Below are positions 1 to 64,000 of a stretch of DNA of 64,000 nt, one piece after another (position 1 is the first letter of the stretch; each line of letters begins with the position of its first letter). The position numbers were made by a program, and so were the translations under genes. The stretch comes from Prorocentrum cordatum. Its lineage: Eukaryota > Sar > Dinophyceae > Prorocentrales > Prorocentraceae. The notes beneath the pieces were generated by a model, which worked only from the letters and a program-made list of their open reading frames with translations, did no database searches and had not been told where the DNA came from. The stretch covers positions 675,190 through 739,189 of the forward strand of contig CAUYUJ010017837.1 of NCBI GenBank assembly GCA_963575745.1, given 5' to 3'.

Positions 1-1020
1 TCTTGAAGCCATTCTGAGCGTCTTGGGGCGCTCTTGGGCTATCTCGGCGCCGTCTTGGAGCAGCGCAATCGCACTCGACGCTCATGCGAAGTCTTTGGGT
101 ACCTCAAGCTGGAACCGTCCTGAAGGCCCCCCGAACGTCAAGCCGATCCCCGCAAGAGGAAACAGTTGTACAAAGAGCGGATACATGGTGACCCCCCCAC
201 GAGGAAGCTAAAACACCCTCTCCTGGGGCCTTCTTGAATCTCTCTTGGGCCTCCATTGGGTTTTCTAAGAGGGCCCGAAATTCGCCACGTATTCAACAGA
301 AGACGCTGTCCAATAAGGAGGAGGTTTGTTTTACATGTGCGTTGATTTATTGGCCCTCTTGGAAGCCTCTAATGGCCCTCAGAGGTCTCCAAGAGGGCGA
401 AGGCCCCAAGAGGGCCCCAAGATGGCTCCAAGAATGCTAACTTTTTCAAACAAAATCTAACACAAGACGCTCTCCAAAGGAGGCGGTTTGTGTAACATGT
501 GCGCTGAATTCTTGGCCCTCTCGGAAGCACCGTAAAAGCCGTCAGAAAGCTCCCGCAGGGCCCCAAGAGGGCCCCAAAATGGCTCCAAGAGGGCTCGACA
601 TTTTACACAGCACCAGCACCAATACCATGGGCAGCCCAGGCAATATCAGCATCGACGCCAGCAACAACAGCAACACCATTAGCAACAACAACGAAAAAGG
701 CAGCAACGGAGAAATGATTCCAAGATGGGCTCAATATGGTTTTGAACGGATCACGAGATTACCCCTGTGGCCCCAAAATGCCCACCCCTGCTAAGCAATG
801 GTCCCAATATGACACCAGAACGACCTTGCGGCCCCAAGAAAACACCGAGACGAACCCACTGTCTTCCGACTGAACTAATGCTACTGCGCGACCCCGATGT
901 TAGGTGGCTCCAGGACGGCCCCATGAGCCCAAGACGACTTCGGGATTGCCCCAAGATGGCCCCTTTTCAAACCCTAGTTCACGACCCCAAGATTGTGTCA
1001 ATATGGCTCCAATGTGACTC
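1..1020. repeat. Degenerate CCAAGAGG / CCAAGATGG low-complexity tract
   Basis: Short imperfect units around CCCAAGAGGGC and CCAAGATGGC recur, with CAR-type triplets (cag/caa/aac) at about 605-710. No frame has coherent coding character. The same kind of degenerate repeat recurs near 17.3, 32.1, 39.3 and 57.1 kb. Confidence 0.6.
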
Positions 1021-1095
1021 CAATGCGTTTCTTTCTTCTGCCCTTGCTCTTGGCTTGGGCCGATGGGACGGATGGGGGTGCTGGTCCTCCGCCCC

Positions 1096-1160
1096 CTCGT
1101 CGTCGTCTTCTTCCTCCTCCCCTTCGCCCTCGTCGCCCTCGTCGTCGTCGTCGCTGTCCA
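1096..1160. repeat. CGTCGT/CTCCTC low-complexity tract
   Basis: Runs of cgt and ctc triplets. A short (TA)n tract follows at 1312-1334. No gene is visible between 1.0 and 1.7 kb. Confidence 0.6.
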
Positions 1161-2250
1161 CTTGGTCCCGTTGGCCCCATGCATAGCGGAAGACCGAATC
1201 CCGAACACAAGGCGAATCCATCCATTCTCTGATCGGACTTCGATCGATACGAGCGCTTTCAGGATAGGCTGCCAATCGCCCTCGAAGATCTCATGCGATC
1301 CCCACTCTACGTGTATATATATATATATATATATGTCGCAATGCATGTGGATAGTCCTGGTTTGGAAAATTCTTCAGTACAGCGAAAATCGTTTCTTCTT
1401 GAAGTTGTGCCATGGCGTGCGGATGTTGGAACTCATGGAACCTGAAGGCCATTACTTCCCTGGCCACTGGGCCAGCGCTGCGCGCCCGATCTACCTGGCG
1501 CTTGATTAATGCGGCCAGGGATTTGTACGAATACATTCTCGCCCTTGACATCGCATCCTTTCCCCGCTCCAGGAAACGCGCGTCGTGTCCTTCAGTCGTG
1601 AAGCATGCCTTCTGAGGATGGGTATCTGCGTGACTTCCGCTCCCCCAAGGCAACTGAGTCGTCTCAGGAGGCGGCGGACAGGCACCAAGACAGAGATGTC
1701 TAAAGTCCTTGAGAGCGGCTGAGATTGATACATGCGTTCATGTCGCGCGTTGCCTCGTCAGGTTCGACAAAATTTGGCGCCGGGGGCTCCGGCGCAGGTC
1801 GTGCGACGGCGGGTTGTGCATCACCAGCGGGGCCGGTATCGACATTGCCCGCGCCCGCAGCCACCTCGACTGACCGCTCCACCAAGTCCGGGGCCCCAGG
1901 ATCCATGTCTGCTGAATCAAGGGATGCGTAGAAGACGACATCCATCCCGCTTGGGGCAACATTAATGCACGTTTTAACCTCTTACTTTAAAAGTAATAAT
2001 GCTTCGCATGGGGCGCTGTCCTTTATATAAGTCATAACCTTCACTGGGATCCGTTCATTCTTGTCGTCGGCCGAAGTTTGAAACTCCTGCGCGGCCGCTT
2101 CCGTCATCTGCGCGGAAAGACTGGCCATCGTGCTCTCACTTTCTGATGCGCGAAGCAGGAAGTGATTTTAGGCGTTGCGTTTCGTGGGCGATCAACGCTT
2201 GCCAAGGGGGCGCCAGGGAACGGTCAATTCCAAACGGTCGCCATGTTCGT

Positions 2251-3189
2251 CTAAGCAGAGCCAATCATTTCAGGCGCGTTCGGGTTCCTCTCCCACGTAT
2301 TCCCCCCGCCGGCAATTGATCTCTGCGATGGCGGGGTGCCGGGGGCCATCTGTCTCGTGGCCCGAGCAGCGGCGCTACCTCGCGATGCACCTCGAATCGG
2401 AGTTGGGGGGGCCCTGCTGGCTGAAACAGCGGTAGCTATCTTCGGGGCAACAAGCATTGGGCTAGGGGCGCCGTCCTGTCGAGCCCCTGCCGGTGGCGAG
2501 TGGTTTGGAGGTCTTCCGATACTCGCAGGAGGTGCCTCAAATTGTCTCGGGGGCTCCTGCGTCGCGATTGCCGCCTGGGTGGGCGCCCCAGCATTTGCGG
2601 GGGAGTTCGGGGGGTCAAAGCTCACGCCTGCTTTCGCAGCAGTGGCCTTATCTATCTTTTCTTTGGCTTCGATTTTCACCGCCATTTCTAGGATTGCTGA
2701 CAATTCGGCCTTGGCCTTGCCTCCCCGATATATAGCTTCGGCTTTTCGGCGGGTGGCATCGGTTTTCGCTTGGTCGGCTCTCCGCGACATCCACTGCGCG
2801 TCGGCTGCCGACAGAGCCCCTACCTCAATGGGCGAGTCGCCGCGCAATCTCTGGTGCGGACTGGCCCTTTCCGTCTCGCCCCTCGGGCGACCAGCTGAGC
2901 CTGAAGCCGATGGGTCAGGTGCAGACTCGTCAGAATCGCTGTCTTCCTCCTCTGCAACTGTCGCATGGTCCGCCCCGGCCAATCGCTTCGTCGCGGCACG
3001 AGGCTCCTCGGGATCCCTCATATCGTGTGCTATGAAGAGATATAAGTGATGCTTGTCCGCGACCAGCTTAGACGGATCTGTCGCAATAAATGGACGGAGC
3101 TGAAAGACAACACGCTGCCGTTTAAATAACGATGTCCAGATGCGCCCGTGCCCCAGGCGCCAGTCAACGTGGGGCGAACTCTCAAACAT
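2251..3189 (-). CDS. Hypothetical 312-aa protein, charged, Pro/Ala-rich tail
   Basis: The longest uninterrupted frame in the 1.3-6.3 kb block, starting at a true ATG (3189-3187). The N-terminal 60 residues are mixed hydrophobic and aromatic. An acidic Glu/Asp/Ser stretch (roughly residues 78-92) follows, then an Ala/Lys/Glu-rich helical segment (about 135-175, with AKAELSAILEMAVKIEAKEK) and a long Pro/Ala/Arg-rich tail. I see no known domain. It follows other minus-strand segments at close spacing, so it is probably the last part of the same decayed element rather than a free-standing host gene. It could be a structural or gag-like protein; that is a guess from its composition only. Confidence 0.35.
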   Translation of the reverse strand: MFESSPHVDWRLGHGRIWTSLFKRQRVVFQLRPFIATDPSKLVADKHHLYLFIAHDMRDPEEPRAATKRLAGADHATVAEEEDSDSDESAPDPSASGSAGRPRGETERASPHQRLRGDSPIEVGALSAADAQWMSRRADQAKTDATRRKAEAIYRGGKAKAELSAILEMAVKIEAKEKIDKATAAKAGVSFDPPNSPANAGAPTQAAIATQEPPRQFEAPPASIGRPPNHSPPAGARQDGAPSPMLVAPKIATAVSASRAPPTPIRGASRGSAAARATRQMAPGTPPSQRSIAGGGNTWERNPNAPEMIGSA

Positions 3190-4078
3190 TTAGTTGATCA
3201 AATTTGGCCCGAGTCTTGGCGCCCATCCTGCCTATGCTGCGCGAGTCCAATCGCAGTCTTTGCGCTTCCGCTCGCATTCGAGCTTGGAATCCGTTTCCAT
3301 TACTTCTCCCGGTGGAATCACGCGTCGCAATGACGCCCAAGATGAGCCATATACGTCAAGCGCACCAGGAGTCCGCGCATAGAGGCTGAGTTCCAGCAGT
3401 GCGATCTGCGCTGGATCTTTGTGGCGCGCCTGCAGTTATGCCCCGAGGCTCCTTATCGCCTTCGCATTTTCTGTCGGACTAACGAAGATGATCTCCGTCG
3501 TCCACTACATTCCATCCGCTGAAACTTTTCTGCCATTGAAGAGTTCAGATTCTGGCCGGGAGAATCGGGTCTCTCGTGAAAACTGTAGACCCCTTCGTGG
3601 CGTTGCCTGACCCCACTGCATTCTGGGTTCGATGGCAAAACACATGATCTTCAATGATCGCCCCAGGATTGTGGACCGGCGTTCCGCGTGTAAAACGAGG
3701 CCACTTGTTGTTTTGGATCTCATGTCTTTGAACATCGTTGACCCAAACAGGAATGGCCACTCTCGCGCAAAAGCGTTTGTCAATACATCTTGTCACTGTG
3801 ATCGCAAGCCAATCCAACCTGCCCGCGCATGGAGCGCCTTCGGTCTCGGCAGCGCGGTGCTTCTTGAGAGCCAACGTCCCCGCCTAATGTTGGGCGGCGC
3901 AATCCATCTCTAGCTTCGGGGTCTTCGAATTTCCGTGACTCAACGATTTGGCCAGAAATACTTTGCCCCCAATCGATTGCCTCAACACCTGATAGCTGAC
4001 TGGAATTGTAACCGGTTCAACATGCATCCCTCGACTCAATCTCACCGCGTCTTTCGCGCGTGTTTCATTCGGCCACGC

Positions 4079-4245
4079 GCAAGAGTGACCCTGGGCAAGG
4101 GAAACCTTTGGTGCGCGGCTTTCTGGGGCCGCGGGGGGGCAAAAAGCAAGCGCGCAGGCCGCTGCTACCACTTCTCTTTCAGCCATCCGGGGGGCCATCT
4201 GTGCCCGCGCCAATAGTCACTCCGGCGAAAGAAGGTCACTCTTGC
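4079..4245. mobile_element. TIR element, family T3 copy A (167 bp)
   Basis: Begins GCAAGAGTGACC and ends with its reverse complement GGTCACTCTTGC. The interior shares long stretches with 33895-34070: the ccctgggcaag start, a 'tttggtgcgcggct' segment and 'ccgctgctacc'. No coding capacity, so it is a non-autonomous (MITE-like) element. It interrupts the decayed coding block. Confidence 0.75.
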
Positions 4246-6439
4246 AACTAGTCGATTCATACCCCCCCCGGGCCAACAGTTCGTCGGACTGTGCGGGCGG
4301 TTGTCCTCGAGTTTTGCCGCGCTCATGAGGGGGTGACTGTTTGCCCGTCGCATTGAATCGCATGCTGCCAAGGCTGGCGAGGCGGCCAGCCCTCCATGAA
4401 ATCATCGTTAGTGGCCACATTCGAGTCGACGCCAAATTTGAACAGGCGCGGTCAACGATTCAGTTTCCTCCTGCTACTGTTCCCGGGTATAGGAACATAT
4501 CCTTGTTTCATGATGCACTGATGGCGACAATCGCGCTCAACCGATGATGCCAGATGCTTTGGTCCTCCCACGGGAGAGAGAGTTGGTGCCCAGAGAACCC
4601 GGGCTGTGCTCTATCCTTAGATCGGCGGAGCGATCGGCTACCGCCATCTCATCATCAGCCTCTCCAGTGTCCTCCTGCTGTGGCGAGACGGTGTCCTGGT
4701 CGATTTCATCCGGTATAGCGGAACGCGATGCGGGAGGCAAGTTCAACCGCGCGTGTTCCAACCGCATCTAGTCTACGGCATCTTTCATGGCCATGTCACA
4801 TCGGCCAGGGGCGCGCGCAACACCAGCAGAGGCATGCCGCGCATGAACGCGCGTGCGTGCCCGGCGTAGGCGTTCGTGGAAGGAAATAAACTGTCTAGGA
4901 CCCACGATTGAACCTCGTCGAAGTGCGCCCGGAACTCATACTGTGAGAAAGATGTGATCACGCCATGAGCGTGTAAAACTTTCGTGTTGTCAGTGGTCAC
5001 TTAACGTACTTCGCATTGAGGACTGAGGAAGGGGTCATCCAATGCATTTGTCTTCCAATCCATCCGATATGGCTGCCATTGGCGCCACGTTGCTTCCTCT
5101 CACGTCGCAGCCTGTAGACGCCCGCCCCTGGCAGCTGAGCAACCGCAGGGCTGCGCGTAGAAATGGGTAAATGGGTGGCGAACCTGCTTGTCCTCAGAAT
5201 GTATTCCGCGAACAGCTCGCGAGCTTCTGCCTGCTCTCCCTTGTAGTTCGTGTAAGAATCATCGCTCTCACAGAATGATATTGTCATGGAGCGGGCATTT
5301 AATTCTTTATACGAGACGGCCCCATGCAAAGCGACAGTCGCCCGGTCTTTATTGATGGCCCGGACCTGCTCGATTCTTCTATTCAGTGGACATGTCGTTC
5401 CACAGAGGGACAGGGTCAATACACCCATCTCCAAACTTCCAGCACATGTCGTCGCCACCGACAAACAAACATGCATGATGTTGAGGAATGCGCGAGCAGC
5501 CGCTTCGCCCGCGAAAGGCCCAGCGCCCTTCAGTATCTGCGCCGCCGATCGGGCGAACAGGAATGCATCGCTGTTCCTTACCCACGCAAGCAACCTCGAA
5601 GTGCGATCAGACAGCATTCCGGTGCCGGGTGATCTCTCGACTTGTCGCAGTATGAAAACTTATCCGTTGTTAACCAGTCCGTCTCCCGAAGTTGCATTAT
5701 CGTGGAATTGCCCGTCGCAGCGCTGCGCGCTGCTTGCAAGCATCCATGCGTCACTTCCCCTAGAGCATCGCGTACCATTGGCTTGCTATTCGATTCAGTT
5801 CTCTTTCGATCTGACATAGTCGAGTTGCCTGAAAGCAAAGAAGGAAGCGATGTTCCCATGTATGTGTTTTCCCGTTGCCAGTCTTATACGGTGTCTTCTC
5901 CATCGGTCTCGCGAATTGTTCCTGGAAGCTGCCTGTCTTATACGTCGAGTACAAGTCATCTCCAATGACTGGAACCCACGCGTGGCAATTTGCCTCGGCA
6001 GTGGCAGTGATGCCTCGGCAATTTCTGTGAAAGGGAAAAAGGCGAATGTCGGGGGGCATCGGATTCGTCGCGCAGCCGTGCAACTTCAACATGTCATCAA
6101 CCGCTGCGTTCAATTCTGCCCGCCACCAGCAGGCTGTTGTGAATGACCAGCAGATCCCTGACCGGTCGAGGCGCCCCCCGCCCCGGCGCTCTGTCCCGCG
6201 CCGTCGGCGGGGCCTCCTTTCATGGGGGCGTCTGCGTCTGTCGCCTCGACATCTCCGATGACGCCAGCCAAGGTCACTCTGAGAGAAGGGTGGGAAAGGA
6301 ATTTGTCAGCCGCTTCCTCGGCCGAGCTGGTTCCGCAACCCAGCGCATCTTAACTCGTTTCTGTAGAATCGGCTTCGGGTTGCGAGGCCGCGCCGCGCGC
6401 CGGAGTCGAATCCGCATCTGCAGCCTTTTCCTTTTAATG

Positions 6440-7640
6440 GCCCACGACTCGATCCTTCCATCTGGCAACTCGCCGCGGCGCCTCGGCGCCTGACTTTCTG
6501 GCGTTTGGCGCGGGGGGGTGCCCCCAGCTCGACTCTGGGCGCGGGGTCCACGCGGCGCGTGCAGAGGTTGCGCCGGCGGCCCCCCCCCCAAAAGAATCGC
6601 AGGCACCTCCTTCGTCCCGCAGACCTTCCCCGCCGGCGTTGCCCCTCAATGGTGGCCCCCCAGTCCTTCTCGGCCGCCCTCTGGGGCCCCGCGGGCGCCC
6701 CTTCCTGAGCGACGCTGCTGGGGGCGCGCCCCCCTTCGCGCGCGAGATGCAAGGCCGAGAATCTTTGGCCCGGTGCGGGGGGCGCAATCGCGACCTCCCC
6801 CGCGGGGGGCCCTGCGGGCGGGCGCTCGCTTCCCCCGAATCCCCGGCGCTCTCGGAAGGGGGGGGTCCACTTTCCCCTTCTCGCCCGAAGAAGCCCTGGC
6901 AGGCCCTCCCGCCAGCATCCTCTGGGGCGCCCGGCGGAGCGGGGGCCGGCGGGGGCGGTTGGGGGGGGGTGGGGGGTAAGGAAGCTGCCCGACGCTGCGG
7001 GGCCGGCCCCTGGCCCCCCCCCCAGGGCGCGCTCGTGCGTGGACCGAGCAGGCCCGGTTGCCCCCGGTCCATCGGGTTCCTGCGCTCGGGCAGAAGGGAA
7101 CGGACGTGCACTGGAACTCCGTCCGGGCTTCGGCGCGCTGGTTCCCGCGCGTCCCGCGCGAGGGGGCGCGCGCTCCCTCCCGCCGTCTTTCCCGCCCCGC
7201 AGTGCCGGAGTGCCGGGCGTCGTCGCCGACCGGGGGCGCCAGGGGGCCTTCCGCGGGGCGGGGCAAGGGCCTCGGATGCCAAGGGTGCCCGGCGGCGCCC
7301 CCGGGGTCCTCCACCCAATGCGTTTCGCCCCGCAGTTCTCCGCGATGGGGGCCTCGCTCTCGGAATCGGCTTGCGCGCCCCCGGGGTTGCCCCCCTGCGC
7401 TCTGCGACGTCGGGGGCACGAAGGGCCCGATGACGGAGATCCCAGGGGCGGCGAGGGCGAGCAGGAGGAGGGCAGGGCGAGAGGCCCCAGAAGTGGCACC
7501 AGCCGAAATATCCCCGCCCAAGGGCCGACGATATGCGGGGGGGCCCTTCCGCCTCCTGGGGCTTGCCCCTCCGCCCTCGCCAAGCGAGCGAAGTTCCCGC
7601 GTCGTTCGGGAAACGGTGCGTGAGAACCCCCCACCCCCGG
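6440..7640. other. Extremely GC-rich stretch with no confident gene
   Basis: Stop-free in several frames simply because of composition (runs of G and C, ggggcgcc). Long frames on both strands are Pro/Arg/Gly-rich and read as shadows. One hydrophobic stretch on the minus strand near 7476-7417 (PALLLLALAAPGISVIGPFV) may be a transmembrane-encoding exon of the membrane gene upstream. Confidence 0.4.
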
Positions 7641-7737
7641 ATCTTCGTCTGGTAGAACTCGTTGGTCGGGCGCCTCCCAGTGTCGGGCCCCCCCCGCCCC
7701 ACGCCAGGGTCTTGGTGGGGTCGAATGTTCCCTTCCC

Positions 7738-7852
7738 CCGCGCTGCAGGGTCTCTTCACGGCTCGAGCCCAGACGGCGACCAGGGCGAGGTAGATGTACA
7801 GCGGGTCAATCAGGTGGATGAACAGGTAGCCCAAGAGGCCTCTCCCAGCACC
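7738..7852 (-). CDS. Candidate exon, transmembrane segment of membrane protein
   Basis: The minus-strand frame contains LGYLFIHLIDPLYIYLALVA followed by a basic WARAVKR stretch, a typical membrane helix with positive flank embedded in otherwise Arg/Pro-rich non-coding frames. It lies downstream, in the same orientation, of the hydrophobic exon at 9594-9838, so I infer one multi-exon, multi-pass membrane protein. Family not recognised. Boundaries are approximate. Confidence 0.35.
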
Positions 7853-8249
7853 GCGACCAGCATCCCACCGAGGGCGGCGAAACACAAGTCCCTTATCCGT
7901 CCAAACGCTGGGGGGGGTCCTTCTCCTGGGGGTCCCGCCGGCGCCTCCCGGCTTGCTCGGGTCCTTCCGTAACGAGCCACCCTGCCTGGATCTCCGCCGC
8001 CCAAGTGCGCGCCCTCCCCACCAGTCAGGCCCCTCCTCCCCCCCTCGGGGGAATCGTGGGTCGCCCCCTCCCCTCGTCATCCTGCGGGCAAGCTCCTCCC
8101 TTTTCCCCATCCTCGTCGACTGGGGGGGACCAAGCTGGTGACGCCGTCGGCGGTTCCTCAGCATCCGTCGCTTCCCCAACCTCACCCTCCTACTCGGATG
8201 GCTCCTCCAGCCCCCCTCCCCGGGGGTGTCCTCTTCGGTGACGGTGGGT

Positions 8250-8405
8250 GAAGGGGGTCCTGCGCCCACTCCTCCTGCCCTACGCCCGGGATACTCGTCA
8301 GGTCCCTTTCAGCAATGAACATCGAGGCCGTCCCGTCGCCGGGGAGCACCGCTCCCGCGACAGCGTCCGCCGCTGTCCCAGCAACTCTTGTCGGCTGCTG
8401 CCTCT
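8250..8405 (-). CDS. Candidate exon, unknown
   Basis: The minus-strand frame reads with ordinary composition (segments such as AVLPGDGTASMFIAERDL followed by SIPGVGQEEWAQDPL), unlike the Arg/Pro-rich frames around it. It lies between the hydrophobic exons at 7.7 and 9.6 kb on the same strand and may belong to the same gene. No domain recognised; ends not defined. Confidence 0.3.
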
Positions 8406-8739
8406 GCGGGCGGGGGGGGGCGGCCCCCCCCCGCCACGCACCCGCCCGCCAGGGTGACCAATAGCCTCCAGAAGGGGGCACCCATCACTTGGGTTTGTGG
8501 GCCCTCCGCGCGCGCGCGGGCCCCCCCGTAAAAGCGCAGCTCCAGCCAACAGGGCTGAGAGAGGGGGGAGAAAAGAGATGCGTACACAACGATCGGGGAT
8601 TAGGTGTTGTAGCGTATTCTCGATGTGGGGTTCTGGGGGTCGGTTCTAGAAGCATGCCCCATGGTGCTTCCTCGCGGTTTCCGCACCCCCCCAAACCTGA
8701 GTCGGGGGGGCCAAAGATCCGAAACCGCGCTTGCAGCGG

Positions 8740-8871
<132 letters not shown>

Positions 8872-9014
8872 GGGCCCTGTGGCTCCTTGCGAAACAATAG
8901 TCGGGGTCCCCCGGCGCGTGGAGCCCAATGTGCGCTTCTGTGCATGCCCAAATCCCAGCGCTCTCGGCCTTCCAGGCACAGGACGCGCCCAAATACGAGG
9001 TCGGGGGAAAGACC

Positions 9015-9150
9015 TTCAATTGAGGGGGCCAGGAAGGGGCGCCACGGGGCCACGAAGGGCAGCGAGGGGGCCACGAAGGGCTGCAGCGGGTCCACGACGC
9101 ACGAGGGGCAGCAAGGGGGGCCACGAGGGGCTGCAACGGGGCCAGGCACC
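9015..9150. repeat. Degenerate GGGGCCACGAAGGGC repeats
   Basis: Imperfect units ggggccacgaagggc / ggggcagcaagg recur head to tail. No coding character. Confidence 0.55.
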
Positions 9151-9235
9151 TGCCCCCCACCCCCCCACGCGCGCCCGCCCGAGCGCGGTGGCGGAATCGC
9201 GCGGCAGCGCCACTGGATGCCGACACGGCTGCTCG

Positions 9236-9362
9236 CCATCGCTCGGACGTCCATTTTTTTTTTTTGCTTTTTTTCGGTTTCGTGCGTGGCTTTTTCGCCA
9301 AATGATCGAGGATGCTCCTCGATGGTCCTCGCCGAGGAAAAATGCACACGTCCGAGCGATGC
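9236..9362. mobile_element. TIR element, family T6, uninterrupted copy (127 bp)
   Basis: Left end CCATCGCTCGGACGTCCATT and right end the near-exact inverse (ATGCACACGTCCGAGCGATG). The interior holds a T-rich run and gatgctcctcgatggtcctcg. The second copy at 23020-23305 carries a 169-bp insertion at exactly that point, so this copy is the empty site. Confidence 0.75.
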
Positions 9363-9593
9363 GAGGGCTGCTCTTTAGACCACTCCCGGGGTGCTTTCTG
9401 AGCAGAACCTGGAAGCGCATCCGGCTGTTGCGACAAGGGCCCGCCAGGAGGAGCAGCGGCATCGATACATGATGTCTTCGTCCTCTGACAGCCGCCCCCC
9501 GTCAGGCAACCACATGTGAAACCTACCCCTACAGGTCAGATGTCTGAAAAATCGGCCAGGGTTCAAAATTGGACACAGCGTTGAGCGGACCGG

Positions 9594-9838
9594 TAGGGGT
9601 AGGGCTCGCCAGTGGTCGCAGATCCCCTCTCGTCCGACCCGACATGGCCAGCGCGAGGAACATGTACAGCAGCCCCGCCGTGTTGAGGGCCACCTGCAGC
9701 AGGGAGGGCTCCGGCGGCTTCGCCTTGCGAGGCGGCGGCAGGCTTCAAAAACGGGTCCAGAGGCCGACCTCGAGGGAAAACGCCAGGACCGAAGAAACCA
9801 CGTCGTCAAACCATGACAGAAACATGAGAACGCGAAAG
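9594..9838 (-). CDS. Candidate exon(s), two hydrophobic segments
   Basis: The minus strand encodes FRVLMFLSWFDDVVSSVLAF followed by a short polar stretch and then LLQVALNTAGLLYMFLALAM, two plausible membrane helices. An in-frame TGA lies between them (after the LWTRF residues), so there may be a small intron, an error or decay. The exon begins directly beside a 121-bp TIR element (9838-9958). Multi-pass membrane protein of unknown family, probably the same gene as 7738-7852 and the upstream exons. Confidence 0.4.
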
Positions 9839-9958
9839 TCCGCGCGGATTCCTCGGAGCGGCGCTGGGGCACCCTGGCGGCGCCTCTGGCGCCGCCCCTG
9901 GCGCGCTCCGCACGCCAGGACGGGGGGTCCACCGCCGATCCAAAGAATCCGCGCGGAC
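9838..9958. mobile_element. TIR element T12 (121 bp)
   Basis: Ends are GTCCGCGCGGATTC and its exact inverse GAATCCGCGCGGAC. The interior is GC-rich and non-coding. Single copy in the window; it abuts the hydrophobic exon. Confidence 0.6.
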
Positions 9959-9973
9959 CTCAGAATTGTTACA

Positions 9974-10145
9974 GTCGGGGCGTTGACCTAAGGAACCCTA
10001 AACAAGGAACGAGGCCCCTTTTTCCCAGAAGTTCAACCTCGACTTCCAAATTAAAACCTCGGGAAATCCCGAGGCAAACTTTGAAACAATCACGGAACAC
10101 CGAGCCCCTCCCCAACCAAACGGGTTCCTTCTTCAGGGCCCCGAC
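9974..10145. mobile_element. TIR element T8 (172 bp)
   Basis: The left end GTCGGGGCGTTGACCTAAGG matches the inverse of the right end (GTCGGGGCCCTGAAGAAGG), with further interrupted pairing inward through GGAACC and AGG. Non-coding, single copy, in the same intron as T9 and T10. Confidence 0.65.
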
Positions 10146-10154
10146 GGTATGTCT

Positions 10155-10319
10155 CTGATGGGCCTGTTTTCCACTACCACTACCATAAGTTAGAGGGAGA
10201 AGGAGGAGGAGGAGGAGGAGGAGGAGGAGGAGGAGGAGGAGAGGAGAGAGAAGGAGGAGGAGGACCCCCATCCCCCCCCTCCTACTTATGGTAGTGGTCG
10301 TGGAAAACAGGCCCATCAG
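10155..10319. mobile_element. TIR element T9 with internal (AGG)n (165 bp)
   Basis: A nearly perfect 36-bp inverted repeat (left 10155-10191, beginning CTGATGGGCCTGTTTTCCAC; right 10284-10319) encloses a purine-rich (AGG)n core. TCT occurs just outside both ends, a possible 3-bp target duplication. Such a long perfect repeat suggests recent insertion or a strong hairpin. Confidence 0.75.
10199..10262. repeat. (AGG)n microsatellite
   Basis: AGG triplets forming the core of the TIR element T9. Confidence 0.9.
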
Positions 10320-10661
10320 TCTCTGTCGTCGTTTGCTCCACGACCTCGGGCCACAGCTCGGCTCTCTCCGGCATCCGTGCGGGACGATCCAGGCACCCCC
10401 AGGCAGGCATCCCGATGGGACGCACAAAGACATACTAGTACTATATGTTCTCCTTGGAGGCGCGCGTCCGACCCAAGCATATAGTATACCCATCTTGTAG
10501 TATATCGTTTCCCGAGCGGCGTGGCCAGAAAGCGCCCGCCACGACGCATATACTATAAGATTTCTCGGTGCGCGCGTCGCCCCTGGGGGGGCGACGCACA
10601 TATAATATAAGTATGTTGGGGTGTTGCCAACCCGAGGCCGGAAAGCCGCCGAGGACCAACC

Positions 10662-10833
10662 AACACGTTACCAGCCTGGAACACATCCCTATCCCTGTGC
10701 TGGGCACCTCCTCATCACGACGCCAATCCTAGGGACTCCCTCTTTTTTTTGGAGGGCGAACCCCTGAGGTTGTCATCGCCTTCTGGCGTGTCAATCTTAG
10801 GGATAGGGATACGTTCGAGGCTGGTAAACACGT
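10662..10833. mobile_element. TIR element T10 (172 bp)
   Basis: The left end AACACGTTACCAGCCTGGAA running into ATCCCTATCCCT is mirrored by the right end (agggatagggatacgttcgaggctggtaaacacgt). It lies just inside a probable intron whose donor is near 10848, on the minus strand. Confidence 0.7.
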
Positions 10834-10848
10834 CAGCGACCCCCAAAC

Positions 10849-11020
10849 CTCGCCAGTGTGGCCTCAGCGGCAGCGTCGCCGGCCTGCAACGCTCGGGCCT
10901 CGGAGCTGCCGAGGAGGCCGTCCGGGTGCACGGCCTCGCTGGGCGCCCCGGCGCCCCCGCCGGCGAGCCTGCTGCCGGGAACGGGGGTGGAAGCTGGCAC
11001 CAGGGGGAGCTGCTTCTGCT
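10849..11020 (-). CDS. Candidate exon, Ala/Gly/Ser-rich
   Basis: The minus frame reads LPLVPASTPVPGSRLAGGGA and then an acidic/alanine-rich stretch ending SEARALQAGDAAAEATLARF, with strong G/C at third positions. It ends at GCGAG|GTTTGG, a reasonable GT donor, and the next DNA is intron-like with three TIR elements. The upstream side runs into a (CCT)n tract, probably the preceding intron. No domain recognised. Confidence 0.4.
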
Positions 11021-11029
11021 ACTTCCGCT

Positions 11030-11281
11030 GCTGCTGCTGCTGCTCCTCCTCCTCCTCCCTTTCCTCCTCCTCCTCCTCCTCCTCCTCCTCCTCCTCCCTC
11101 CTCCTCCTCCTCCTCCTCCTCCTCCTCCTCCTCCTCCTCCTCCTCCCTCCTCCTCCCTCCTCCTCCTCCTCCTCCTCCTCCTCCTCCTCCTCCTCCTCCT
11201 CCTCCTCCTCCTCCTCCTCCTCCTCCTCCTCCTCCTCCTCCTCCTCCTCCTCCTCCCTCCTCCTCCTCCTCCTCCTCCTCC
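11030..11281. repeat. (CCT)n microsatellite array
   Basis: About 250 bp of CTC/CCT triplets with a few CCCT interruptions. Poly-Ser, poly-Leu and poly-Pro frames across it are artefacts. Confidence 0.95.
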
Positions 11282-11479
11282 GCACCAGGGGGAGGGGGGA
11301 GGCGACCTGCAATCCGACAGCAGCGAAAGGAATCACATCCCTGCGGCAGAAGATCTACACAGCGCTAGGCATGGGCAAACGAGACAGGGGCATGGACGAA
11401 GACGCCCAGAGCAACCACGGTACAGAATGCCATAGTGTAGTAGAACGAAGTGATGTGATCAAAACAAACACCAGAAGGT

Positions 11480-11720
11480 ATAATCAGGGGTATGGTTACG
11501 GGTATATGGCTACGGAGATAGGGATAGGGATAGAAGGATAAGGATCGGGGTCGGGATAGGGGACGTATGATAAAGGTAAAAGGGGTATCATGTATAGAAA
11601 GATAACGGGAGTCAACGGAACACAACAATAGACAACACGAGACAACAGGAAGACAATCGGCGCCACAACGAGAGAAAACGGGAGACAACGGGAGATGATG
11701 GGAGACAACGGGAGACCAGC
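11480..11720. repeat. Low-complexity GGGATA / GACAACGGGA tract
   Basis: Imperfect gggatagggata units followed by repeated gacaacgggaga units. No coding evidence. Confidence 0.55.
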
Positions 11721-12049
11721 TCAAGGTCCCCCCGTACTCGGTTTCTCAAACAAAAATATACAGGACCCATGCAGACAAGCTTGGTGGGGAAAACTACAAA
11801 AGGACAGACTTTCGACGGTTTGCGCGAAATTCTGAAAATGGGCGCTAGCACCCCGTTGGCGGGAGGAGCGCGCAAGGGACGGCGCCGAAGGTGTCGCCAG
11901 GAGTCCAGCACTGTTCCGAAAAATCCGCGCCAACCCTCCGAACATGTAGTTTGGAATAACTGTTCCCCAAACAGCCTGTCGGTAAGGGTCCTGTCCTTAA
12001 ATTACTTCCAAGGCGGGGTGTGGGACTTGCCGCATCTGGGTTCGCTGGC

Positions 12050-12770
12050 TCGTGGTTTCCCCGTCTGGTCTCCTGCATGGTCTTCCGTCTGGTCTCCCGT
12101 ATGGACTGCCGCGTGGTCTCCCATACGGCCTCCCGCGAGGTGATCAGAATGGTGTCCAGTGTGGTCTACGGTATGGTTTCCTGTATGGTCTCTTAATTGA
12201 ACTCCCGTGTGATCTGCCCTGTGGAATTCCGTATGGTCTCCCGTATGGTCACTGGTATGCTCTCCCGTATCGTCTCCCGTGTAATCTCCCGCGTGGTCCC
12301 CCAAACTGTCTGCCGAATGGCCTCCCGCATGGCCTCCCGCATAGTCTTCCGCATGGTCTCCTGCATGGTCTCTAGTATATGGCCTCCCGTATGGTCTCCC
12401 GCACGGTCTCCCGCTTGATCTCTCGTGCAACATCCCGTGTGGTCTCTCGTATGTGGTCTTCCGTATGGTCTCCGGTATGCTCTCCCTCATGGTCTCCCGA
12501 ATGGCGCGGCCTGGTCTCCCGTGTGATCTCCCCTATGACATCCCCTATGGTCTCCTGAATCGTCTCCATTATCGTAAAATCTCCGGTATGGTCTCCCGTG
12601 TGGCCTCCCGCAGGGTCTCCCGTACTACGTTAGGGTATCCCATATGGCAACGGCCTCCCGTGTGGACTCCCGTGTGGTCTCCCGTATGGGCTCCCTGACG
12701 ATCTTCCGTATGGTCTCCCGTGTGCTCTCCCGCATGGTTTCCCATGGTCTCCCGTGTGCGTGGCCATGGA
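12050..12770. repeat. Degenerate minisatellite, GTCTCCCGTATG unit
   Basis: About 720 bp of imperfect units (ggtctcccgtatg, cctcccgcatgg and variants), mostly 10-12 bp apart. Both strands give stop-free frames because of the repeat, not because of a gene. Confidence 0.85.
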
Positions 12771-12930
12771 TTCTGCTCCTTCTAAGATTTGATTCTGCTG
12801 GCTGGCGTGGCGGAAATCTGGGGTTTCAGACATCCGACATCCTGATTTGTTCAAGAGGGGCCCACACAAAGGTCCGGCGAAGGCCCCCAGAGGCCGAACT
12901 CGATGGGAGAAAGCAGGATTCAAAACTCAC

Positions 12931-13068
12931 ATCGCTGGGGATCTGGACCCCCCCCCCCCCCGCCAGGCCCAAATCCGCTAAGACCAGATCCCGGTGCCCC
13001 TCGTGGGGCCCCTCCTCAACTATGTCTCGAGCCGGCGGCAGCCGTGGCGCTGAGAAGCCTCCAGCAGG
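12931..13068 (-). CDS. Candidate exon with canonical GTGAGT donor
   Basis: The minus frame reads FVPAGGFSAPRLPPARDIVE and continues through an acidic/His segment to GGGGVQIPSD, then reaches GAT|GTGAGT at 12930, a textbook donor. Its upstream side adjoins TIR element T11. I infer that it follows the exon at 13300-13500. No recognised domain. Confidence 0.45.
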
Positions 13069-13086
13069 CACAAACAGTTGAGCAGG

Positions 13087-13278
13087 GGCCGACCGTCCCG
13101 GCGTTTCTATAGGCCTACCACGACATGCTCTCAGAACCCTGAACTATGTCCTTCGAACATAAGCCCGATGTCGCAAAACAGGACAATACCAGCCAGAAAG
13201 GTTCGAAACACATTTCGTGCTGGCCACAACCAATCACCCTTTGGTGGGCCTCTAGGCAAGCGGGGACGCTTCGCCACT
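13087..13278. mobile_element. TIR element T11 (about 190 bp), probably an intron body
   Basis: The left end GGCCGACCGTCCCGGCGTTT and the inverse of the right end (GGCGAAGCGTCCCCGCTTG) pair imperfectly over about 33 bp. AAACAG occurs just outside each end (near 13070 and 13294), a candidate target duplication. It separates two candidate exons. Confidence 0.55.
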
Positions 13279-13299
13279 GCTTTTTAGACAGGCGAAACA

Positions 13300-13500
13300 G
13301 CTGGAGAGCAAAGCGCGGGGGCCGCACAACGAAAACGTCGCCGGAGTTCGGCGCCCTGGCCGTGGCCCCCGACCTGCGCCCCGCCGCCGCTGCGCCCGCG
13401 CCCCTCCCGCCGCGGGCCCCGCAGACGAGCGCGCCGGCCACCAGCGCCGCCGCCAGCAGGAGCTTCACCGGCCTCCCCCCAGGGGGGGGGCGGGGCGCCG
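13300..13500 (-). CDS. Candidate exon with hydrophobic leader-like segment
   Basis: The minus frame has VKLLLAAALVAGALVCGARG followed by a Gly/Ala/Arg-rich stretch and NSGDVFVVRPPRFALQ. The hydrophobic run could be a signal anchor or membrane helix. The codon at its start is GTG, not ATG, so the true start lies upstream in the C-rich DNA or this is an internal exon. It is probably the most upstream visible exon of the minus-strand membrane gene (13.5 to about 7.4 kb). Confidence 0.4.
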
Positions 13501-13762
13501 AGCCGGGGCGCGGCAGGGGTGGGGGGGGCAGCCGGGCAGCGTCCTACCCCCCAGGAGGGGAGGGAGGAGCGGGACGAGGGAGGATGAGGAAGATGGGGAG
13601 GATGAGGGCACGGGAAAGCGGAGGGGGGTGGGGTTTGAGGAGGGCGCGCCGCCGCACGCCCTCAAACGGGGAAGGTCCGGGACCCTCCCCCCCTCCACCC
13701 CTTTCCCCGGCCCGTTGTCGGCGGACCCCTTCTCCTCGTTCCCTTCTTTGATTCGAAATTCG

Positions 13763-13785
13763 CCCCCCCCCCCCCCCCCCCCCCC
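13763..13785. repeat. Poly-C run
   Basis: About 23 consecutive C, followed by CCCCT-rich sequence. A shorter C run is at 12950-12961. Confidence 0.9.
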
Positions 13786-13854
13786 TCCCCCTCTCCCCTT
13801 CCCCCCTCCTTTCAAAGGGGAGGGGGGGCATTCGGACCCCCCTCGCCGTTTCCT

Positions 13855-13915
13855 ACGGAACCCTAACTCCGGATCCCCACCCCCGAACCCTAACCCCCGA
13901 ACCCCCTCACCTTAA
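13855..13915. repeat. Telomere-like CCGAACCCTAA tract
   Basis: Degenerate gaaccctaa(c) units, a diverged form of the CCCTAAA telomere repeat used by dinoflagellates and plants. Confidence 0.65.
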
Positions 13916-14064
13916 CTTTCATCATCCATAATATCTAACGCCAAACCCCTCACACTGATCATAGTCCAGGCCCTCAATCACTGTTGCCCGTTGATATACA
14001 CCCCCCCTAAGCGAACGGCAGCCAACCAGGAACAGAAAGGACACCATGAGGGCAGGGCCGCCTC

Positions 14065-14340
14065 CCCACAATCCCTATAACAAAAACAATACAAGACACA
14101 TTCTGCCTCTGCGTGTGGAACATGCGCGACCAACCCGATGCGCCGCCCCAGCCATCCCTATCAAACAACAATGCAACACACATTTTGTTGCAAAGTTTGG
14201 AATCGTGTTCGTGAGGCCCGCAAGCACTTTGGATTCTTTTTTGACAGGGACGGCGGGGGTGTCAGCATATTGCCTGCTGCGCGCAGGTCTACAATCCCTG
14301 ACAAAAGCACAATAAAACAAACTGCACCTCGCAGCTAAAT
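14065..14340. repeat. Three diverged units beginning AATCCCT
   Basis: Similar segments start near 14069, 14151 and 14291 (an atccct start followed by A/C-rich DNA with several aca steps). Spacing is uneven. No gene seen. Confidence 0.35.
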
Positions 14341-14519
14341 TTGGACTGGACCATGCACGGCCGCCCCGCGACCACTGTCAAGTGGTGGCGTATGGCCTGC
14401 TGTGCGAAGGCCCACAAGACACAATGATGGGCATTGGTGTTGTGGTCAGGCTCGGGTGTGACTGATGTGCTGGAAGAGCGGGTGAGAATGAGCTAAACGG
14501 CTTGGTATATAGGGGGCGT

Positions 14520-14960
14520 CTTGCCCTCGAACCCTAAACCCTGAACCCCAAACCAAACCCGACGCTCCAACCCCGAACTCCTCACCCCGAACCCCGGGCC
14601 CCCACTACCCCTTTTATCACCCTCACCCGAACCCTAGGCCTAAACCAAACCCTACTACCCTGACCCGCACCTCGTGACTCTCCAGCCCGAACCCTAAGAC
14701 TCTGCCCCCTAAACTCCCGAACCCTAATCAAAGACATGACCCCGAACTCTAATCCCACCACCCTAACCCCATATGACCTCCGAGCCCCCGAACCCGAACC
14801 GCTTAACCCTAACCCAGAGCCTAACCCGGCCCCCCTAATCCTAACCCCATCCCCTAGCATCTTAACCCGAACACCCGAACCTTACCTCTACCACCGTAAC
14901 CCGAAGCCCCAACTATCCACCCCAACCGTAACCCCCTAACCCGAACCCTAGCCCTACCAG
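14520..14960. repeat. Interstitial telomere-like array
   Basis: About 440 bp dominated by ccctaa, ccgaaccc and cctaacccc units, including the perfect stretch gaaccctaaaccctgaacccc. The units are too diverged to be a functional telomere, so this is an interstitial relic or a captured telomere-like minisatellite. Confidence 0.8.
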
Positions 14961-14964
14961 CCTA

Positions 14965-16800
14965 CTCCTGGAAATTAAACACCCGTAGATATCTAAGCAG
15001 CGTTTTGCTTATCCATCGACATGTTAGGCACATGCTTCTTAACGTTAAGTAATTGTTCCTCTTCTTCATGTAGCTCAAGAGAGGCGGATATGCTCCGGCA
15101 AAATGATGGGCGCGTGGCGAGTGACGTGCGTTAAACGAGCTTGCGCAAAGCAATGCGATAGTGCGTGCGCGCGAGCGTGGGCCGGCCAGCCGCCCGGGCC
15201 GCGGGCGCGCGTTTTGCCCCGAGTATGCGAAGAGCTGTGGAGACAGCCCCTCCGCGCCAGTCCCTAGCCCTGCTGGCGTTATTTTGAAGGGGAATGGGCA
15301 GGGCAGCTGAAAAGGGCGAGGGGGGCGCTTGGAATGACTCCCCCCGCGGCCTCCCGGCGCGACATCGCCGCGCCAGGGCGGGCGTCGGCGCATAGGCTGA
15401 CATCCCGAGCATAAGGGGCGGGGCGTGCCAAACAGCCATCGGCGCGTCGGCCCCGAGAGCGTCGGACAGACCCCACCCCTTCCCCGAGGGCCGCACTGGG
15501 CCCCCCGCGGCGCCGGCCCCCAGAAAGTTTCAGGGCGCGCGCGGGAGGGAAGGGGGTACTCCTGTCACCGCTCTATGGGACTGCTTAGCAATACCCGCCC
15601 TACAAGTGTCGCGCAAAGGCGTGCACCGCCCAGCCATCAACTCATAAGGCAGTCAGCCTGTCGATGGCCTCGGCGCGCCAGTAGTCCGGGGCAGCGCCCC
15701 GTCGCTGTCGGGGCTAAACTGAGACGCTGTCTCAATCTATTGCCCTGAGCGGTATGTCCTCCACCGCTGACCTCTCATTTGACCGTCGCGATCTGTGCGA
15801 TCACAATCCTGTGCGCCGCGCTGGGTCTGCCAACCGGCGCAACTCCAAGACGACGTCTGCGGGGTCTGTGCGCCAAGGGGGCTGGGAAGACGCCGCTTCG
15901 CTCTGCCACCCTTGTCGACAGTTGCGATGCCGCGGCAGGGCGGACTCTTCCTCGGCAGACCCCATAGGCGCGCGCGCCGCTGGCGCAGGCGGCGCCGGCG
16001 TCAAGCGCGGCGCCGGCCTCCAAGCTGCGCCGCCCAACGTTGGTGCCCGAGGAGGCATCGGGCGCGCTCGCATCGACGCGGGCGCCGCCGGCGTTGTGCG
16101 AATGTCTATCGTGGGCCGCCTGTTGAATGTAATGGGGCCGCTGTGTCGGAGTGCGCGTAGCGGCATGTTCTGTGCAGCCCCGCTTGGCAGGCGCCCGCGC
16201 ACGGCGGCGCGTGGCCACCTGCTGTTCAGGGGGATCATAACTTCCACTGCGCCCCCGAACGCGCGGCGGGCCACGCGCGCTTTCACGCGTCTTCGTCCTC
16301 GCGGAACGGGCCCGAGGAGGTGGGGGCGACGTCTGGCCGTGGCGCCATCCACTCACCCATGGAGGAAAAAACCCACCATTGCCGGCATCGCCATGCCGGT
16401 ATTCGCCATCGCCCCCCCCTCCGCCCCTCGGATCTTCAGGCAGGCCGCGGAGCGCCTCAGGTCCGCAATCCTCGAGCGGGGCCCAATGCGCATGAAAGTG
16501 CTCCCACGGCGAATCCTTCAGCTCGTCGAGGGTAGAAAGATTGGATCCCTGGCCTTGTCCCTGACACCAATTCTCCCACCCATTGGAAGCTGCGTTGGAA
16601 TTGGCATCTGACGGGCGAATATTGCCCCGCGTGAATTGTTCCCAGAATCATAAAATTATCACCTTTTGGGCCTGCATGGCAACTCAGCAGCGGCCACCAT
16701 ACTTCTACTGGGACATCTGCGTTAGGTCCAGTAGCTGGGGTACCTTAGCACAGTTGGCTGTTGACCCACCGTGGGTCCAGCTTGTGGGCCTTGTCCTGAA
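14965..16800. other. No confident gene
   Basis: Frames on both strands are Arg/Pro/Ala-rich and mutually overlapping. I see no repeats with a clear period and no recognisable protein. A lower-GC stretch at 16.6-17.2 kb has short minus-strand segments (for example CVYIHVYLCVATDITGSYF) that may belong to the copia-like element upstream. Confidence 0.4.
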
Positions 16801-17239
16801 GTGAGGCATGAATCACTAGGGGAAGTATGATCCGGTGATGTCGGTCGCCACGCAAAGATAGACATGAATATAAACGCACATGCGATGTTGCCCTGAAGCG
16901 CTAGTTTCCAACGGTGCCTGACCTGATCTGGTCGTTGCCACCTGTCCCGGGACTTGTGTGAATTCGTGTCTGTGGTACGACCTCGCATGCATGCTCTTGG
17001 CCTCCCAGAAGAAGCGGGGGCATTGTGCCTGGTCTCTGGGTCGACTATTAAGATCCCCATCTTCCGTGGTCCCATCGTCTCCCACGGGGCCGCAGGGCAT
17101 ATAGCACTCGCCGATCCAAGACGGGGCTCGAATTGGCTGTGAGAAATGCTTGCAATGAATCACCCCCGGCCGATTTCGGCACGCCTGGGGGCATGCTAGA
17201 TGACCGTCTTCCAAGGGCGCCGAAAGGAGCATGGCGCCC

Positions 17240-17790
17240 GGCAGGGGGACCCGAATAAACTTGTCGAACTGTCGGTCCGAAGAAGTCCCCAGGAGGCTCT
17301 CCGAGGCCCCCGCGTGCTTTCCAAGACGCGCCACGCGAGCCCCAAGAGGTCCCAGTGTTCCCAAGAAGCTTCCCGGAGGCTTCCCAGGGGCTCCTCATCA
17401 AGAATTTTTCAATCGCTTTGGAAGGACTTTCGCGTTCTCGACATTTCGGCTTGCCGACGCTCCAAAACGGCCCAGGAGGCCCCCAAGATCGCCCCAAAAC
17501 AGCCCAACAAGCCTCCCAAAGGGCTCCAAGACAGCTCAAGAAGGCCTTAAGACAGCCCAAGAGGCCCCCGGGACGGCCCAAGAGGGGCCCCGGTACAACC
17601 CCACGAGGGAGCCCACAAGGAGAACCCGAATGAACACGTCGAGCTTTCGGTCCCAAGATGCCCCCAGGAGGCCCTAAGAGACCCCCAGGAGCCCCCAAGA
17701 GAGCCCCAAGAGGCAACGAGAGGGCCCCAAGTGGTCCCCAAGAAGCCCCCAGGAGGCCCCCAAGAGACCCCTGAACTGACCCGCAGAGGC
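17240..17790. repeat. Degenerate CCCAAGAGGCCC repeats
   Basis: Imperfect units of cccaagaggc / cccaggaggcc. Same type as 1-1020. Confidence 0.7.
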
Positions 17791-19303
17791 CTCCGAGTGA
17801 GGACCCTGGCCCAAAAAACCAAGGACAGTGGCGGGGTGGGTCGAGGGCCATTAGATAGCTCGCATACGCGCCGCGTCACGACTTTCGATGCTGCGCACCA
17901 CTTCGACAAACTCCCAGGGGGCGGCCGGTGATGTGCCGCCGGCGTCCTCGATCGTTCATTGCGAGCTTATCATCGCGGCCGCCGAGCGCGCGAAACAATT
18001 CTTTGTATTTTATGGAATCAGCGCCGCCTGATACCTGGCGCGGTTTAATCATGACTTCATCGAATCGTCGGTCGTGCACCGCGGTCAACGTCGCTGTTGG
18101 GGCCATTGCACCTGCTACCGCAATTTGCAGTACATGATGAATGTCGCCGCAACGGGGACGAAACTCAGTTGCAAAGAACGCGCCCGGCAGAACCCCCAAT
18201 TCCTCATGGTCAAACATGCGCGGAGAGACCGTCGCCGTAATAATGGCCCGAAAGTTAGGCCGGGTCGTTGATGTCAAAGACCCGCGCGTCGAGGTTGTCA
18301 GCGGAGAACGGGCGTCGCGGCAACTGGTTGCTTAGGCAGGTGTCGAGCTGCCTTCGAAACGGGCAGCTCTCCGTTTGACATTGCCAGACCGCTCGGCAGA
18401 GCCAAACTTGCCCCCCCCCCTCCGCGCAGCGGTCGGGGGCCCCCCCGGGCTCACTTCTCGGCCTGGGCGAAGCTTCTCTTTACGACCCCCTTTTGTTTCA
18501 TCGGGCCTCCTGGGCGCGCCCGCCCGTGTCATTGCCATGGCTACCTTTGCCCTGGCCCCCCCGCCTGGCGGCTCGGCCGGCGAGGTCGGCGCGGGCGGCC
18601 GCCCCTCCAGATCTCCTTCTTCTTCAATCTTCTCGCCCGCCGCCCGAGTCGTTGCTGGGGGGGGCGCGGGGGCCCCCGCCCTGGAACTGCCCGCGATCTG
18701 ACCCGTCGCATTCAGCTCGCGCCGGCGGGGATCTCCCCATGCTTCTTCCGTTTATTGGGCTTCAGTATCGGTCAATTGAATCATCCTCAATGGGCGCGGC
18801 CGCCTTTCCGCCTGCGCCGTCGCCGCGGTCGAGGATCCGAGGCGTCTCGCCATGATGCGGGCTGCGAGATGGACGGTCCTTTAAGCAGTTACGGCGATGC
18901 TGCCTGCGAGGCGGGCATGGGCGCGCGCGGTAGCCCCTGCGAGTATTCATGAGATCTCGATTGCATGCTCGCCTCCCATCACTTTCCCTACCACGACGTT
19001 CTGATGTTTTGATGATGTGACCGCTGTCTTAGCGGGTAGCATGATGCTTCAAAGACCACCAGTGAGTAACGTGTGATTATGTGTAACCCCGGTCGATCTC
19101 CATGCGCGGGCCCTGTTCGCCATGAGAGAAGGAGGCGTGTCCCTTGCCAGAGGGAGAACACCCCCTTCCCCAGCCCGCGTCGCTGGAGCTTGCGCCGCGC
19201 GCGGGCTCGGCAGACCGAGCGTAGCCCTTGCCCTTAGAAGGGCCAGCTCCAGGCAAGCGGCTGCGACCTCGACCAGGGCCGCCCGCGTCTGGGTCAGATT
19301 TTC

Positions 19304-19504
19304 CTAATTTCCCTGGCGCGCCCGCCGCGGCGCGGGCCGCTGAGCCGCGGCGCCAATGTGAGCCTTTCCAGAGTTGCCCCATCTCATAAACGCGTTGGCG
19401 CGGGTCTGTCCCCGCCCCGCAGCAGCCCGCGCCTCCTTCGTGAGTCCGAGCTGTTCCATTATTTCAGCATCGGTTGCAAGAGCAGCCCCCGCGTCGGACG
19501 CGCA

Positions 19505-19573
<69 letters not shown>

Positions 19574-20190
19574 CGAGTCATGCTGCGCGTGTCCGTGCCA
19601 ACGCGTGCCGATCCAGTCCTCGATGGGCGCGTCGCGCAGCTCCTCGATCCCATCATGCAGGTACTCGGCGCAGCGCTCCACCGACATTGCAGCGTCGGCG
19701 AAGTGGGCCAGCAAAAACCAAGCCGAACTGGATTGGGAGTGAATGGGGCGGTCATTTTCGGAGAAACCAACGTATTCAATGACGCCCGCTTCGGGTTGTT
19801 CTGAGCCGAGACGTACGGGCCCGCCCCCTCCCCCACCTCCCTTGGATCGTTGTGCTTGGAAATGACTGTCGCTACCGCAGGTATTGCATGTCGTCCTCAG
19901 TGCCATCTTTACCCATTGGATTGAACCTGCGTCCTTTGCCCTTGCCCGTTGTATGCCTGCGACCTGTGCCTCTGCCGTTGCCTCCCAAGAATAAGTCTTC
20001 AAAGTCGTGCTCGGTCAATCGAGCCAGAAACGTGGCTATGCCTTTGCTATGCAATCTGCCGGTTCGTCTACCACCTTTGCCGCGGCACTTTCCCCGATGG
20101 AGAAGAGACGCGTCGCGCGGCTCGCCTGAACCACCTGATTGGTGTCTTCATATGTCGCCTCCACCTTCTTCTGGCGTGATGATAGCCTAG
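19304..20190 (-). pseudogene. gag C-terminal part with CX2C zinc-knuckle-like motif, frameshifted
   Basis: One frame (20054-19872) holds GRRHTTGKGKGRRFNPMGKD, the basic GKGK stretch typical of dinoflagellate copia gag. The zinc-knuckle-like CNTCGSDSHFQAQ is in a different frame (about 19910-19850), so at least one indel lies between. The rest of that frame has an acidic run of about 25 Asp encoded by GTC triplets (19573-19503). The motif has C-x2-C-x4-H but the final Cys is not visible, another sign of decay or sequence error. Confidence 0.55.
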
Positions 20191-20307
20191 GTGTAGGTAT
20201 TGTGTAGCTGCATCATCACTGGCGGGTAGGTCTGACCAGTCGAGGTTTTCGGCACCGGTGAAAGAAACCGCATCGGCATCCGTGCCAGGATCGAAGACGT
20301 CGTCATC

Positions 20308-20860
20308 TCATTGGCTGGGCAAGCCCCAGAGGGCTGTCGCGTCGGGTAGTGTATAGCTGGCCACAGACGGCCAGCCCATGTTTGAGCTTGAAGCCAGTTC
20401 CTTGTTGTTGTCGTTGGCGTCTTGGCCTGGGAACGTCGCGGGCTCTGTGGGCTCTCCGTCGCTCCAGATGTGAAATGGCATGGCTGCCCGTGTGTCGCAT
20501 ATTTCGGCGTGGTAGGTGCCAGCGCTGCGTCCGCTGAAGATGCTCCCGATGTTCCCCGGGGAACGCTCGGCCAAGTGTCCATGGCTTCGCTCCAGGGGTT
20601 GGTCGCGGTGTTGTTGGGCATGGGGCATCTGGTGGTTCAGCGGACGCAGCAGCTGTGCTGTTCTGGAGGTACAGACTCCGAAGGCACGAAAGTTTATCAG
20701 GGTAAAGATCTGAAAATTCAGTATCTTGAAGCCTGCTGAGTCTGCTTCCAGCCTGGCCATCTCGAATCGGGCCAGCACTGAGTCGACGCGTCCGCCCCTC
20801 TCGACCCTGAAGTCGATGAGGGCTGTCCCCGAGGTGAGCTGTTGCTCGTCCTCGCGGTTT
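20308..20860 (-). pseudogene. gag core region
   Basis: The segment LARFEMARLEADSAGFKILN followed by a Leu/Phe-rich stretch, RAFGV and QLLRPLNHQMPHAQQ resembles the gag core of dinoflagellate Ty1/copia elements (ARFE..R, then a hydrophobic block, then RA.GV, then QLL.P). It is followed by acidic linker sequence and continues, out of frame, into the GKGK region. Confidence 0.45.
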
Positions 20861-20874
20861 TCAAATTTGGTGTT

Positions 20875-21222
20875 TCATGAGTACACGATGTATGTGACTC
20901 CATCGGTGCGTCTCCCCTGTAAGGTGACACCATAGTTGATGATGGTGGACGGTGCCCTCATGGCTAGTGTCCTAGCCAATTCCCCTAGACCGCGTTGTAA
21001 GGCAGCTGCCTGTTGGGGTCGAGTCATGATCCCGCTCGCGACGTAGCGCCGTGCGTGTACTAGGCGAACAAAGTCGCAAAAGAGTACGTTGCCTGCGGGA
21101 TCCCGGAAGGGACCCCGAGTGCGCGTTTCATCCAGTCCTCTTCCTCGCACGTATGCCACGGCAAGACCTAGGCACGCCCATATGACTCCAAAGGTAGCGA
21201 CCGTAACATAGTTCATGGTCAT
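20875..21222 (-). CDS. Small protein segment with N-terminal hydrophobic helix (115 aa)
   Basis: Starts at an ATG (21222). The first 25 residues include a membrane-like helix (VATFGVIWACLGLAVAYV), then polar sequence with RDPAGNVLFCDFVRLVHARR. Unknown family. It is either the start of the copia-like polyprotein or a short separate frame. Confidence 0.3.
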   Translation of the reverse strand: MTMNYVTVATFGVIWACLGLAVAYVRGRGLDETRTRGPFRDPAGNVLFCDFVRLVHARRYVASGIMTRPQQAAALQRGLGELARTLAMRAPSTIINYGVTLQGRRTDGVTYIVYS

Positions 21223-21229
21223 GTTGTAG

Positions 21230-22140
21230 CTGACGATGTCAGGTTTCGTATCATTGGGTACTGTCGCGTCAGTAGGGTTGCGACAGACTGTCTGGTCTGA
21301 CGCGGCCGTCAGTTTGCGGATGGGTATCGGGACTTGAATTGTGCGTGGCTTGTGGCCGCGCAGTGGGGAGATGGAGGCGGAGGGCTGTAACTTACCAGTG
21401 GGTTCGGGAGTATTGTGAATGTAGTGACTGACGAGCCCGCGAAATCGGGTACTCCACTGTGCCGTGGTGAATTGTTATGTAATCAACACATGATGTAGGC
21501 GCCACCCACATGAAGATATAGCCAGCTCTGCTACCAAGTGAAAGGTAAGGGTACAGGCGTTGACCATGCGGAAATAAGCTGCGAACCTTACTCCTAGGAT
21601 ACAGTCAGAGACGTATCGAGGTATCCCACAACTCATCCTTTGATGGCAAGCAAGGCGAGAGGTAAGAGACAAACCATGGGATAGAGGGGCGGATCATAGA
21701 TAGACGTGGATTTTGTCGGATGTTATTGAACCCGCAGAAAACCGCGCACGGTCGTGCACATGGCAAATAGCAGGCGCAGTCTTGAGCCAAGACAGCGTCG
21801 GATATAGCGTTCGTTATTCAGCCTCTCCTTAAGCCTCGTTTAAAATCAACAACCTTCGCAAGCTGTCCATCCCATTCCTTCCTGTCCTCCTCTTGTTTGA
21901 TCTTCCCCTTCCCCTCCCCTTCATTCCTCGCCGCACCTGTCAGTTTACCTCTACAAACATTCTCGCAACTCTTCCACCTGCCAGTTGCCCACAGGGCCTC
22001 CTGGCATACTGGTTTGATCAGCACCCTGGATGGAGGGAGGGCCACGTCAGGATGATTTGATGGCCGAGAGGGAGAGAAAGGGAGACAGGGAGGAACGATG
22101 CCCCAAACGCCCCCCTGTGACTGTTTTGGAGTCTTGGACC
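21230..22140. other. Intergenic, nothing clear
   Basis: Mixed-composition DNA with frequent stops in all frames and a C/T-rich tract at 21860-21930 (plus). No repeat or RNA gene recognised. Confidence 0.4.
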
Positions 22141-22249
22141 CGTGGCACTCAGGACCACTTTCCTTCATGCCGACCCCTGCTTCTCCAACCCCACTCGGAG
22201 GAACGTGAGCCGGAGGTGGGGTTGGAGAAAAATCGTTGTGGAGGGCCCC

Positions 22250-22401
22250 TGCAGGAGGGAACTATCGGACTCCAGCCGGGTTCGCTCTGCTGGGGCTGAA
22301 TCCCCTCTGTGCACTTGCCCCCGAGCCTCAACGCCCGGCGCAGCCGCGGGGGCAGCCGGACCATCACCATTTTGGCACGCAGAAGGCACCTGCACGCCCA
22401 A
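22250..22401 (-). CDS. Weak candidate exon
   Basis: The minus frame has ordinary composition (QNGDGPAAPAAAPGVEARG, then ERTRLESDSSLLQ) and ends at a CTGCAG. Alternative frames are equally open. No domain. Confidence 0.2.
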
Positions 22402-23019
22402 GACTTCTGAAGGCCCTCGCAGGGCCCCGGGGGCTGCCTAAAAGCGCGTCTGCGACACAGGCTCTGGGGAACGGGTCGGATCTTCAAGGGGCCCAGCCTT
22501 GAACAAAAATGGAGACAGCAGATGTCTGGGACCCGAGGTCGCCGGTGATGTTCCTCTCCAATCTGGGCGCTCTGCTCCTCGATATTTCGGCCGCGCGGGA
22601 GCCGTCAGCGGGCCCAGGGCCATCAGAAACGGACCCGCGTCGGGGATAGACTGGCCCGAGTCAATCCAAGCCAGGGTGAGTCGTGCGTTGCAGGATTCTG
22701 CACGACCCTGCAAGATCCTGCGCGCTGACCCGGGGCGGTGCACCCCCGGCCCTGCAGGATCCCACAAGATCTGGCGCTCTGGCTGACCCCCGTTTGCATG
22801 GACCCCCGGTCTCTGGAGCCCCGACCGAGGCGAGCAGGCTGGCCCCCGGGGAAGGGGGTCGCGACCTCCGGGGCCGCACCCCGAAAAAAATCACACGTCG
22901 GGTCGGACAGCGGATGCCGTGACTGGGTGCCTGGCCGGGGCCATCCAGCCCTGGCCCTCCTGCCCAGGGCCAGGAAGGCCTGTGCGCCATGCAGCGCCCC
23001 TCCGCGTAGTCTACAACCT

Positions 23020-23305
23020 GCCATCGCTCGGACGTCCATTCTCCATGCATCTTTCGGTTTCGGTCGCGCCTTTGCTGCATGATCCAAGATGCTCCTCGAT
23101 GGTACACCTTGCGAAATGCTTAAGAAATCATGGATTAAGAAATTCATAGTCTCAGAACTTGAATAAAAACCCAACGTGTCCATTAAAATCTTAAGATTTA
23201 CATTGAAACGTCAAGAATAATCGAGACTCTGGCCGAAAACTTAAGTTTTCTTAAGCATCGCCTAAGGTGTACTCGCCCGGAAAAAAGCGCACGTCCAAAC
23301 GACGC
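23020..23305. mobile_element. TIR element, family T6, copy interrupted by a T1 element
   Basis: The outer ends match 9236-9362: left gccatcgctcggacgtccat, right gcacgtccaaacgacgc. The middle sequence gatgctcctcgatgg is interrupted by the 169-bp T1 element and resumes with ctcgcc. Confidence 0.75.
23103..23271. mobile_element. TIR element, family T1 copy 1 (169 bp with flanking TA)
   Basis: Flanked by TA on each side. Begins CACCTTGCGAAATGCTTAAG and ends with the near-inverse CTTAAGCATCGCCTAAGGTG. The interior is AT-rich (tcatagtctcagaacttgaa...), unlike its GC-rich surroundings, and has no coding capacity. All three T1 copies in the window have the same length. Confidence 0.9.
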
Positions 23306-23407
23306 CAGAATAACGGAGGTCTTCCCCAGCGACGCGCGGCGCCCCCGGACCCCCAGTGCCGCCACTGCTCGCGCCGAAAATCTGGCGACCTGGACTTCTT
23401 CTCTGGA

Positions 23408-23613
23408 TCGGGGAGACGTAAGACCCGGGTACGGGGGACTCGGAAATCCCCGACGAGGTCGTCAAAAAAATGACGAGGCCGAGCCTGCATTTTGACGAGG
23501 CCTCCCGCTGCAGACATCCCACAAAACTCCTCCTCGTCAAAATCCGAGTCGCGGTCGTCAAAAAACGATGGCGAACCCGAGTCCCGGCAAACCCGGGTCT
23601 TACGCTCCCCCGA
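23408..23613. mobile_element. TIR element T7 (206 bp), long imperfect inverted repeat
   Basis: Left TCGGGGAGACGTAAGACCCG and right its near-inverse (cgggtcttacgctcccccga); pairing continues imperfectly for about 50 bp inward, including the gtcaaaaaa runs. The minus frame across it looks acidic (SFFDDRDSDFDEEEF) but this is a product of the gtcgtcaaa repeats. Confidence 0.65.
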
Positions 23614-24342
23614 CTGGAGCCGGCTGGCCGCGTTGCGAGCGCCACTGGACATTGACTTTTTGTGGGCGACGGGGTTCGGCTGAACCTGCGCTAGGGTCAA
23701 AATCCAAAGTAAGGATGCAGGGTAAGGACGCAAAGCCCTTGGAGAGTCCTACGAACCATTTGCGGTTCCTTGGACGCCAACGTTGGCTCGGGATGGGCAG
23801 ACGAAGCAGGGATGCAAAGGCAGCTTTGACGAAGCAACGCATCCTTACTATGGTTTTTGACTGTAGGCCTTCGCGGAAGGGATGGAAGGCCAAGGCTGGC
23901 ACTGGCCGGGCACGGTGGCTGTGCGCAGGTGCCCTCTGCCGGATCGGCTAACTGGCGGCGGCCGCCTCACGAACACCTCGGGCTCTGGGCTGCGGCGCTC
24001 TTTGTCCGCTTTCGGGCCTTGTGCCAGGACGGCTGCGGGCACCCATCGTCCCTCGTGTTTCTGCCCCCCTGCGCCACGCCGAAGGTGTCTGCGCTGGGCC
24101 GAGCACGGGCTCTTCAAAAAAACATTTTTTTCTCCGCTCGAAACAGGGAATGCGGCACACACCTCCCCGTGCTCCACGCAGCAACTCCTCTCCGATTAGC
24201 CTAGCCAGGCGAAGAGGGTCGGTTGAACGATTTTCGGGATGGATTGGTTGTCGATGTGAAGCTTCGCACGAATGCAGGCGCTACGGGGGGTGGGGGGCTG
24301 GGCGGGGATGCCTTTAGAGAAGGAGAACATGAGAGAGTTACA

Positions 24343-24433
24343 AGAGGAAGAGGAGGAGGAGGAGGAGGAGGAGGAGGAGGAGGAGAAGGAGGAGGAGAAG
24401 GAGGTGGAAAACGAGGAGGAGGAAGAGGAGTCG
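24343..24433. repeat. (GGA)n microsatellite
   Basis: GAG/GGA triplets with some GAA. Confidence 0.9.
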
Positions 24434-26748
24434 CATGCAAGTACACGGTTGTGCGGACCTGGACAGAACCAGCAGGGGTACCTCCGGCCGCTTCTACGTC
24501 AGACAAAAAAGCCGCGGCGCCCGGCACCACGCAACCCCACCTCTTGAGAGCGACTGCCCCCACTGGGCGACTGCACAACTCCATCGGCCTAGGGCCTCTC
24601 GTCCCGACAGTGTGAGATACTTGATTTATTTTCCATCAACTGTCAAATTGCCACTCCGACCAAGAAACATATGGCGTTTGGCGCGCAGGCTAATAACAAC
24701 TAAACCCGTGATCCACGCATCGTTCCCGAACTGAAGGTACCGTCACGTTTCTGGCGTAACGAGTGATTTGCAATGACCGTTTTGAAGCTTACGATTTACG
24801 ACATGCCGCGCTGACTGAACCCAGGGCCCTACTGGACAGAACCCTTGGCAGCATTCGGGGTACTACCTGTCAACAGCTGCCTGATCTGATCCATAGCACT
24901 GGCACTTCTAATGCATCTCTCAGCGATAAGATTACATCCGCAGCCTGTGCCAACAATGAAACGCATTGAATCCAAGCTGACATGATCATTCCTTCGGTCT
25001 CCGACGGCTGCGTTGCCTTCGGCTTTGTTCTTCAACCCTTACCATAATGTCAACATGTCACTCTCGAGCTGCGAGGCCTTGGAGATGGGTTTGGACCTTG
25101 ATGCCTTAGATTTCAATGCCATTCGGGACTGCGTTGCCGTAAGAAAATACCACTTGTCCTTACTAGCGGATGGGGGTGCTTTCCCGGGCCTTTCTAATGG
25201 GCAAGGTATGATTATTAGTAAAATGGTGAAAACGATCAGCTAGGCCACGTGATGCGGCATGCGCCGTCTTCGCGCAACTCTGCCTTGGGGTTGTGCTATG
25301 CATTGTCTTGATGGCGGCTCTTGGTAGGAAGTAATATTAAGCATGGGCAGGAAAGGGTCCTCTCTCTTTGCCATGTCTGAAAATGTGACAGGTGCTGAGT
25401 CCACCGTGTATCTAACATATCCCACGTAGGGTGTGGGTTCGGAATGGGCAACGCCATTGGACAATGGATCCTTGCCCGCGCAAGTTGGCAATCGAAATAT
25501 GCGCCAACTTTCAAATGTGCTGGGCAAGCTTCATGACTGCTATTCGCCCCGATTGCACTTAACCTGTTCTCACGACGTCGTCGACTAGATCGATTGGCAA
25601 ACGCCGAGGCACCACATGCGCACCGAGCTAATATCACAGCCATAATCAAAAAGTTAGAATGTCGTTGATCAGCGTGTCCCAGGAAGCGAGTGGCTGAGCC
25701 GCCGGCCCCCGGCAGCCAATGTCGCAATTGTCCTGGGACCTCGGCGCAGAGTCGGCGCCGGGCGCCGAAGGGGCATTCGTTCTAATCCGTCAAATTCCAG
25801 CAAGGAGCACCCCCTTTGCCAGCCACTTCTGTTCCCTTTGCTGAGGGCGCATCGCTGACCGCCCTTCTCACAGCCAGCGTCGGGTCCAGCCGCGGAATAT
25901 GCTTTGGTCGCATTGGCCGCAGCCGACTCATCCGTTCCTGAATGCGCATGCACAGTTTCTCCCCTGCTTCCTGCGCAGCTTGCCCTCGTTTGTCACGTCG
26001 CAGCATCTCATCGGGAGTCAGTTTTCTGCGCTGCCGGCGACGTTCTGATGGCCGCGGCATCTCGAGAAAGCGCGGCAAACCACGTTCCCTCGTTGTTCTC
26101 CCGCGCGTAGGACCCCCGGGCGAATTCCTGGCGCCTTTGGGCCCCGGGGTAGTAGATATCTCTGATGCCTTTGCCCTTGCCATTTCCTTCTCCGTTCTTG
26201 TCTGCCTCGGGCCTGGCAGCCGGCTGGGCCGGTTGCGGCGCGGCGTGGAAGCTGCCGCGGGCTTCCCGCGGTAAAATGGATATCCCAACTCTTCATTTGG
26301 GCGTTGACCTTCCTGCAGAACACACTTGCGCGCGACTTCTTTCTTCGCCCGTCCATCCTCGACCCTGTCCGCGGCCTTCCCCAGACACTTCTTCGGGTCA
26401 GTAGGACCTGCGGCTTCACCTTTCAGTGCCCTCTTTCTTTGGGGGTCCTCCTGCTGCAATCAAGGTCGCGTTCGTTCAGCTCGTTTTCCGCGATATTCTA
26501 CAATTGCCGCAGCAGCCGCTCGTGCGTCTCGACATCTGCGCCTGCATCGGCACTGCCCATCTCGTGAAAGGTGATTGCCCACCCCATCTTCGGAACTAGG
26601 TTCACGTGCTCATAGACGCGTTCGTGGATTGCTGCTGCAACTTCCGGGGCTGGTTCTGAGCCCCCATCGCAGGTCGCGATGCAAAGCCATCCATTCTCTG
26701 TAGAGACTATACAGGTATTCATCTGGTTCGTTCATATGAATGACGATA

Positions 26749-27993
26749 TTACACAACTCCCGCACCGCCATGTTTCTGCCGCGCCCTGTCTGAATGGAAA
26801 GCCACCCGCAAATCAGACGCATCATCTCTCGCCCCGAGGGCAGACGGGATTCGTCGTGCGCGTCGCATTCCACGCGCGAGATCTGCGCGGTGAAACGAGT
26901 CTTTTGAGGTGGGAGATCCTTCTGCTGTCACCTCGGCAATTTTCCCAGCGAGGCCCGAAGCAATCGCCGTGTCCATTCGCTCGTACGTCCCCGATCTCCG
27001 CGCAGGCTTCAAATCTACATCGGGATCTAGTGCTTGGGCGATCCAACGCATTGTTCCGGGCGCCCCTCCGCCGCCGCCGCCGCCGCCGCCACCCCCCCCG
27101 CCGCCGCCGCCCCCGCCTGGGCCGTTAGCAGAAGGCGACGGGCCAGGTGGCTCCTCGGGGGCATCAGGCGCCTTGAAGGAAGAGTCTTCGGGCGGCGGGA
27201 GAAATTCGGGAAACGTCGGCACCTCGCGAAGACGTTGTCCAACGTGTCCCTGGAAACTCCAGACCGCGTCATTCACGCCAAGGGGCCTCGACTTGTCTCC
27301 ATTCGCCTCGGAGCGCCTGCCTTTCTCGAATTCCTCTCGCTCTTTACGCGTGCTCATGAGGACATATTCATGTTCTTTAACGAGGCTGGACATTCGTGCC
27401 TGCTCTTCCCACTCTTGAGGACGCCAACGTTCCTCCTCCTGGCGCTCTCGGGCAACTTCCGCTTCGGCTTCCGACTTGCCCCGGGTGCGCTGCTTGCGTC
27501 GCTCCGTCATGGGGTCGATGTGGCTATCGTTGCATGGCGCGGCACGTTGGCCACAGTTGAACTTCTCTGCGCTGCGGCGACATCCAGGGGCCGCAGCGAC
27601 GCGCGGCTGCGGCTTCCTCTCCGAGGCCCGATACGTTGACCTCCCTGGAAACGAAGGCTGAGCCCCGAGCGCTAATCCGCTCGACCTACCGCCCCCAGCA
27701 GGGCGAGCTCCTGTTTGCATCTTCGCGGCAGGTGGAACCATCACAAGGCCATCCTGCACCGCGGGTTGAATCCGCGGCGCAGACAATGCCGCCCCGCCAT
27801 CTTGCTTGGTCGCGTTGCGGGCCTCGCGGAGAACCATCAAATCACTGCGTGCGTCTCTCCGACTGGCAAGGTCCTCGGCAAGCACTCTCTTTCCTTTGTC
27901 CATCTGCATTGCTTGACCAGTGGCGGTGCGTTCTCGAGGGTTCGCTCGCTGCGCAACTGCCGCTGCTTCTTCGTTCGCATGGCGTCGCACCAC
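26749..27993 (-). CDS. Hypothetical 414-aa frame, charged, poly-Gly
   Basis: The longest frame of the block. The N-terminal half is Arg/Lys/Glu-rich with helical blocks and a CGQRAAPCNDSH segment (two Cys and a His, not a clear zinc knuckle). Then comes a Pro-rich stretch (PTFPEFLPPPEDSSF), a run of about 20 Gly, and the segment MRWIAQALDPDVDLKPARRS. The composition would fit a structural gag-like protein; this is inference only. Confidence 0.35.
   Translation of the reverse strand: MVRRHANEEAAAVAQRANPRERTATGQAMQMDKGKRVLAEDLASRRDARSDLMVLREARNATKQDGGAALSAPRIQPAVQDGLVMVPPAAKMQTGARPAGGGRSSGLALGAQPSFPGRSTYRASERKPQPRVAAAPGCRRSAEKFNCGQRAAPCNDSHIDPMTERRKQRTRGKSEAEAEVARERQEEERWRPQEWEEQARMSSLVKEHEYVLMSTRKEREEFEKGRRSEANGDKSRPLGVNDAVWSFQGHVGQRLREVPTFPEFLPPPEDSSFKAPDAPEEPPGPSPSANGPGGGGGGGGGGGGGGGGGGAPGTMRWIAQALDPDVDLKPARRSGTYERMDTAIASGLAGKIAEVTAEGSPTSKDSFHRADLARGMRRARRIPSALGARDDASDLRVAFHSDRARQKHGGAGVV
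27062..27116. repeat. (CCG)n tract
   Basis: CCG triplets with a short C run, encoding poly-Gly in the minus frame. Confidence 0.9.
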
Positions 27994-28149
27994 CCGCTGG
28001 TCGATGAGAACTCCTTGCCTCTGTCTCCGTTTTTTTCTGCGCAGGCTGATGCACGTGCGCTTACTTCGCTGCCGTGCCCCCCCGCTTCTCGGCTTCCTGT
28101 TTCTATCGTCGCCTGCTCTGCTAGCTCTTCCAACTCTGTATGTTGCCTT

Positions 28150-29175
28150 TCAATTTCCATCGGAATCAGCTTCGTTGCCTCCGATGCTGCCTGCAGGCAT
28201 AAAAGAGCATACTGCGCGGCATGCAAAAGTGTCTCCACCCCCGTCATGGATCATCCAGATGCGTTCGTTTTCCTGCGCTTTCACTTCCGCGCTGTGATCG
28301 CGCGACATTGCGCGGCCAGTTCCCCGCGGAGTCTCGTTTCGTCGGCAAATAATTTCTCCGCCCCCGCTCGCTGCCATTCCAACGAGGCAAGACGATGACA
28401 AATGTGCCCTTTCATGTCTATGCATTCGGAGCAAAGAAATGGATATTGCAATACTGACGCGCGCGTGAACAGCCTCCGTATACCGGGCGATGGCAAGGGC
28501 CCTGGGGTCTGCGCGCCTTCTCGGGGCATCTGATTTCCGCTGACGGGTAGCATCGAAGTCCTCTGGCGTAACAACTGATTTCCAACGAAAGGTCGCCTGG
28601 AGACAATCCACGAGATCCTTGGCTGCTCCTCGGCCTGGCACACGTTCTGGATGCGAGCGGCGATCTTGATTCAGATCTCCTTGCGACGCTGCGTCAAGCG
28701 AAAGCAACGTTGGAATCGGGATTCTCTCTGGGATCTCATGTGTAGCTGGGCACCGCTGGTCATTAATCAAGCCCCGTGCCAAGGTGGAAGTCTGCGTTGG
28801 GGAGTCATTCTCCATGCTTCCATCCCCAAGCACCTCAAAACGCTTTGCTTCAGGTCTCTCCCGTGCAGTTTCCCGCGTGATCCGTCCGGAATGCGATCGA
28901 AGTTTTCTCGCACTGATGGGCGCAGTGTCATAATCTCGATATTCATATTCCATGATAGCTGGGAGTTCCTGAGTCAGGTCAGCTGCCCCCTTCCATTGTT
29001 TGAACCAGTGCCGATTCGCTGTCTTCCATCGAAACGAAGGGGTCATCAGGTAACGAGATAATGGTAACACCCCGAGGATATGACCTACTACACCATTGAG
29101 CGGAATGCTCGGGTGATAGCGCGCAGCCTCCAATGGAGCAAGCACAGTGAGATCACTGACTGCGGCCAATTGCAT
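28150..29175 (-). CDS. Hypothetical 341-aa frame
   Basis: A continuous minus frame with a hydrophobic N-terminal third (PLNGVVGHILGVLPLSRYLM, then a Trp-rich WKTANRHWFKQWKG stretch) and a charged C-terminal part. It is the 5' end of the decayed block. No family recognised. Confidence 0.35.
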   Translation of the reverse strand: MQLAAVSDLTVLAPLEAARYHPSIPLNGVVGHILGVLPLSRYLMTPSFRWKTANRHWFKQWKGAADLTQELPAIMEYEYRDYDTAPISARKLRSHSGRITRETARERPEAKRFEVLGDGSMENDSPTQTSTLARGLINDQRCPATHEIPERIPIPTLLSLDAASQGDLNQDRRSHPERVPGRGAAKDLVDCLQATFRWKSVVTPEDFDATRQRKSDAPRRRADPRALAIARYTEAVHARVSIAISISLLRMHRHERAHLSSSCLVGMAASGGGEIICRRNETPRGTGRAMSRDHSAEVKAQENERIWMIHDGGGDTFACRAVCSFMPAGSIGGNEADSDGN

Positions 29176-29693
29176 GTCAGTCCCATCATCAGAACTTTCG
29201 GTTAATAACCACTCGCCAGAAAAATACGGGCTCCGGCAAAAGTAAGATATAATGGCGGTGTCAACATATCGGTATCATCGCTCATGATGGGTATATCAGA
29301 CACGCTTCTCATGACTCGGTAATCCATCAAGATGGTATAGTAGGATGTGGGAGCAAAGGAGGATGGAACGACGACAAGGCGACGACGCAGGCACCTTTCT
29401 TTCCCACGCGCGCGGGACGCGCTCCTGACACGAATCTCGTGCCCCGATCCTTCAACATACAGCTGCGGAAGCGGCGGCGGCTAGCGGCTGCACGGAACGA
29501 GCGGGGAGAGAAGAATAACAACTGCGGAAGGAAGAAAAGACTCCGGCCGGGGTGGGTGGGGGGGTCTGGCATGAGCCGCTAGGGCGATATTCCATGAGGC
29601 CCTCAAAAAGGCCTCCCATGAGATCCCAACGAGTATCCAATACACTTCATACCCACAGCCCAGGCATGGTGGCAGGATGGGCCGAAGGCTATG

Positions 29694-29734
<41 letters not shown>

Positions 29735-29739
29735 CATTC

Positions 29740-29774
<35 letters not shown>
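29694..29774. repeat. (TA)n / ATACAT tract
   Basis: AT alternating with a few tacatatac variants. An AT-rich stretch with repeated catg/atgaca steps continues to 29920. Confidence 0.9.
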
Positions 29775-30357
29775 GTTGACATATGTGCAGCGACTTGATT
29801 TCATATGCACATATACCATGAGCTACTCGTCGCCGAGCAATGTTACACCATGTCATTACATGCAATGACATGTTATGAGCTGACATCATATACAATATTC
29901 ATCCATGATGATGCCACGGTTGGTTCTTAGTTGCCCGGCTATCTATGCTTCTGCACAAGGACATGCAATCACATGATATGATATACTAAACAGCGCTATG
30001 CCATGCGCTGATATGATGAAACTACAATGTTTCGCATTGCATCTCAGTGCATCGCACTGTCCCGCAAAATATGCATGATCCCCAACCGAGAAAATGCCCC
30101 TTCCTGTCCTGGTGTCGCGCCGGGCTCTCCAGGAGGAGGGCACGGGGGGATCACTGGCATGAAGGCAACCGGTCGTAAGGCAAACCAATCCTGGACCCCA
30201 GGACCAGCTTATCAAACCGAAACGAACCCAAAAACTGCCGAAAGTTTCTGGCCCCATTTCCCGCAGGACCCGAGTGCTTCGTGGCGAGATCGGATGGCGC
30301 GGGGGTGGGCCAGCACCAGCGACGCCTTTTCCCCGATGCGACTCCGAGCTGGCGCAG

Positions 30358-30640
30358 TTACAAATATCCAAGAGCGCAAGAGCCGCCGGTGCAGTGCCCA
30401 GAAGCCTCGCCATCCCCGCGCGGGCCCCCGGTCGCCGTGCGCGGGTCACGGCCGCAGGTAGAGCTGGCGGGCTCGTCTTGGGCTTCCCCCTCGGGTGCCC
30501 CCGCCGCAACCTGGCCAGCAAATTCCTCGAGCGGAGCGCGCACCGTGCTGTCGAGCCTGAGCTGCGCAAGGCTTCGCCCAGTGACCTCGCCGATGACTGA
30601 TGTGCCCAGGTCTCCGACGATATGGTCTTTTCAATCCGCG
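30358..30640 (-). CDS. Candidate terminal exon
   Basis: The minus frame reads VIGEVTGRSLAQLRLDSTV and APLEEFAGQVAAGAPEGEA with strong G/C third positions, then a Thr/Gly/Cys stretch to a TAA at 30358. It lies just downstream of the DeSI-like gene on the same strand and may be its last exon or the next gene. No domain recognised. Confidence 0.35.
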
Positions 30641-31024
30641 CGTTTTTCCCATGTTTTCGGCCTCCGGGGCGCATTGGGTTCGGGAAGTTTTCGTCGGTTC
30701 TGGAGGTGATCCTGCCTCGGGATGCTTTTCAGCAGCTGCGCCTCGCCGAGAGCGTTCTGGGGGTGCCGGAATCGTCCCCAACGACCGCCAGAGGCCAGTG
30801 TTATGGCCTGGGATTTGTTCGTTGATTTCGGCCTCTAGGGCGCGTTATGGGGCCCGGGGACAATCAAACATGGATCCAGGGCGAAGAACATACGCCCCGG
30901 GATCAGGTCGAGACTTCTGCAGTCATATCGGAGGGTGCGTTATTCATTTAAGGGTTTGCTCTTCCCCGCCGCAGAGAAACCACAGCTCTATGAAGCAAGC
31001 CTGAATCCCCCGAGTTCGTCTCTT

Positions 31025-31455
31025 TCAGCGCGCAGCCGCGAGAACGTGAGACAGGATGGGGAAGGGAGAGGACAACGACCACGACAACCGAGCCGTGACC
31101 TCGCTGATGCAATCCACGGTCCTGTTCTGGCGGGCCTTGTTCAGGACGTCGCCTATGCTGGCCAGCCTGTACAGCCAGAACGGAATGGGCCCCGCGCCGA
31201 GCCTCTGGCACAGGTCGTCGGCGAAGTGGCAGCAGTTCCTGTTCAGCAGGTTGTAGCGGGGGCCAGAGTACTCCCGCTTGAGCTCCTGGTCGATCACTCT
31301 GAGCACGTGCTTCTTCGAGAGGTTGGTTGGCAGCAGCTCCACGGTCTCCCTGAAGTGGTGCTCCCGGTGAGCCCCTGGCACGGAGTGCGAGATCCCGCTC
31401 CCGGCCTCGCAGTGGCCGTACATCCACTCCTCGCCGTATCCGCCGCCGCGCCCCC
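31025..31455 (-). CDS. PPPDE (DeSI-type) cysteine peptidase, C-terminal exon
   Basis: PPPDE proteins are thiol isopeptidases that remove SUMO or ubiquitin from proteins, using a His-Cys dyad. This exon holds the Cys half: GYGEEWMYGHCEAGSGI, then SVPGAHREHHFRETVELLP and the signature YNLLNRNCCHFADDLCQRL, with the catalytic Cys codon at 31234-31232, followed by GPIPFWLYRLASIG. The order and spacing match DeSI-1/DeSI-2-like proteins (YNLL.RNCNHF, then IP.W..RLA). The catalytic His is in the upstream exon (32852-33003). The frame reaches a stop at 31025, but a donor (GAG|GTCACG near 31107) could join it to another exon. A Gly-rich insert (GGRGGG) precedes YGEEW, perhaps partly intron sequence. 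Confidence 0.8.
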
Positions 31456-32851
31456 CTGGCACGTCGAGGCGCGGCAGGGATGCCCGGGTGCTGCCCGGTA
31501 GGGCTTCTGCACGTCCTCGGAGGCCCCGCTGCTGCGGGGCGAGGATCTGCCCATGACCCCATATGACCCCCGCCTGGGGGATCGACCATCTGGGGCCGCG
31601 GCTGGCGGATGTGAGTACATCTGCCCCCCCCCCCCCCGCCGCCTCCCCCCCCGAGGCCCGAACATGACTATCCGCACCCGCCGCCTGGTCATAGATCCTC
31701 CAAGCGGTGGTTATATATAGATCCTTACCTCGGGCCCGCCCCCACCCCCATCGCAGCATGTCTGCCCCCCCCGCCGCCTGGTCACAGGTCCCCCAAGCGG
31801 CGGTTGTGGATAGATCCTTACCTCGGGCCCGCCCCCACCCCCACCGCCTGGCCCAGGGCGTGAGCACCCTCTCTTCCCGAGCCCTCGGGGAACTCCCAGA
31901 GAGAGACCGCGCAGCGGGGTGCGCGACAACGACAGTAAGGGTAAGGGGTGTCGTCATCGCTTCCATCATAGGTGTCGTCGAGATAGCGGTTCACATCCTG
32001 TTCAAGCTCTCTGTCGTTCTCAGCAGGAATGTCCTCGGGAAGCTCTCATACCTCCCGAGGTTCCCAAGGCAGCCCAACAACACCCTGGGGCTCTCTAAAG
32101 CTCCTCAAGGCCACCGATGCTGGCCAGATGACCCAACACTGTCTCAAGAGTCACCCAGCAACCCGCAAGATGGCCCCAAGGGGCGCCACAGAGACGCCAG
32201 AATGCTTCGAAGACTCCACAGAGACGGCCAAGATGCATCCCAAGAAAGCCAACATCAATAATCGATCAAAGGCCTGAGGACATCCTCGTGAGTCTGAATC
32301 GGGGGCGTTTCCCAGCACTCTCGGTTCAAGATGCTTCCAAGTGGGCCTCCGAACACGCAAAAGGATGCCCAGACAACCCAATGATGGCTCCCAGCGGTCC
32401 CCCCCCCCCCACCCCCCACGGCCCAGAACAGTCACACGAGAGCCCCGAGAAGGCCCGAGAGGGGCCCAGGACTGCCCGGGAGAGCCCCGAGACAAAGAGA
32501 CCCCTCAGACGGCCGAGGGATGCCCCGAGGCGGCACCAAGACGGTCCCCAAGGCCTCAAGACTGGCCTCGAGGGGCCCAGGATGGTTCAAGAGAGCCCGA
32601 AGATGGCGCAAGGCGGCCCGCAGAAGCCCGACGGCCCCAAGAGACGCCCCAGACGGCCGAGAGAGAGGCCTGCGACAGCCGACGAGGGCCCCAAGACAAA
32701 GACGGTCCCGGGGCGGTCAGGCCAGGCCTTACGCGAGCCCCTGAAAAATAGAGGCCAGAGGTGTCGCGCATGGCCTCCTGGGCTTCTGGGTGGCTGCGCA
32801 CAGGGTGCAGCGCTGGCACGCTGGCGGAACTCGCCGCAGGCAGCTGGACAC
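31456..32851 (-). other. Intron of the DeSI-like gene (1.4 kb), repeat-filled
   Basis: Separates the His-bearing and Cys-bearing exons. It holds a duplicated GC-rich segment with the shared run cgggcccgcccccaccccca at about 31731-31751 and 31823-31843 (two units about 92 bp apart) and a long tract of degenerate cccaagag repeats from 32040 to 32750. The donor is GAG|GTGTCC at 32851; the acceptor lies near 31456. Confidence 0.55.
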
Positions 32852-33003
32852 CTCAACGCCGACGTGAAAGAACCCGCCGAACTTGCAGCAGACGTACTGG
32901 TTCGCAAGGAGGGTGTTCATCCACCACACCCATGGCCGCTGGGACACGTCGTAGATATGCAGGCGCACTGGGGAGCTGACGTGCTCCGCCGGCAGGGCCT
33001 CCT
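32852..33003 (-). CDS. PPPDE (DeSI-type) peptidase, exon with catalytic His
   Basis: The minus frame EEALPAEHVSSPVRLHIYDV continues through a Trp-rich WWMNTLLANQYV stretch to GGFFHVGVEV. This is the N-terminal half of the PPPDE fold: V.L.IYD., then the GG.FH.GVEV motif with the catalytic His at 32866-32864. Joined to the exon ending at 31455 it gives GVEV followed by YGEEW, as in the family. The 5' border is probably GTCAG|AGGAG at 33004. The donor is GAG|GTGTCC. Confidence 0.8.
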
Positions 33004-33016
33004 CTGACGACCCACC

Positions 33017-33173
33017 AAGCCACCCCGACCCAACCCGAAGTCGCCGTGGGCCCGCCAAGTGCCGGCGGGTGGGACGTTCGGAACATCAAGAGAACGCCCT
33101 GGAACTCCTACGCCTCACATGGCGAAATTCGGGAGGGGGGGCCCGAGACCTTCGGGCTGGGTGGGGGTGGCTT
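33017..33173. mobile_element. TIR element, family T2 copy 1 (157 bp), in a DeSI-gene intron
   Basis: Left AAGCCACCCCGACCCAACCC and right the near-inverse (cgggctgggtgggggtggctt). The interior resembles 35472-35627. It occupies nearly all of the gap between two coding segments of the DeSI-like gene, so it is probably the intron. Confidence 0.75.
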
Positions 33174-33590
33174 GGCACAGGAAGTCGTGATCCTCAGCCA
33201 TGCTGATCCTGTGGGAGAAGCGCGGGACCGAGTTCGCGGCGTGACCCTCGTCCACGGGCCACCTCTGCGCCACCTGCGCCACGGCCTCTTCCAGCTCCTG
33301 CGGGCTCGGCGGCGAGCCAAGCCTCAGCGGAGTGTCCGGGGTGCGCAGCGGCGACGGCAGCGGCGCGGTGGGCAGGCCCAGGGGCGAGCGCGGCTCCGGC
33401 GGCGTGCCCTGCGGCGTGCGCCGCAGGGCGGGCGTGCCCAGCGGCGTCGGCGGGTGCCGGCTGCCCTGCAGGGGCCCCGGGGCGTCGAGGCCCGCGGACA
33501 GGGGGGTCACGGGCCAGCCCGCCGCCGCGGGCGGCTGGTCGCGCAGGCCCAGCAGCATGGGGCTCGGGGGCTCCAGGTCCTCTCTCGGGG
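33174..33590 (-). CDS. Candidate exon, Pro/Leu-rich N-terminal region of the DeSI-like protein
   Basis: The minus frame has PPSPMLLGLRDQPPAAAGW, a Pro/Arg/Thr-rich linker with repeated TP/SP steps, then a well-behaved PPSPQELEEAVAQVAQRWP helix and FSHRISMAEDHDFLC, where it meets the T2 element. Third positions are strongly G/C. Such a linker upstream of a PPPDE domain is not conserved in the family. SP/TP pairs could be phosphorylation sites (inference). Confidence 0.55.
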
Positions 33591-33703
33591 GGCGGCGGGC
33601 AAGGGGGGGGAGGCGAGGATGAGAAGGCCTGCTCCCGAGGCGGCGGGGCTTCTTAGAAGGCCCGCGCCTCCTCGCTTCCCCCGGGCTTGCCGCCGATTCC
33701 GAA

Positions 33704-33752
33704 AGGAGGAGGAGGAGGAGGAGGAGGAGGAGGAGGAGGAGGAGGAGGAGGA
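33704..33752. repeat. (GGA)n microsatellite
   Basis: GAG triplets, intronic. Confidence 0.9.
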
Positions 33753-33894
33753 GGCCAATGCCGCTGGCCGCAGAGCTCACCTCCTGGCCCCTCAGGGGCC
33801 CATCCTGGCCTGCAGCCTCGACCCGCCGTGGGGACGAGGACGAGCGGTGTCGGCATAACCTTCTCCTCCCCTGAGGTCATCCTCTCGGCTACAC

Positions 33895-34070
33895 GCAAGA
33901 ATGACCCTGGGCAAGAGATCAACCTTTGGTGCGCGGCTCGGGGAGCCGCCGGGGGGGGGGGGGGGGGGCAAACCCAAGCGCGCAAGCCGCTGCTACCGCA
34001 TCGTATTTGGAAATCGGGGGACCCCAGTGGGCCCGCTCTCAAGGCCACCCCAGCGAAAGGTCACTCTTCC
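33895..34070. mobile_element. TIR element, family T3 copy B (176 bp)
   Basis: Begins GCAAGAATGACC and ends GGTCACTCTTCC. Shares interior blocks with 4079-4245. A run of about 18 G lies in the middle. Confidence 0.75.
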
Positions 34071-34164
34071 GTGAAGTAGGAGGGCGCTTGAAGTAGATTG
34101 GGATCTGGGAATCCAGAAATACATCCTTTCAACGACCGGCGTGAGATCTTTTCTCAAAACAGGG

Positions 34165-34313
34165 CTAGGATCGGGATAAATCGCTGCAGAGCGTTCCGGA
34201 GCGCTCTCAGAGCGTTCCGGAACGCTCTGGAGCGGCCGCGGCGCCCAATACATCCTCCAAACCCGCCGATTCTCAAAGATTTCGAGTTATCCCGATCCGA
34301 TTTTGTCCCGATC
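34165..34313. mobile_element. TIR element, family T4 copy 1 (about 150 bp)
   Basis: Ends ctaGGATCGGGATAAAT and the inverse TTTTGTCCCGATC. The interior contains palindromic GAGCGTTCCGGAACGCTC-type units. Copy 2 at 34611-34760 is in the opposite orientation. Confidence 0.7.
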
Positions 34314-34355
34314 TTCGCATCGTTTGATATTTCTCCTCCCCTGAGATCATCCTCT

Positions 34356-34600
34356 ATCAGGGACAGCGGCGCCGTGGTGTGCTGGCCGGCGCTGCTGCCC
34401 GCCGCGGGCGCGCCCGCGGCCCTGGAGTCTGCCAGCGACCCGAGGTCGCTGCGGCTGCTGCCGCTGCTGCTGGAGGTGCTGCTGCGGCTGCTGCGGCTGC
34501 TGCTGCTCCTGCGGGCATGGGGGGACTTGTTCGCACCCACCGTCTGCGGGGGGAGATCTCTGGGGACCTCGGCAGGCGTTGGATATGGCACAGTTGTGGA
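34356..34600 (-). CDS. Candidate exon, Ser/Arg-rich N-terminal region of the DeSI-like protein
   Basis: The minus frame reads AEVPRDLPPQTVGANKSPHA, then a Ser/Arg-rich stretch (SSSSRSSRSSTSSSSGSSRS), SDLGSLADSRAAGAPAAG and APLSLIEDDLRG, where it runs into the 25-bp direct repeat. Coding-like composition with G/C third positions. I infer that it belongs to the DeSI-like gene because it is next upstream on the same strand. Confidence 0.5.
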
Positions 34601-34610
34601 AGACGAAGCC

Positions 34611-34760
34611 AGGACGAGGATAAATTCGGGTAAGGATCAGCGACGATCTCTGAAATCTGGCCGCTCTGGAAGATGCATCGGGCGCCGTGGCCTTCTCAGA
34701 GCGCTCCAGAACGCTCTGAGAGCGTTCTGGAACGCTCTGGCACTGATCTGTCCTCGTCCT
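34611..34760. mobile_element. TIR element, family T4 copy 2 (150 bp), inverted relative to copy 1
   Basis: Begins AGGACGAGGATAAAT and ends with the near-inverse (gatctgtcctcgtcct). It shares the gatgcatcgggcgccg block and the paired GAGCG(T/C)TC(C/T)(A/G)GAACGCTC units with the reverse complement of copy 1. Confidence 0.7.
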
Positions 34761-34918
34761 ACAGTCGGACTTGACTGCTGGGGAGGACACGCGACAGGAC
34801 AAAAAACCCTCCCGAGGGCCACACTGCCATGAGAATGCGAGAAGGCAGGGGTCGCGAGGCACATGACACAATGGCACCCTTGATCTGGCAGGGTCGACGT
34901 ACTAATCAGGGCCGACTG

Positions 34919-35087
34919 TACACCCTGCGAAATGCTTAAGAAATCATGGGTTAAGAAATTCATAGTCTCAGAACTTGAATAAAAACCCAACATTTCCATT
35001 AAAATCTGAAGATTTGCATTGAGACGTTAAGAATAATCGAGACTATGGCCGAAAACTTAAGTTTTCTTGAGCATCGCCTAAGGTGTA
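34919..35087. mobile_element. TIR element, family T1 copy 2 (169 bp with flanking TA)
   Basis: TA-flanked, begins CACCCTGCGAAATGCTTAAG and ends GAGCATCGCCTAAGGTG. It differs from copy 1 at only a few positions. Confidence 0.9.
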
Positions 35088-35339
35088 CGGCATCGCGAGA
35101 AATAGCGACCAGAGTCGTACGCCCTATCGGCTCGCGGCCTTTTTTCGGGCCGGACCGATCTGTGATGGTCCCAGGCCCCCAGACTGGGCGAAAACGCCCG
35201 CCGAGAATCGCAACGCCTGGACCTCCAGGAAGAGCGGCCCCCCAGGCGGAGGGCATAGCCAAGCCCCAGCCCCCGATCCTGCTGCTTGGAGCAGGCATGG
35301 CGAGGACCGCTGCTGCCGCCCTTTGGCGGCGCGCAGAAG

Positions 35340-35460
35340 GGAGTATGGGGGCGAGGGGGACGGTTTCTTAGAAGGAGGCCGCTTCTTAAAAGGCGCCGGC
35401 CCTACATCTCCAGATAAGGCCCGCGCCTTCTCAGAGGCAGCCTCCTTCTAAGAAGCCTTC
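35340..35460. repeat. CTTCTCAGAAGGC-type palindrome cluster
   Basis: Short palindromes around cttcttagaagg / ccttctcagaggc. Similar clusters occur at 33610-33680, 37075-37225, 39115-39190 and 39560-39615. Possibly another short inverted-repeat family, but copy ends are unclear. Confidence 0.45.
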
Positions 35461-35471
35461 CCCCCTACCCC

Positions 35472-35627
35472 TGCCTGACTACAACCCAACCCGAAGTGAC
35501 CCTTGGGCTCGTCGATTTGCGGTGCGGTGGGCACTCCAGAACATCGAGGGAGCACGATGAAACCCGTACACCCCTCAACCCGAAACTTGGAGTGGTCTAG
35601 GGCCTTCGGGTTGGGTGGGGGTGGCTA
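35472..35627. mobile_element. TIR element, family T2 copy 2 (about 155 bp)
   Basis: Left ctacaacccaacccgaag and right its inverse (cttcgggttgggtgggggtgg). It shares the aagtg(a)cc...gggc block and the 'acatc(g/a)agg' centre with 33017-33173. Confidence 0.65.
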
Positions 35628-36395
35628 GGAGGAGGAGGAGGAGGAGGAGGAGGAGGAGGAGGAGGTGGAGGAGAAGAGCTGGAGCGGCGGAGGAGGAGGG
35701 GACGAGGCGGTGGGGGCGGAGGCGGGGAGGAGGGGAGGAGGAGGTGGAGGAGAGGAGGAGGTGGAGGAGGGAGGAGGAGGAGGCGGAGGGGCGGAGGCGA
35801 GGTGGCAGGAGGAGGAGGAGGAGGAGAGGAGGAGAGGAGGCGGAGGAGGAGGGGAGGAGGAGGAGGAGGAGGAGGAGGAGGTGGAGGAGGAGGCGTGAGG
35901 AGACGGAGGGGGCGGAGGGGAGGAGGCGAGGAGGGGAGGAGGGGAGGAGGAGGAGGAGGAGGAGGGGAGGAGGAGGAGGAGGCAGGAGGAGGAGGAGGAG
36001 GAGGAGGAGGGGGGAGGAGGCGGAGGAGGCGGAGGAGGAGGCGGAGGGGTGGAGCGGCGGTTAAGAGGGGGCGGAGGGAGGAGCTGAGGAGGAGGAGGCG
36101 GAGAGGAGGCGGAGGAGGAGGAGGCGGAGAGGGGCGGAGGAGGAGGAGAGGAGGCGGAGAGGCAAGAGGAGGAGGATGGCAGAGGAGGAGGCAGAGGAGG
36201 AGCGGAGGTGGAGGAGGTGCAGGAGGGGGGGGAGGAGGATTGGGGGCGGTGGAGGCGGAGGCGGAGGCAGTGGAAGAGGCGGAGGAGGCGGAGGAGGAGG
36301 AGAAGGGAGGAGGGGAGGAGGGGGGAGGAGGAGGAGAAGGGAGGAGGAAGGAGGAGGAGAAAAAGGAGGGGGAGGCGGAGGGGGAGGAGTGGCTA
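35627..36395. repeat. Large (GGA)n / GGC-interrupted array (770 bp)
   Basis: GGAGGAGGA with many GGC, GGT and AGAG interruptions. Long Glu/Gly/Arg or Pro/Leu/Ser frames on both strands are artefacts of the repeat. Confidence 0.95.
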
Positions 36396-36654
36396 CCCCC
36401 CCGTGCGCGCGGCCGACTAGCTTCCCGCGCGGGCGGCGCGCTGGCGCCGCGGCGCCGCCGCGGGCCCCTCCGCGGCGAGCCGGCCACGGCGGAGCCCACG
36501 GCCCATGGTGCGCGCGGGGGCCCCGCGGAGGCGCCGATGCACCCCCCCGCGGCGCGCCTCGGGGGCGCGAGCCAGCCCGGCTGACCGCGAGCGCCACGAG
36601 CGTTGGCCCACGAGGTTTCAGAGAAGGGAAACTGGGACACACAAATAAATACAC

Positions 36655-36750
36655 ACAAATAAAAAGATTCCCCATATTTTCCTATATTTTCTGGGTTTTT
36701 GTCTTCCCCACCACTTCCCATATTTTCCCATATTTTCTGGGAAATCGAGG
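36655..36750. repeat. CCCATATTTTC repeats
   Basis: Several copies of cccatattttccc / ctatattttctggg in an AT-rich island. Confidence 0.6.
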
Positions 36751-36867
36751 ATTAATTGTGTCTGTGTGTTTTTTTCCCTCCTGATTCAGAGAAGGATGCC
36801 TCCGATGAGGAGCCCAGGGTCTCGCGACCAGTGGGAGGCCAAACGTGGGCCGCCCACCTCTCCCTGA

Positions 36868-36932
36868 AACACTCAGTCCAGTCGTCCAATCGGTCCAATC
36901 GTCCAATCAGTCCAATCGTCCAATCGCCCAGC
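36868..36932. repeat. GTCCAATC minisatellite
   Basis: Head-to-tail (g)gtccaatcg / cgtccaatca units, about six copies. Confidence 0.7.
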
Positions 36933-37642
36933 AGGCCCTCGAGCGAAAAGCAAACAAACACTCAGGAATGCGCCAGGGTCTGGGCCCCAGGAAGGCGTTC
37001 CTTACCTGATGTCGCCGCCGTAGGTCTTCTCTCTGGGGGTGATCGGCGGCGCGCGGGGAGGGGGAGTGGGGAACGGCCTCCTCGGAAGGGCGGCTAAGCT
37101 TCTCAGAAGGCCTCTGGCCTCTGGAAGGGTTTTCTGCGTCTTCGGGGGAGGCTTAGACAACTTCTCAGGAGGCCCGAGGATTTCGGAGCCTTCTGAGAAG
37201 GCCCGAGGATTTCAGAGCCTCTAACTTCCCCCCCGCGCTGGCCGCCGATTCTTGGGAAGAGGGAAGACAGCTGACCTGAGGGGAATGGCATCGCTAAAAC
37301 AGCTGTACTGTTAGCACCCAGACCGTGCAGCAGGCCAACTCTATAGGGTGTCCTGCGAGTGTGGCCGAAGTTCCGCCGATCGATGTCGACCGAACCAGTC
37401 GACCGGGTATATAGCTGAGGAGAAACGATGGGAGGAGACTGGCTCAGGGGGGAGGGAACGAGCCTGGATCGGTGATAACTACATCGCCGACGGATTCCCT
37501 GTCGGCGGTGAATGAGCGATTTGGAGTCCATGCGTCCCCACCTTAGCGCATGCCCCCCTTACCGTTGCTCCTGAATCAAGGGAAGCATGGCGCCCCCGAT
37601 CACGGGCAGTGTGGTGTGGCACTTCCGCACGGACACGAGACC

Positions 37643-37921
37643 TCAGCTCGGGGATCTACGCTGGGGGGGGGGCGTGCATCTTCGGCTGGGGTGTGTCAGA
37701 AGAGCACCTTGGGGGATGGTCTCCACGAGTTCCCAGTCTTTTCTGAGCGGCCTGATTTTGGGGGCGATGAATCGCTGGCGATGGGCAGCTCCCAAAGTCC
37801 CCAACCCTTTGGATTGGGCGCCCCGGGCTTCGAAAGATTCCGGGTGGGTAGCCTCCGCCCCCAGACCTCCGACGCCTTGAATTTTTCTCTGGGACTGGCT
37901 TTTCATCCTGAGTGTATGCAC
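37643..37921 (-). CDS. Candidate exon, unknown
   Basis: The minus frame contains GLGAEATHPESFEARGAQSK and RFIAPKIRPLRKDWELVETI followed by PQGALL, with balanced composition unlike the neighbouring frames. No domain recognised; splice sites not determined. Confidence 0.3.
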   Translation of the reverse strand: MHTLRMKSQSQRKIQGVGGLGAEATHPESFEARGAQSKGLGTLGAAHRQRFIAPKIRPLRKDWELVETIPQGALLTHPSRRCTPPPQRRSPS

Positions 37922-38273
37922 TTCTCGATACGCCCGTGTACAGCCACGGAGAGATGGAGTGGCAGAGGGCGAGGCACTGACCTACTCGCCTAGATCCTGA
38001 GGGGGGACAGCTTTCGACCCCACCTCCTCCTGGAAAGACAGGCATGCGCCGCCGAGGCGGATGAGGGTGTGACGAGCTCCCGAAGCCCCGCACCCACCGT
38101 GTGAAGCAAGGCTCGAGCGACACCTTGTTTTTCGTTGTCGTTTTGCTGCCGCTTTTCTCCGCTCTGTCTCTGTCCCGCCCCTGCTGCGAGACGAGGCATC
38201 CAAACGAGAACGGCCCACGAGAGATCGCCAGAACGCTGCTCAGCTCGAGCCCTGGTGTGAAGAGAGGGGCCGT

Positions 38274-38543
38274 GGCCTCCAAAGCCACCATCATCGGGCC
38301 TGCCCCCACCCATAGCAGGTCAGGGCTCCTCAGCGCCATCAGCCTGCCCCATCGGCGTGGGGCGGCCTCCAAAGCCACCATCGTCGGGCCTGCCCCCACC
38401 CATAGCAGGTCAGGGCTCCTCAGCGCCATCAGCCTGCCCCATCGGCGTGGGGCGGCCTCCAAAGCCACCATCATCGGGCCTGCCCCCACCCATAGCAGGT
38501 CAGGGCTCCTCAGCGCCATCAGCCTGCCCCATCGGCGTGGGGC
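38274..38543. repeat. 90-bp tandem repeat, 3 copies
   Basis: A 90-bp unit beginning at 38281 (aaagccaccatcatcggg) recurs at 38371 and 38461 with one or two changes. 90 is a multiple of three, so both strands have repeated 30-residue frames; neither is clearly coding. A T1 element is inserted immediately after the third copy. Confidence 0.95.
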
Positions 38544-38545
38544 TA

Positions 38546-38714
38546 TACACCCTGCGAAATGCTTTAGAAATCATGGGTTAAGAAATTCATAGTCTCAGAA
38601 TTTGAATAAAAACCCAGAGTGTCTAGTCAAATCTTAGGATTTACATTGAAACGTTAAGAATAATCGAGACTCTGGCCGAAAACTTGGGTTTTCTTAAGCA
38701 TCGCCTAAGGTGTA
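38546..38714. mobile_element. TIR element, family T1 copy 3 (169 bp with flanking TA)
   Basis: TA-flanked, begins CACCCTGCGAAATGC, ends CTTAAGCATCGCCTAAGGTG. Same length as the other two copies, with a few substitutions. Confidence 0.9.
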
Positions 38715-38719
38715 GATGC

Positions 38720-38985
38720 CGCGAAGCCCCAGAGAGGGCATCCAACTTCCCGTCCAGGGGGCGAGCTGTCGGACAGCGAGCCCGAGGCTCTCCCGAGTGG
38801 GGATGGGGGCAGGCCTCCGGCTGCTGACAGGAAGGGAGGGAGTCCGAAGCCCCCCCCCCTGTTTCGGCGGCGGGCCCGGGGGGGAGAAGCGGAAGCCCTC
38901 CTTCCCTAAGGGCTTGTCGACTTTTCGCCAATCGACTTGTGAGAATCGAGCCAGATAAACCCAGGTAAATGCAGATAAATCGAGG
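38720..38985 (-). CDS. Weak candidate exon
   Basis: The minus frame reads SRQALREGGLPLLPPGPAAE, then SDSLPSCQQPEACPHPHSGE and PLDGKLDALSGAS, meeting the T1 element at 38714. Composition is plausible for coding. No domain. Confidence 0.25.
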
Positions 38986-39036
38986 TAAATCCATGTAAAT
39001 CTAGATAAATCTGGGTAAATCCAGGTAAATCCAGAG
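38950..39036. repeat. GTAAATCCAG / GATAAATC minisatellite
   Basis: About nine head-to-tail 9-10-bp units (aggtaaatcc, agataaatcg). Confidence 0.85.
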
Positions 39037-39189
39037 ATCTCCAGGGAAAGCTCGAGCACTTCGCGGCCGCTCCAGCGCGAGTCGAAGGACGGCAGAAGTC
39101 GTTAAGCCTTTAACGACTCCTCTCGGAAGGCTCGGAAGTTCCCGGGCCTTCTGAAAAGTTTTCGGAGCCTTCCCCGAAGACACGAACAG

Positions 39190-39425
39190 CTTCTCAGGCC
39201 TGGTCAGGATGGACCCCTGTGGGACTCGTGGGGACTTTGGGCCGGTTCTGAAAGGTTGGGGGTCCGCGCTGGGTCGTGGGGCCTGGAACGGTCTTGGGTT
39301 TTCCCGGGGCCGTCGTCGGGCTCCTGGGGCCTCTGGTGGAGCCTCGTGAGGCGTCCTGGGGGGTTCTTGGGGGGGCCTCGGGGGCCGTGTCGGGGGCCTG
39401 CTGATGGTGTCGGGGGCCACAGAGT
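39190..39425. repeat. Degenerate GGTCTTGGGG / CTGGGGGCCTC repeats
   Basis: Inverse-oriented form of the CCCAAGAGG-type tract. Confidence 0.55.
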
Positions 39426-40288
39426 GGGAGAGCGCGGGCCACCCAAGTATTTCCTTTCGAGTCTTCCCTTGGGGGCTCGAAGGCTGTCTGGAGGCGATGG
39501 CGGTTCCGGCTTCCAGCTGCCCCGCCCTTCCCTTCCAAGGGTCGGCGGCGAGCGAGTGAAGAGGTAAGACGGAGAAGGCCTTCTCAGAAGGCGGCGGGGC
39601 TTCTCAGAAGCCATCGCCTCTGGCGTCGGGGTTCTTTGCTCATGACGACGTCGCGCCCTGGAGAGGAACGCAGGCAGCTGGAGACGAGCTGTGGCTCGGA
39701 AGCGGCCCTGACCGCTCCGCCTTGCACGGCTCATCGCCGCAGCTCGCGCGCGCGTTCTTTTTTGGAGAGGGGCCGTGTTTTGGGGAGCGGCTCTGCTCTC
39801 TCGCCTGCTGGCTTCTCGCACGACGAGGAGCAGGTCGAAGAATTCGGCCACCGTGCTACAGCTGCTACCATAAGGAACGTGGAAGAAGGAATACCCCGAT
39901 CGAAAGGACAATCAAACCTACACGAATGCTGATGCGTTTTGCGTGCCAACCGCAAGTAACTTCGCCCTCAATGGGCTGTTTAACCTGAATTGTACTGCGC
40001 AGAAGCATCGGATAAAGGTCAAGCGAAGAGCCCTGGAGGGCGAAAGGTACCTGCGCGGGGAGGTTCGGCTATGCATCGCCCATAAATCTGCGGCAGGCCG
40101 CCGATAGCGAACCCGCACGTTCCTAGGCGGTGTGGGCTATCAGGCCCCTATCGGCGATTAAGGGGCGTCTGGGAGTCGACGCAGTCCCCCCGAGCCTATA
40201 ATCATCGCGCGACCAAGAAGGAACGTTGAATCCGCCGACCCTGTCGGCGTGTGGAAGACGCATCCCGGTGTCGTCGTCTTGCGTGGAT

Positions 40289-40289
40289 C

Positions 40290-40344
<55 letters not shown>

Positions 40345-40353
40345 TCGTCGTCG
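40289..40353. repeat. (CGT)n microsatellite
   Basis: CGTCGT triplets with one CAT. Confidence 0.95.
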
Positions 40354-40469
40354 CACGAAAAAAGGAAATCGAACACGAAACAAAAGAAAACCGTAGTCGT
40401 GGCGAAGCCCCTCCCTACCCTCCCCACCGGGGAAGGGGGGTGGGGGGCAGATACGCATCCCCCCAGACA

Positions 40470-41049
40470 ACACTCTCCCTCCCCCTCCCCCTCCTCCTCC
40501 TCCTCCTCCTCCTCCTCCTCCTCCTCCTCCTCCTCCTCCTCCTCCTCCTCCTCCCTCTCCTCCTCCTCTTCCTCCTCCTCTTCCTCCTCCTCCTCCTCCT
40601 CCTCCTCCTCCTCCTCCTCCTCCTCCTCTTCCTCCTCCTCCCTCCTCCTCCTCCTCCTCCCTCCTCCTCCTCCTCCTCCTCCTCCTCCTCCTCCTCTCCT
40701 CCTCCTCCTCCCCCCTTTTCCTCCTCCTTCCTCCTCTTCTTCCTCCTCCTCCTCCTCCCTCCTCCTCCTCCCTCCTCCTCCTCCTCCTCCCCCTCCTCCT
40801 CCTCCTCCTGCTTCTCCTTCTCCTCCTCCTCCCTCCTCCTCCTCCCTCCTCCTCCTCCTCCTCCTCCTCCTCCCCCTCCTCCCCCTCCCCCTCCTCCCCT
40901 CCTCCTCCTCCTCCTCCTCTTCTCCTCTCCTCCCTCCTCCTCCTCCTCCTCTCTTCTCCTCCTCCTCCTCTCTCCTCCTCTCTCCTCCTCCTCCTCCTCC
41001 TCCTCCTCCTCCTCCCCTTCCTATTCGTGCTCCTCCTCCTCCTCCTCCG
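40470..41049. repeat. Large (CCT)n array (580 bp)
   Basis: CTC/CCT triplets with CTT and CCCT interruptions. Poly-Ser/Pro/Leu frames are artefacts. Confidence 0.95.
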
Positions 41050-41719
41050 CCACGTCTTCATTTGTCCCCGACGTCGTATGACGCATCCCGTCACCCCCGA
41101 GGGCCGAGGTATCCAGGGTCGGCGGCACTGGCCGTAAGGCCTTAGCAATAAGGAGCCAAAGGGGCCTCTCTGTCCACGGCGGACCTCGGCCACGAATGGG
41201 CTCCCCGACACAGATCGGATGAGAGGCCCAGAAGCCAGACGACTCCCGGGTCCAATGTGGTCCTTACTTCAGCGTCTTGGCTGCACGAAGACATGGAGAT
41301 GCCCAGTGGACAGGTACGCAGGCCGTGTCCGGGGGCGAGGCCCGTCAGCGTTTGTGTCGCCGCTGGGCTCGTCGTCGCCCCCTCTCCTTTCTCCTGGCTC
41401 CTTAAGGCGTGGTGGTCTTCCAGCGCAGCGGTCCCCAAGCCCCAGGAGCCGAACGCTGGAAAAGGCCCAACAGGCAAACACCGCGCCTCCACTCTGACAG
41501 AGCGCCGAGATTCCTACCATCACCCGTCCTTCCTCCTCCGCACGCACACCATCAGATTCTTCTTCATCTGGGGCTTCCGAGGCCGCCTAGGGGCCCGTCT
41601 GGGCCCCGTCGAGGCCCTGTGCCCGCCGCTGCCGTTTTTGGCTCTGGGGGCTCCCAGGGCTCTAGACCATCTCACTGTCAGCCGCCCCGCGGGCGGCCGA
41701 GAGCGATCGGGGCAGCTGC

Positions 41720-42077
41720 CCCTTGGCGCTACGCTCTAAAGAAAAAGAGCGAGCTGGTTCACACCGCCGGTGCGGCTCCGCCAGTGGTAGCGGAGCCTTT
41801 TGAGGGAGGCGATACACGGGCGACATCCCCGACAGCGTCGAGGCCATCTATTCAAGGGAGTTCGGCAGCGTCGGGCCGCACAGCTACTCGCGGGAGTTCG
41901 ACGGAGTCGGGCTCAACATCTACTCAGGGGACTTCGACTGGGTCTGGCTCGACATCTACTCCAGGGAGTTCGAGAGCAGCGGGCTCAATGCAAACTTCCA
42001 CTGCCAGTCGCAAGAAGCACCAACAAACTCTCAAGCATCAAAGCGCAACTATATCACAACGGCAGTGGGTAAAGTGA
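41720..42077. other. 36-bp tandem repeat in an open frame
   Basis: From about 41855 to 41992 a 36-bp unit repeats about four times. On the plus strand it reads as a Ser/Thr/Gly-rich 12-residue repeat (SGSTSTQGTSTG), ending at a TGA at 42075; on the minus strand as a VDVEPDPVEVPR-like repeat. Both are open, so I cannot say which, if either, is translated. Confidence 0.4.
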
Positions 42078-42083
42078 GCATGC

Positions 42084-42360
42084 ACGGCCAAACGACACCC
42101 TTCTGGCGACTACACGGGACAGCGTCCCAGCTCTCTAGGGCTCCCAACTTCGCGCTTCGCGCTGCGCGCTGCGCGAAGCGCGAATAACTTCGCGCTCTCG
42201 CGCCGCCCTCCCAAAGGGAGAATAGGAGGACGAGGAGGAGAAGGAGAAGGAACGAGGACCGCGAAGCGCGAAGCGCGAATAACTTCGCGCCCTCGAGGGA
42301 GCCCTGCTCTCCAGGAAACTGCTTTCACGGCCAAGCGAAGCCCTTCTGGCGACACCCGAG
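42084..42360. repeat. About 30-bp direct repeats flanking hairpin-rich DNA
   Basis: cacggccaaacgacacccttctggcgac (42084) recurs in diverged form at 42328. Between them aagcgcgaataacttcgcgc occurs twice (near 42176 and 42269), itself an inverted repeat, giving strong hairpin potential. Confidence 0.6.
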
Positions 42361-42559
42361 GGCGGCGCCGCGGCTCGCCAGGCAACAGACCACTTCCAAC
42401 GCAAGCTAGAAATTGCTCATGTGTAAGAGGCCCTCTGCAATACACTGTGATGGAACAAAGTGTGAACAATCAGAATTTTGTAAGCGACCATTGCCAAACA
42501 CCAGAAACACCATCAGCGCACCAAGCGTAGAAATGCAAATATGAATATAGCAAGGGGTG

Positions 42560-42765
42560 TCTTGCGCCGGCCAGGCTCAGCCACCGCGCCTCCGCAGCCG
42601 CCGGCCTGGCTCCGGGCCAGGCGCGGCCTGTGGCAGCCGCTCCGCCGGCTGCTCGGCCGCCTCCCCAGCGACCCGCTCAGCCGCGAGCTGCTGCTGGGGG
42701 CGGGCGATCTCGCGCCCGAACACCCGCGGGGCCTCCGCCGCCTGCTCGAGTGCTGCGTCCACGCC
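42560..42765 (-). CDS. Spliced-leader-tagged exon, possible retroposed gene fragment
   Basis: Immediately after the leader relic the minus frame reads VDAALEQAAEAPRVFGREIA, then RPQQQLAAERVAGEAAEQPA and ERLPQAAPGPEPGRR, to a TGA. It is Ala/Glu/Arg-rich and helical, with G/C third positions. No ATG is seen near the leader, so the transcript would have been trans-spliced onto an internal exon or the start lost. The plus strand is also open here, so coding status is uncertain. The leader fixes the direction as minus. Confidence 0.45.
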
Positions 42766-42787
42766 CTTGAGCCAAAATGGCTACGGA
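42766..42787 (-). other. Dinoflagellate spliced-leader sequence (genomic relic)
   Basis: On the minus strand the 22 bases are T followed by CCGTAGCCATTTTGGCTCAA and G, an exact match to the dinoflagellate trans-spliced leader (D-CCGUAGCC...CAAG). The next bases are GGCG, not the GT donor expected in an SL RNA gene. This is therefore the footprint of a mature mRNA that was reverse-transcribed and re-inserted. Confidence 0.9.
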
Positions 42788-42822
42788 TATGTGTGTGTTG
42801 TGTGTGTCGTGTGTCGTGTGTC

Positions 42823-42853
<31 letters not shown>

Positions 42854-43267
42854 TGTTTGCATTTGTGTGCGTGCGTGCGTGTGCGCGTGCGCGTGCGCGT
42901 GCGCGTGCGTGCGTGTGTGTGTGTGTGTTGTGTGTCGTGTGTGTTTGCGTGCGTGCGTGCGTGCGCGTGCGTGTGCGTGTGCGCGTGCGCGTGCGCGTGG
43001 GCGTGCGCGTGCGCGTGCGCGTGCGCGTGCGCGTGCTCGTGCGCGTGCGCGTGCGCGTGTGCGTGTGCGTGTGCGTGTGCGTGTACGTGTTCGTGTGCGT
43101 GTGCGTGCGCGTGCGCGTGTGCGTGCGCGTGTGCGTGCGCGTGTGCGCGCGTGTGCGTGTGCGTGTGCGTGCGCGTGTGCGTGTGCGTGTGCGTGTGCGC
43201 GTGTGCGTGTGTGCGTGTGCGTTTGCGTGTGCGTGTGCGTGTGCGTGTGCGTGTGCGTGTGCGTGCA

Positions 43268-43329
<62 letters not shown>

Positions 43330-43330
43330 T
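42788..43330. repeat. (GT)n / (GTGC)n array
   Basis: About 540 bp of GT and GTGC/GCGT steps, with a pure GT block at 43274-43321. It abuts the spliced-leader relic. Confidence 0.95.
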
Positions 43331-43379
43331 GGTCTCGGCCCTGCCGCTGCTCGCAGGGCCGCGACGCCGAAAAAGTGTG

Positions 43380-43500
43380 CGTATGTGTGTGTGTGTGCGT
43401 GCGTGTATATGTATACATATATAAAAACATGTATATATACATATGTTTGTATACATATATGTACATGTATCTATATATATACATATGTAGGGGCGTGTGT
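43380..43500. repeat. GTGT / ATATAC tract
   Basis: A further GT block followed by TATATACATATG steps. Confidence 0.85.
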
Positions 43501-43539
43501 GGTATGTGTGTTTGACAATGTGTGATGTGAGCCTGCTGG

Positions 43540-43698
43540 GGGGTGCTAAACACGTCCCTGGCCCGAGGTGTCACCAGCTTTTCGCTCCATTTTGCAGCCC
43601 CTGAGACTCTCTGGACCTCGTTAGGGGTGCTCTGGAGGCCGCGGGGGCCTTCCTAGGAAGTCTGCAGACCTCTTGGGCCAGGGACACCTGTTTAACGA
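43540..43698. mobile_element. TIR element, family T5 copy 2 (about 160 bp)
   Basis: Matches 61067-61228 over its whole length: start gggtgctaaacacgtccctggcc, then ccagcttttcgctc, ctctggacctcgt, aggggt(g/a)ctctggaggcc, and the inverse end ttgggccagggacacctgtttaac. This is the introner family; whether this copy is an intron is unknown. Confidence 0.8.
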
Positions 43699-44360
43699 AC
43701 GCGAGAGGAGCCCGGTGGCAGAAGTCAGAGAGAAGGCAAGACCGACGGATGAACGACGGACGACAGACAGGGACGACAGACGACGGACGACAGATGACGT
43801 GTTCTGGAAACTCTGAACCCCAAAAAACCTTGCCATTGTTACTTCCACTGGCTTCCGCCAGCGGACCCGCCCCCGTGTTACTTCCGCCACCTTCCGACGA
43901 CCTTCCGCCGCCCCCCGCCGAAGAAGAGATGACAACTCCTCCGACTCTCGAAGGCGAGGGCCTCTCTGGAGTGCGCCACACGGCAGCACCCGACTGGTAC
44001 CGCGGGGACGCCCACCCCCGGGGTCGGAGAGGCCTGGCACAGGCAGACCACGCGGCGCACACGGAGAGAGTCAGAGGCACAGGGAGCGAGCAGCAGAGAC
44101 ACCGCGAAAGCGAGCACAACAGGCGAGCGCTCACTGCGCGGTGCCCGGTGGCGGCCCGTGCGCCCTCGCCCACGGCGGCAAGGGACGACAGCCGACGCTG
44201 GCCGCACGAGAGGTTTTCGCCCGATCTGCCATGCGCAGCCAGGGCGAGGCCAGTACTGTCAGGTGCGCAGGCACAGCGTCTTCCTACGCGGCAGGGCTCA
44301 AACGAGCTGGTGAGAGGTTGCAATGCCGAGCAGAGGAGGCCGGCAGCGGCGCAGGAGCGC

Positions 44361-45263
44361 TCACTCCTGGATGCGGGAATGGCGAGCCTGCGAGGAGCTT
44401 GGCCGCAGCGTCGAGGATAAGCTGTTGCTGGAGGTCAGCATCTGCGACGCCCTGCTGTCAGGCACCCGCTCTGCGACGCTGGCGCCTGTCGCTGAAACTT
44501 TGCTTTCGGTGTGGGCGTCGCTCTCGGTGCGCGCGTGCCGCACGACCCCCGCACGCGACGCCGCTGCCTCTCCGCCGAGGTCCAGGGCCTTCGCCGTGCG
44601 GCTGACCGCAGAGGAACCGCGCCGCGAAGGGCGAGCACCCTGCAGCAGCTGCTGCTGTATGGCCGCCTGCTGGTCCGAGGCCATGCGCGCGAGGCTCTTG
44701 CTCCTCCCATGCCTCCAGCGAGAGTCCTGCGAGTCTCCGCCATCGGCCAAGGACTCGTCGTTCGACGCCGAGCTCTTCGACGTCAAGCTCTTCGACGCCG
44801 AGAGGCCCCCGGCCAGCGGCTCACACGCGGCGAGACCATCGACCGAGACCAGCTGCCTCGGCCGCGCGGACGCCTGCGGCAAGCGCTGCTCCGGCCACGT
44901 CCGCAACCCCTCCGACGCCGCGGGCTCTGGCATCGCGTGCGCGGCCGCGGCGGCCGCCGTCACGAACTCCGCCGCGGCCGACAGCTCCTGGGGCTCCCGC
45001 CACAGCGCAGAGCCCCGGCACTTCCTGGCCGAGCCCCGCCGCCCCGCGGCGCCGCAGGCCAAGCGGTCCGCGAGCCCGTCCAGGCCGCGCGACAACTCGG
45101 GCGACGCGGGCGGCGACGCGCTCCGCGAGTGCGCGCTGCCGCCCTCGAGGCGCCCCGATCCCGCCGCCACGGGCCGCGCCGTGGAGAGCCTCCTGGCGAG
45201 CGCCGAGCCCACCGAGTCCTGGTGGAGCGCGTCGTCCGCCGGCCTGGCCAGGACGGGCGTCGC
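44361..45263 (-). CDS. Unknown Ser/Ala-rich protein, C-terminal exon
   Basis: The minus frame from about 45263 reads ATPVLARPADDALHQDSVGS and continues with Ser/Arg/Ala-rich sequence, a SASKSLTSKSSASNDESLAD stretch, the helical ARMASDQQAAIQQQLLQGA, and ends SSSQARHSRIQE then TGA at 44363-44361. Composition is coding-like throughout (300 residues). No domain recognised. It is preceded by a 98-bp GC-AG interval made almost entirely of (CCT)n, which I read as an intron. Confidence 0.5.
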   Translation of the reverse strand, partial: ATPVLARPADDALHQDSVGSALARRLSTARPVAAGSGRLEGGSAHSRSASPPASPELSRGLDGLADRLACGAAGRRGSARKCRGSALWREPQELSAAAEFVTAAAAAAHAMPEPAASEGLRTWPEQRLPQASARPRQLVSVDGLAACEPLAGGLSASKSLTSKSSASNDESLADGGDSQDSRWRHGRSKSLARMASDQQAAIQQQLLQGARPSRRGSSAVSRTAKALDLGGEAAASRAGVVRHARTESDAHTESKVSATGASVAERVPDSRASQMLTSSNSLSSTLRPSSSQARHSRIQE

Positions 45264-45361
45264 CTGGGGCGCGGTGCTGGGGAGGAGGAGGAGGAGGAGG
45301 AGGAGGAGGAGGAGGAGGAGGAGGAGGAGGAGGAGGAGGAGGAGGAGGAGGAGGAGGAGGC
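45264..45361 (-). other. Probable microsatellite intron, GC-AG (98 bp)
   Basis: On the minus strand the upstream frame ends TGG GAG, then GCCTCC (GC donor), 80 bp of CCT triplets, and CCCCAG before GCG ACG CCC. Removing it joins two coding-like frames in phase (the frames differ on either side). Without an intron the repeat would encode poly-Ser or poly-Leu and one side would be out of frame. Confidence 0.5.
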
Positions 45362-45838
45362 CTCCCAGGGTTCCTCCGTGCTCGCGGGCTGGGGCGCGGC
45401 GCCGAGCCGCGCCTCCCTGGGGCTGCCCCTGCCCTTGCCCGCGGGCAGGGAGGCGACCCCGCGGACGACGTGCTCCTCGACGGAGCCGAGGTGGTGCACC
45501 GCGGTCGATGCCTTGTGCACCGCAGAGCCGCGGCGCGGTTTGGCCTTGACCAGCTGGCCCTTCGCCTCTGAACCGTGCGTTGGCACCGCATTGCCGAAGA
45601 GATCCAAGTAGCCCGGCGGCGGCACGGCCCCGGCGTGCTCCGCGCCCGAGGCCCTGACCAAGCGCTGGTTGGCCACGGCTCGCCCGGCGGCTCGCCCCAC
45701 CACCTGCTGGAACTGCTGCAGCCCGTGCGCCAACGCCCGTGCTTGTGGCTGCTCCCGGAGCCCAGTGCTGCTGGTGCTGCTGACGAGGCCGTCCACGCCC
45801 GCGCCCACGCCGACGAAGGTCTCCTTTGGCAGCCCCAC
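45362..45838 (-). CDS. Unknown protein, middle exon
   Basis: The minus frame reads GLPKETFVGVGAGVDGLVSS, ARALAHGLQQFQQVVGRAAG, GAVPPPGYLDLFGNAV and GSAVHKASTAVHHLGSVEEH, then a basic stretch ending TEEPWE. Coherent globular composition with strong G/C third positions. Its 5' side follows CCCGCAG|GTGGGG, a good acceptor, at 45839. Family not recognised. Confidence 0.55.
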
Positions 45839-45951
45839 CTGCGGGCAGCGCCAAAGGGAGTCACAACAAGGGGGATCGCCGCCATCCCCGGGGAAACACA
45901 CGCCCCTGGAGCCCCCCAGAGCCCCCCAGGGGACTCCCAGAAGTGAACCAC

Positions 45952-46240
45952 CCTTGGCGCTGCCCGACACCTCGGCGTGGCTCCGTCTCGGCTGACCCGG
46001 GGCGCTCGTGGCGCGCCCCATCTGGAGCGGCGTCGGGTGCTCGTTCTTGGCGGCCGCGCGCGGAGCGAGCCGCTGCTCGACGACCTGCCTGAACATCTGA
46101 CCTGCCCGGCCCAGCTCCGACTTCTGCGGGGCGACCTGCTCCTTCTGCCGGACGACCTGATCCAAGACCCGCTCGAAGGCACCCTTGTGAGGTGACGAGA
46201 TCTGTACATAGCCACCGCTGATGGCCATGCCGCATCTGTG
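45952..46240 (-). CDS. Unknown protein, upstream exon
   Basis: The minus frame reads AISGGYVQISSPHKGAFERV, then LDQVVRQKEQVAPQKSELGR and AGQMFRQVVEQRLAPRAAAK, ending near SGSAKG before an intron-like stretch. Amphipathic helices with Gln/Glu/Lys, possibly a coiled-coil. An ATG is at about 46227 (GMAISGG), preceded by CCACAG, which could also be an acceptor. Phase with the next exon is unresolved: the simple GT-AG choice gives 113 bp, not a multiple of three. Confidence 0.5.
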
Positions 46241-47774
46241 GCCCAGGATTGGTGAACACGTCTCTCCAACTAGGTCAGGGACGCATCTGTGTATACGCAC
46301 TTTTTGCGTTGGCGGCTAGGCAGAGTCACTGCGCCGGCGAAAGGAGCGAAACGGGGCAGGCGTTCAGCGAATTGTGCCATCATGCAAGAGGGGGGAAGGA
46401 CGACGGGGCGATGACCGAAGTGAAAGGGAAACGGGCCGGGGCCGCTCAAAGGAGGGCCGGCAGCAGCAGCGGGGCTGTGGGGCCAGCGGCGACGGAGGCG
46501 GGCGCTGACCAGGTCAGCCGGCAGAGATGCGCGTGCGAACAACCGGGGAAGAGCCGGAACTCCAAGGGGGGAAAGCGGCGAGGCCCTCGACAACGGGCAA
46601 TGGGGGGGCGGGGGGAGGCGCGGGCGGCAAGACCAGCCCAGGCGCCGAGGCGGGGAGGTGTGCGGCCCGTAGGCCGAAGAGGGGCGTGCGCGCTGCTGAC
46701 TATCCTGCGGGGGCAGCGTAAGGTGGGTCGCTTCGGGGGCACGAGGGCGGGCTCCGAACAGGTGCAGTCACGAAGGGGGCGGGCCCCCTGCCCGCTGGGG
46801 AGAACAGGGAGGACACCAAGGGAGGGAAAGCAGCGGCCGCGGTGGTGGGCGAGTGGGTCAGAGGCCCGCCCGTCGCTGCGGAGGACACCCACGAATGCGG
46901 AGGGGGCGCGCGGCGGGGAAAAGAAGGGGCGCCTGGGGCGCGCGCCTGCCGCGGCGGGCGGAGCAGCGACGGAGGGCAGCCCAAGGTCGAGCGGGCGAGC
47001 GCAGCCATTGCTGGGCAGGGCCAGCAGGCCGGAGAGGGGGCGGCGTGGTGAGCGCCGGAGGGTGAGGGCGCGGCGCGCGGGCGCGCGGCTCCTCGGCCTG
47101 GCCAGAACTGGCGGGAGTGCGGCTCCAAGGCCCGAGGTTTTCGGGGGGGCGGGGGGCAGAGGGCAGCGTCCGTAGCGGCGCCGCTTCGCAAGCGGGCGCA
47201 GCAACCCGCCAGCCAGCGGGGGGCCCCGAGACGGCGCAAGCGCTGGAACTGGAGAGGGTGCAGCCCCAGTCCGGATGGGCAGGTCGGAGCTGGGCGGGGC
47301 GCAAAGTTCGGCGAGGGCGGCTGCCCCGACCAAGCCAAAACTGGCAGGGGCCCGGCTGCCAGCCCCGACGGGGCGGGGCGGCGCGGGCACCGGCGGGGGC
47401 AGGGGGGGCGCCCGCCCCCGCCGCCCTGCCCAGGCGGGCAGGGCGGGGGGGGGGCGCCCGAGGAGCACCGAACTGGCGCAGTCAACAATGCAAAGCGAGA
47501 GAGGCGAGCCCAGCCCCGTGTTAGAAGCTGGAGAGGGGCCTCCGGCGCGGGGCCCCGTCGGTCGGGCCGCCGTCGGGGGAGGGGGCGGGGGCGCCTCAAG
47601 GACGCGCCGGGCGCGGGCCCAGAGGGTGCAAGGACGGACTTGCGCGAGGCGGCTGATAGGAATTGATGAAAAGAAAAGCGGCGGCTTAGTGCAGGCGCAC
47701 CAAGGCCGACGCAGCGGCGGGCCCGCCGGGTCGCACGGGGCGGAAATCACCCTGTGCGCGCAGAGTTCAAGCGA

Positions 47775-48122
47775 TTAGAAGCGCCAGGTGCGGCTACCAG
47801 GGCGTCGCCGCCTGGATTGCTCGTCGCTGGGCCAGGTCGGGTCGGCGAGGCGTTTGCCTTTCCTCGTGGGGCCCAGCCCCTTCCCCTTGCCTTTGCCGCC
47901 CCCGCGGAGACGCCCCATTCTCCAGATCTGCCTGGCATCGCGCCAGTCGATGCGGAGGCCGTGCATCCGGCGTGAGATACGCATGTCGAAATCCTCCTCG
48001 ATCAACTGGCGCGCGTCATCTGTCAGACTTCGCCCTGCCCCACCCAGTGACAGGTGGCCCCGCGTCGCCCTTCCCTGACGTCGCAGAGAGCGTTCCAGCC
48101 GATCGCGAGCATTGGGCCACAT
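47775..48122 (-). CDS. Basic 115-aa C-terminal segment of the large element
   Basis: The minus frame reads MWPNARDRLERSLRRQGRAT, SLTDDARQLIEEDFDMRISR and RRMHGLRIDWRDARQIWRMG, then GGGKGKGKGLGP and a stop. Coherent charged composition. It is probably the end of the polyprotein. Upstream, in another frame, a hydrophobic stretch (APILILTVFFIRYFAKPY) is seen at about 48240-48190. Confidence 0.4.
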   Translation of the reverse strand: MWPNARDRLERSLRRQGRATRGHLSLGGAGRSLTDDARQLIEEDFDMRISRRMHGLRIDWRDARQIWRMGRLRGGGKGKGKGLGPTRKGKRLADPTWPSDEQSRRRRPGSRTWRF

Positions 48123-50154
48123 TCTCTTTTGACTCTGATGATGACCTCGGGCCAGGTCTCCCCACTATTGGCGGCGTAGTTCCACGCGCGATGCCATCAT
48201 AAGGTTTGGCGAAGTATCTGATAAAGAAAACCGTGAGGATCAGGATGGGTGCGTTGGTTTGCAAGTGGGAGGTGCGGTGCGCAAGGTTGGGTGGGTCGGA
48301 CCGACCGTCTTGCCCGCCGGGGGGCATCCCCTTCCCCGGTGCCATGGCGCGGGCTGCGGGCAGGGCTGGCGGGCTTCGCTGTTCGGTGGGTTTTGCGCGC
48401 GGTCTCTTCGGTCAGCGCAGTAGACGTGGGCCTATCGACCGCCCGCTCCGCCTGCAGGGTCTGCCCAGCTTCAGGGCTGCCGCTGCGCCCGTCGGCTTCG
48501 GCCTGGAGCGACTCGCGGTGGCTGCAGGGCGCGCGCTCATCGTCTTGTAGCACAAGGCTGTCAGGCGGCGGGGGCTCGCAAATGGACCCCCAGTCGGGGG
48601 CGTCGCTGCGAGGCGGGGGCGGAGTGGCGGGGCGTTGCTCCTCTGGGGAGGGCGGGGGAGGTGTCTTCGGCGGCGTCGCTGCTGGTGGCGGCGGGCCAAG
48701 AGGTGGGTGGAGGGGTCGCGCCGACTGAGGGTCTTGGCTCAAGCCCTGCCGAGTGCTGAGCGGGGGGCCGCGGGCCACCCTTGGACCGGGTGGGCCGGCG
48801 CCCCTGCGGCCTGCAGGTGTACGACATATGTGCCGAGGCAGGATGTTTAGCTGGCGTCGCGGGCGCGTCTGGGGCGCAGTGCTCGCGCGCGGCAAGGGGG
48901 CTGCAGGCGCGGCCCCCTCCCGGGTCGGGCGGCTCCAATCTTGTTGTGATTGGGCCGGGTGGGGCGGCCACCTCCTGTCCTTGGGCCGCGCCCAACGGGC
49001 GGGGGCCCGCGCGTGTCCTGCGGGGGGTCGGGGAGGAGCCTGCGGCTGCACATGATGAGCCCCCCGCCTTTGTCCCTTGCGCGTCGTGCTCCAGCCGGCA
49101 GTGGCCCCATAAGTCGGCCGCCTTGTCTACGTCCCCCGAGGCGGGCTGGCACCGATGACTCTGCAGGTAGCTGACGAGCTCAGCCAGAGCGGCTCGCTGC
49201 CCGCCCCGCGCGGCGCCGTCGGTGACCCCGGGCCCAGGGGCGGTGGTGCCGCAGATGCTTGACGGAAAGGCCCTGCAAATGTCCTCCGACCAGGCTCTGG
49301 TGCCTCTGGGGATGCCCTGCTTGGAGAGCGCGTCGCCGCGCCAGAACGCCGTCCATGCCCTCCGGGCGTCGTCGATGTTGTTGGCTTGCCGAACGTAGCT
49401 TGCCGTGGCGTGAGCGATGGTGTTGTTGGATTTGCCTTAGGGAGTGGGGGGGCGTCTGCGGTGGCTTCCAGAGCGCTGATGCCCCGTTCCTTCAATGCAG
49501 GGCGAGGGCGAGGGGCGAGCGCAAGGAGGCTGTCGAGTATGTCTCCGTCCGCGTCAGGGGGTCAAGGGCCTGGCGGTCGTTCGGGCGCGGGCGCGCGCAG
49601 GCAGGGTCCGTTTCTGCGGCGGGGCTGTATCTGAGACTGGGGCGACGGGGCTGCGGCTGGTCCGCGGGATCGCGTTCGCGAGGCCGCCCGCGAGGCCGTC
49701 GCTGCAAGTGGTGCGGCGGCGGGGTGCTGCTGCAGCAGCGGCTGGCGGTGCTGTGCTAGCTGCTGGAGCTGCGGCCCCTTGGCCTGCCGCTGTAGCTCCG
49801 GGGCGTGGCGCTCCTCGGCGAGCGGCTGGACGACTCGCTGCTGCGTGGGGAGCTGCGGGCTGGGCGCCCCTGGGCGGGGCGGTTGCCGCGGTGTCGGCCG
49901 CCGTCCTGGGATCGCGCTGCTGGAGGACGCCCCCTCCTAGTCGCCTGGAAAAGCGGCGGTGCGCGGGATTTGAAATCCGAGGGCGCCTGGCGCCAGTCCT
50001 GGGGTCGCCCCCGCCGGGTCGGGCGGCGGCCTGCCGCGCCGCCTGGCCCCGCGCGCTCGGGGTCGCGGCGGGCTCGCGCTCTGGTGCCTCAGGCGCGGGG
50101 GCTTCTGGGAAGAGGTGGAAGGGGTCGTCTGCTGCCTTCCTCTCATCCCGGGTT

Positions 50155-50681
50155 TCATTCGCGGGCTGGCGCGAGCTGCGGGCGCCGCCCAGCGAGGCCG
50201 GAAGGGGGCGCGGCGGCGGCTTCGGGGGCGTCGGCGGTTGCATCCGTTTTGGTGTTTGGCCAGGGTGAACCTGGGCCCCGTCTCTGGTCAGCATTGCCTG
50301 GACGTCCGAGGGGCGGGCATTCCGCGAGCCCCCCAGGCAGCGAGCGCAGTGCCACGTAGCGTTCCACCTTCTGTTTGCGAAGAGGCACCGTCTTTCTTCA
50401 AATGGCGGGGGGTCATGGGCTGCCGAGCCAGGTGGCTGGGCTCCAAGGTGGAAGATGAAAATGCCTTTGGGGACTTCTCCGCGCTGCCATTCGTGCGCTG
50501 GCGCGCTGATAGGGCAGCGGTCGCGCTTGCATCGCCATCGGCCGCCATTGATTCCCTTTTCAAGCCTGTCGCCCCCAGCGCGCTGAGAGGGGACGGCGGC
50601 GCTTGTGGAGGACGGGACACGTGCGCCGAGAGCGGCCTCGCGGATGTCCCCGATGTGTCCAGGGCTGCTGTAGGGGGCCAT
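50155..50681 (-). CDS. Segment of the large element with Cys/His-rich region
   Basis: The minus frame includes GGRWRCKRDRCPISAPAHEW, then KGIFIFHLGAQPPGSAAH, RRWNATWHCARCLGGSRNAR and SDVQAML. The CX4C...CX2C spacing suggests a zinc-binding module. It continues into a long Pro/Ala-rich low-complexity tail down to 49554. Confidence 0.35.
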
Positions 50682-51483
50682 GGCGGGGCGCCGCTCGCGG
50701 GCGAGAGGGGCGGGGGCGGCTTGAGCGCCAGCGCGCTATCGGCCTGGGGGCGGGCGGTGGTCCAGCAGCTGGTTGCTAGACGCAGGATCGTTGCTGCTGC
50801 GGGGCCCAGCGAGGGCGCGCAGGCGCTCGCAAGTGGGCTGCCCGCTGCGGCGGCAGCATTCGCAAATGTTTTTTTCCCCCAAGAATGGGGGGGGAGGGGG
50901 GGGGGCCTTGCGGCGCCGGCGGGCGGCTGGTCGGTGGCCCTCCCCCAGCCTTTGCTCCCATGGCTTGAGAGGGAGTATCAGCCCATTCTTGGAGATGCCT
51001 GCCTCGGGGTCTGCGCAGAGCTGGAGTCCTGCTGCTTGCAGCGGACATGCCCAGGTGGCAGTGTGCAATTAGTTAGTGGGGTCCAGTCGTCCAGTCCGAG
51101 CTCGTTGTCGAAGAAGTAGCCTTCGTGGCTGACCATCTTGCGGCATTGTTCGCATAGGTCCCTGGGTGCGCCCCCAGGGCCGTGCAGGAGCGGGCGCAAG
51201 CTGAGCATGCAGTAAAGACTGTGGCCAGGGTGGGGTCCAGAAGTAGGGGCGTGCCCGTGGTTTGGAATTCTTCGGCGAGCCTCTCCCAGAAATGGCCTTG
51301 GGGCAGGCTGCTGTCGCATCGGGTCTGGGATCCGAGGGCGTATTCCTGGGCCTCGCGGTCTTCGGAGCGCTTATCCTGCTCTGCAACAAGCCTCGCCTGT
51401 TCCTCCTGGGTGAGGTTGTGGGTCTCGGGACTGATGGGGGTTTGGTGGGCCTTGTCATAAGTGAAGCGCGGTTTCTCAGTCAG

Positions 51484-51800
51484 CTAACGTCGGGTCCCTG
51501 GGGGGTTGTCGAACTGGGTCCACCGCCCTGCCTCATTCGCCCAGTCTGCCAGGATGTGCATATGGGGCTCTGTGGCGGAGGCAGCCACCCTGGCGTTCAG
51601 CTTCGCTACTATGATCACTTCCTGTGCCCAGGCAAAGGCGACATTGATCCGGCGGGTGTCGTCCACGAAGCCCCACTGGTTGGAGCGAGTGGTGCGAAGG
51701 GTGACCAGGTTGGCCTCGTCATCTTGGCTGCCGTCGATGGTCAAGACACTGATGGGCCCTCTCTCGAAGAGGCGGTGGCATGAGCGTCAAGGCCGCGAAA
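51484..51800 (-). CDS. Segment of the large element, coherent globular region
   Basis: The minus frame reads LTIDGSQDDEANLVTLRTTR, NQWGFVDDTRRINVAFAWAQ, EVIIVAKLNARVAASATEPH and MHILADWANEAGRWTQFDNP to a stop at 51484. Good coding composition; the fold is not recognised. Confidence 0.4.
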
Positions 51801-54043
51801 GCGGAGCGCAAGGCCATTCGGGGGGCATGGGGCCTGTCGTCCGAACGCGTGCCCGCTGTGCGGCCCTTTCCCTTTCCCTAGCCGTTTCTGGGTGCCGTGG
51901 GCGGGCGGGGGCGTGGAGCCTCGGGAGCTAGGGGCGCGCCTTTGGGGTGGGACCCACCCTTCCCCTCGTTCGCTTGCTTGTCGCGGTTGGCCTGCAGGAA
52001 GGTTGTGGGCTCGATGGGCCATCCTTTCTCGATGATCACTGAGGATGATTTGGCTGCTGTGCGCGGGGAGCGGGTTTGCGGCTACTGCCGGTGGGTTCTT
52101 CGGCCAGGCTGTCGCTGGCGATCTCTCCGGCGGGGCGCCGCTCCGGCAGGTGCCCGTGGGCAGCGGCCCGCAACCAGTCCGCGGGTTGCGGCGGCCCGGG
52201 AAGGTCGACCCGCGGGGCCTGAAAGGTCCGCCCAAGAAGGGCGCACTTCCATCGCAGCTCGGCGCAAGCACCGCAGAGCGTTGCACCTTTTTGTGGGCGA
52301 TTGCGTGGTGAATTTAGCGAAGCGGAGGGCATGGTCGGACAAGGGGCTTTTCCAAGCCTTTCTGCTTCGGTCAAATCCAGCGGGGCTGGCTCGGCATGCC
52401 GCGACGTCGATCTGCGATTTGCCGCCCCTGCCGAGCCCTGCTGGGCCGTCTGCTGCGATGGGGTGCTCTGTGCGGCCAGCTAACAAAGCCACCCAGGATG
52501 GCTCCATTGGAGGTTGATATCCCAACCCCAGAAAGTAGGCAGGTCGTTCGGTCTGGGAAGTGCGTCGCTCGGCGCTGCCAGGGTCTTGGATTGAAGGCCC
52601 GGGAAAAAAGGTGGGTGGCGATGAATCGGTGGGCCTGGTCGTCCTTCCTGACAATGATAGCGGGGGCCTTGTCGGGCGCCAATCTGCTGGCAAGGGGGGG
52701 TTCGCAGTCGGCGGGCAAGGGGATGGCGACTCCGCCAGGGCACCCCCCCACTGGCCCGAGATAAGCAGGACTGGCAGCGAGGTGCCGCGCAGGGGGCGTG
52801 GTGGCCCAAGCGGTGCATTCGCTTTGGGGTCAGTGGGTGTCTTGGAGAAGGGCGACCTTTCCCGTGGCGGCGGCCCGCGCGGTGACCGCAAGCTCGGCCC
52901 CGCCCTTTTGGCGCGGGGGTGCTGCGTGAGAAACGGGCGTTCCAAGAGAGGGGCCCGGGCAGGGCGGACCGTCCGAGGGGCGCGAGTGGAAGGAGACGTT
53001 GTTCGAGGGGGGCCCCGGCGCAGAGGTCGTTCCACATGTGGCGGGGTGGTGGGGCAGCGCCGTGGACTAGTCTCCAGAGGGCGCCCAGTTGCCGCATCAG
53101 GGGGGGCTCGGCTCCCTGGGTGCCAGTGGCCAGGGCGCCCATGGCGCGCATCCATGCCAGGGAGCGAACCCTTGGAATGAAGGAGGTGAGGGGGGGCGAG
53201 CCAAGTGCTTAGTGGAGCGTCTGGCCACCTGGGCTGTCTGCCTGCGTCGACCCGGCCATTGCGAGGAATCGGGTCTGGTCAGCATTGCTTCTGCAGCGAT
53301 CATGCCGTCGGCAACGGGATGGTTGGTGACATCGGGCCCGAATGGGGTTCTTGCAAGCACGGCAAGGGGGGCGCCCTCCTGGCGGTCGCGACCATCTGGT
53401 TGAATATACTGGCGAGCTCAGCGGGATCGGGGCAGGCAGGACGCTCGTCGGTGCCACCCCCCCAGGCGCGCAACAGCGGCGCGAGTCTCTGCTGCGGGCG
53501 CCTCGGGTCGAAGCGCGCGCCCACCTCGTCGAATAGGGGCGTCCTTCCAAGCCTACAGCGCCCAAGCATCGCGCAACGCCGCCGGCCCTCGCGTGGCGCG
53601 GGCAGCCGCGAGCCTTTCTGGCGCCCGCGGGCGAGTGGCCACCTTCCCCGCGTAGTCACCGCTTGCTCTGCGGGCGCAGATTCACGCTGCCGCCCGGCGC
53701 GTGCCTGGGTCAATCCAGAACGCGCGCCAGGACATTGCGCGTCCGCGCCGATGGCATTGAGCATGGCTAGCACTCGGTTCTTGACTTCCTCCAGCGTCAT
53801 GGGGAACTACCTGTTTTCGTTGTCCTCGTGATAGTGGAGGTAAGGGGGGCCTAGTTGGTAGCTGCTTGGGGGCGACTCGTCTGGGGCACTCCTGGAGCGG
53901 GCCCACGCGGGCACTATTCCTTTAGGCCTGAGGGCCCAGCGGCGCTCCCACGGGGGGGGGGGGCCCGCTGTCGTTCGCCGCGGGCGGGCCACGCGTCGCC
54001 GCCCACGTTCTGGCGCGGGGGCACGTTGCCCACGCTGCCGCTT

Positions 54044-54625
54044 TCAGCGTGACAGCGTTATCCGCGGGAAGCCCGCGCTGGGCTTCAAGCGTGATGTTTC
54101 GATGGATTTCTTCCATAAGGGAAAAACGTTTTCGCTGACCGCGTGCGCGCGCGGATCGGGTCGGAACCGCGCGGCCATCCACGCAGCAAGGGGAATGACG
54201 AATGACGAATAAGTCCCAGGATTGGAGTCCGGCAAGGCCGTCTCGCACACGCAGACCCCCAACGCGGGAGAGGTTGTTGCAGGGGCTGCCTCCTACGATG
54301 AGGAGGAGCGAGTTGACCGGAAAGGTGCGGGGGAGATCGACCCACGACGTGAACCTGGTGTGGACCCTGCCAGCTATGTCAGAATGGGACCGTTCATCAA
54401 GAGGTCCCACACGTCGTTGGCAAGGATGCGGTGGGCGGGACCTCCATCCACCTGCTGGCTCTGTCGGAGGTCCAGTGTCTGGCCACGCGCTCGGTCAGCT
54501 CGGTGTCGATCTCGGCCAGTGCAAAATCGTGGAAGCGCACCCTTCTCCGTAGGACGTTGAAGAGGAGGCCGACCGCCAGCCTCACCGCCCCTGCGCCGTC
54601 GAAGAGGGAAACCAGCGTGACTGCC
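54044..54625 (-). pseudogene. Cytosine-5 DNA methyltransferase domain (DNMT3-like motifs I-VI), frameshifted
   Basis: C5 methyltransferases transfer a methyl group from S-adenosylmethionine to cytosine in DNA. In order on the minus strand: motif I VTLVSLFDGAGAVRLAVGLL (about 54622-54563), motif II FALAEIDTELTERVARHW, a segment like motif III (RILANDVWDLLMNG), motif IV with the catalytic Cys in LLIVGGSPCNNLSRVG (54307-54260) followed by GLAGLQS, and motif VI as AVSENVFPLW (about 54146-54117). GGSPCN.LS followed by a downstream ENV is the DNMT3-type form. The motifs fall in three different frames, so at least two or three indels separate them. A possible motif VIII (AAAWATCPRARTW) is further on. 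No target-recognition domain is visible. Confidence 0.7.
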
Positions 54626-55049
54626 CGCTCGCTCGGGCGCTGCGCTGTCGCTTTCCATGTTTTGTGCGTGTATGGGGTCTGTCGCGTGCGTCGCCTGTGC
54701 GTTCAGTTGGGGGATGGGGGTTCCAGTGCATGGAACCTGCTGCGTCGGTTGGTGAGGTTGCTGATCGTGCGCTGTGTGAAGCCTGCCGCTTCCAGGGCGG
54801 CGACGGCGGCACATATGTTATCGTGGGTGGGTTCTGGCCCGGAGGTATGCCTCCAGCAGTGGATCGTGCGGTAGGATAGGGGAGGTTCTCTCGCTCTGGT
54901 CTGCGTCAGATTCCCAGATTGCACTGAGAACGTCCCGCAGGTCGGGGGGCGTTCCTTTTCCACCCTCCGAGTCCCGCCCAACCGGTCCGCACCTCCTTTG
55001 TTTCCTGGTTCGATCTGGGGGTAAGCTGGCGGTGGCGGTTCGTTCCCGC

Positions 55050-55941
55050 CTACGTCGGGCGCCAGGCCGCCTTGGTGTTCGGCCAGTGGACGAGCCAGGG
55101 GGATTTTCCCGGCGGCCTAGCTCGCCAATAAGGGATGGGTCGCTGCCCGTGTCCTGCGAAGTGGACGTTTGGGCTTGCAGTGTGCCTTGGGCCTCTGTGG
55201 GGTCTGCGGCGCGCTGTGTTGCTGTCTGTGGCTTCGCACGGGCCAGGAGGGGCAGCCTGTTGGCTTTGCCAGTTGGCGGTGGGTGCTGTGGGCAGTGGAG
55301 CCTTGTGTTGCTGCCTTCTGCGCCTCCCGGGTTCTGGGGTGCGGGATCGGCGCCTGCCCGTTCCGCGGTTGCCGTTCCTGTTCGGTGGCATTGTCTGGCC
55401 CCTTCTCGTCGTGGGTGCTGGGGTGAAGGGGCTGCGTCTGCGAGTGTGTGTTGAGAGATGGTTGGCGACCTGCGGGGGACTAGTGAGACGGGCCCCCTGT
55501 TGGCTATGGCTATGGCTAGCCTCCTCCGGATTGCCGAGTGGTCGTGGGCCGGCCTGGGTGGGGACTCCAAAAGATCTTCGTAGCTGGTCCAGCTCTATGG
55601 GGGCATCTCCTTCAGGGAGCAATATGGCGGGTAGGAAGCACCGCGGCCACCGGGGCGGCTGGTTGATGGTGGCTTCTCCAATGACGTCCGAAATTATGTG
55701 TAGGAGGAGGTCGGGGTGGGATTGATATGAAGGGCTCGGTGGGGAGGCGGGGTGTGGAGGTGGATATGCTCACCCCGAGCTCTCTTAGACGCAGGCAAGC
55801 GATGTCGAGGGCGAAAATGACATTGACGGGATCTACCTGGTGCGGGGGAAGTACTGACCCGGTTGCACCAAGGAGCCCCTGCGTGTCCCAGACGAGGAAT
55901 ACGTGTTCTAAAAGTTCCGTGGGTATGCGCAGGCGCGTCAA
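55050..55941 (-). CDS. N-terminal segments of the large element
   Basis: The minus frames read LRIPTELLEHVFLVWDTQGL, LPPHQVDPVNVIFALDIACL and RLRELGVSIS (55941-55700), then, after a frame change, LLPEGDAPIELDQLRRSFGV followed by a Pro/Arg/Gln-rich, low-complexity stretch. They lie directly upstream of the methyltransferase. No domain recognised. Confidence 0.35.
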
Positions 55942-56052
55942 TAGATCTCTGGTCCTCGCCCTAAGCTCACCTGCTACGGCCCCCTAAGTTAGGCTGGTCA
56001 GCGTGGCGTGCCACTGCTCGGTGTCGGCTCCCGTTTCGGGAGGTTCGCGTAC

Positions 56053-56130
56053 ACTCACACACACACACACACTCACACACACACACACACACACCCACAC
56101 ACACACACACCCACACCCACACCCACATCC
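56053..56130. repeat. (CA)n microsatellite
   Basis: ACAC dinucleotides with ACACTC and CCCACA variants. Confidence 0.95.
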
Positions 56131-56189
56131 TTGTTCCTTATTCGAATATACCCCCACCTCCCTCGTATTCCGGCCGATAGGGGCCCAAT

Positions 56190-56905
56190 CCGGGACCTCC
56201 CATCCGGACTGGAAAAAATCAATCCAAAGTGGCCGTTTTTCTTCTCAGCATCGTCTTTCTTCTTGTCGTCGACGATGCGAAAAGCGTGGCAGGAATGGGA
56301 CGCGGCGCACATCGCGCGCGGCAGTCAATCTGGGCCCGCCCATCCTGACCGTTAAAAATCAATACGAAATCTTCGTTTTTTCCTCTCAGCATGCCCTGCC
56401 GTGTCGCCGACGGTGCGAAATATGTGGCACCAATGGGACGCGGCGCACATATGGGACGCGGCGCGCATCGCGCGCGGCTGTCAATCCGGGCCCGCCCATC
56501 CTGACTGTAAAATATCAAAACAAAGTTTCCGTTTTTTCCTATCAACATGCCCTGCCTTGTCGCCGACGGTGCGAAATATGTGGCAGGAATGGGGCGCGGC
56601 GCACATCGCGCGCGGACGTCCATGCGGGCCGCGGGCCCTCCCATCCTGATTTAAACAAACAATACAGAGTTACCGTTTTTCCTTTCATCATGGCCTGTCT
56701 TGTCGTCGACGATGCGAAATGCGTGGCAGGAATTGGGCGCGGCGCACATCGCGCGCGGACTTCTGGGGCAACCCCAAGGCGGGAGTGGCCACCTTACTTG
56801 TCAGAAACAATGCCATGCTGATTTTCCCTGCCCACATAGCTGTTGTTGTCGCCCCCCCCGCACAAGTGCATGGCAAGAATTGGGCGCGGCACGCCCCACC
56901 CCCCG
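56190..56905. repeat. About 140-155-bp satellite, 4 full units plus a partial
   Basis: Each unit has cgacg(a/g)tgcgaaa, then gtggcaggaatgggacgcgg, cgcacatcgcgcgcgg, cccatcctga and a (t)ccgttttttcct stretch. The gacg(a/g)tgcg core starts at 56271, 56409, 56565 and 56708. The plus frame is open through several units but reflects the repeat. Confidence 0.85.
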
Positions 56906-57029
56906 CTCGAAGTGAATGAAATGACCTCCCCGCTTGGGCGCCGAGCCGAAATTGTCTCAAAGTTGCGCTCCCGCTTTGGCTCGGCGCACATTTTTAGCTC
57001 GCCAATTCATTGGGCGCCGGGGCGTTCCA

Positions 57030-57280
57030 GGAGGCCCTGGGGTGACGAATGCCTGGGAGGTTTTTGCTTGTCCAGGCTCTTGGAGGGCCTCCTGAGGCTC
57101 CCCGCGGTTTCTTGGCGGCGTCTGCGGCCGTCTGGAGGCCATCTTGGGCGTCTTGGAACGATCTTTCGGCGACTCAAGGCCCCTCGGATCGTCTCGGGGG
57201 CGTCTCGGCTCTCTTGGGGCGTTCCTGGGGCGCTCTGGGACCTGGAAGTCAGCGCTCTGGGACCTGCGACACTGAAATGC
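57030..57280. repeat. Degenerate CTTGGGGCGTTCCTGG-type repeats
   Basis: Imperfect ctcttggggcgt / gtcttgg units. Confidence 0.6.
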
Positions 57281-57377
57281 CCGCGCAGCCACCAGTTGTG
57301 CCATCACTGTTTCTTATGTTGTGGGAGGGCGGGTGGGAATGGGCATGCCATGCTTGACTCGCTCGAGCTGGCTAGCT

Positions 57378-58120
57378 TGACCCCCGCCCCCACCCCCACA
57401 CCCACACCCACACACCCACACACACACACACACCCAGACACCCACCCACCCAGGCACCCACCCACCCACCCACCCACCCCCACCCACCCACCCACCCACC
57501 CACCCACGCACGCACGCGTACGCGTACGCGTACGCGCACGCGCACGCGCACGCACACGCGCACACGCACACGCACGCGCACACGCACACGCACAAGCACA
57601 CGCACCCCCGCAGCCACGCAGCCACGCAGCCACGCAGCCACGCAGCCGCGCAGCCACGCAGCCACGCAGCCACAGACCCACAGACCCACAGACCCACAGA
57701 CCCACAGACCCACAGACCCACAGACCCACACACCCAAAGACAGACCCACAGACCCACAGACCCACAGACCCACAGACCCACAGACCCACAGACCCACAGA
57801 CCCACCACACCCACCACACGCACCACACGCACCACACGCACCACACGCACCACACGCACCACACGCACCACACGCACCACACGCACCACACGCACCACAC
57901 GCACCTCACGCACCACACGCACCACACGCACCACACGCACCACACGCATCACACGCACCTCACGCACCACACGCACCACACCCACCACAACCACCACACG
58001 CACCACACGCACCACACGCACCACACGCACCTCACGCACCACACGCACCACACGCACCACAAGCACCTCACGCACCACACGCCCACACGCACCACTCCCC
58101 CCAGACCACCCAGACCCCCC
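57378..58120. repeat. Mosaic of short tandem repeats with changing unit length
   Basis: Successive homogeneous blocks: CCCACA, then CACC (about 57441-57503), CGTACG/CGCACG (57505-57600), an 8-bp CAGCCACG block (57605-57670), an 8-bp AGACCCAC block (57672-57800) and a 9-bp CACCACACG block (57803-58085). Confidence 0.9.
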
Positions 58121-58261
58121 AGACCCCCCAGAACAGCGGGCATCATAGCCGGCTCAAGATCAAAGAAGGCATCATAGCCTCGTCAGTCTAGATTGATCCA
58201 ATCACGGATCCACTGCAATTCATTTCCACTGAATTCATTCCATGCGTAGCATGCTCTCCCC

Positions 58262-60605
58262 CAGACCCCCCAGACCCCCCAGACCCCCCACACACGCGCA
58301 CACGCGCACACGCGCACACACCCACACGCGCACACGCGCACACGCGCACACGCGCACACGCGCACACGCGCACACCCACACGCAAACACCCACACGCACA
58401 CACAGACACAGACACAGACACACACAGACACACACAGGCACACATACAGACACACACACAGACAACCACACACACAGACACACACACAGACACACACACA
58501 GACACACACACACAGAGACACACACAGACACACAGACACACAGACACACACAGACACACAAAGACACACACAGACACACACAGACACACACAGACACACA
58601 CACAGACACACACACAGACACACAGAGACACATAGGCACACACAGAGACACACACAGACACACACACACAGAGACACACACAGAGACACACACAGAGACA
58701 CACACAGAGACACACAGAGACACAAAGAGACTCACAGAGACACACAGAGACACACAAAGACACACATAGACACACACAGACACACACAGACACACAGGGA
58801 CACACACAGAGACACACAGAGACACACACAGAGACACACACAGAGACACACACACACAGACACACACACACAGACACAAACACAGAGACACACACAGAGA
58901 CACACACAGAGACACACACAGAGAGACACACACAGAGACACACACAGAGACACACACACAGAAACACACACAGAGACACGCACAGAGACACACACAGAGA
59001 CACACACACAGAGACACACACAGACACACACAAAGACACACAGACACACACACAGGCACACACAGACACACACAGACACACACAGAGACACACAGAGACA
59101 CACAGAGACACACAGCGACACTCAGAGACACACAGAGACACACAGGCACGCAGACACACAGGCACACAGGCACACAGGCACACAGGCACACAGACACACG
59201 ACACAGAGACACAGAGACACAGAGACACAGAGACATTCAGAGACACACAGAGACACACAGAGACACACAGAGACACACAGAGACGCACAGAGACACACAC
59301 ACAGACACACGCAGACACACAGACACACACAGACACGCAGACACACAGACACACATAGACACAAAGACACACAGACACACACAGAGACACAGAGACACAC
59401 AGACAAACAGACACACAGGCACACAAACACACAGACACGCAGGCACACAGACACACAGATACACAGACACACAGACACACAGGCACACAGACACACAGAC
59501 ACACAGACACACAGGCACACAGGCACACAGTCACACAGACACACAGACAGACACACAGACACAGACACACACACAGACACACAAACAGACACACAGACAC
59601 ACACAGACACACACAGACACACAGACAGACACAGAGACACACAGACACACAGACACAGACACACAGACACACAGACACACAGACACACAGACACACACAC
59701 AGACACAGACGCACAGACACACAGACACACAGACACAGACACAGACACACAGACACACAGGCACAGGCACACAGGCACACAGGCACACAGACACACAAAC
59801 ACAGACACACAGACACAGACACACAGTCACACAGACACACAGACACACAGACACACAGACACAGAGGCACACAGACACAGACACACAGACACACAGATAC
59901 ACAGACACAGACACACACACCGACACACACACAGGCACACACAGAAACACACAGACACACACACAGACACACACACACACAGACACACATACAGACACAC
60001 ACACACAGACACACGCACAGACACACACACACAGACACACACAGACACACACAGACACACCCTCAGACACACACACAGACACACACACACACTCACACAC
60101 GCAGACCCGCACACGCACACGCACACGCACACGCACCCACACACACACACGAGCACACACACGCGCACACACACGCGCACGCACTCACACGCGCACGCAC
60201 ACGCACACGCGCACACACGCGCACACATGCACACACACACGCACACACACGCACACACACACACGCACACACACGCACACAAACACACATGCACACGCGC
60301 GCACACGCACATGCACGCGCGCGCACACGCGCACGCTCACGCACACGCACACGCACACGCACACGCACACGCACACGCACGCACACGCACCCCCACGCAC
60401 GCCCACGCACGCACACGCACGCACACGCATGCACACGCACGCACACGCACGCACGCACACGCACGCACACACGCACACACACGCACACACACGCACACAC
60501 ACGCACACACACGCACACACACACACCCACACACACCCACACACCCCTACACACACCCACACACACACACGCATAGACACACTATATATGTCTATAGATA
60601 GAAGT
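58262..60605. repeat. 2.3-kb CA-rich array (CACACAGACA and CACACGCA variants)
   Basis: Almost pure CA/GA/CG dinucleotide steps. The first block is CGCGCACA, the centre is CACACAGA, the last 500 bp is CACACGCA. Cys/Val-rich minus frames and Thr/His-rich plus frames are artefacts. Confidence 0.95.
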
Positions 60606-60664
60606 ATACACACACCCACCTTGGACTCAAGATGGACCTGGCCTGGAGAGGTGGATCTGCTCAA

Positions 60665-61060
60665 TTATTGATCTCGTCGTCGGACCTTGCACTTGTTCTG
60701 CCAACCGGTGCTGTTCTCCCTAATGTAATCAACCTGCCTCTCCGTGAACTTGTGCAACCTCGCCGTGGCATCACCGTACAAACGCTCGAACACTCGGTTG
60801 GCACCCGACTGGAAGGTGGTCAGCCCGGCCTCCTCCATGGCTTCCCGCATCTCCTTGCCCAGCCCTCTCTTCTCGAGGATCTTCTGGAGCGCGGTGAGCT
60901 TCTTCCGCAGCTCGTCGATGCGGCCCCTCGCCTTCTCCAGGTCCTCTCTCAGCTTCTCCGCCATTTCGTCCGCGTCCCGCCTGGAGCGCTCGGTGATCGC
61001 CGCAGACTCGGAGGCCTGGGCCGCCATCTCCAGCCTCAGCCTCTCCAGCTCGCCCGCAAC
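60665..61060 (-). CDS. Coiled-coil protein, C-terminal exon
   Basis: Starting at the intron acceptor GAAG|GTT (61060), the minus frame reads VAGELERLRLEMAAQASESA, ITERSRRDADEMAEKLREDL, EKARGRIDELRKKLTALQKI, then GLGKEMREAMEEAGLTTF and VFERLYGDATARLHKFTERQ. The first 90 residues have clear heptads with Leu, Met and Ala at a/d and many charged residues, a coiled coil. The frame ends VRRRDQ then TAA at 60665, unless CAAG|GTCCGA near 60683 is a donor. Function unknown; probably a cytoskeletal or scaffolding protein (inference). Confidence 0.7.
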   Translation of the reverse strand, partial: VAGELERLRLEMAAQASESAAITERSRRDADEMAEKLREDLEKARGRIDELRKKLTALQKILEKRGLGKEMREAMEEAGLTTFQSGANRVFERLYGDATARLHKFTERQVDYIRENSTGWQNKCKVRRRDQ

Positions 61061-61233
61061 CTTCAAGGGTTGCTAAACGTGCCCCTGGCCAAAGGTACCC
61101 CCAGCTTTTCGCTCAGTTTTGGAGCCCCTGGGGCCCTCTGGACCTCGTGAGGGGTACTCTGGAGGCCGTGGGGGCATCCTTGGAAATCCTGGGGGCACCT
61201 TGGGCCAGGGGCACTTCTAGCAACACCCGAAAC
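61061..61233 (-). other. GT-AG intron formed by a TIR element (introner)
   Basis: Minus-strand donor CCCAG|GTTTCG (61233) and acceptor TTGAAG|GTTGCG (61061), 173 bp. Both flanking exons are in phase 0, and removing it restores a continuous helix (QMQAQ followed by VAGELE). The TIR element fills all but about 5 bases on either side. Confidence 0.85.
61067..61228. mobile_element. TIR element, family T5 copy 1 (introner, 162 bp)
   Basis: Inverted ends pair over about 38 bp: GGGTTGCTAAACGTGCCCCT... and, inverted, GGGTGTTGCTAGAAGTGCCC.... AACCT occurs on both sides (61058-61062 and 61231-61235), a target-duplication candidate. The second copy is at 43540-43698. Confidence 0.85.
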
Positions 61234-61686
61234 CTGGGCCTGCATCTGCACGCGGACCTCCTCCTCCACCTGCCTGCGGACCCGGGCGGGCGCCTCGTGG
61301 TCGGGCTCCCACCGCGAGGGCTCCCCGCAGCCCAGGGACTCCCACGGGAACTCCCCGGCCTGACCGAGCGCTCCGCCGGAGTCGCCGCCCGGCCCGGCAC
61401 GGCCGCACTCCTCCTCGTCTCCGTCATCCGGGAAGAAGCTGTACGCCGGGTCCTGCCCCTGCGGTGTCTGCGGCGACGTGGCCCCCGGCGACGACCCCCC
61501 CCCGCCCAGACCTCGAGGCCCGCCGAGCCCCCGCGCTGAGGCGGACATGGCACGGACGGCCCAGTCCAGGACGGGCGCCAGGTTCCCGATGCCGACCTCG
61601 CCGCCGTCGTCGCCGCCGCCGCCGTCGTCGCCGCCGCCGTCGTCGTCGCCGCCGCCTCCGTGGCCGCCGCCGCCGCCGTGTTCGCT
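61234..61686 (-). CDS. Coiled-coil protein, middle exon
   Basis: The minus frame has a Gly/Asp-rich part encoded by GGC/GAC triplets, then GEVGIGNLAPVLDWAVRAMS, a Gly/Pro-rich linker, DPAYSFFPDDGDEEECGRAG, GEFPWESLGCGEPSRWEPDH and EEEVRVQMQAQ, which leads into the coiled coil after the introner. The acidic YSFFPDDGDEEE segment is a good interaction-motif candidate. A TGA at 61689-61687 separates it from the upstream helical segment in the same frame; it may mark an intron (GAG|TGAAG or GA|GTGAAG) or a defect. Confidence 0.6.
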
Positions 61687-61735
61687 TCACTCGCCGCCGC
61701 CGCCGACGACGCCGCCGCCACTGCCGCCGCCGCTC
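61604..61735. repeat. (CCG/CGT)n triplet tract
   Basis: Gcc/gtc triplets, within or next to coding sequence (Gly/Asp on the minus strand). Confidence 0.85.
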
Positions 61736-62005
61736 TTGCCAGCCTCGGGCGCGAGGCCCTCGGCCGCCGCCGCCGCCTCGGCCAGCCACCCCCCGACGGC
61801 GCGCAGCGCGCGGCCCGCGTGCGCGCACGCGGCCGAAAGTCGCCCGTGTTCCGCAGCCGCCGCGCAGCCCGCCCGCAGCAGCCCCTGGATCGCCACCTGA
61901 GCGCTGGAGAATCGAAGGCGCGGTCGCGTGGCTCCGCGTGCTGCGCCCGGCGGTGCGCCCCACGCGCGGCCATCGATCGCGCCCTCGAGGCGCTGCCCTG
62001 GACAA
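61690..62005 (-). CDS. Coiled-coil protein, upstream exon (Ala-rich helical)
   Basis: The minus frame after TTGTCCAG| (about 62004) reads QRLEGAIDGRAWGAPPGAAR, then FSSAQVAIQGLLRAGCAAAA, EHGRLSAACAHAGRALRAVG and GWLAEAAAAAEGLAPEAGKS followed by a Gly-rich tail to the TGA at 61687. Ala/Leu helices with strong G/C third positions. Start codon not identified. Confidence 0.5.
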
Positions 62006-62279
62006 GGACAACTCAGCGGCCCCGGCCGCGATGCGCAGAGCGAGGTTATCTTTGCACCCGTGGGGTTGGGGTTGATCGAAAAAACTGGGTCCACACACCT
62101 CGGGGGGTCCTCCAGAATCAGGAGAGTCGAGACAACCAGTGCTCCGCAGTGCTGCGCCCCTGGAAGCATCGATCAAACTCCAGGACCCTAACAACATGAA
62201 CTCAGCGCGTGCCCAAATAGGAGAAACGTTCCTACGTTATGATAGTAATTGGCCAAGGAAGTAGTGTGGTATAGCTAAC

Positions 62280-62645
62280 GCTGGCAATCAGGCTCGAGCG
62301 CGTCACTTGTTAGACTCGACGGGGCGATCAGGCCTGAACGTATCACTTGTTTGCTGATGCTGGGAAGCCAGGCCCAAGCGTGCCTTTTGCTAGTTTACGT
62401 TGGGCAGCCAGGACCGAACGTGCTACTTGTTAGTTGAGGTTGAGGAATCAACCCCGAGCGTGCCACTTGTGAGCTTAGGCTGTGCAATTAGGCCCGAGCG
62501 TACTACAAGTTAGTCAACAGCGGGCAAACAAGTCCAAGCTGTGTTTTATCGAGAAGGTCCTCAGCTCCGGCGGGCCAGCAAGTCCGAGCTGTCACTTGTC
62601 AGCTCAGGGTGGACAGTTAAGCCCCAGCGTGTCATTCGCAAGTAA
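62280..62645. repeat. 40-bp minisatellite, about 9 units
   Basis: The (c/t)acttgttag core recurs at a 40-bp step from 62304 to 62504 and, more diverged, to about 62634. The consensus contains caggcccgagcgtgccacttgttag. No gene. Confidence 0.85.
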
Positions 62646-62664
62646 AAGTATATGTATCCTGGGC

Positions 62665-62800
62665 ATTGTTTGGCACTGCCTCGCATTAAGCGGCACTGCT
62701 TGGCATTGCGCTGCATGGCTTTGCATTGCTTGGCGTTGCTTGGCATTGCTGCGCGTTGCTTGGCATTCCTATGGATTGTTTGGAATTGCGAGGCAGTGCT
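62665..62800. repeat. Decamer repeat CTTGGCATTG
   Basis: About a dozen imperfect (c)ttggcattgc units. Confidence 0.85.
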
Positions 62801-63029
62801 GGGCAGCCCGGGAAACGCCTCTTCAAAACCAAAAAAGAAAAACGGCCAAGGGACCCGGGACACCCTGCGTCCCGGGGCGACGCTGGCCGCCAAAAGCGCA
62901 TGAAGAAACAAGACCGAGGAGCCCGAAGAACCTGGACAAGGCTGGCCGGCGCAGGCCGCGCGCCCACGGGCACTCCAAAAACATTAGCCCGACGAAGGAC
63001 CCAACCATGTGCACGTGCGAATCCCGCAT

Positions 63030-63330
63030 TGTGGGTGCCGGTTTCGGTGAAGCTCCCTATGGGGCCACGAAACGTGTGAGGGGTGCGCCGAAATCGGTGG
63101 CGCGGACGCGTGTGGACACCGCCACTGGGGCTTTCGGTGGAGCTCCCTATTGGGCCACGAAGCGCTGTCCTGGGTGGCGTTGACGCATGCGGACCCTGCC
63201 ACTGGAGCCTTCGGTAGGGCTCCCTATGGGGCCACGAAGCGCTGTTCTGGGTGGCGTTGACGCATGCGGACCCTGCCACAGGAGCCTTCGGTGGAACTCC
63301 CTATGCGGCCACGAAAACGTGCGAGGGGTT
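63030..63330. repeat. 77-bp minisatellite, 4 units
   Basis: The ttcggt(g/a)g(a/g) core starts at 63043, 63133, 63210 and 63287 (steps of 90, 77 and 77 bp). Each unit has ctccctatggggccacgaa and cgttgacgcatgcggaccctgccac. Confidence 0.85.
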
Positions 63331-63339
63331 CGCCGACAT

Positions 63340-64000
63340 GATGGACATGCGGAGAGCAGAGGCAGGGATGGGAGGACGGGGAGGGGGCAGCGGGAGGAGG
63401 AGGAGCGACGCGGGGCGCTGTCTCTTCAAAGCGAGGACCCAACACCACAGGATTGTTGGGAACAGCTGAAAGCCCCCAGACGAAACCTTATTGGGGAATT
63501 ACCCAGGATGAAAAGCTGGCCCTGGGGAAGAAGCCCCCGGAAACCCGACGTCGTGATTCATTCGAATGAAAGGTTGCTGTATTTTCAGCTTTCCAGGGCT
63601 GGGTTTCCTGTGTTGGAGTGGAGAAGTGCCAACTCACTCGCATCGGCGTTTGCGAGCTGTCTCCGCGCGGCGGCCCCAGCGCGCGCGCGCTGGGGCGCCC
63701 GCTTCCACTAGCAGTGCCCTCCACTGCCGGTCCTTGCGGGCGTGGGTCGCGGCCTTCACCGTAGGGGCCAGGGGTCGCATGGCACGTTTGCAGGTCCACT
63801 CCGCGTTCGCCCACTGCGCCTGCAGCGGGAGACGGGGGCCACTGCCTCCATCATCCGCAGAACCTGCAACTGCGACGCGTGGCCCGTTCGCAACGGCGGC
63901 CCGTCCGCTCAGGAGCGGCGGGGTCAGCGCTGATGCTGCGCTGATCTGGGGGCGGGGGGAAGCCGGGTTCCTCGCGCCCAGCGGGTCGCCGTGAGGAGTG
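63340..64000. other. No confident gene
   Basis: A purine-rich patch (63360-63410) and short open frames on both strands, none with convincing composition or splice sites. Confidence 0.35.

Follow-up and report, generated by a model that had tools for sequence, protein, structure and literature searches.

Introners and related elements in protist genomes

Where spliceosomal introns come from has been asked for a long time, and their origin from introners is well documented. The screen described in the text of Gozashti et al. (2022, PMC9860276) required at least four similar introns per family at non-homologous positions, and introners were over-represented in genes in 161 of 175 genomes. The same study describes introners whose two splice sites both come from the target-site duplication (TSD) or the insertion site, and according to the legends of its Fig. 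2E and Fig. 2B, respectively, the introners of Florenciella obtain donor and acceptor alike from the insertion site and those of Symbiodinium microadriaticum have 4-bp TSDs and terminal inverted repeats (TIRs). Introners are also reported from Polarella glacialis (Roy et al. 2023, as summarised in PMC11453091). In Prorocentrum cordatum itself, introns are described as enriched in introner elements, and the catalogue in that report comprises introns with inverted repeats of 8-20 nt and direct repeats of 3-5 nt near their ends (Dougan et al. 2023, PMC10666404). The introners of Amoebophrya are likewise described by inverted and direct repeats and by hairpins (Farhat et al. 2021, PMC7789003).

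A candidate intron with a comparable architecture lies at positions 61061-61233, on the minus strand, of a 64,000-nucleotide stretch of the P. cordatum genome, the whole of which is referred to here as the window. As in the published description of Florenciella, the element that occupies the interval carries neither splice site, and as in S. microadriaticum a TIR element together with a short target duplication makes up the whole intron. It differs from the dinoflagellate introners in these accounts in that the TSD is 5 bp long, the acceptor is located outside the element and no concentration of copies in introns is seen. Introners of the Florenciella type form families of several to many introns, whereas one intron and a possible second are found here in a family with 1544 exact ends. 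The elements catalogued in P. cordatum and Amoebophrya also have inverted repeats near both ends and a direct repeat of 3-5 nt at the borders, and the interval would probably fall within the repeat definition used in PMC10666404; those elements were defined by a pattern inside predicted introns. The second relevant class are ordinary non-autonomous TIR elements (MITEs), which are likewise short (too short for a transposase), with long TIRs, a constant TSD length and a high copy number, and like them the inspected copies of the family lie mostly outside coding frames. The window copy differs from ordinary MITEs in that it interrupts a coding frame and has splice-competent borders. By mechanism the intron would work like an introner, and the mechanism is one already published for introners.

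The proposed intron and its borders

The interval of 173 bp has GT-AG borders in phase 0, and the minus strand reads CAG/GTTTCGGG...CCTTGAAG/GTTGCG across 61233-61061 (slashes mark the proposed splice borders), so that the interval opens with GTTTCGGG and closes with CTTGAAG. AACCT, which is AGGTT on the gene strand, stands as an exact repeat at both 61058-61062 and 61231-61235. The 173 bp consist of a 168-bp TIR element (61063-61230) and one copy of this 5-bp target duplication. The element is devoid of splice sites of its own and both splice sites derive from the duplication, because excision of the interval leaves CAG/GTT: the copy at 61231-61235 is the source of the AG/GT donor and the copy at 61058-61062 that of the AG acceptor. 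The splice borders coincide with the duplication, their register being set by GT-AG. Once the interval is removed, the minus-strand codons ...GTG CAG ATG CAG GCC CAG, which end at 61234, are followed by GTT GCG GGC GAG CTG from 61060, and the two frames join in phase 0 as ...VQMQAQ/VAGELERL.... If it were retained, the interval would shift the frame, its length of 173 bp not being divisible by three, and the frame of the upstream exon reaches a stop codon at the end of the element that is farther from this exon. A hairpin of -103.4 kcal/mol (z -8.58 against 200 shuffles) is predicted for the RNA of the interval.

This reading bears out much of the first-pass annotation, which had described a 173-bp GT-AG interval between in-phase frames with AACCT on either side, occupied by a DNA-transposon-like element and bordered at both splice sites by a target duplication. 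The coding frame is continuous across the empty site and the element with one duplication copy fills the interval completely.

The host gene

The upstream exon (61234-61548, minus strand) extends from an ATG (MSASARGL...) to ...VQMQAQ, and its frame is open back to 61686. Its GC contents at codon positions 1, 2 and 3 are.79,.62 and.90 in the frame fixed beforehand by the junction, and.82,.54 and.96 in the 150-bp window closest to the junction. By the difference between third and second positions (GC3-GC2) in this frame, the exon ranks within the top 1.8% of a set of 12,268 equally long GC-rich windows. The downstream exon (60668-61060, minus strand; VAGELERLRLE...) comprises 131 codons to an in-frame stop, although it may splice again earlier, and has GC contents of.61,.43 and.85. 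Six homologues (P0001-P0006), one of them from Symbiodinium sp. CCMP2592, show 37-39% identity to the downstream exon in alignments that cover about half of the joined query, and the homology starts at GELERLR, the third residue past the junction. The same search with the joined host protein gave no homologue for the upstream part, and no Pfam family scored above the cut-off with the host protein. Among the best 150 of 1122 candidates, which were scored in a search of the genome for an intron-less paralogue of the host gene, none was found and the matches were the gene itself. The in-phase relation of the exons stands, and the label 'coiled-coil' given to them in the first-pass annotation rests on inspection by eye. 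Because frame continuity, coding GC, homology of the downstream exon, the frame shift upon retention and the position of the borders on the duplication combine, splicing of 61061-61233 is very probably the correct reading of the sequence.

A CA-rich simple repeat of about 2.3 kb (58250-60601), whose plus strand is open for 783 codons, lies directly downstream of the downstream exon. The next intron of the host gene, if the gene goes on, would have to span this repeat.

The element and its family

The element at 61063-61230 (minus strand) is a MITE of 168 bp, the length of the family consensus. Its TIR at the 5' end on the gene strand (61189-61230, minus strand; TCGGGTGTTGCTAGAAGTGCCCCTGGCC...) and that at the other end (61063-61104, plus strand; TCAAGGGTTGCTAAACGTGCCCCTGGCC...) match at 35 of 42 positions, and the inverted arms, taken as 61062-61110 and 61183-61231, are 49 nt long and 82% complementary. 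For 20,000 stretches of 168 bp drawn at random from the window, the corresponding pairing has a median of 11, a 99th percentile of 19 and a maximum of 35, the last of which may be the element itself, which stayed in the sample. A 22-bp end pattern with up to three mismatches matches only the two arms within the window, where 0.02 matches are expected by chance. The second copy that had been proposed in the window is also real: it lies at 43538-43687 (minus strand) beside a GT repeat and aligns to the element with 80.5% identity over 149 columns (43540-43687). It is the older copy, 22% diverged from the family consensus, and its flanks, read by eye, show no clear target duplication. An Rfam scan of the window gave no match, and neither did a search with the TIR pattern in viral contigs, a set from which relatives of the source genome may be absent.

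A genome-wide search with the element, which the first-pass annotation had proposed, reveals an abundant family with 1544 exact TIR ends of one inverted-repeat pattern in an assembly of 4.128 Gb and 21,875 contigs. The DNA search returned 2268 first-look candidates, and the 40 scored places, which include the window copy, are 89-100% identical. Together with a second copy in one of these loci (L023) they form a similarity-ranked first sample of 41 copies, and 33 of these are flanked by exact 5-bp duplications, in 32 cases at zero offset. The two ends of the 168-bp consensus match at 39 of 42 positions; the copy at 61063-61230 is 5.4% diverged from the consensus and the other copies of the sample 1.8-11.9%. 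A second sample was made up of the first 40 places in a contig-ordered list of TIR ends with targets starting in A or T, except for one locus that had been retrieved before and one place that was the second end of an element already listed. Together with L101 it contains 41 copies (none was found in L089 and two in L085), and an exact 5-bp duplication is present in 20 of them (17 at zero offset). The TIRs are common to the copies and the target duplication has a constant length of 5 bp, both of which are features of MITEs, and the duplicated sequences vary (CACTT, ATATA, CCTCG, TGTAT, GGAGA and others). The family is thus one of abundant, ordinary MITEs with varied 5-bp targets. No description of this 168-bp family was found in the published passages covered, and it may be in print; a literature search on Prorocentrum combined with MITEs or transposable elements returned nothing. 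One copy (L114, G000:C16443:8440-9130) seems by eye to be interrupted by a stretch with inverted ends of the ACACCAACA type, which is perhaps another element nested within the MITE copy.

Target preference and coding context of the family

If the interval belonged to a true introner family, that is a MITE lineage which is maintained or spread by making introns, 61061-61233 should be one of many such introns. Duplication-derived splice sites, TIRs and a short duplication do match introner architectures described in PMC9860276. For an element without splice sites of its own, an excess of splice-competent targets would be expected, an expectation of this analysis and not a published criterion. 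The first base of the five-base target is A or T at 772 of the 1544 ends and G or C at the other 772; some elements are represented by both of their ends, and variant ends fall outside the count. Among these ends 26 have splice-competent targets (AGGTN 3, including the window, NAGGT 7, ACCTN 9 and NACCT 7), where about 24 are expected at equal base frequencies and where the control words amount to 19 (ACGTN 7, NACGT 7, AGCTN 3 and NAGCT 2), so that no clear excess is found. Many of the ends counted as splice-competent lack a duplication on the opposite side. Eighteen of the 26 were inspected, namely the three AGGTN, the seven NAGGT (L007, L102-L107), the seven NACCT (L108-L114) and one of the nine ACCTN ends (L084), and an exact AGGT-bearing duplication is present in five (L001, L007, L102, L106 and L108). 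The other two AGGTN ends (L044 and L045) are without an exact duplication and no element could be aligned in L103. In the first sample AGGT occurs in three of the 33 exact duplications (the window, L002 and L007), or two of 32 without the window copy, which exceeds the expectation of a fraction of one and speaks for an introner family; in the second sample it occurs in none of 20. The related pattern AGG[AC]N (AGGAN and AGGCN) is found at 14 ends, and AGG[ACT]N precedes the opposite TIR end once; among these 15 loci the element was aligned in 13, none of them convincingly coding.

The coding context of the copies was assessed with a two-sided statistic, for which GC3-GC2 is taken to the left and to the right of the empty site in a single open, non-repetitive frame; frames with one residue above 25% are skipped. 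Coding tests of this kind are weak evidence, and in a simpler version, GC3-GC2 in an open frame, low-complexity frames give false highs (L063, L082, L073, L077, L005 and L019). The set of 114 distinct copies was obtained after removal of L041, L042, L043, L046 and L115, on account of overlap or context, and of copies that share identical flanks. The statistic is below 0.30 in 110 of them and at least 0.30 in four, namely L011 (0.40), the window copy (0.37), L108 (0.30) and L068 (0.30), compared with at least 0.30 at 15 of 1170 random points in the loci. L068 is without an exact duplication and ambiguous, and apart from this one no convincing coding insertion is seen in the contig-ordered loci with an element, which are 39 of 40. 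In eight control loci with ACGT or AGCT targets, seven copies were aligned and a short, repetitive-looking frame in L119 scored 0.36 in the simpler coding test. Only two of the 114 copies, that in the window and L011, are convincing insertions into a coding frame.

A second intron of the same kind is possible at L108 (the same locus as L115; G000:C1670:196400-199100), where the duplication GACCT (AGGTC on the proposed gene strand) would delimit another GT-AG interval of 173 bp, this one in phase 2. Windows that span the junction or follow it directly have a GC3 of.90-.93, which drops to.53 about 100 bp downstream, and neither a homologue nor a Pfam domain was found for this gene. The two-sided score of 0.30 falls on the strand opposite to the proposed splice sites, which counts against an intron, and an earlier coding score of 0.21-0.22 does not stand out, as 10% of random points reach 0.20. 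A frame with a coding-like GC pattern is also seen further along the same strand in L115. Another open frame with a coding-like GC pattern is located near position 587 of L012, about 900 bp from a MITE copy, and presumably resembles an AlkB-type dioxygenase.

The number of coding cases can be compared with chance. With 85,849 genes (PMC11453091) and a mean coding sequence of 2,798 bp (PMC10666404), as given in these sources, coding sequence occupies about 5.8% of the assembly, and 26 x 0.058 x 0.5, or about 0.75, exonic and correctly oriented cases are expected. No targeting is needed, because one or two cases are seen, one of them preselected. One well-supported and one possible intron among the 114 distinct copies inspected, which are a small part of the family, also fall short of the threshold of four similar introns applied to introners. 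That the family is an introner family, as the first-pass annotation proposed, is not upheld by the target words or by the coding statistic, and this reading is unlikely even with the possible case at L108. Its proposal of intron gain by transposition holds as far as the element, the duplication and the continuous frame are concerned.

Origin of the interval

A different possibility is that insertion of the MITE destroyed the gene, leaving a pseudogene in which 61061-61233 is not spliced. That exonic insertions without suitable borders occur is evident from L011 (G000:C13584:342668-345831), where an element at about 1501-1668 with the duplication ATATA and no AG/GT borders breaks a frame which in the empty site is continuous through an exostosin domain (GT47; Pfam PF03016, E 3.8e-47). 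The L011 host gene is a pseudogene or is spliced at other sites. At the locus in the window, both frames are still open with high third-position GC though the element has already diverged from its consensus, and AGGT inside a 5-bp target is expected in only about 0.8% of insertions at equal base frequencies, which makes a broken gene distinctly improbable here. For L011, splicing through a GC donor and an internal AG was also worked out by hand and would be in frame with two extra residues; alternatives exist and this is not claimed.

It is very improbable that the element merely lies beside an older acceptor (of a pre-existing intron, or a site of spliced-leader trans-splicing at the downstream exon) with the upstream frame outside the gene: dinoflagellate mRNAs are trans-spliced, the homology starts close to the junction and the upstream exon has no homologue, but AG/GT stands on both sides, placed there by the duplication, and the upstream frame joins in phase with its highest GC3 next to the junction.

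The interval is thus likely to be one intron, gained when an ordinary MITE inserted by chance at an AGGT site, and not the product of a specialised introner, because the family has no clear preference for splice-competent sites. It is proposed that a 168-bp MITE of an abundant family inserted into coding sequence at an AGGTT site and that the 5-bp duplication made upon transposition put AG/GT at both borders. The spliceosome could then use the left copy of the duplication as donor and the right copy as acceptor, which would restore the original frame exactly, and the intron RNA is predicted to form, through its inverted repeats, a long hairpin, which may draw the splice sites together. A counter-point to the gain of an intron by insertion is that a start of homology almost exactly at the junction also fits an older exon border at this place.

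Implications for intron gain

Both splice sites of the proposed intron come from the target duplication, yet the family bears no clear sign of specialisation for introns. It may tentatively be suggested that every MITE is a latent introner, provided that it has a high copy number and a 5-bp target duplication. If so, such an element would generate a frame-perfect intron whenever it lands in AGGT on the coding strand, without a splice site of its own or a preference for genes, and AGGC and AGGA targets would also serve in genomes with GC and GA donors. The rate of intron gain would then depend on nothing but copy number, coding fraction and the frequency of AGG, and this family would represent an unspecialised initial state that gives rise to introner families. 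The counts suggest a null model, in which competent ends at the observed frequency and coding DNA near 6% yield less than one exonic, correctly oriented case, a number near the one or two observed. Such a baseline of chance insertion could serve as a yardstick for introner families.

Other inverted repeats in the window

Four further inverted repeats are present in the window. The one at 10155-10319 is also MITE-like, with arms of 43 nt that are 93% complementary and 79 nt apart. A long inverted repeat with 137-nt arms (72%) spans 34187-34739, and shorter ones are located at 10668-10827 (40-nt arms, 80%) and 23691-23866 (28-nt arms, 86%).
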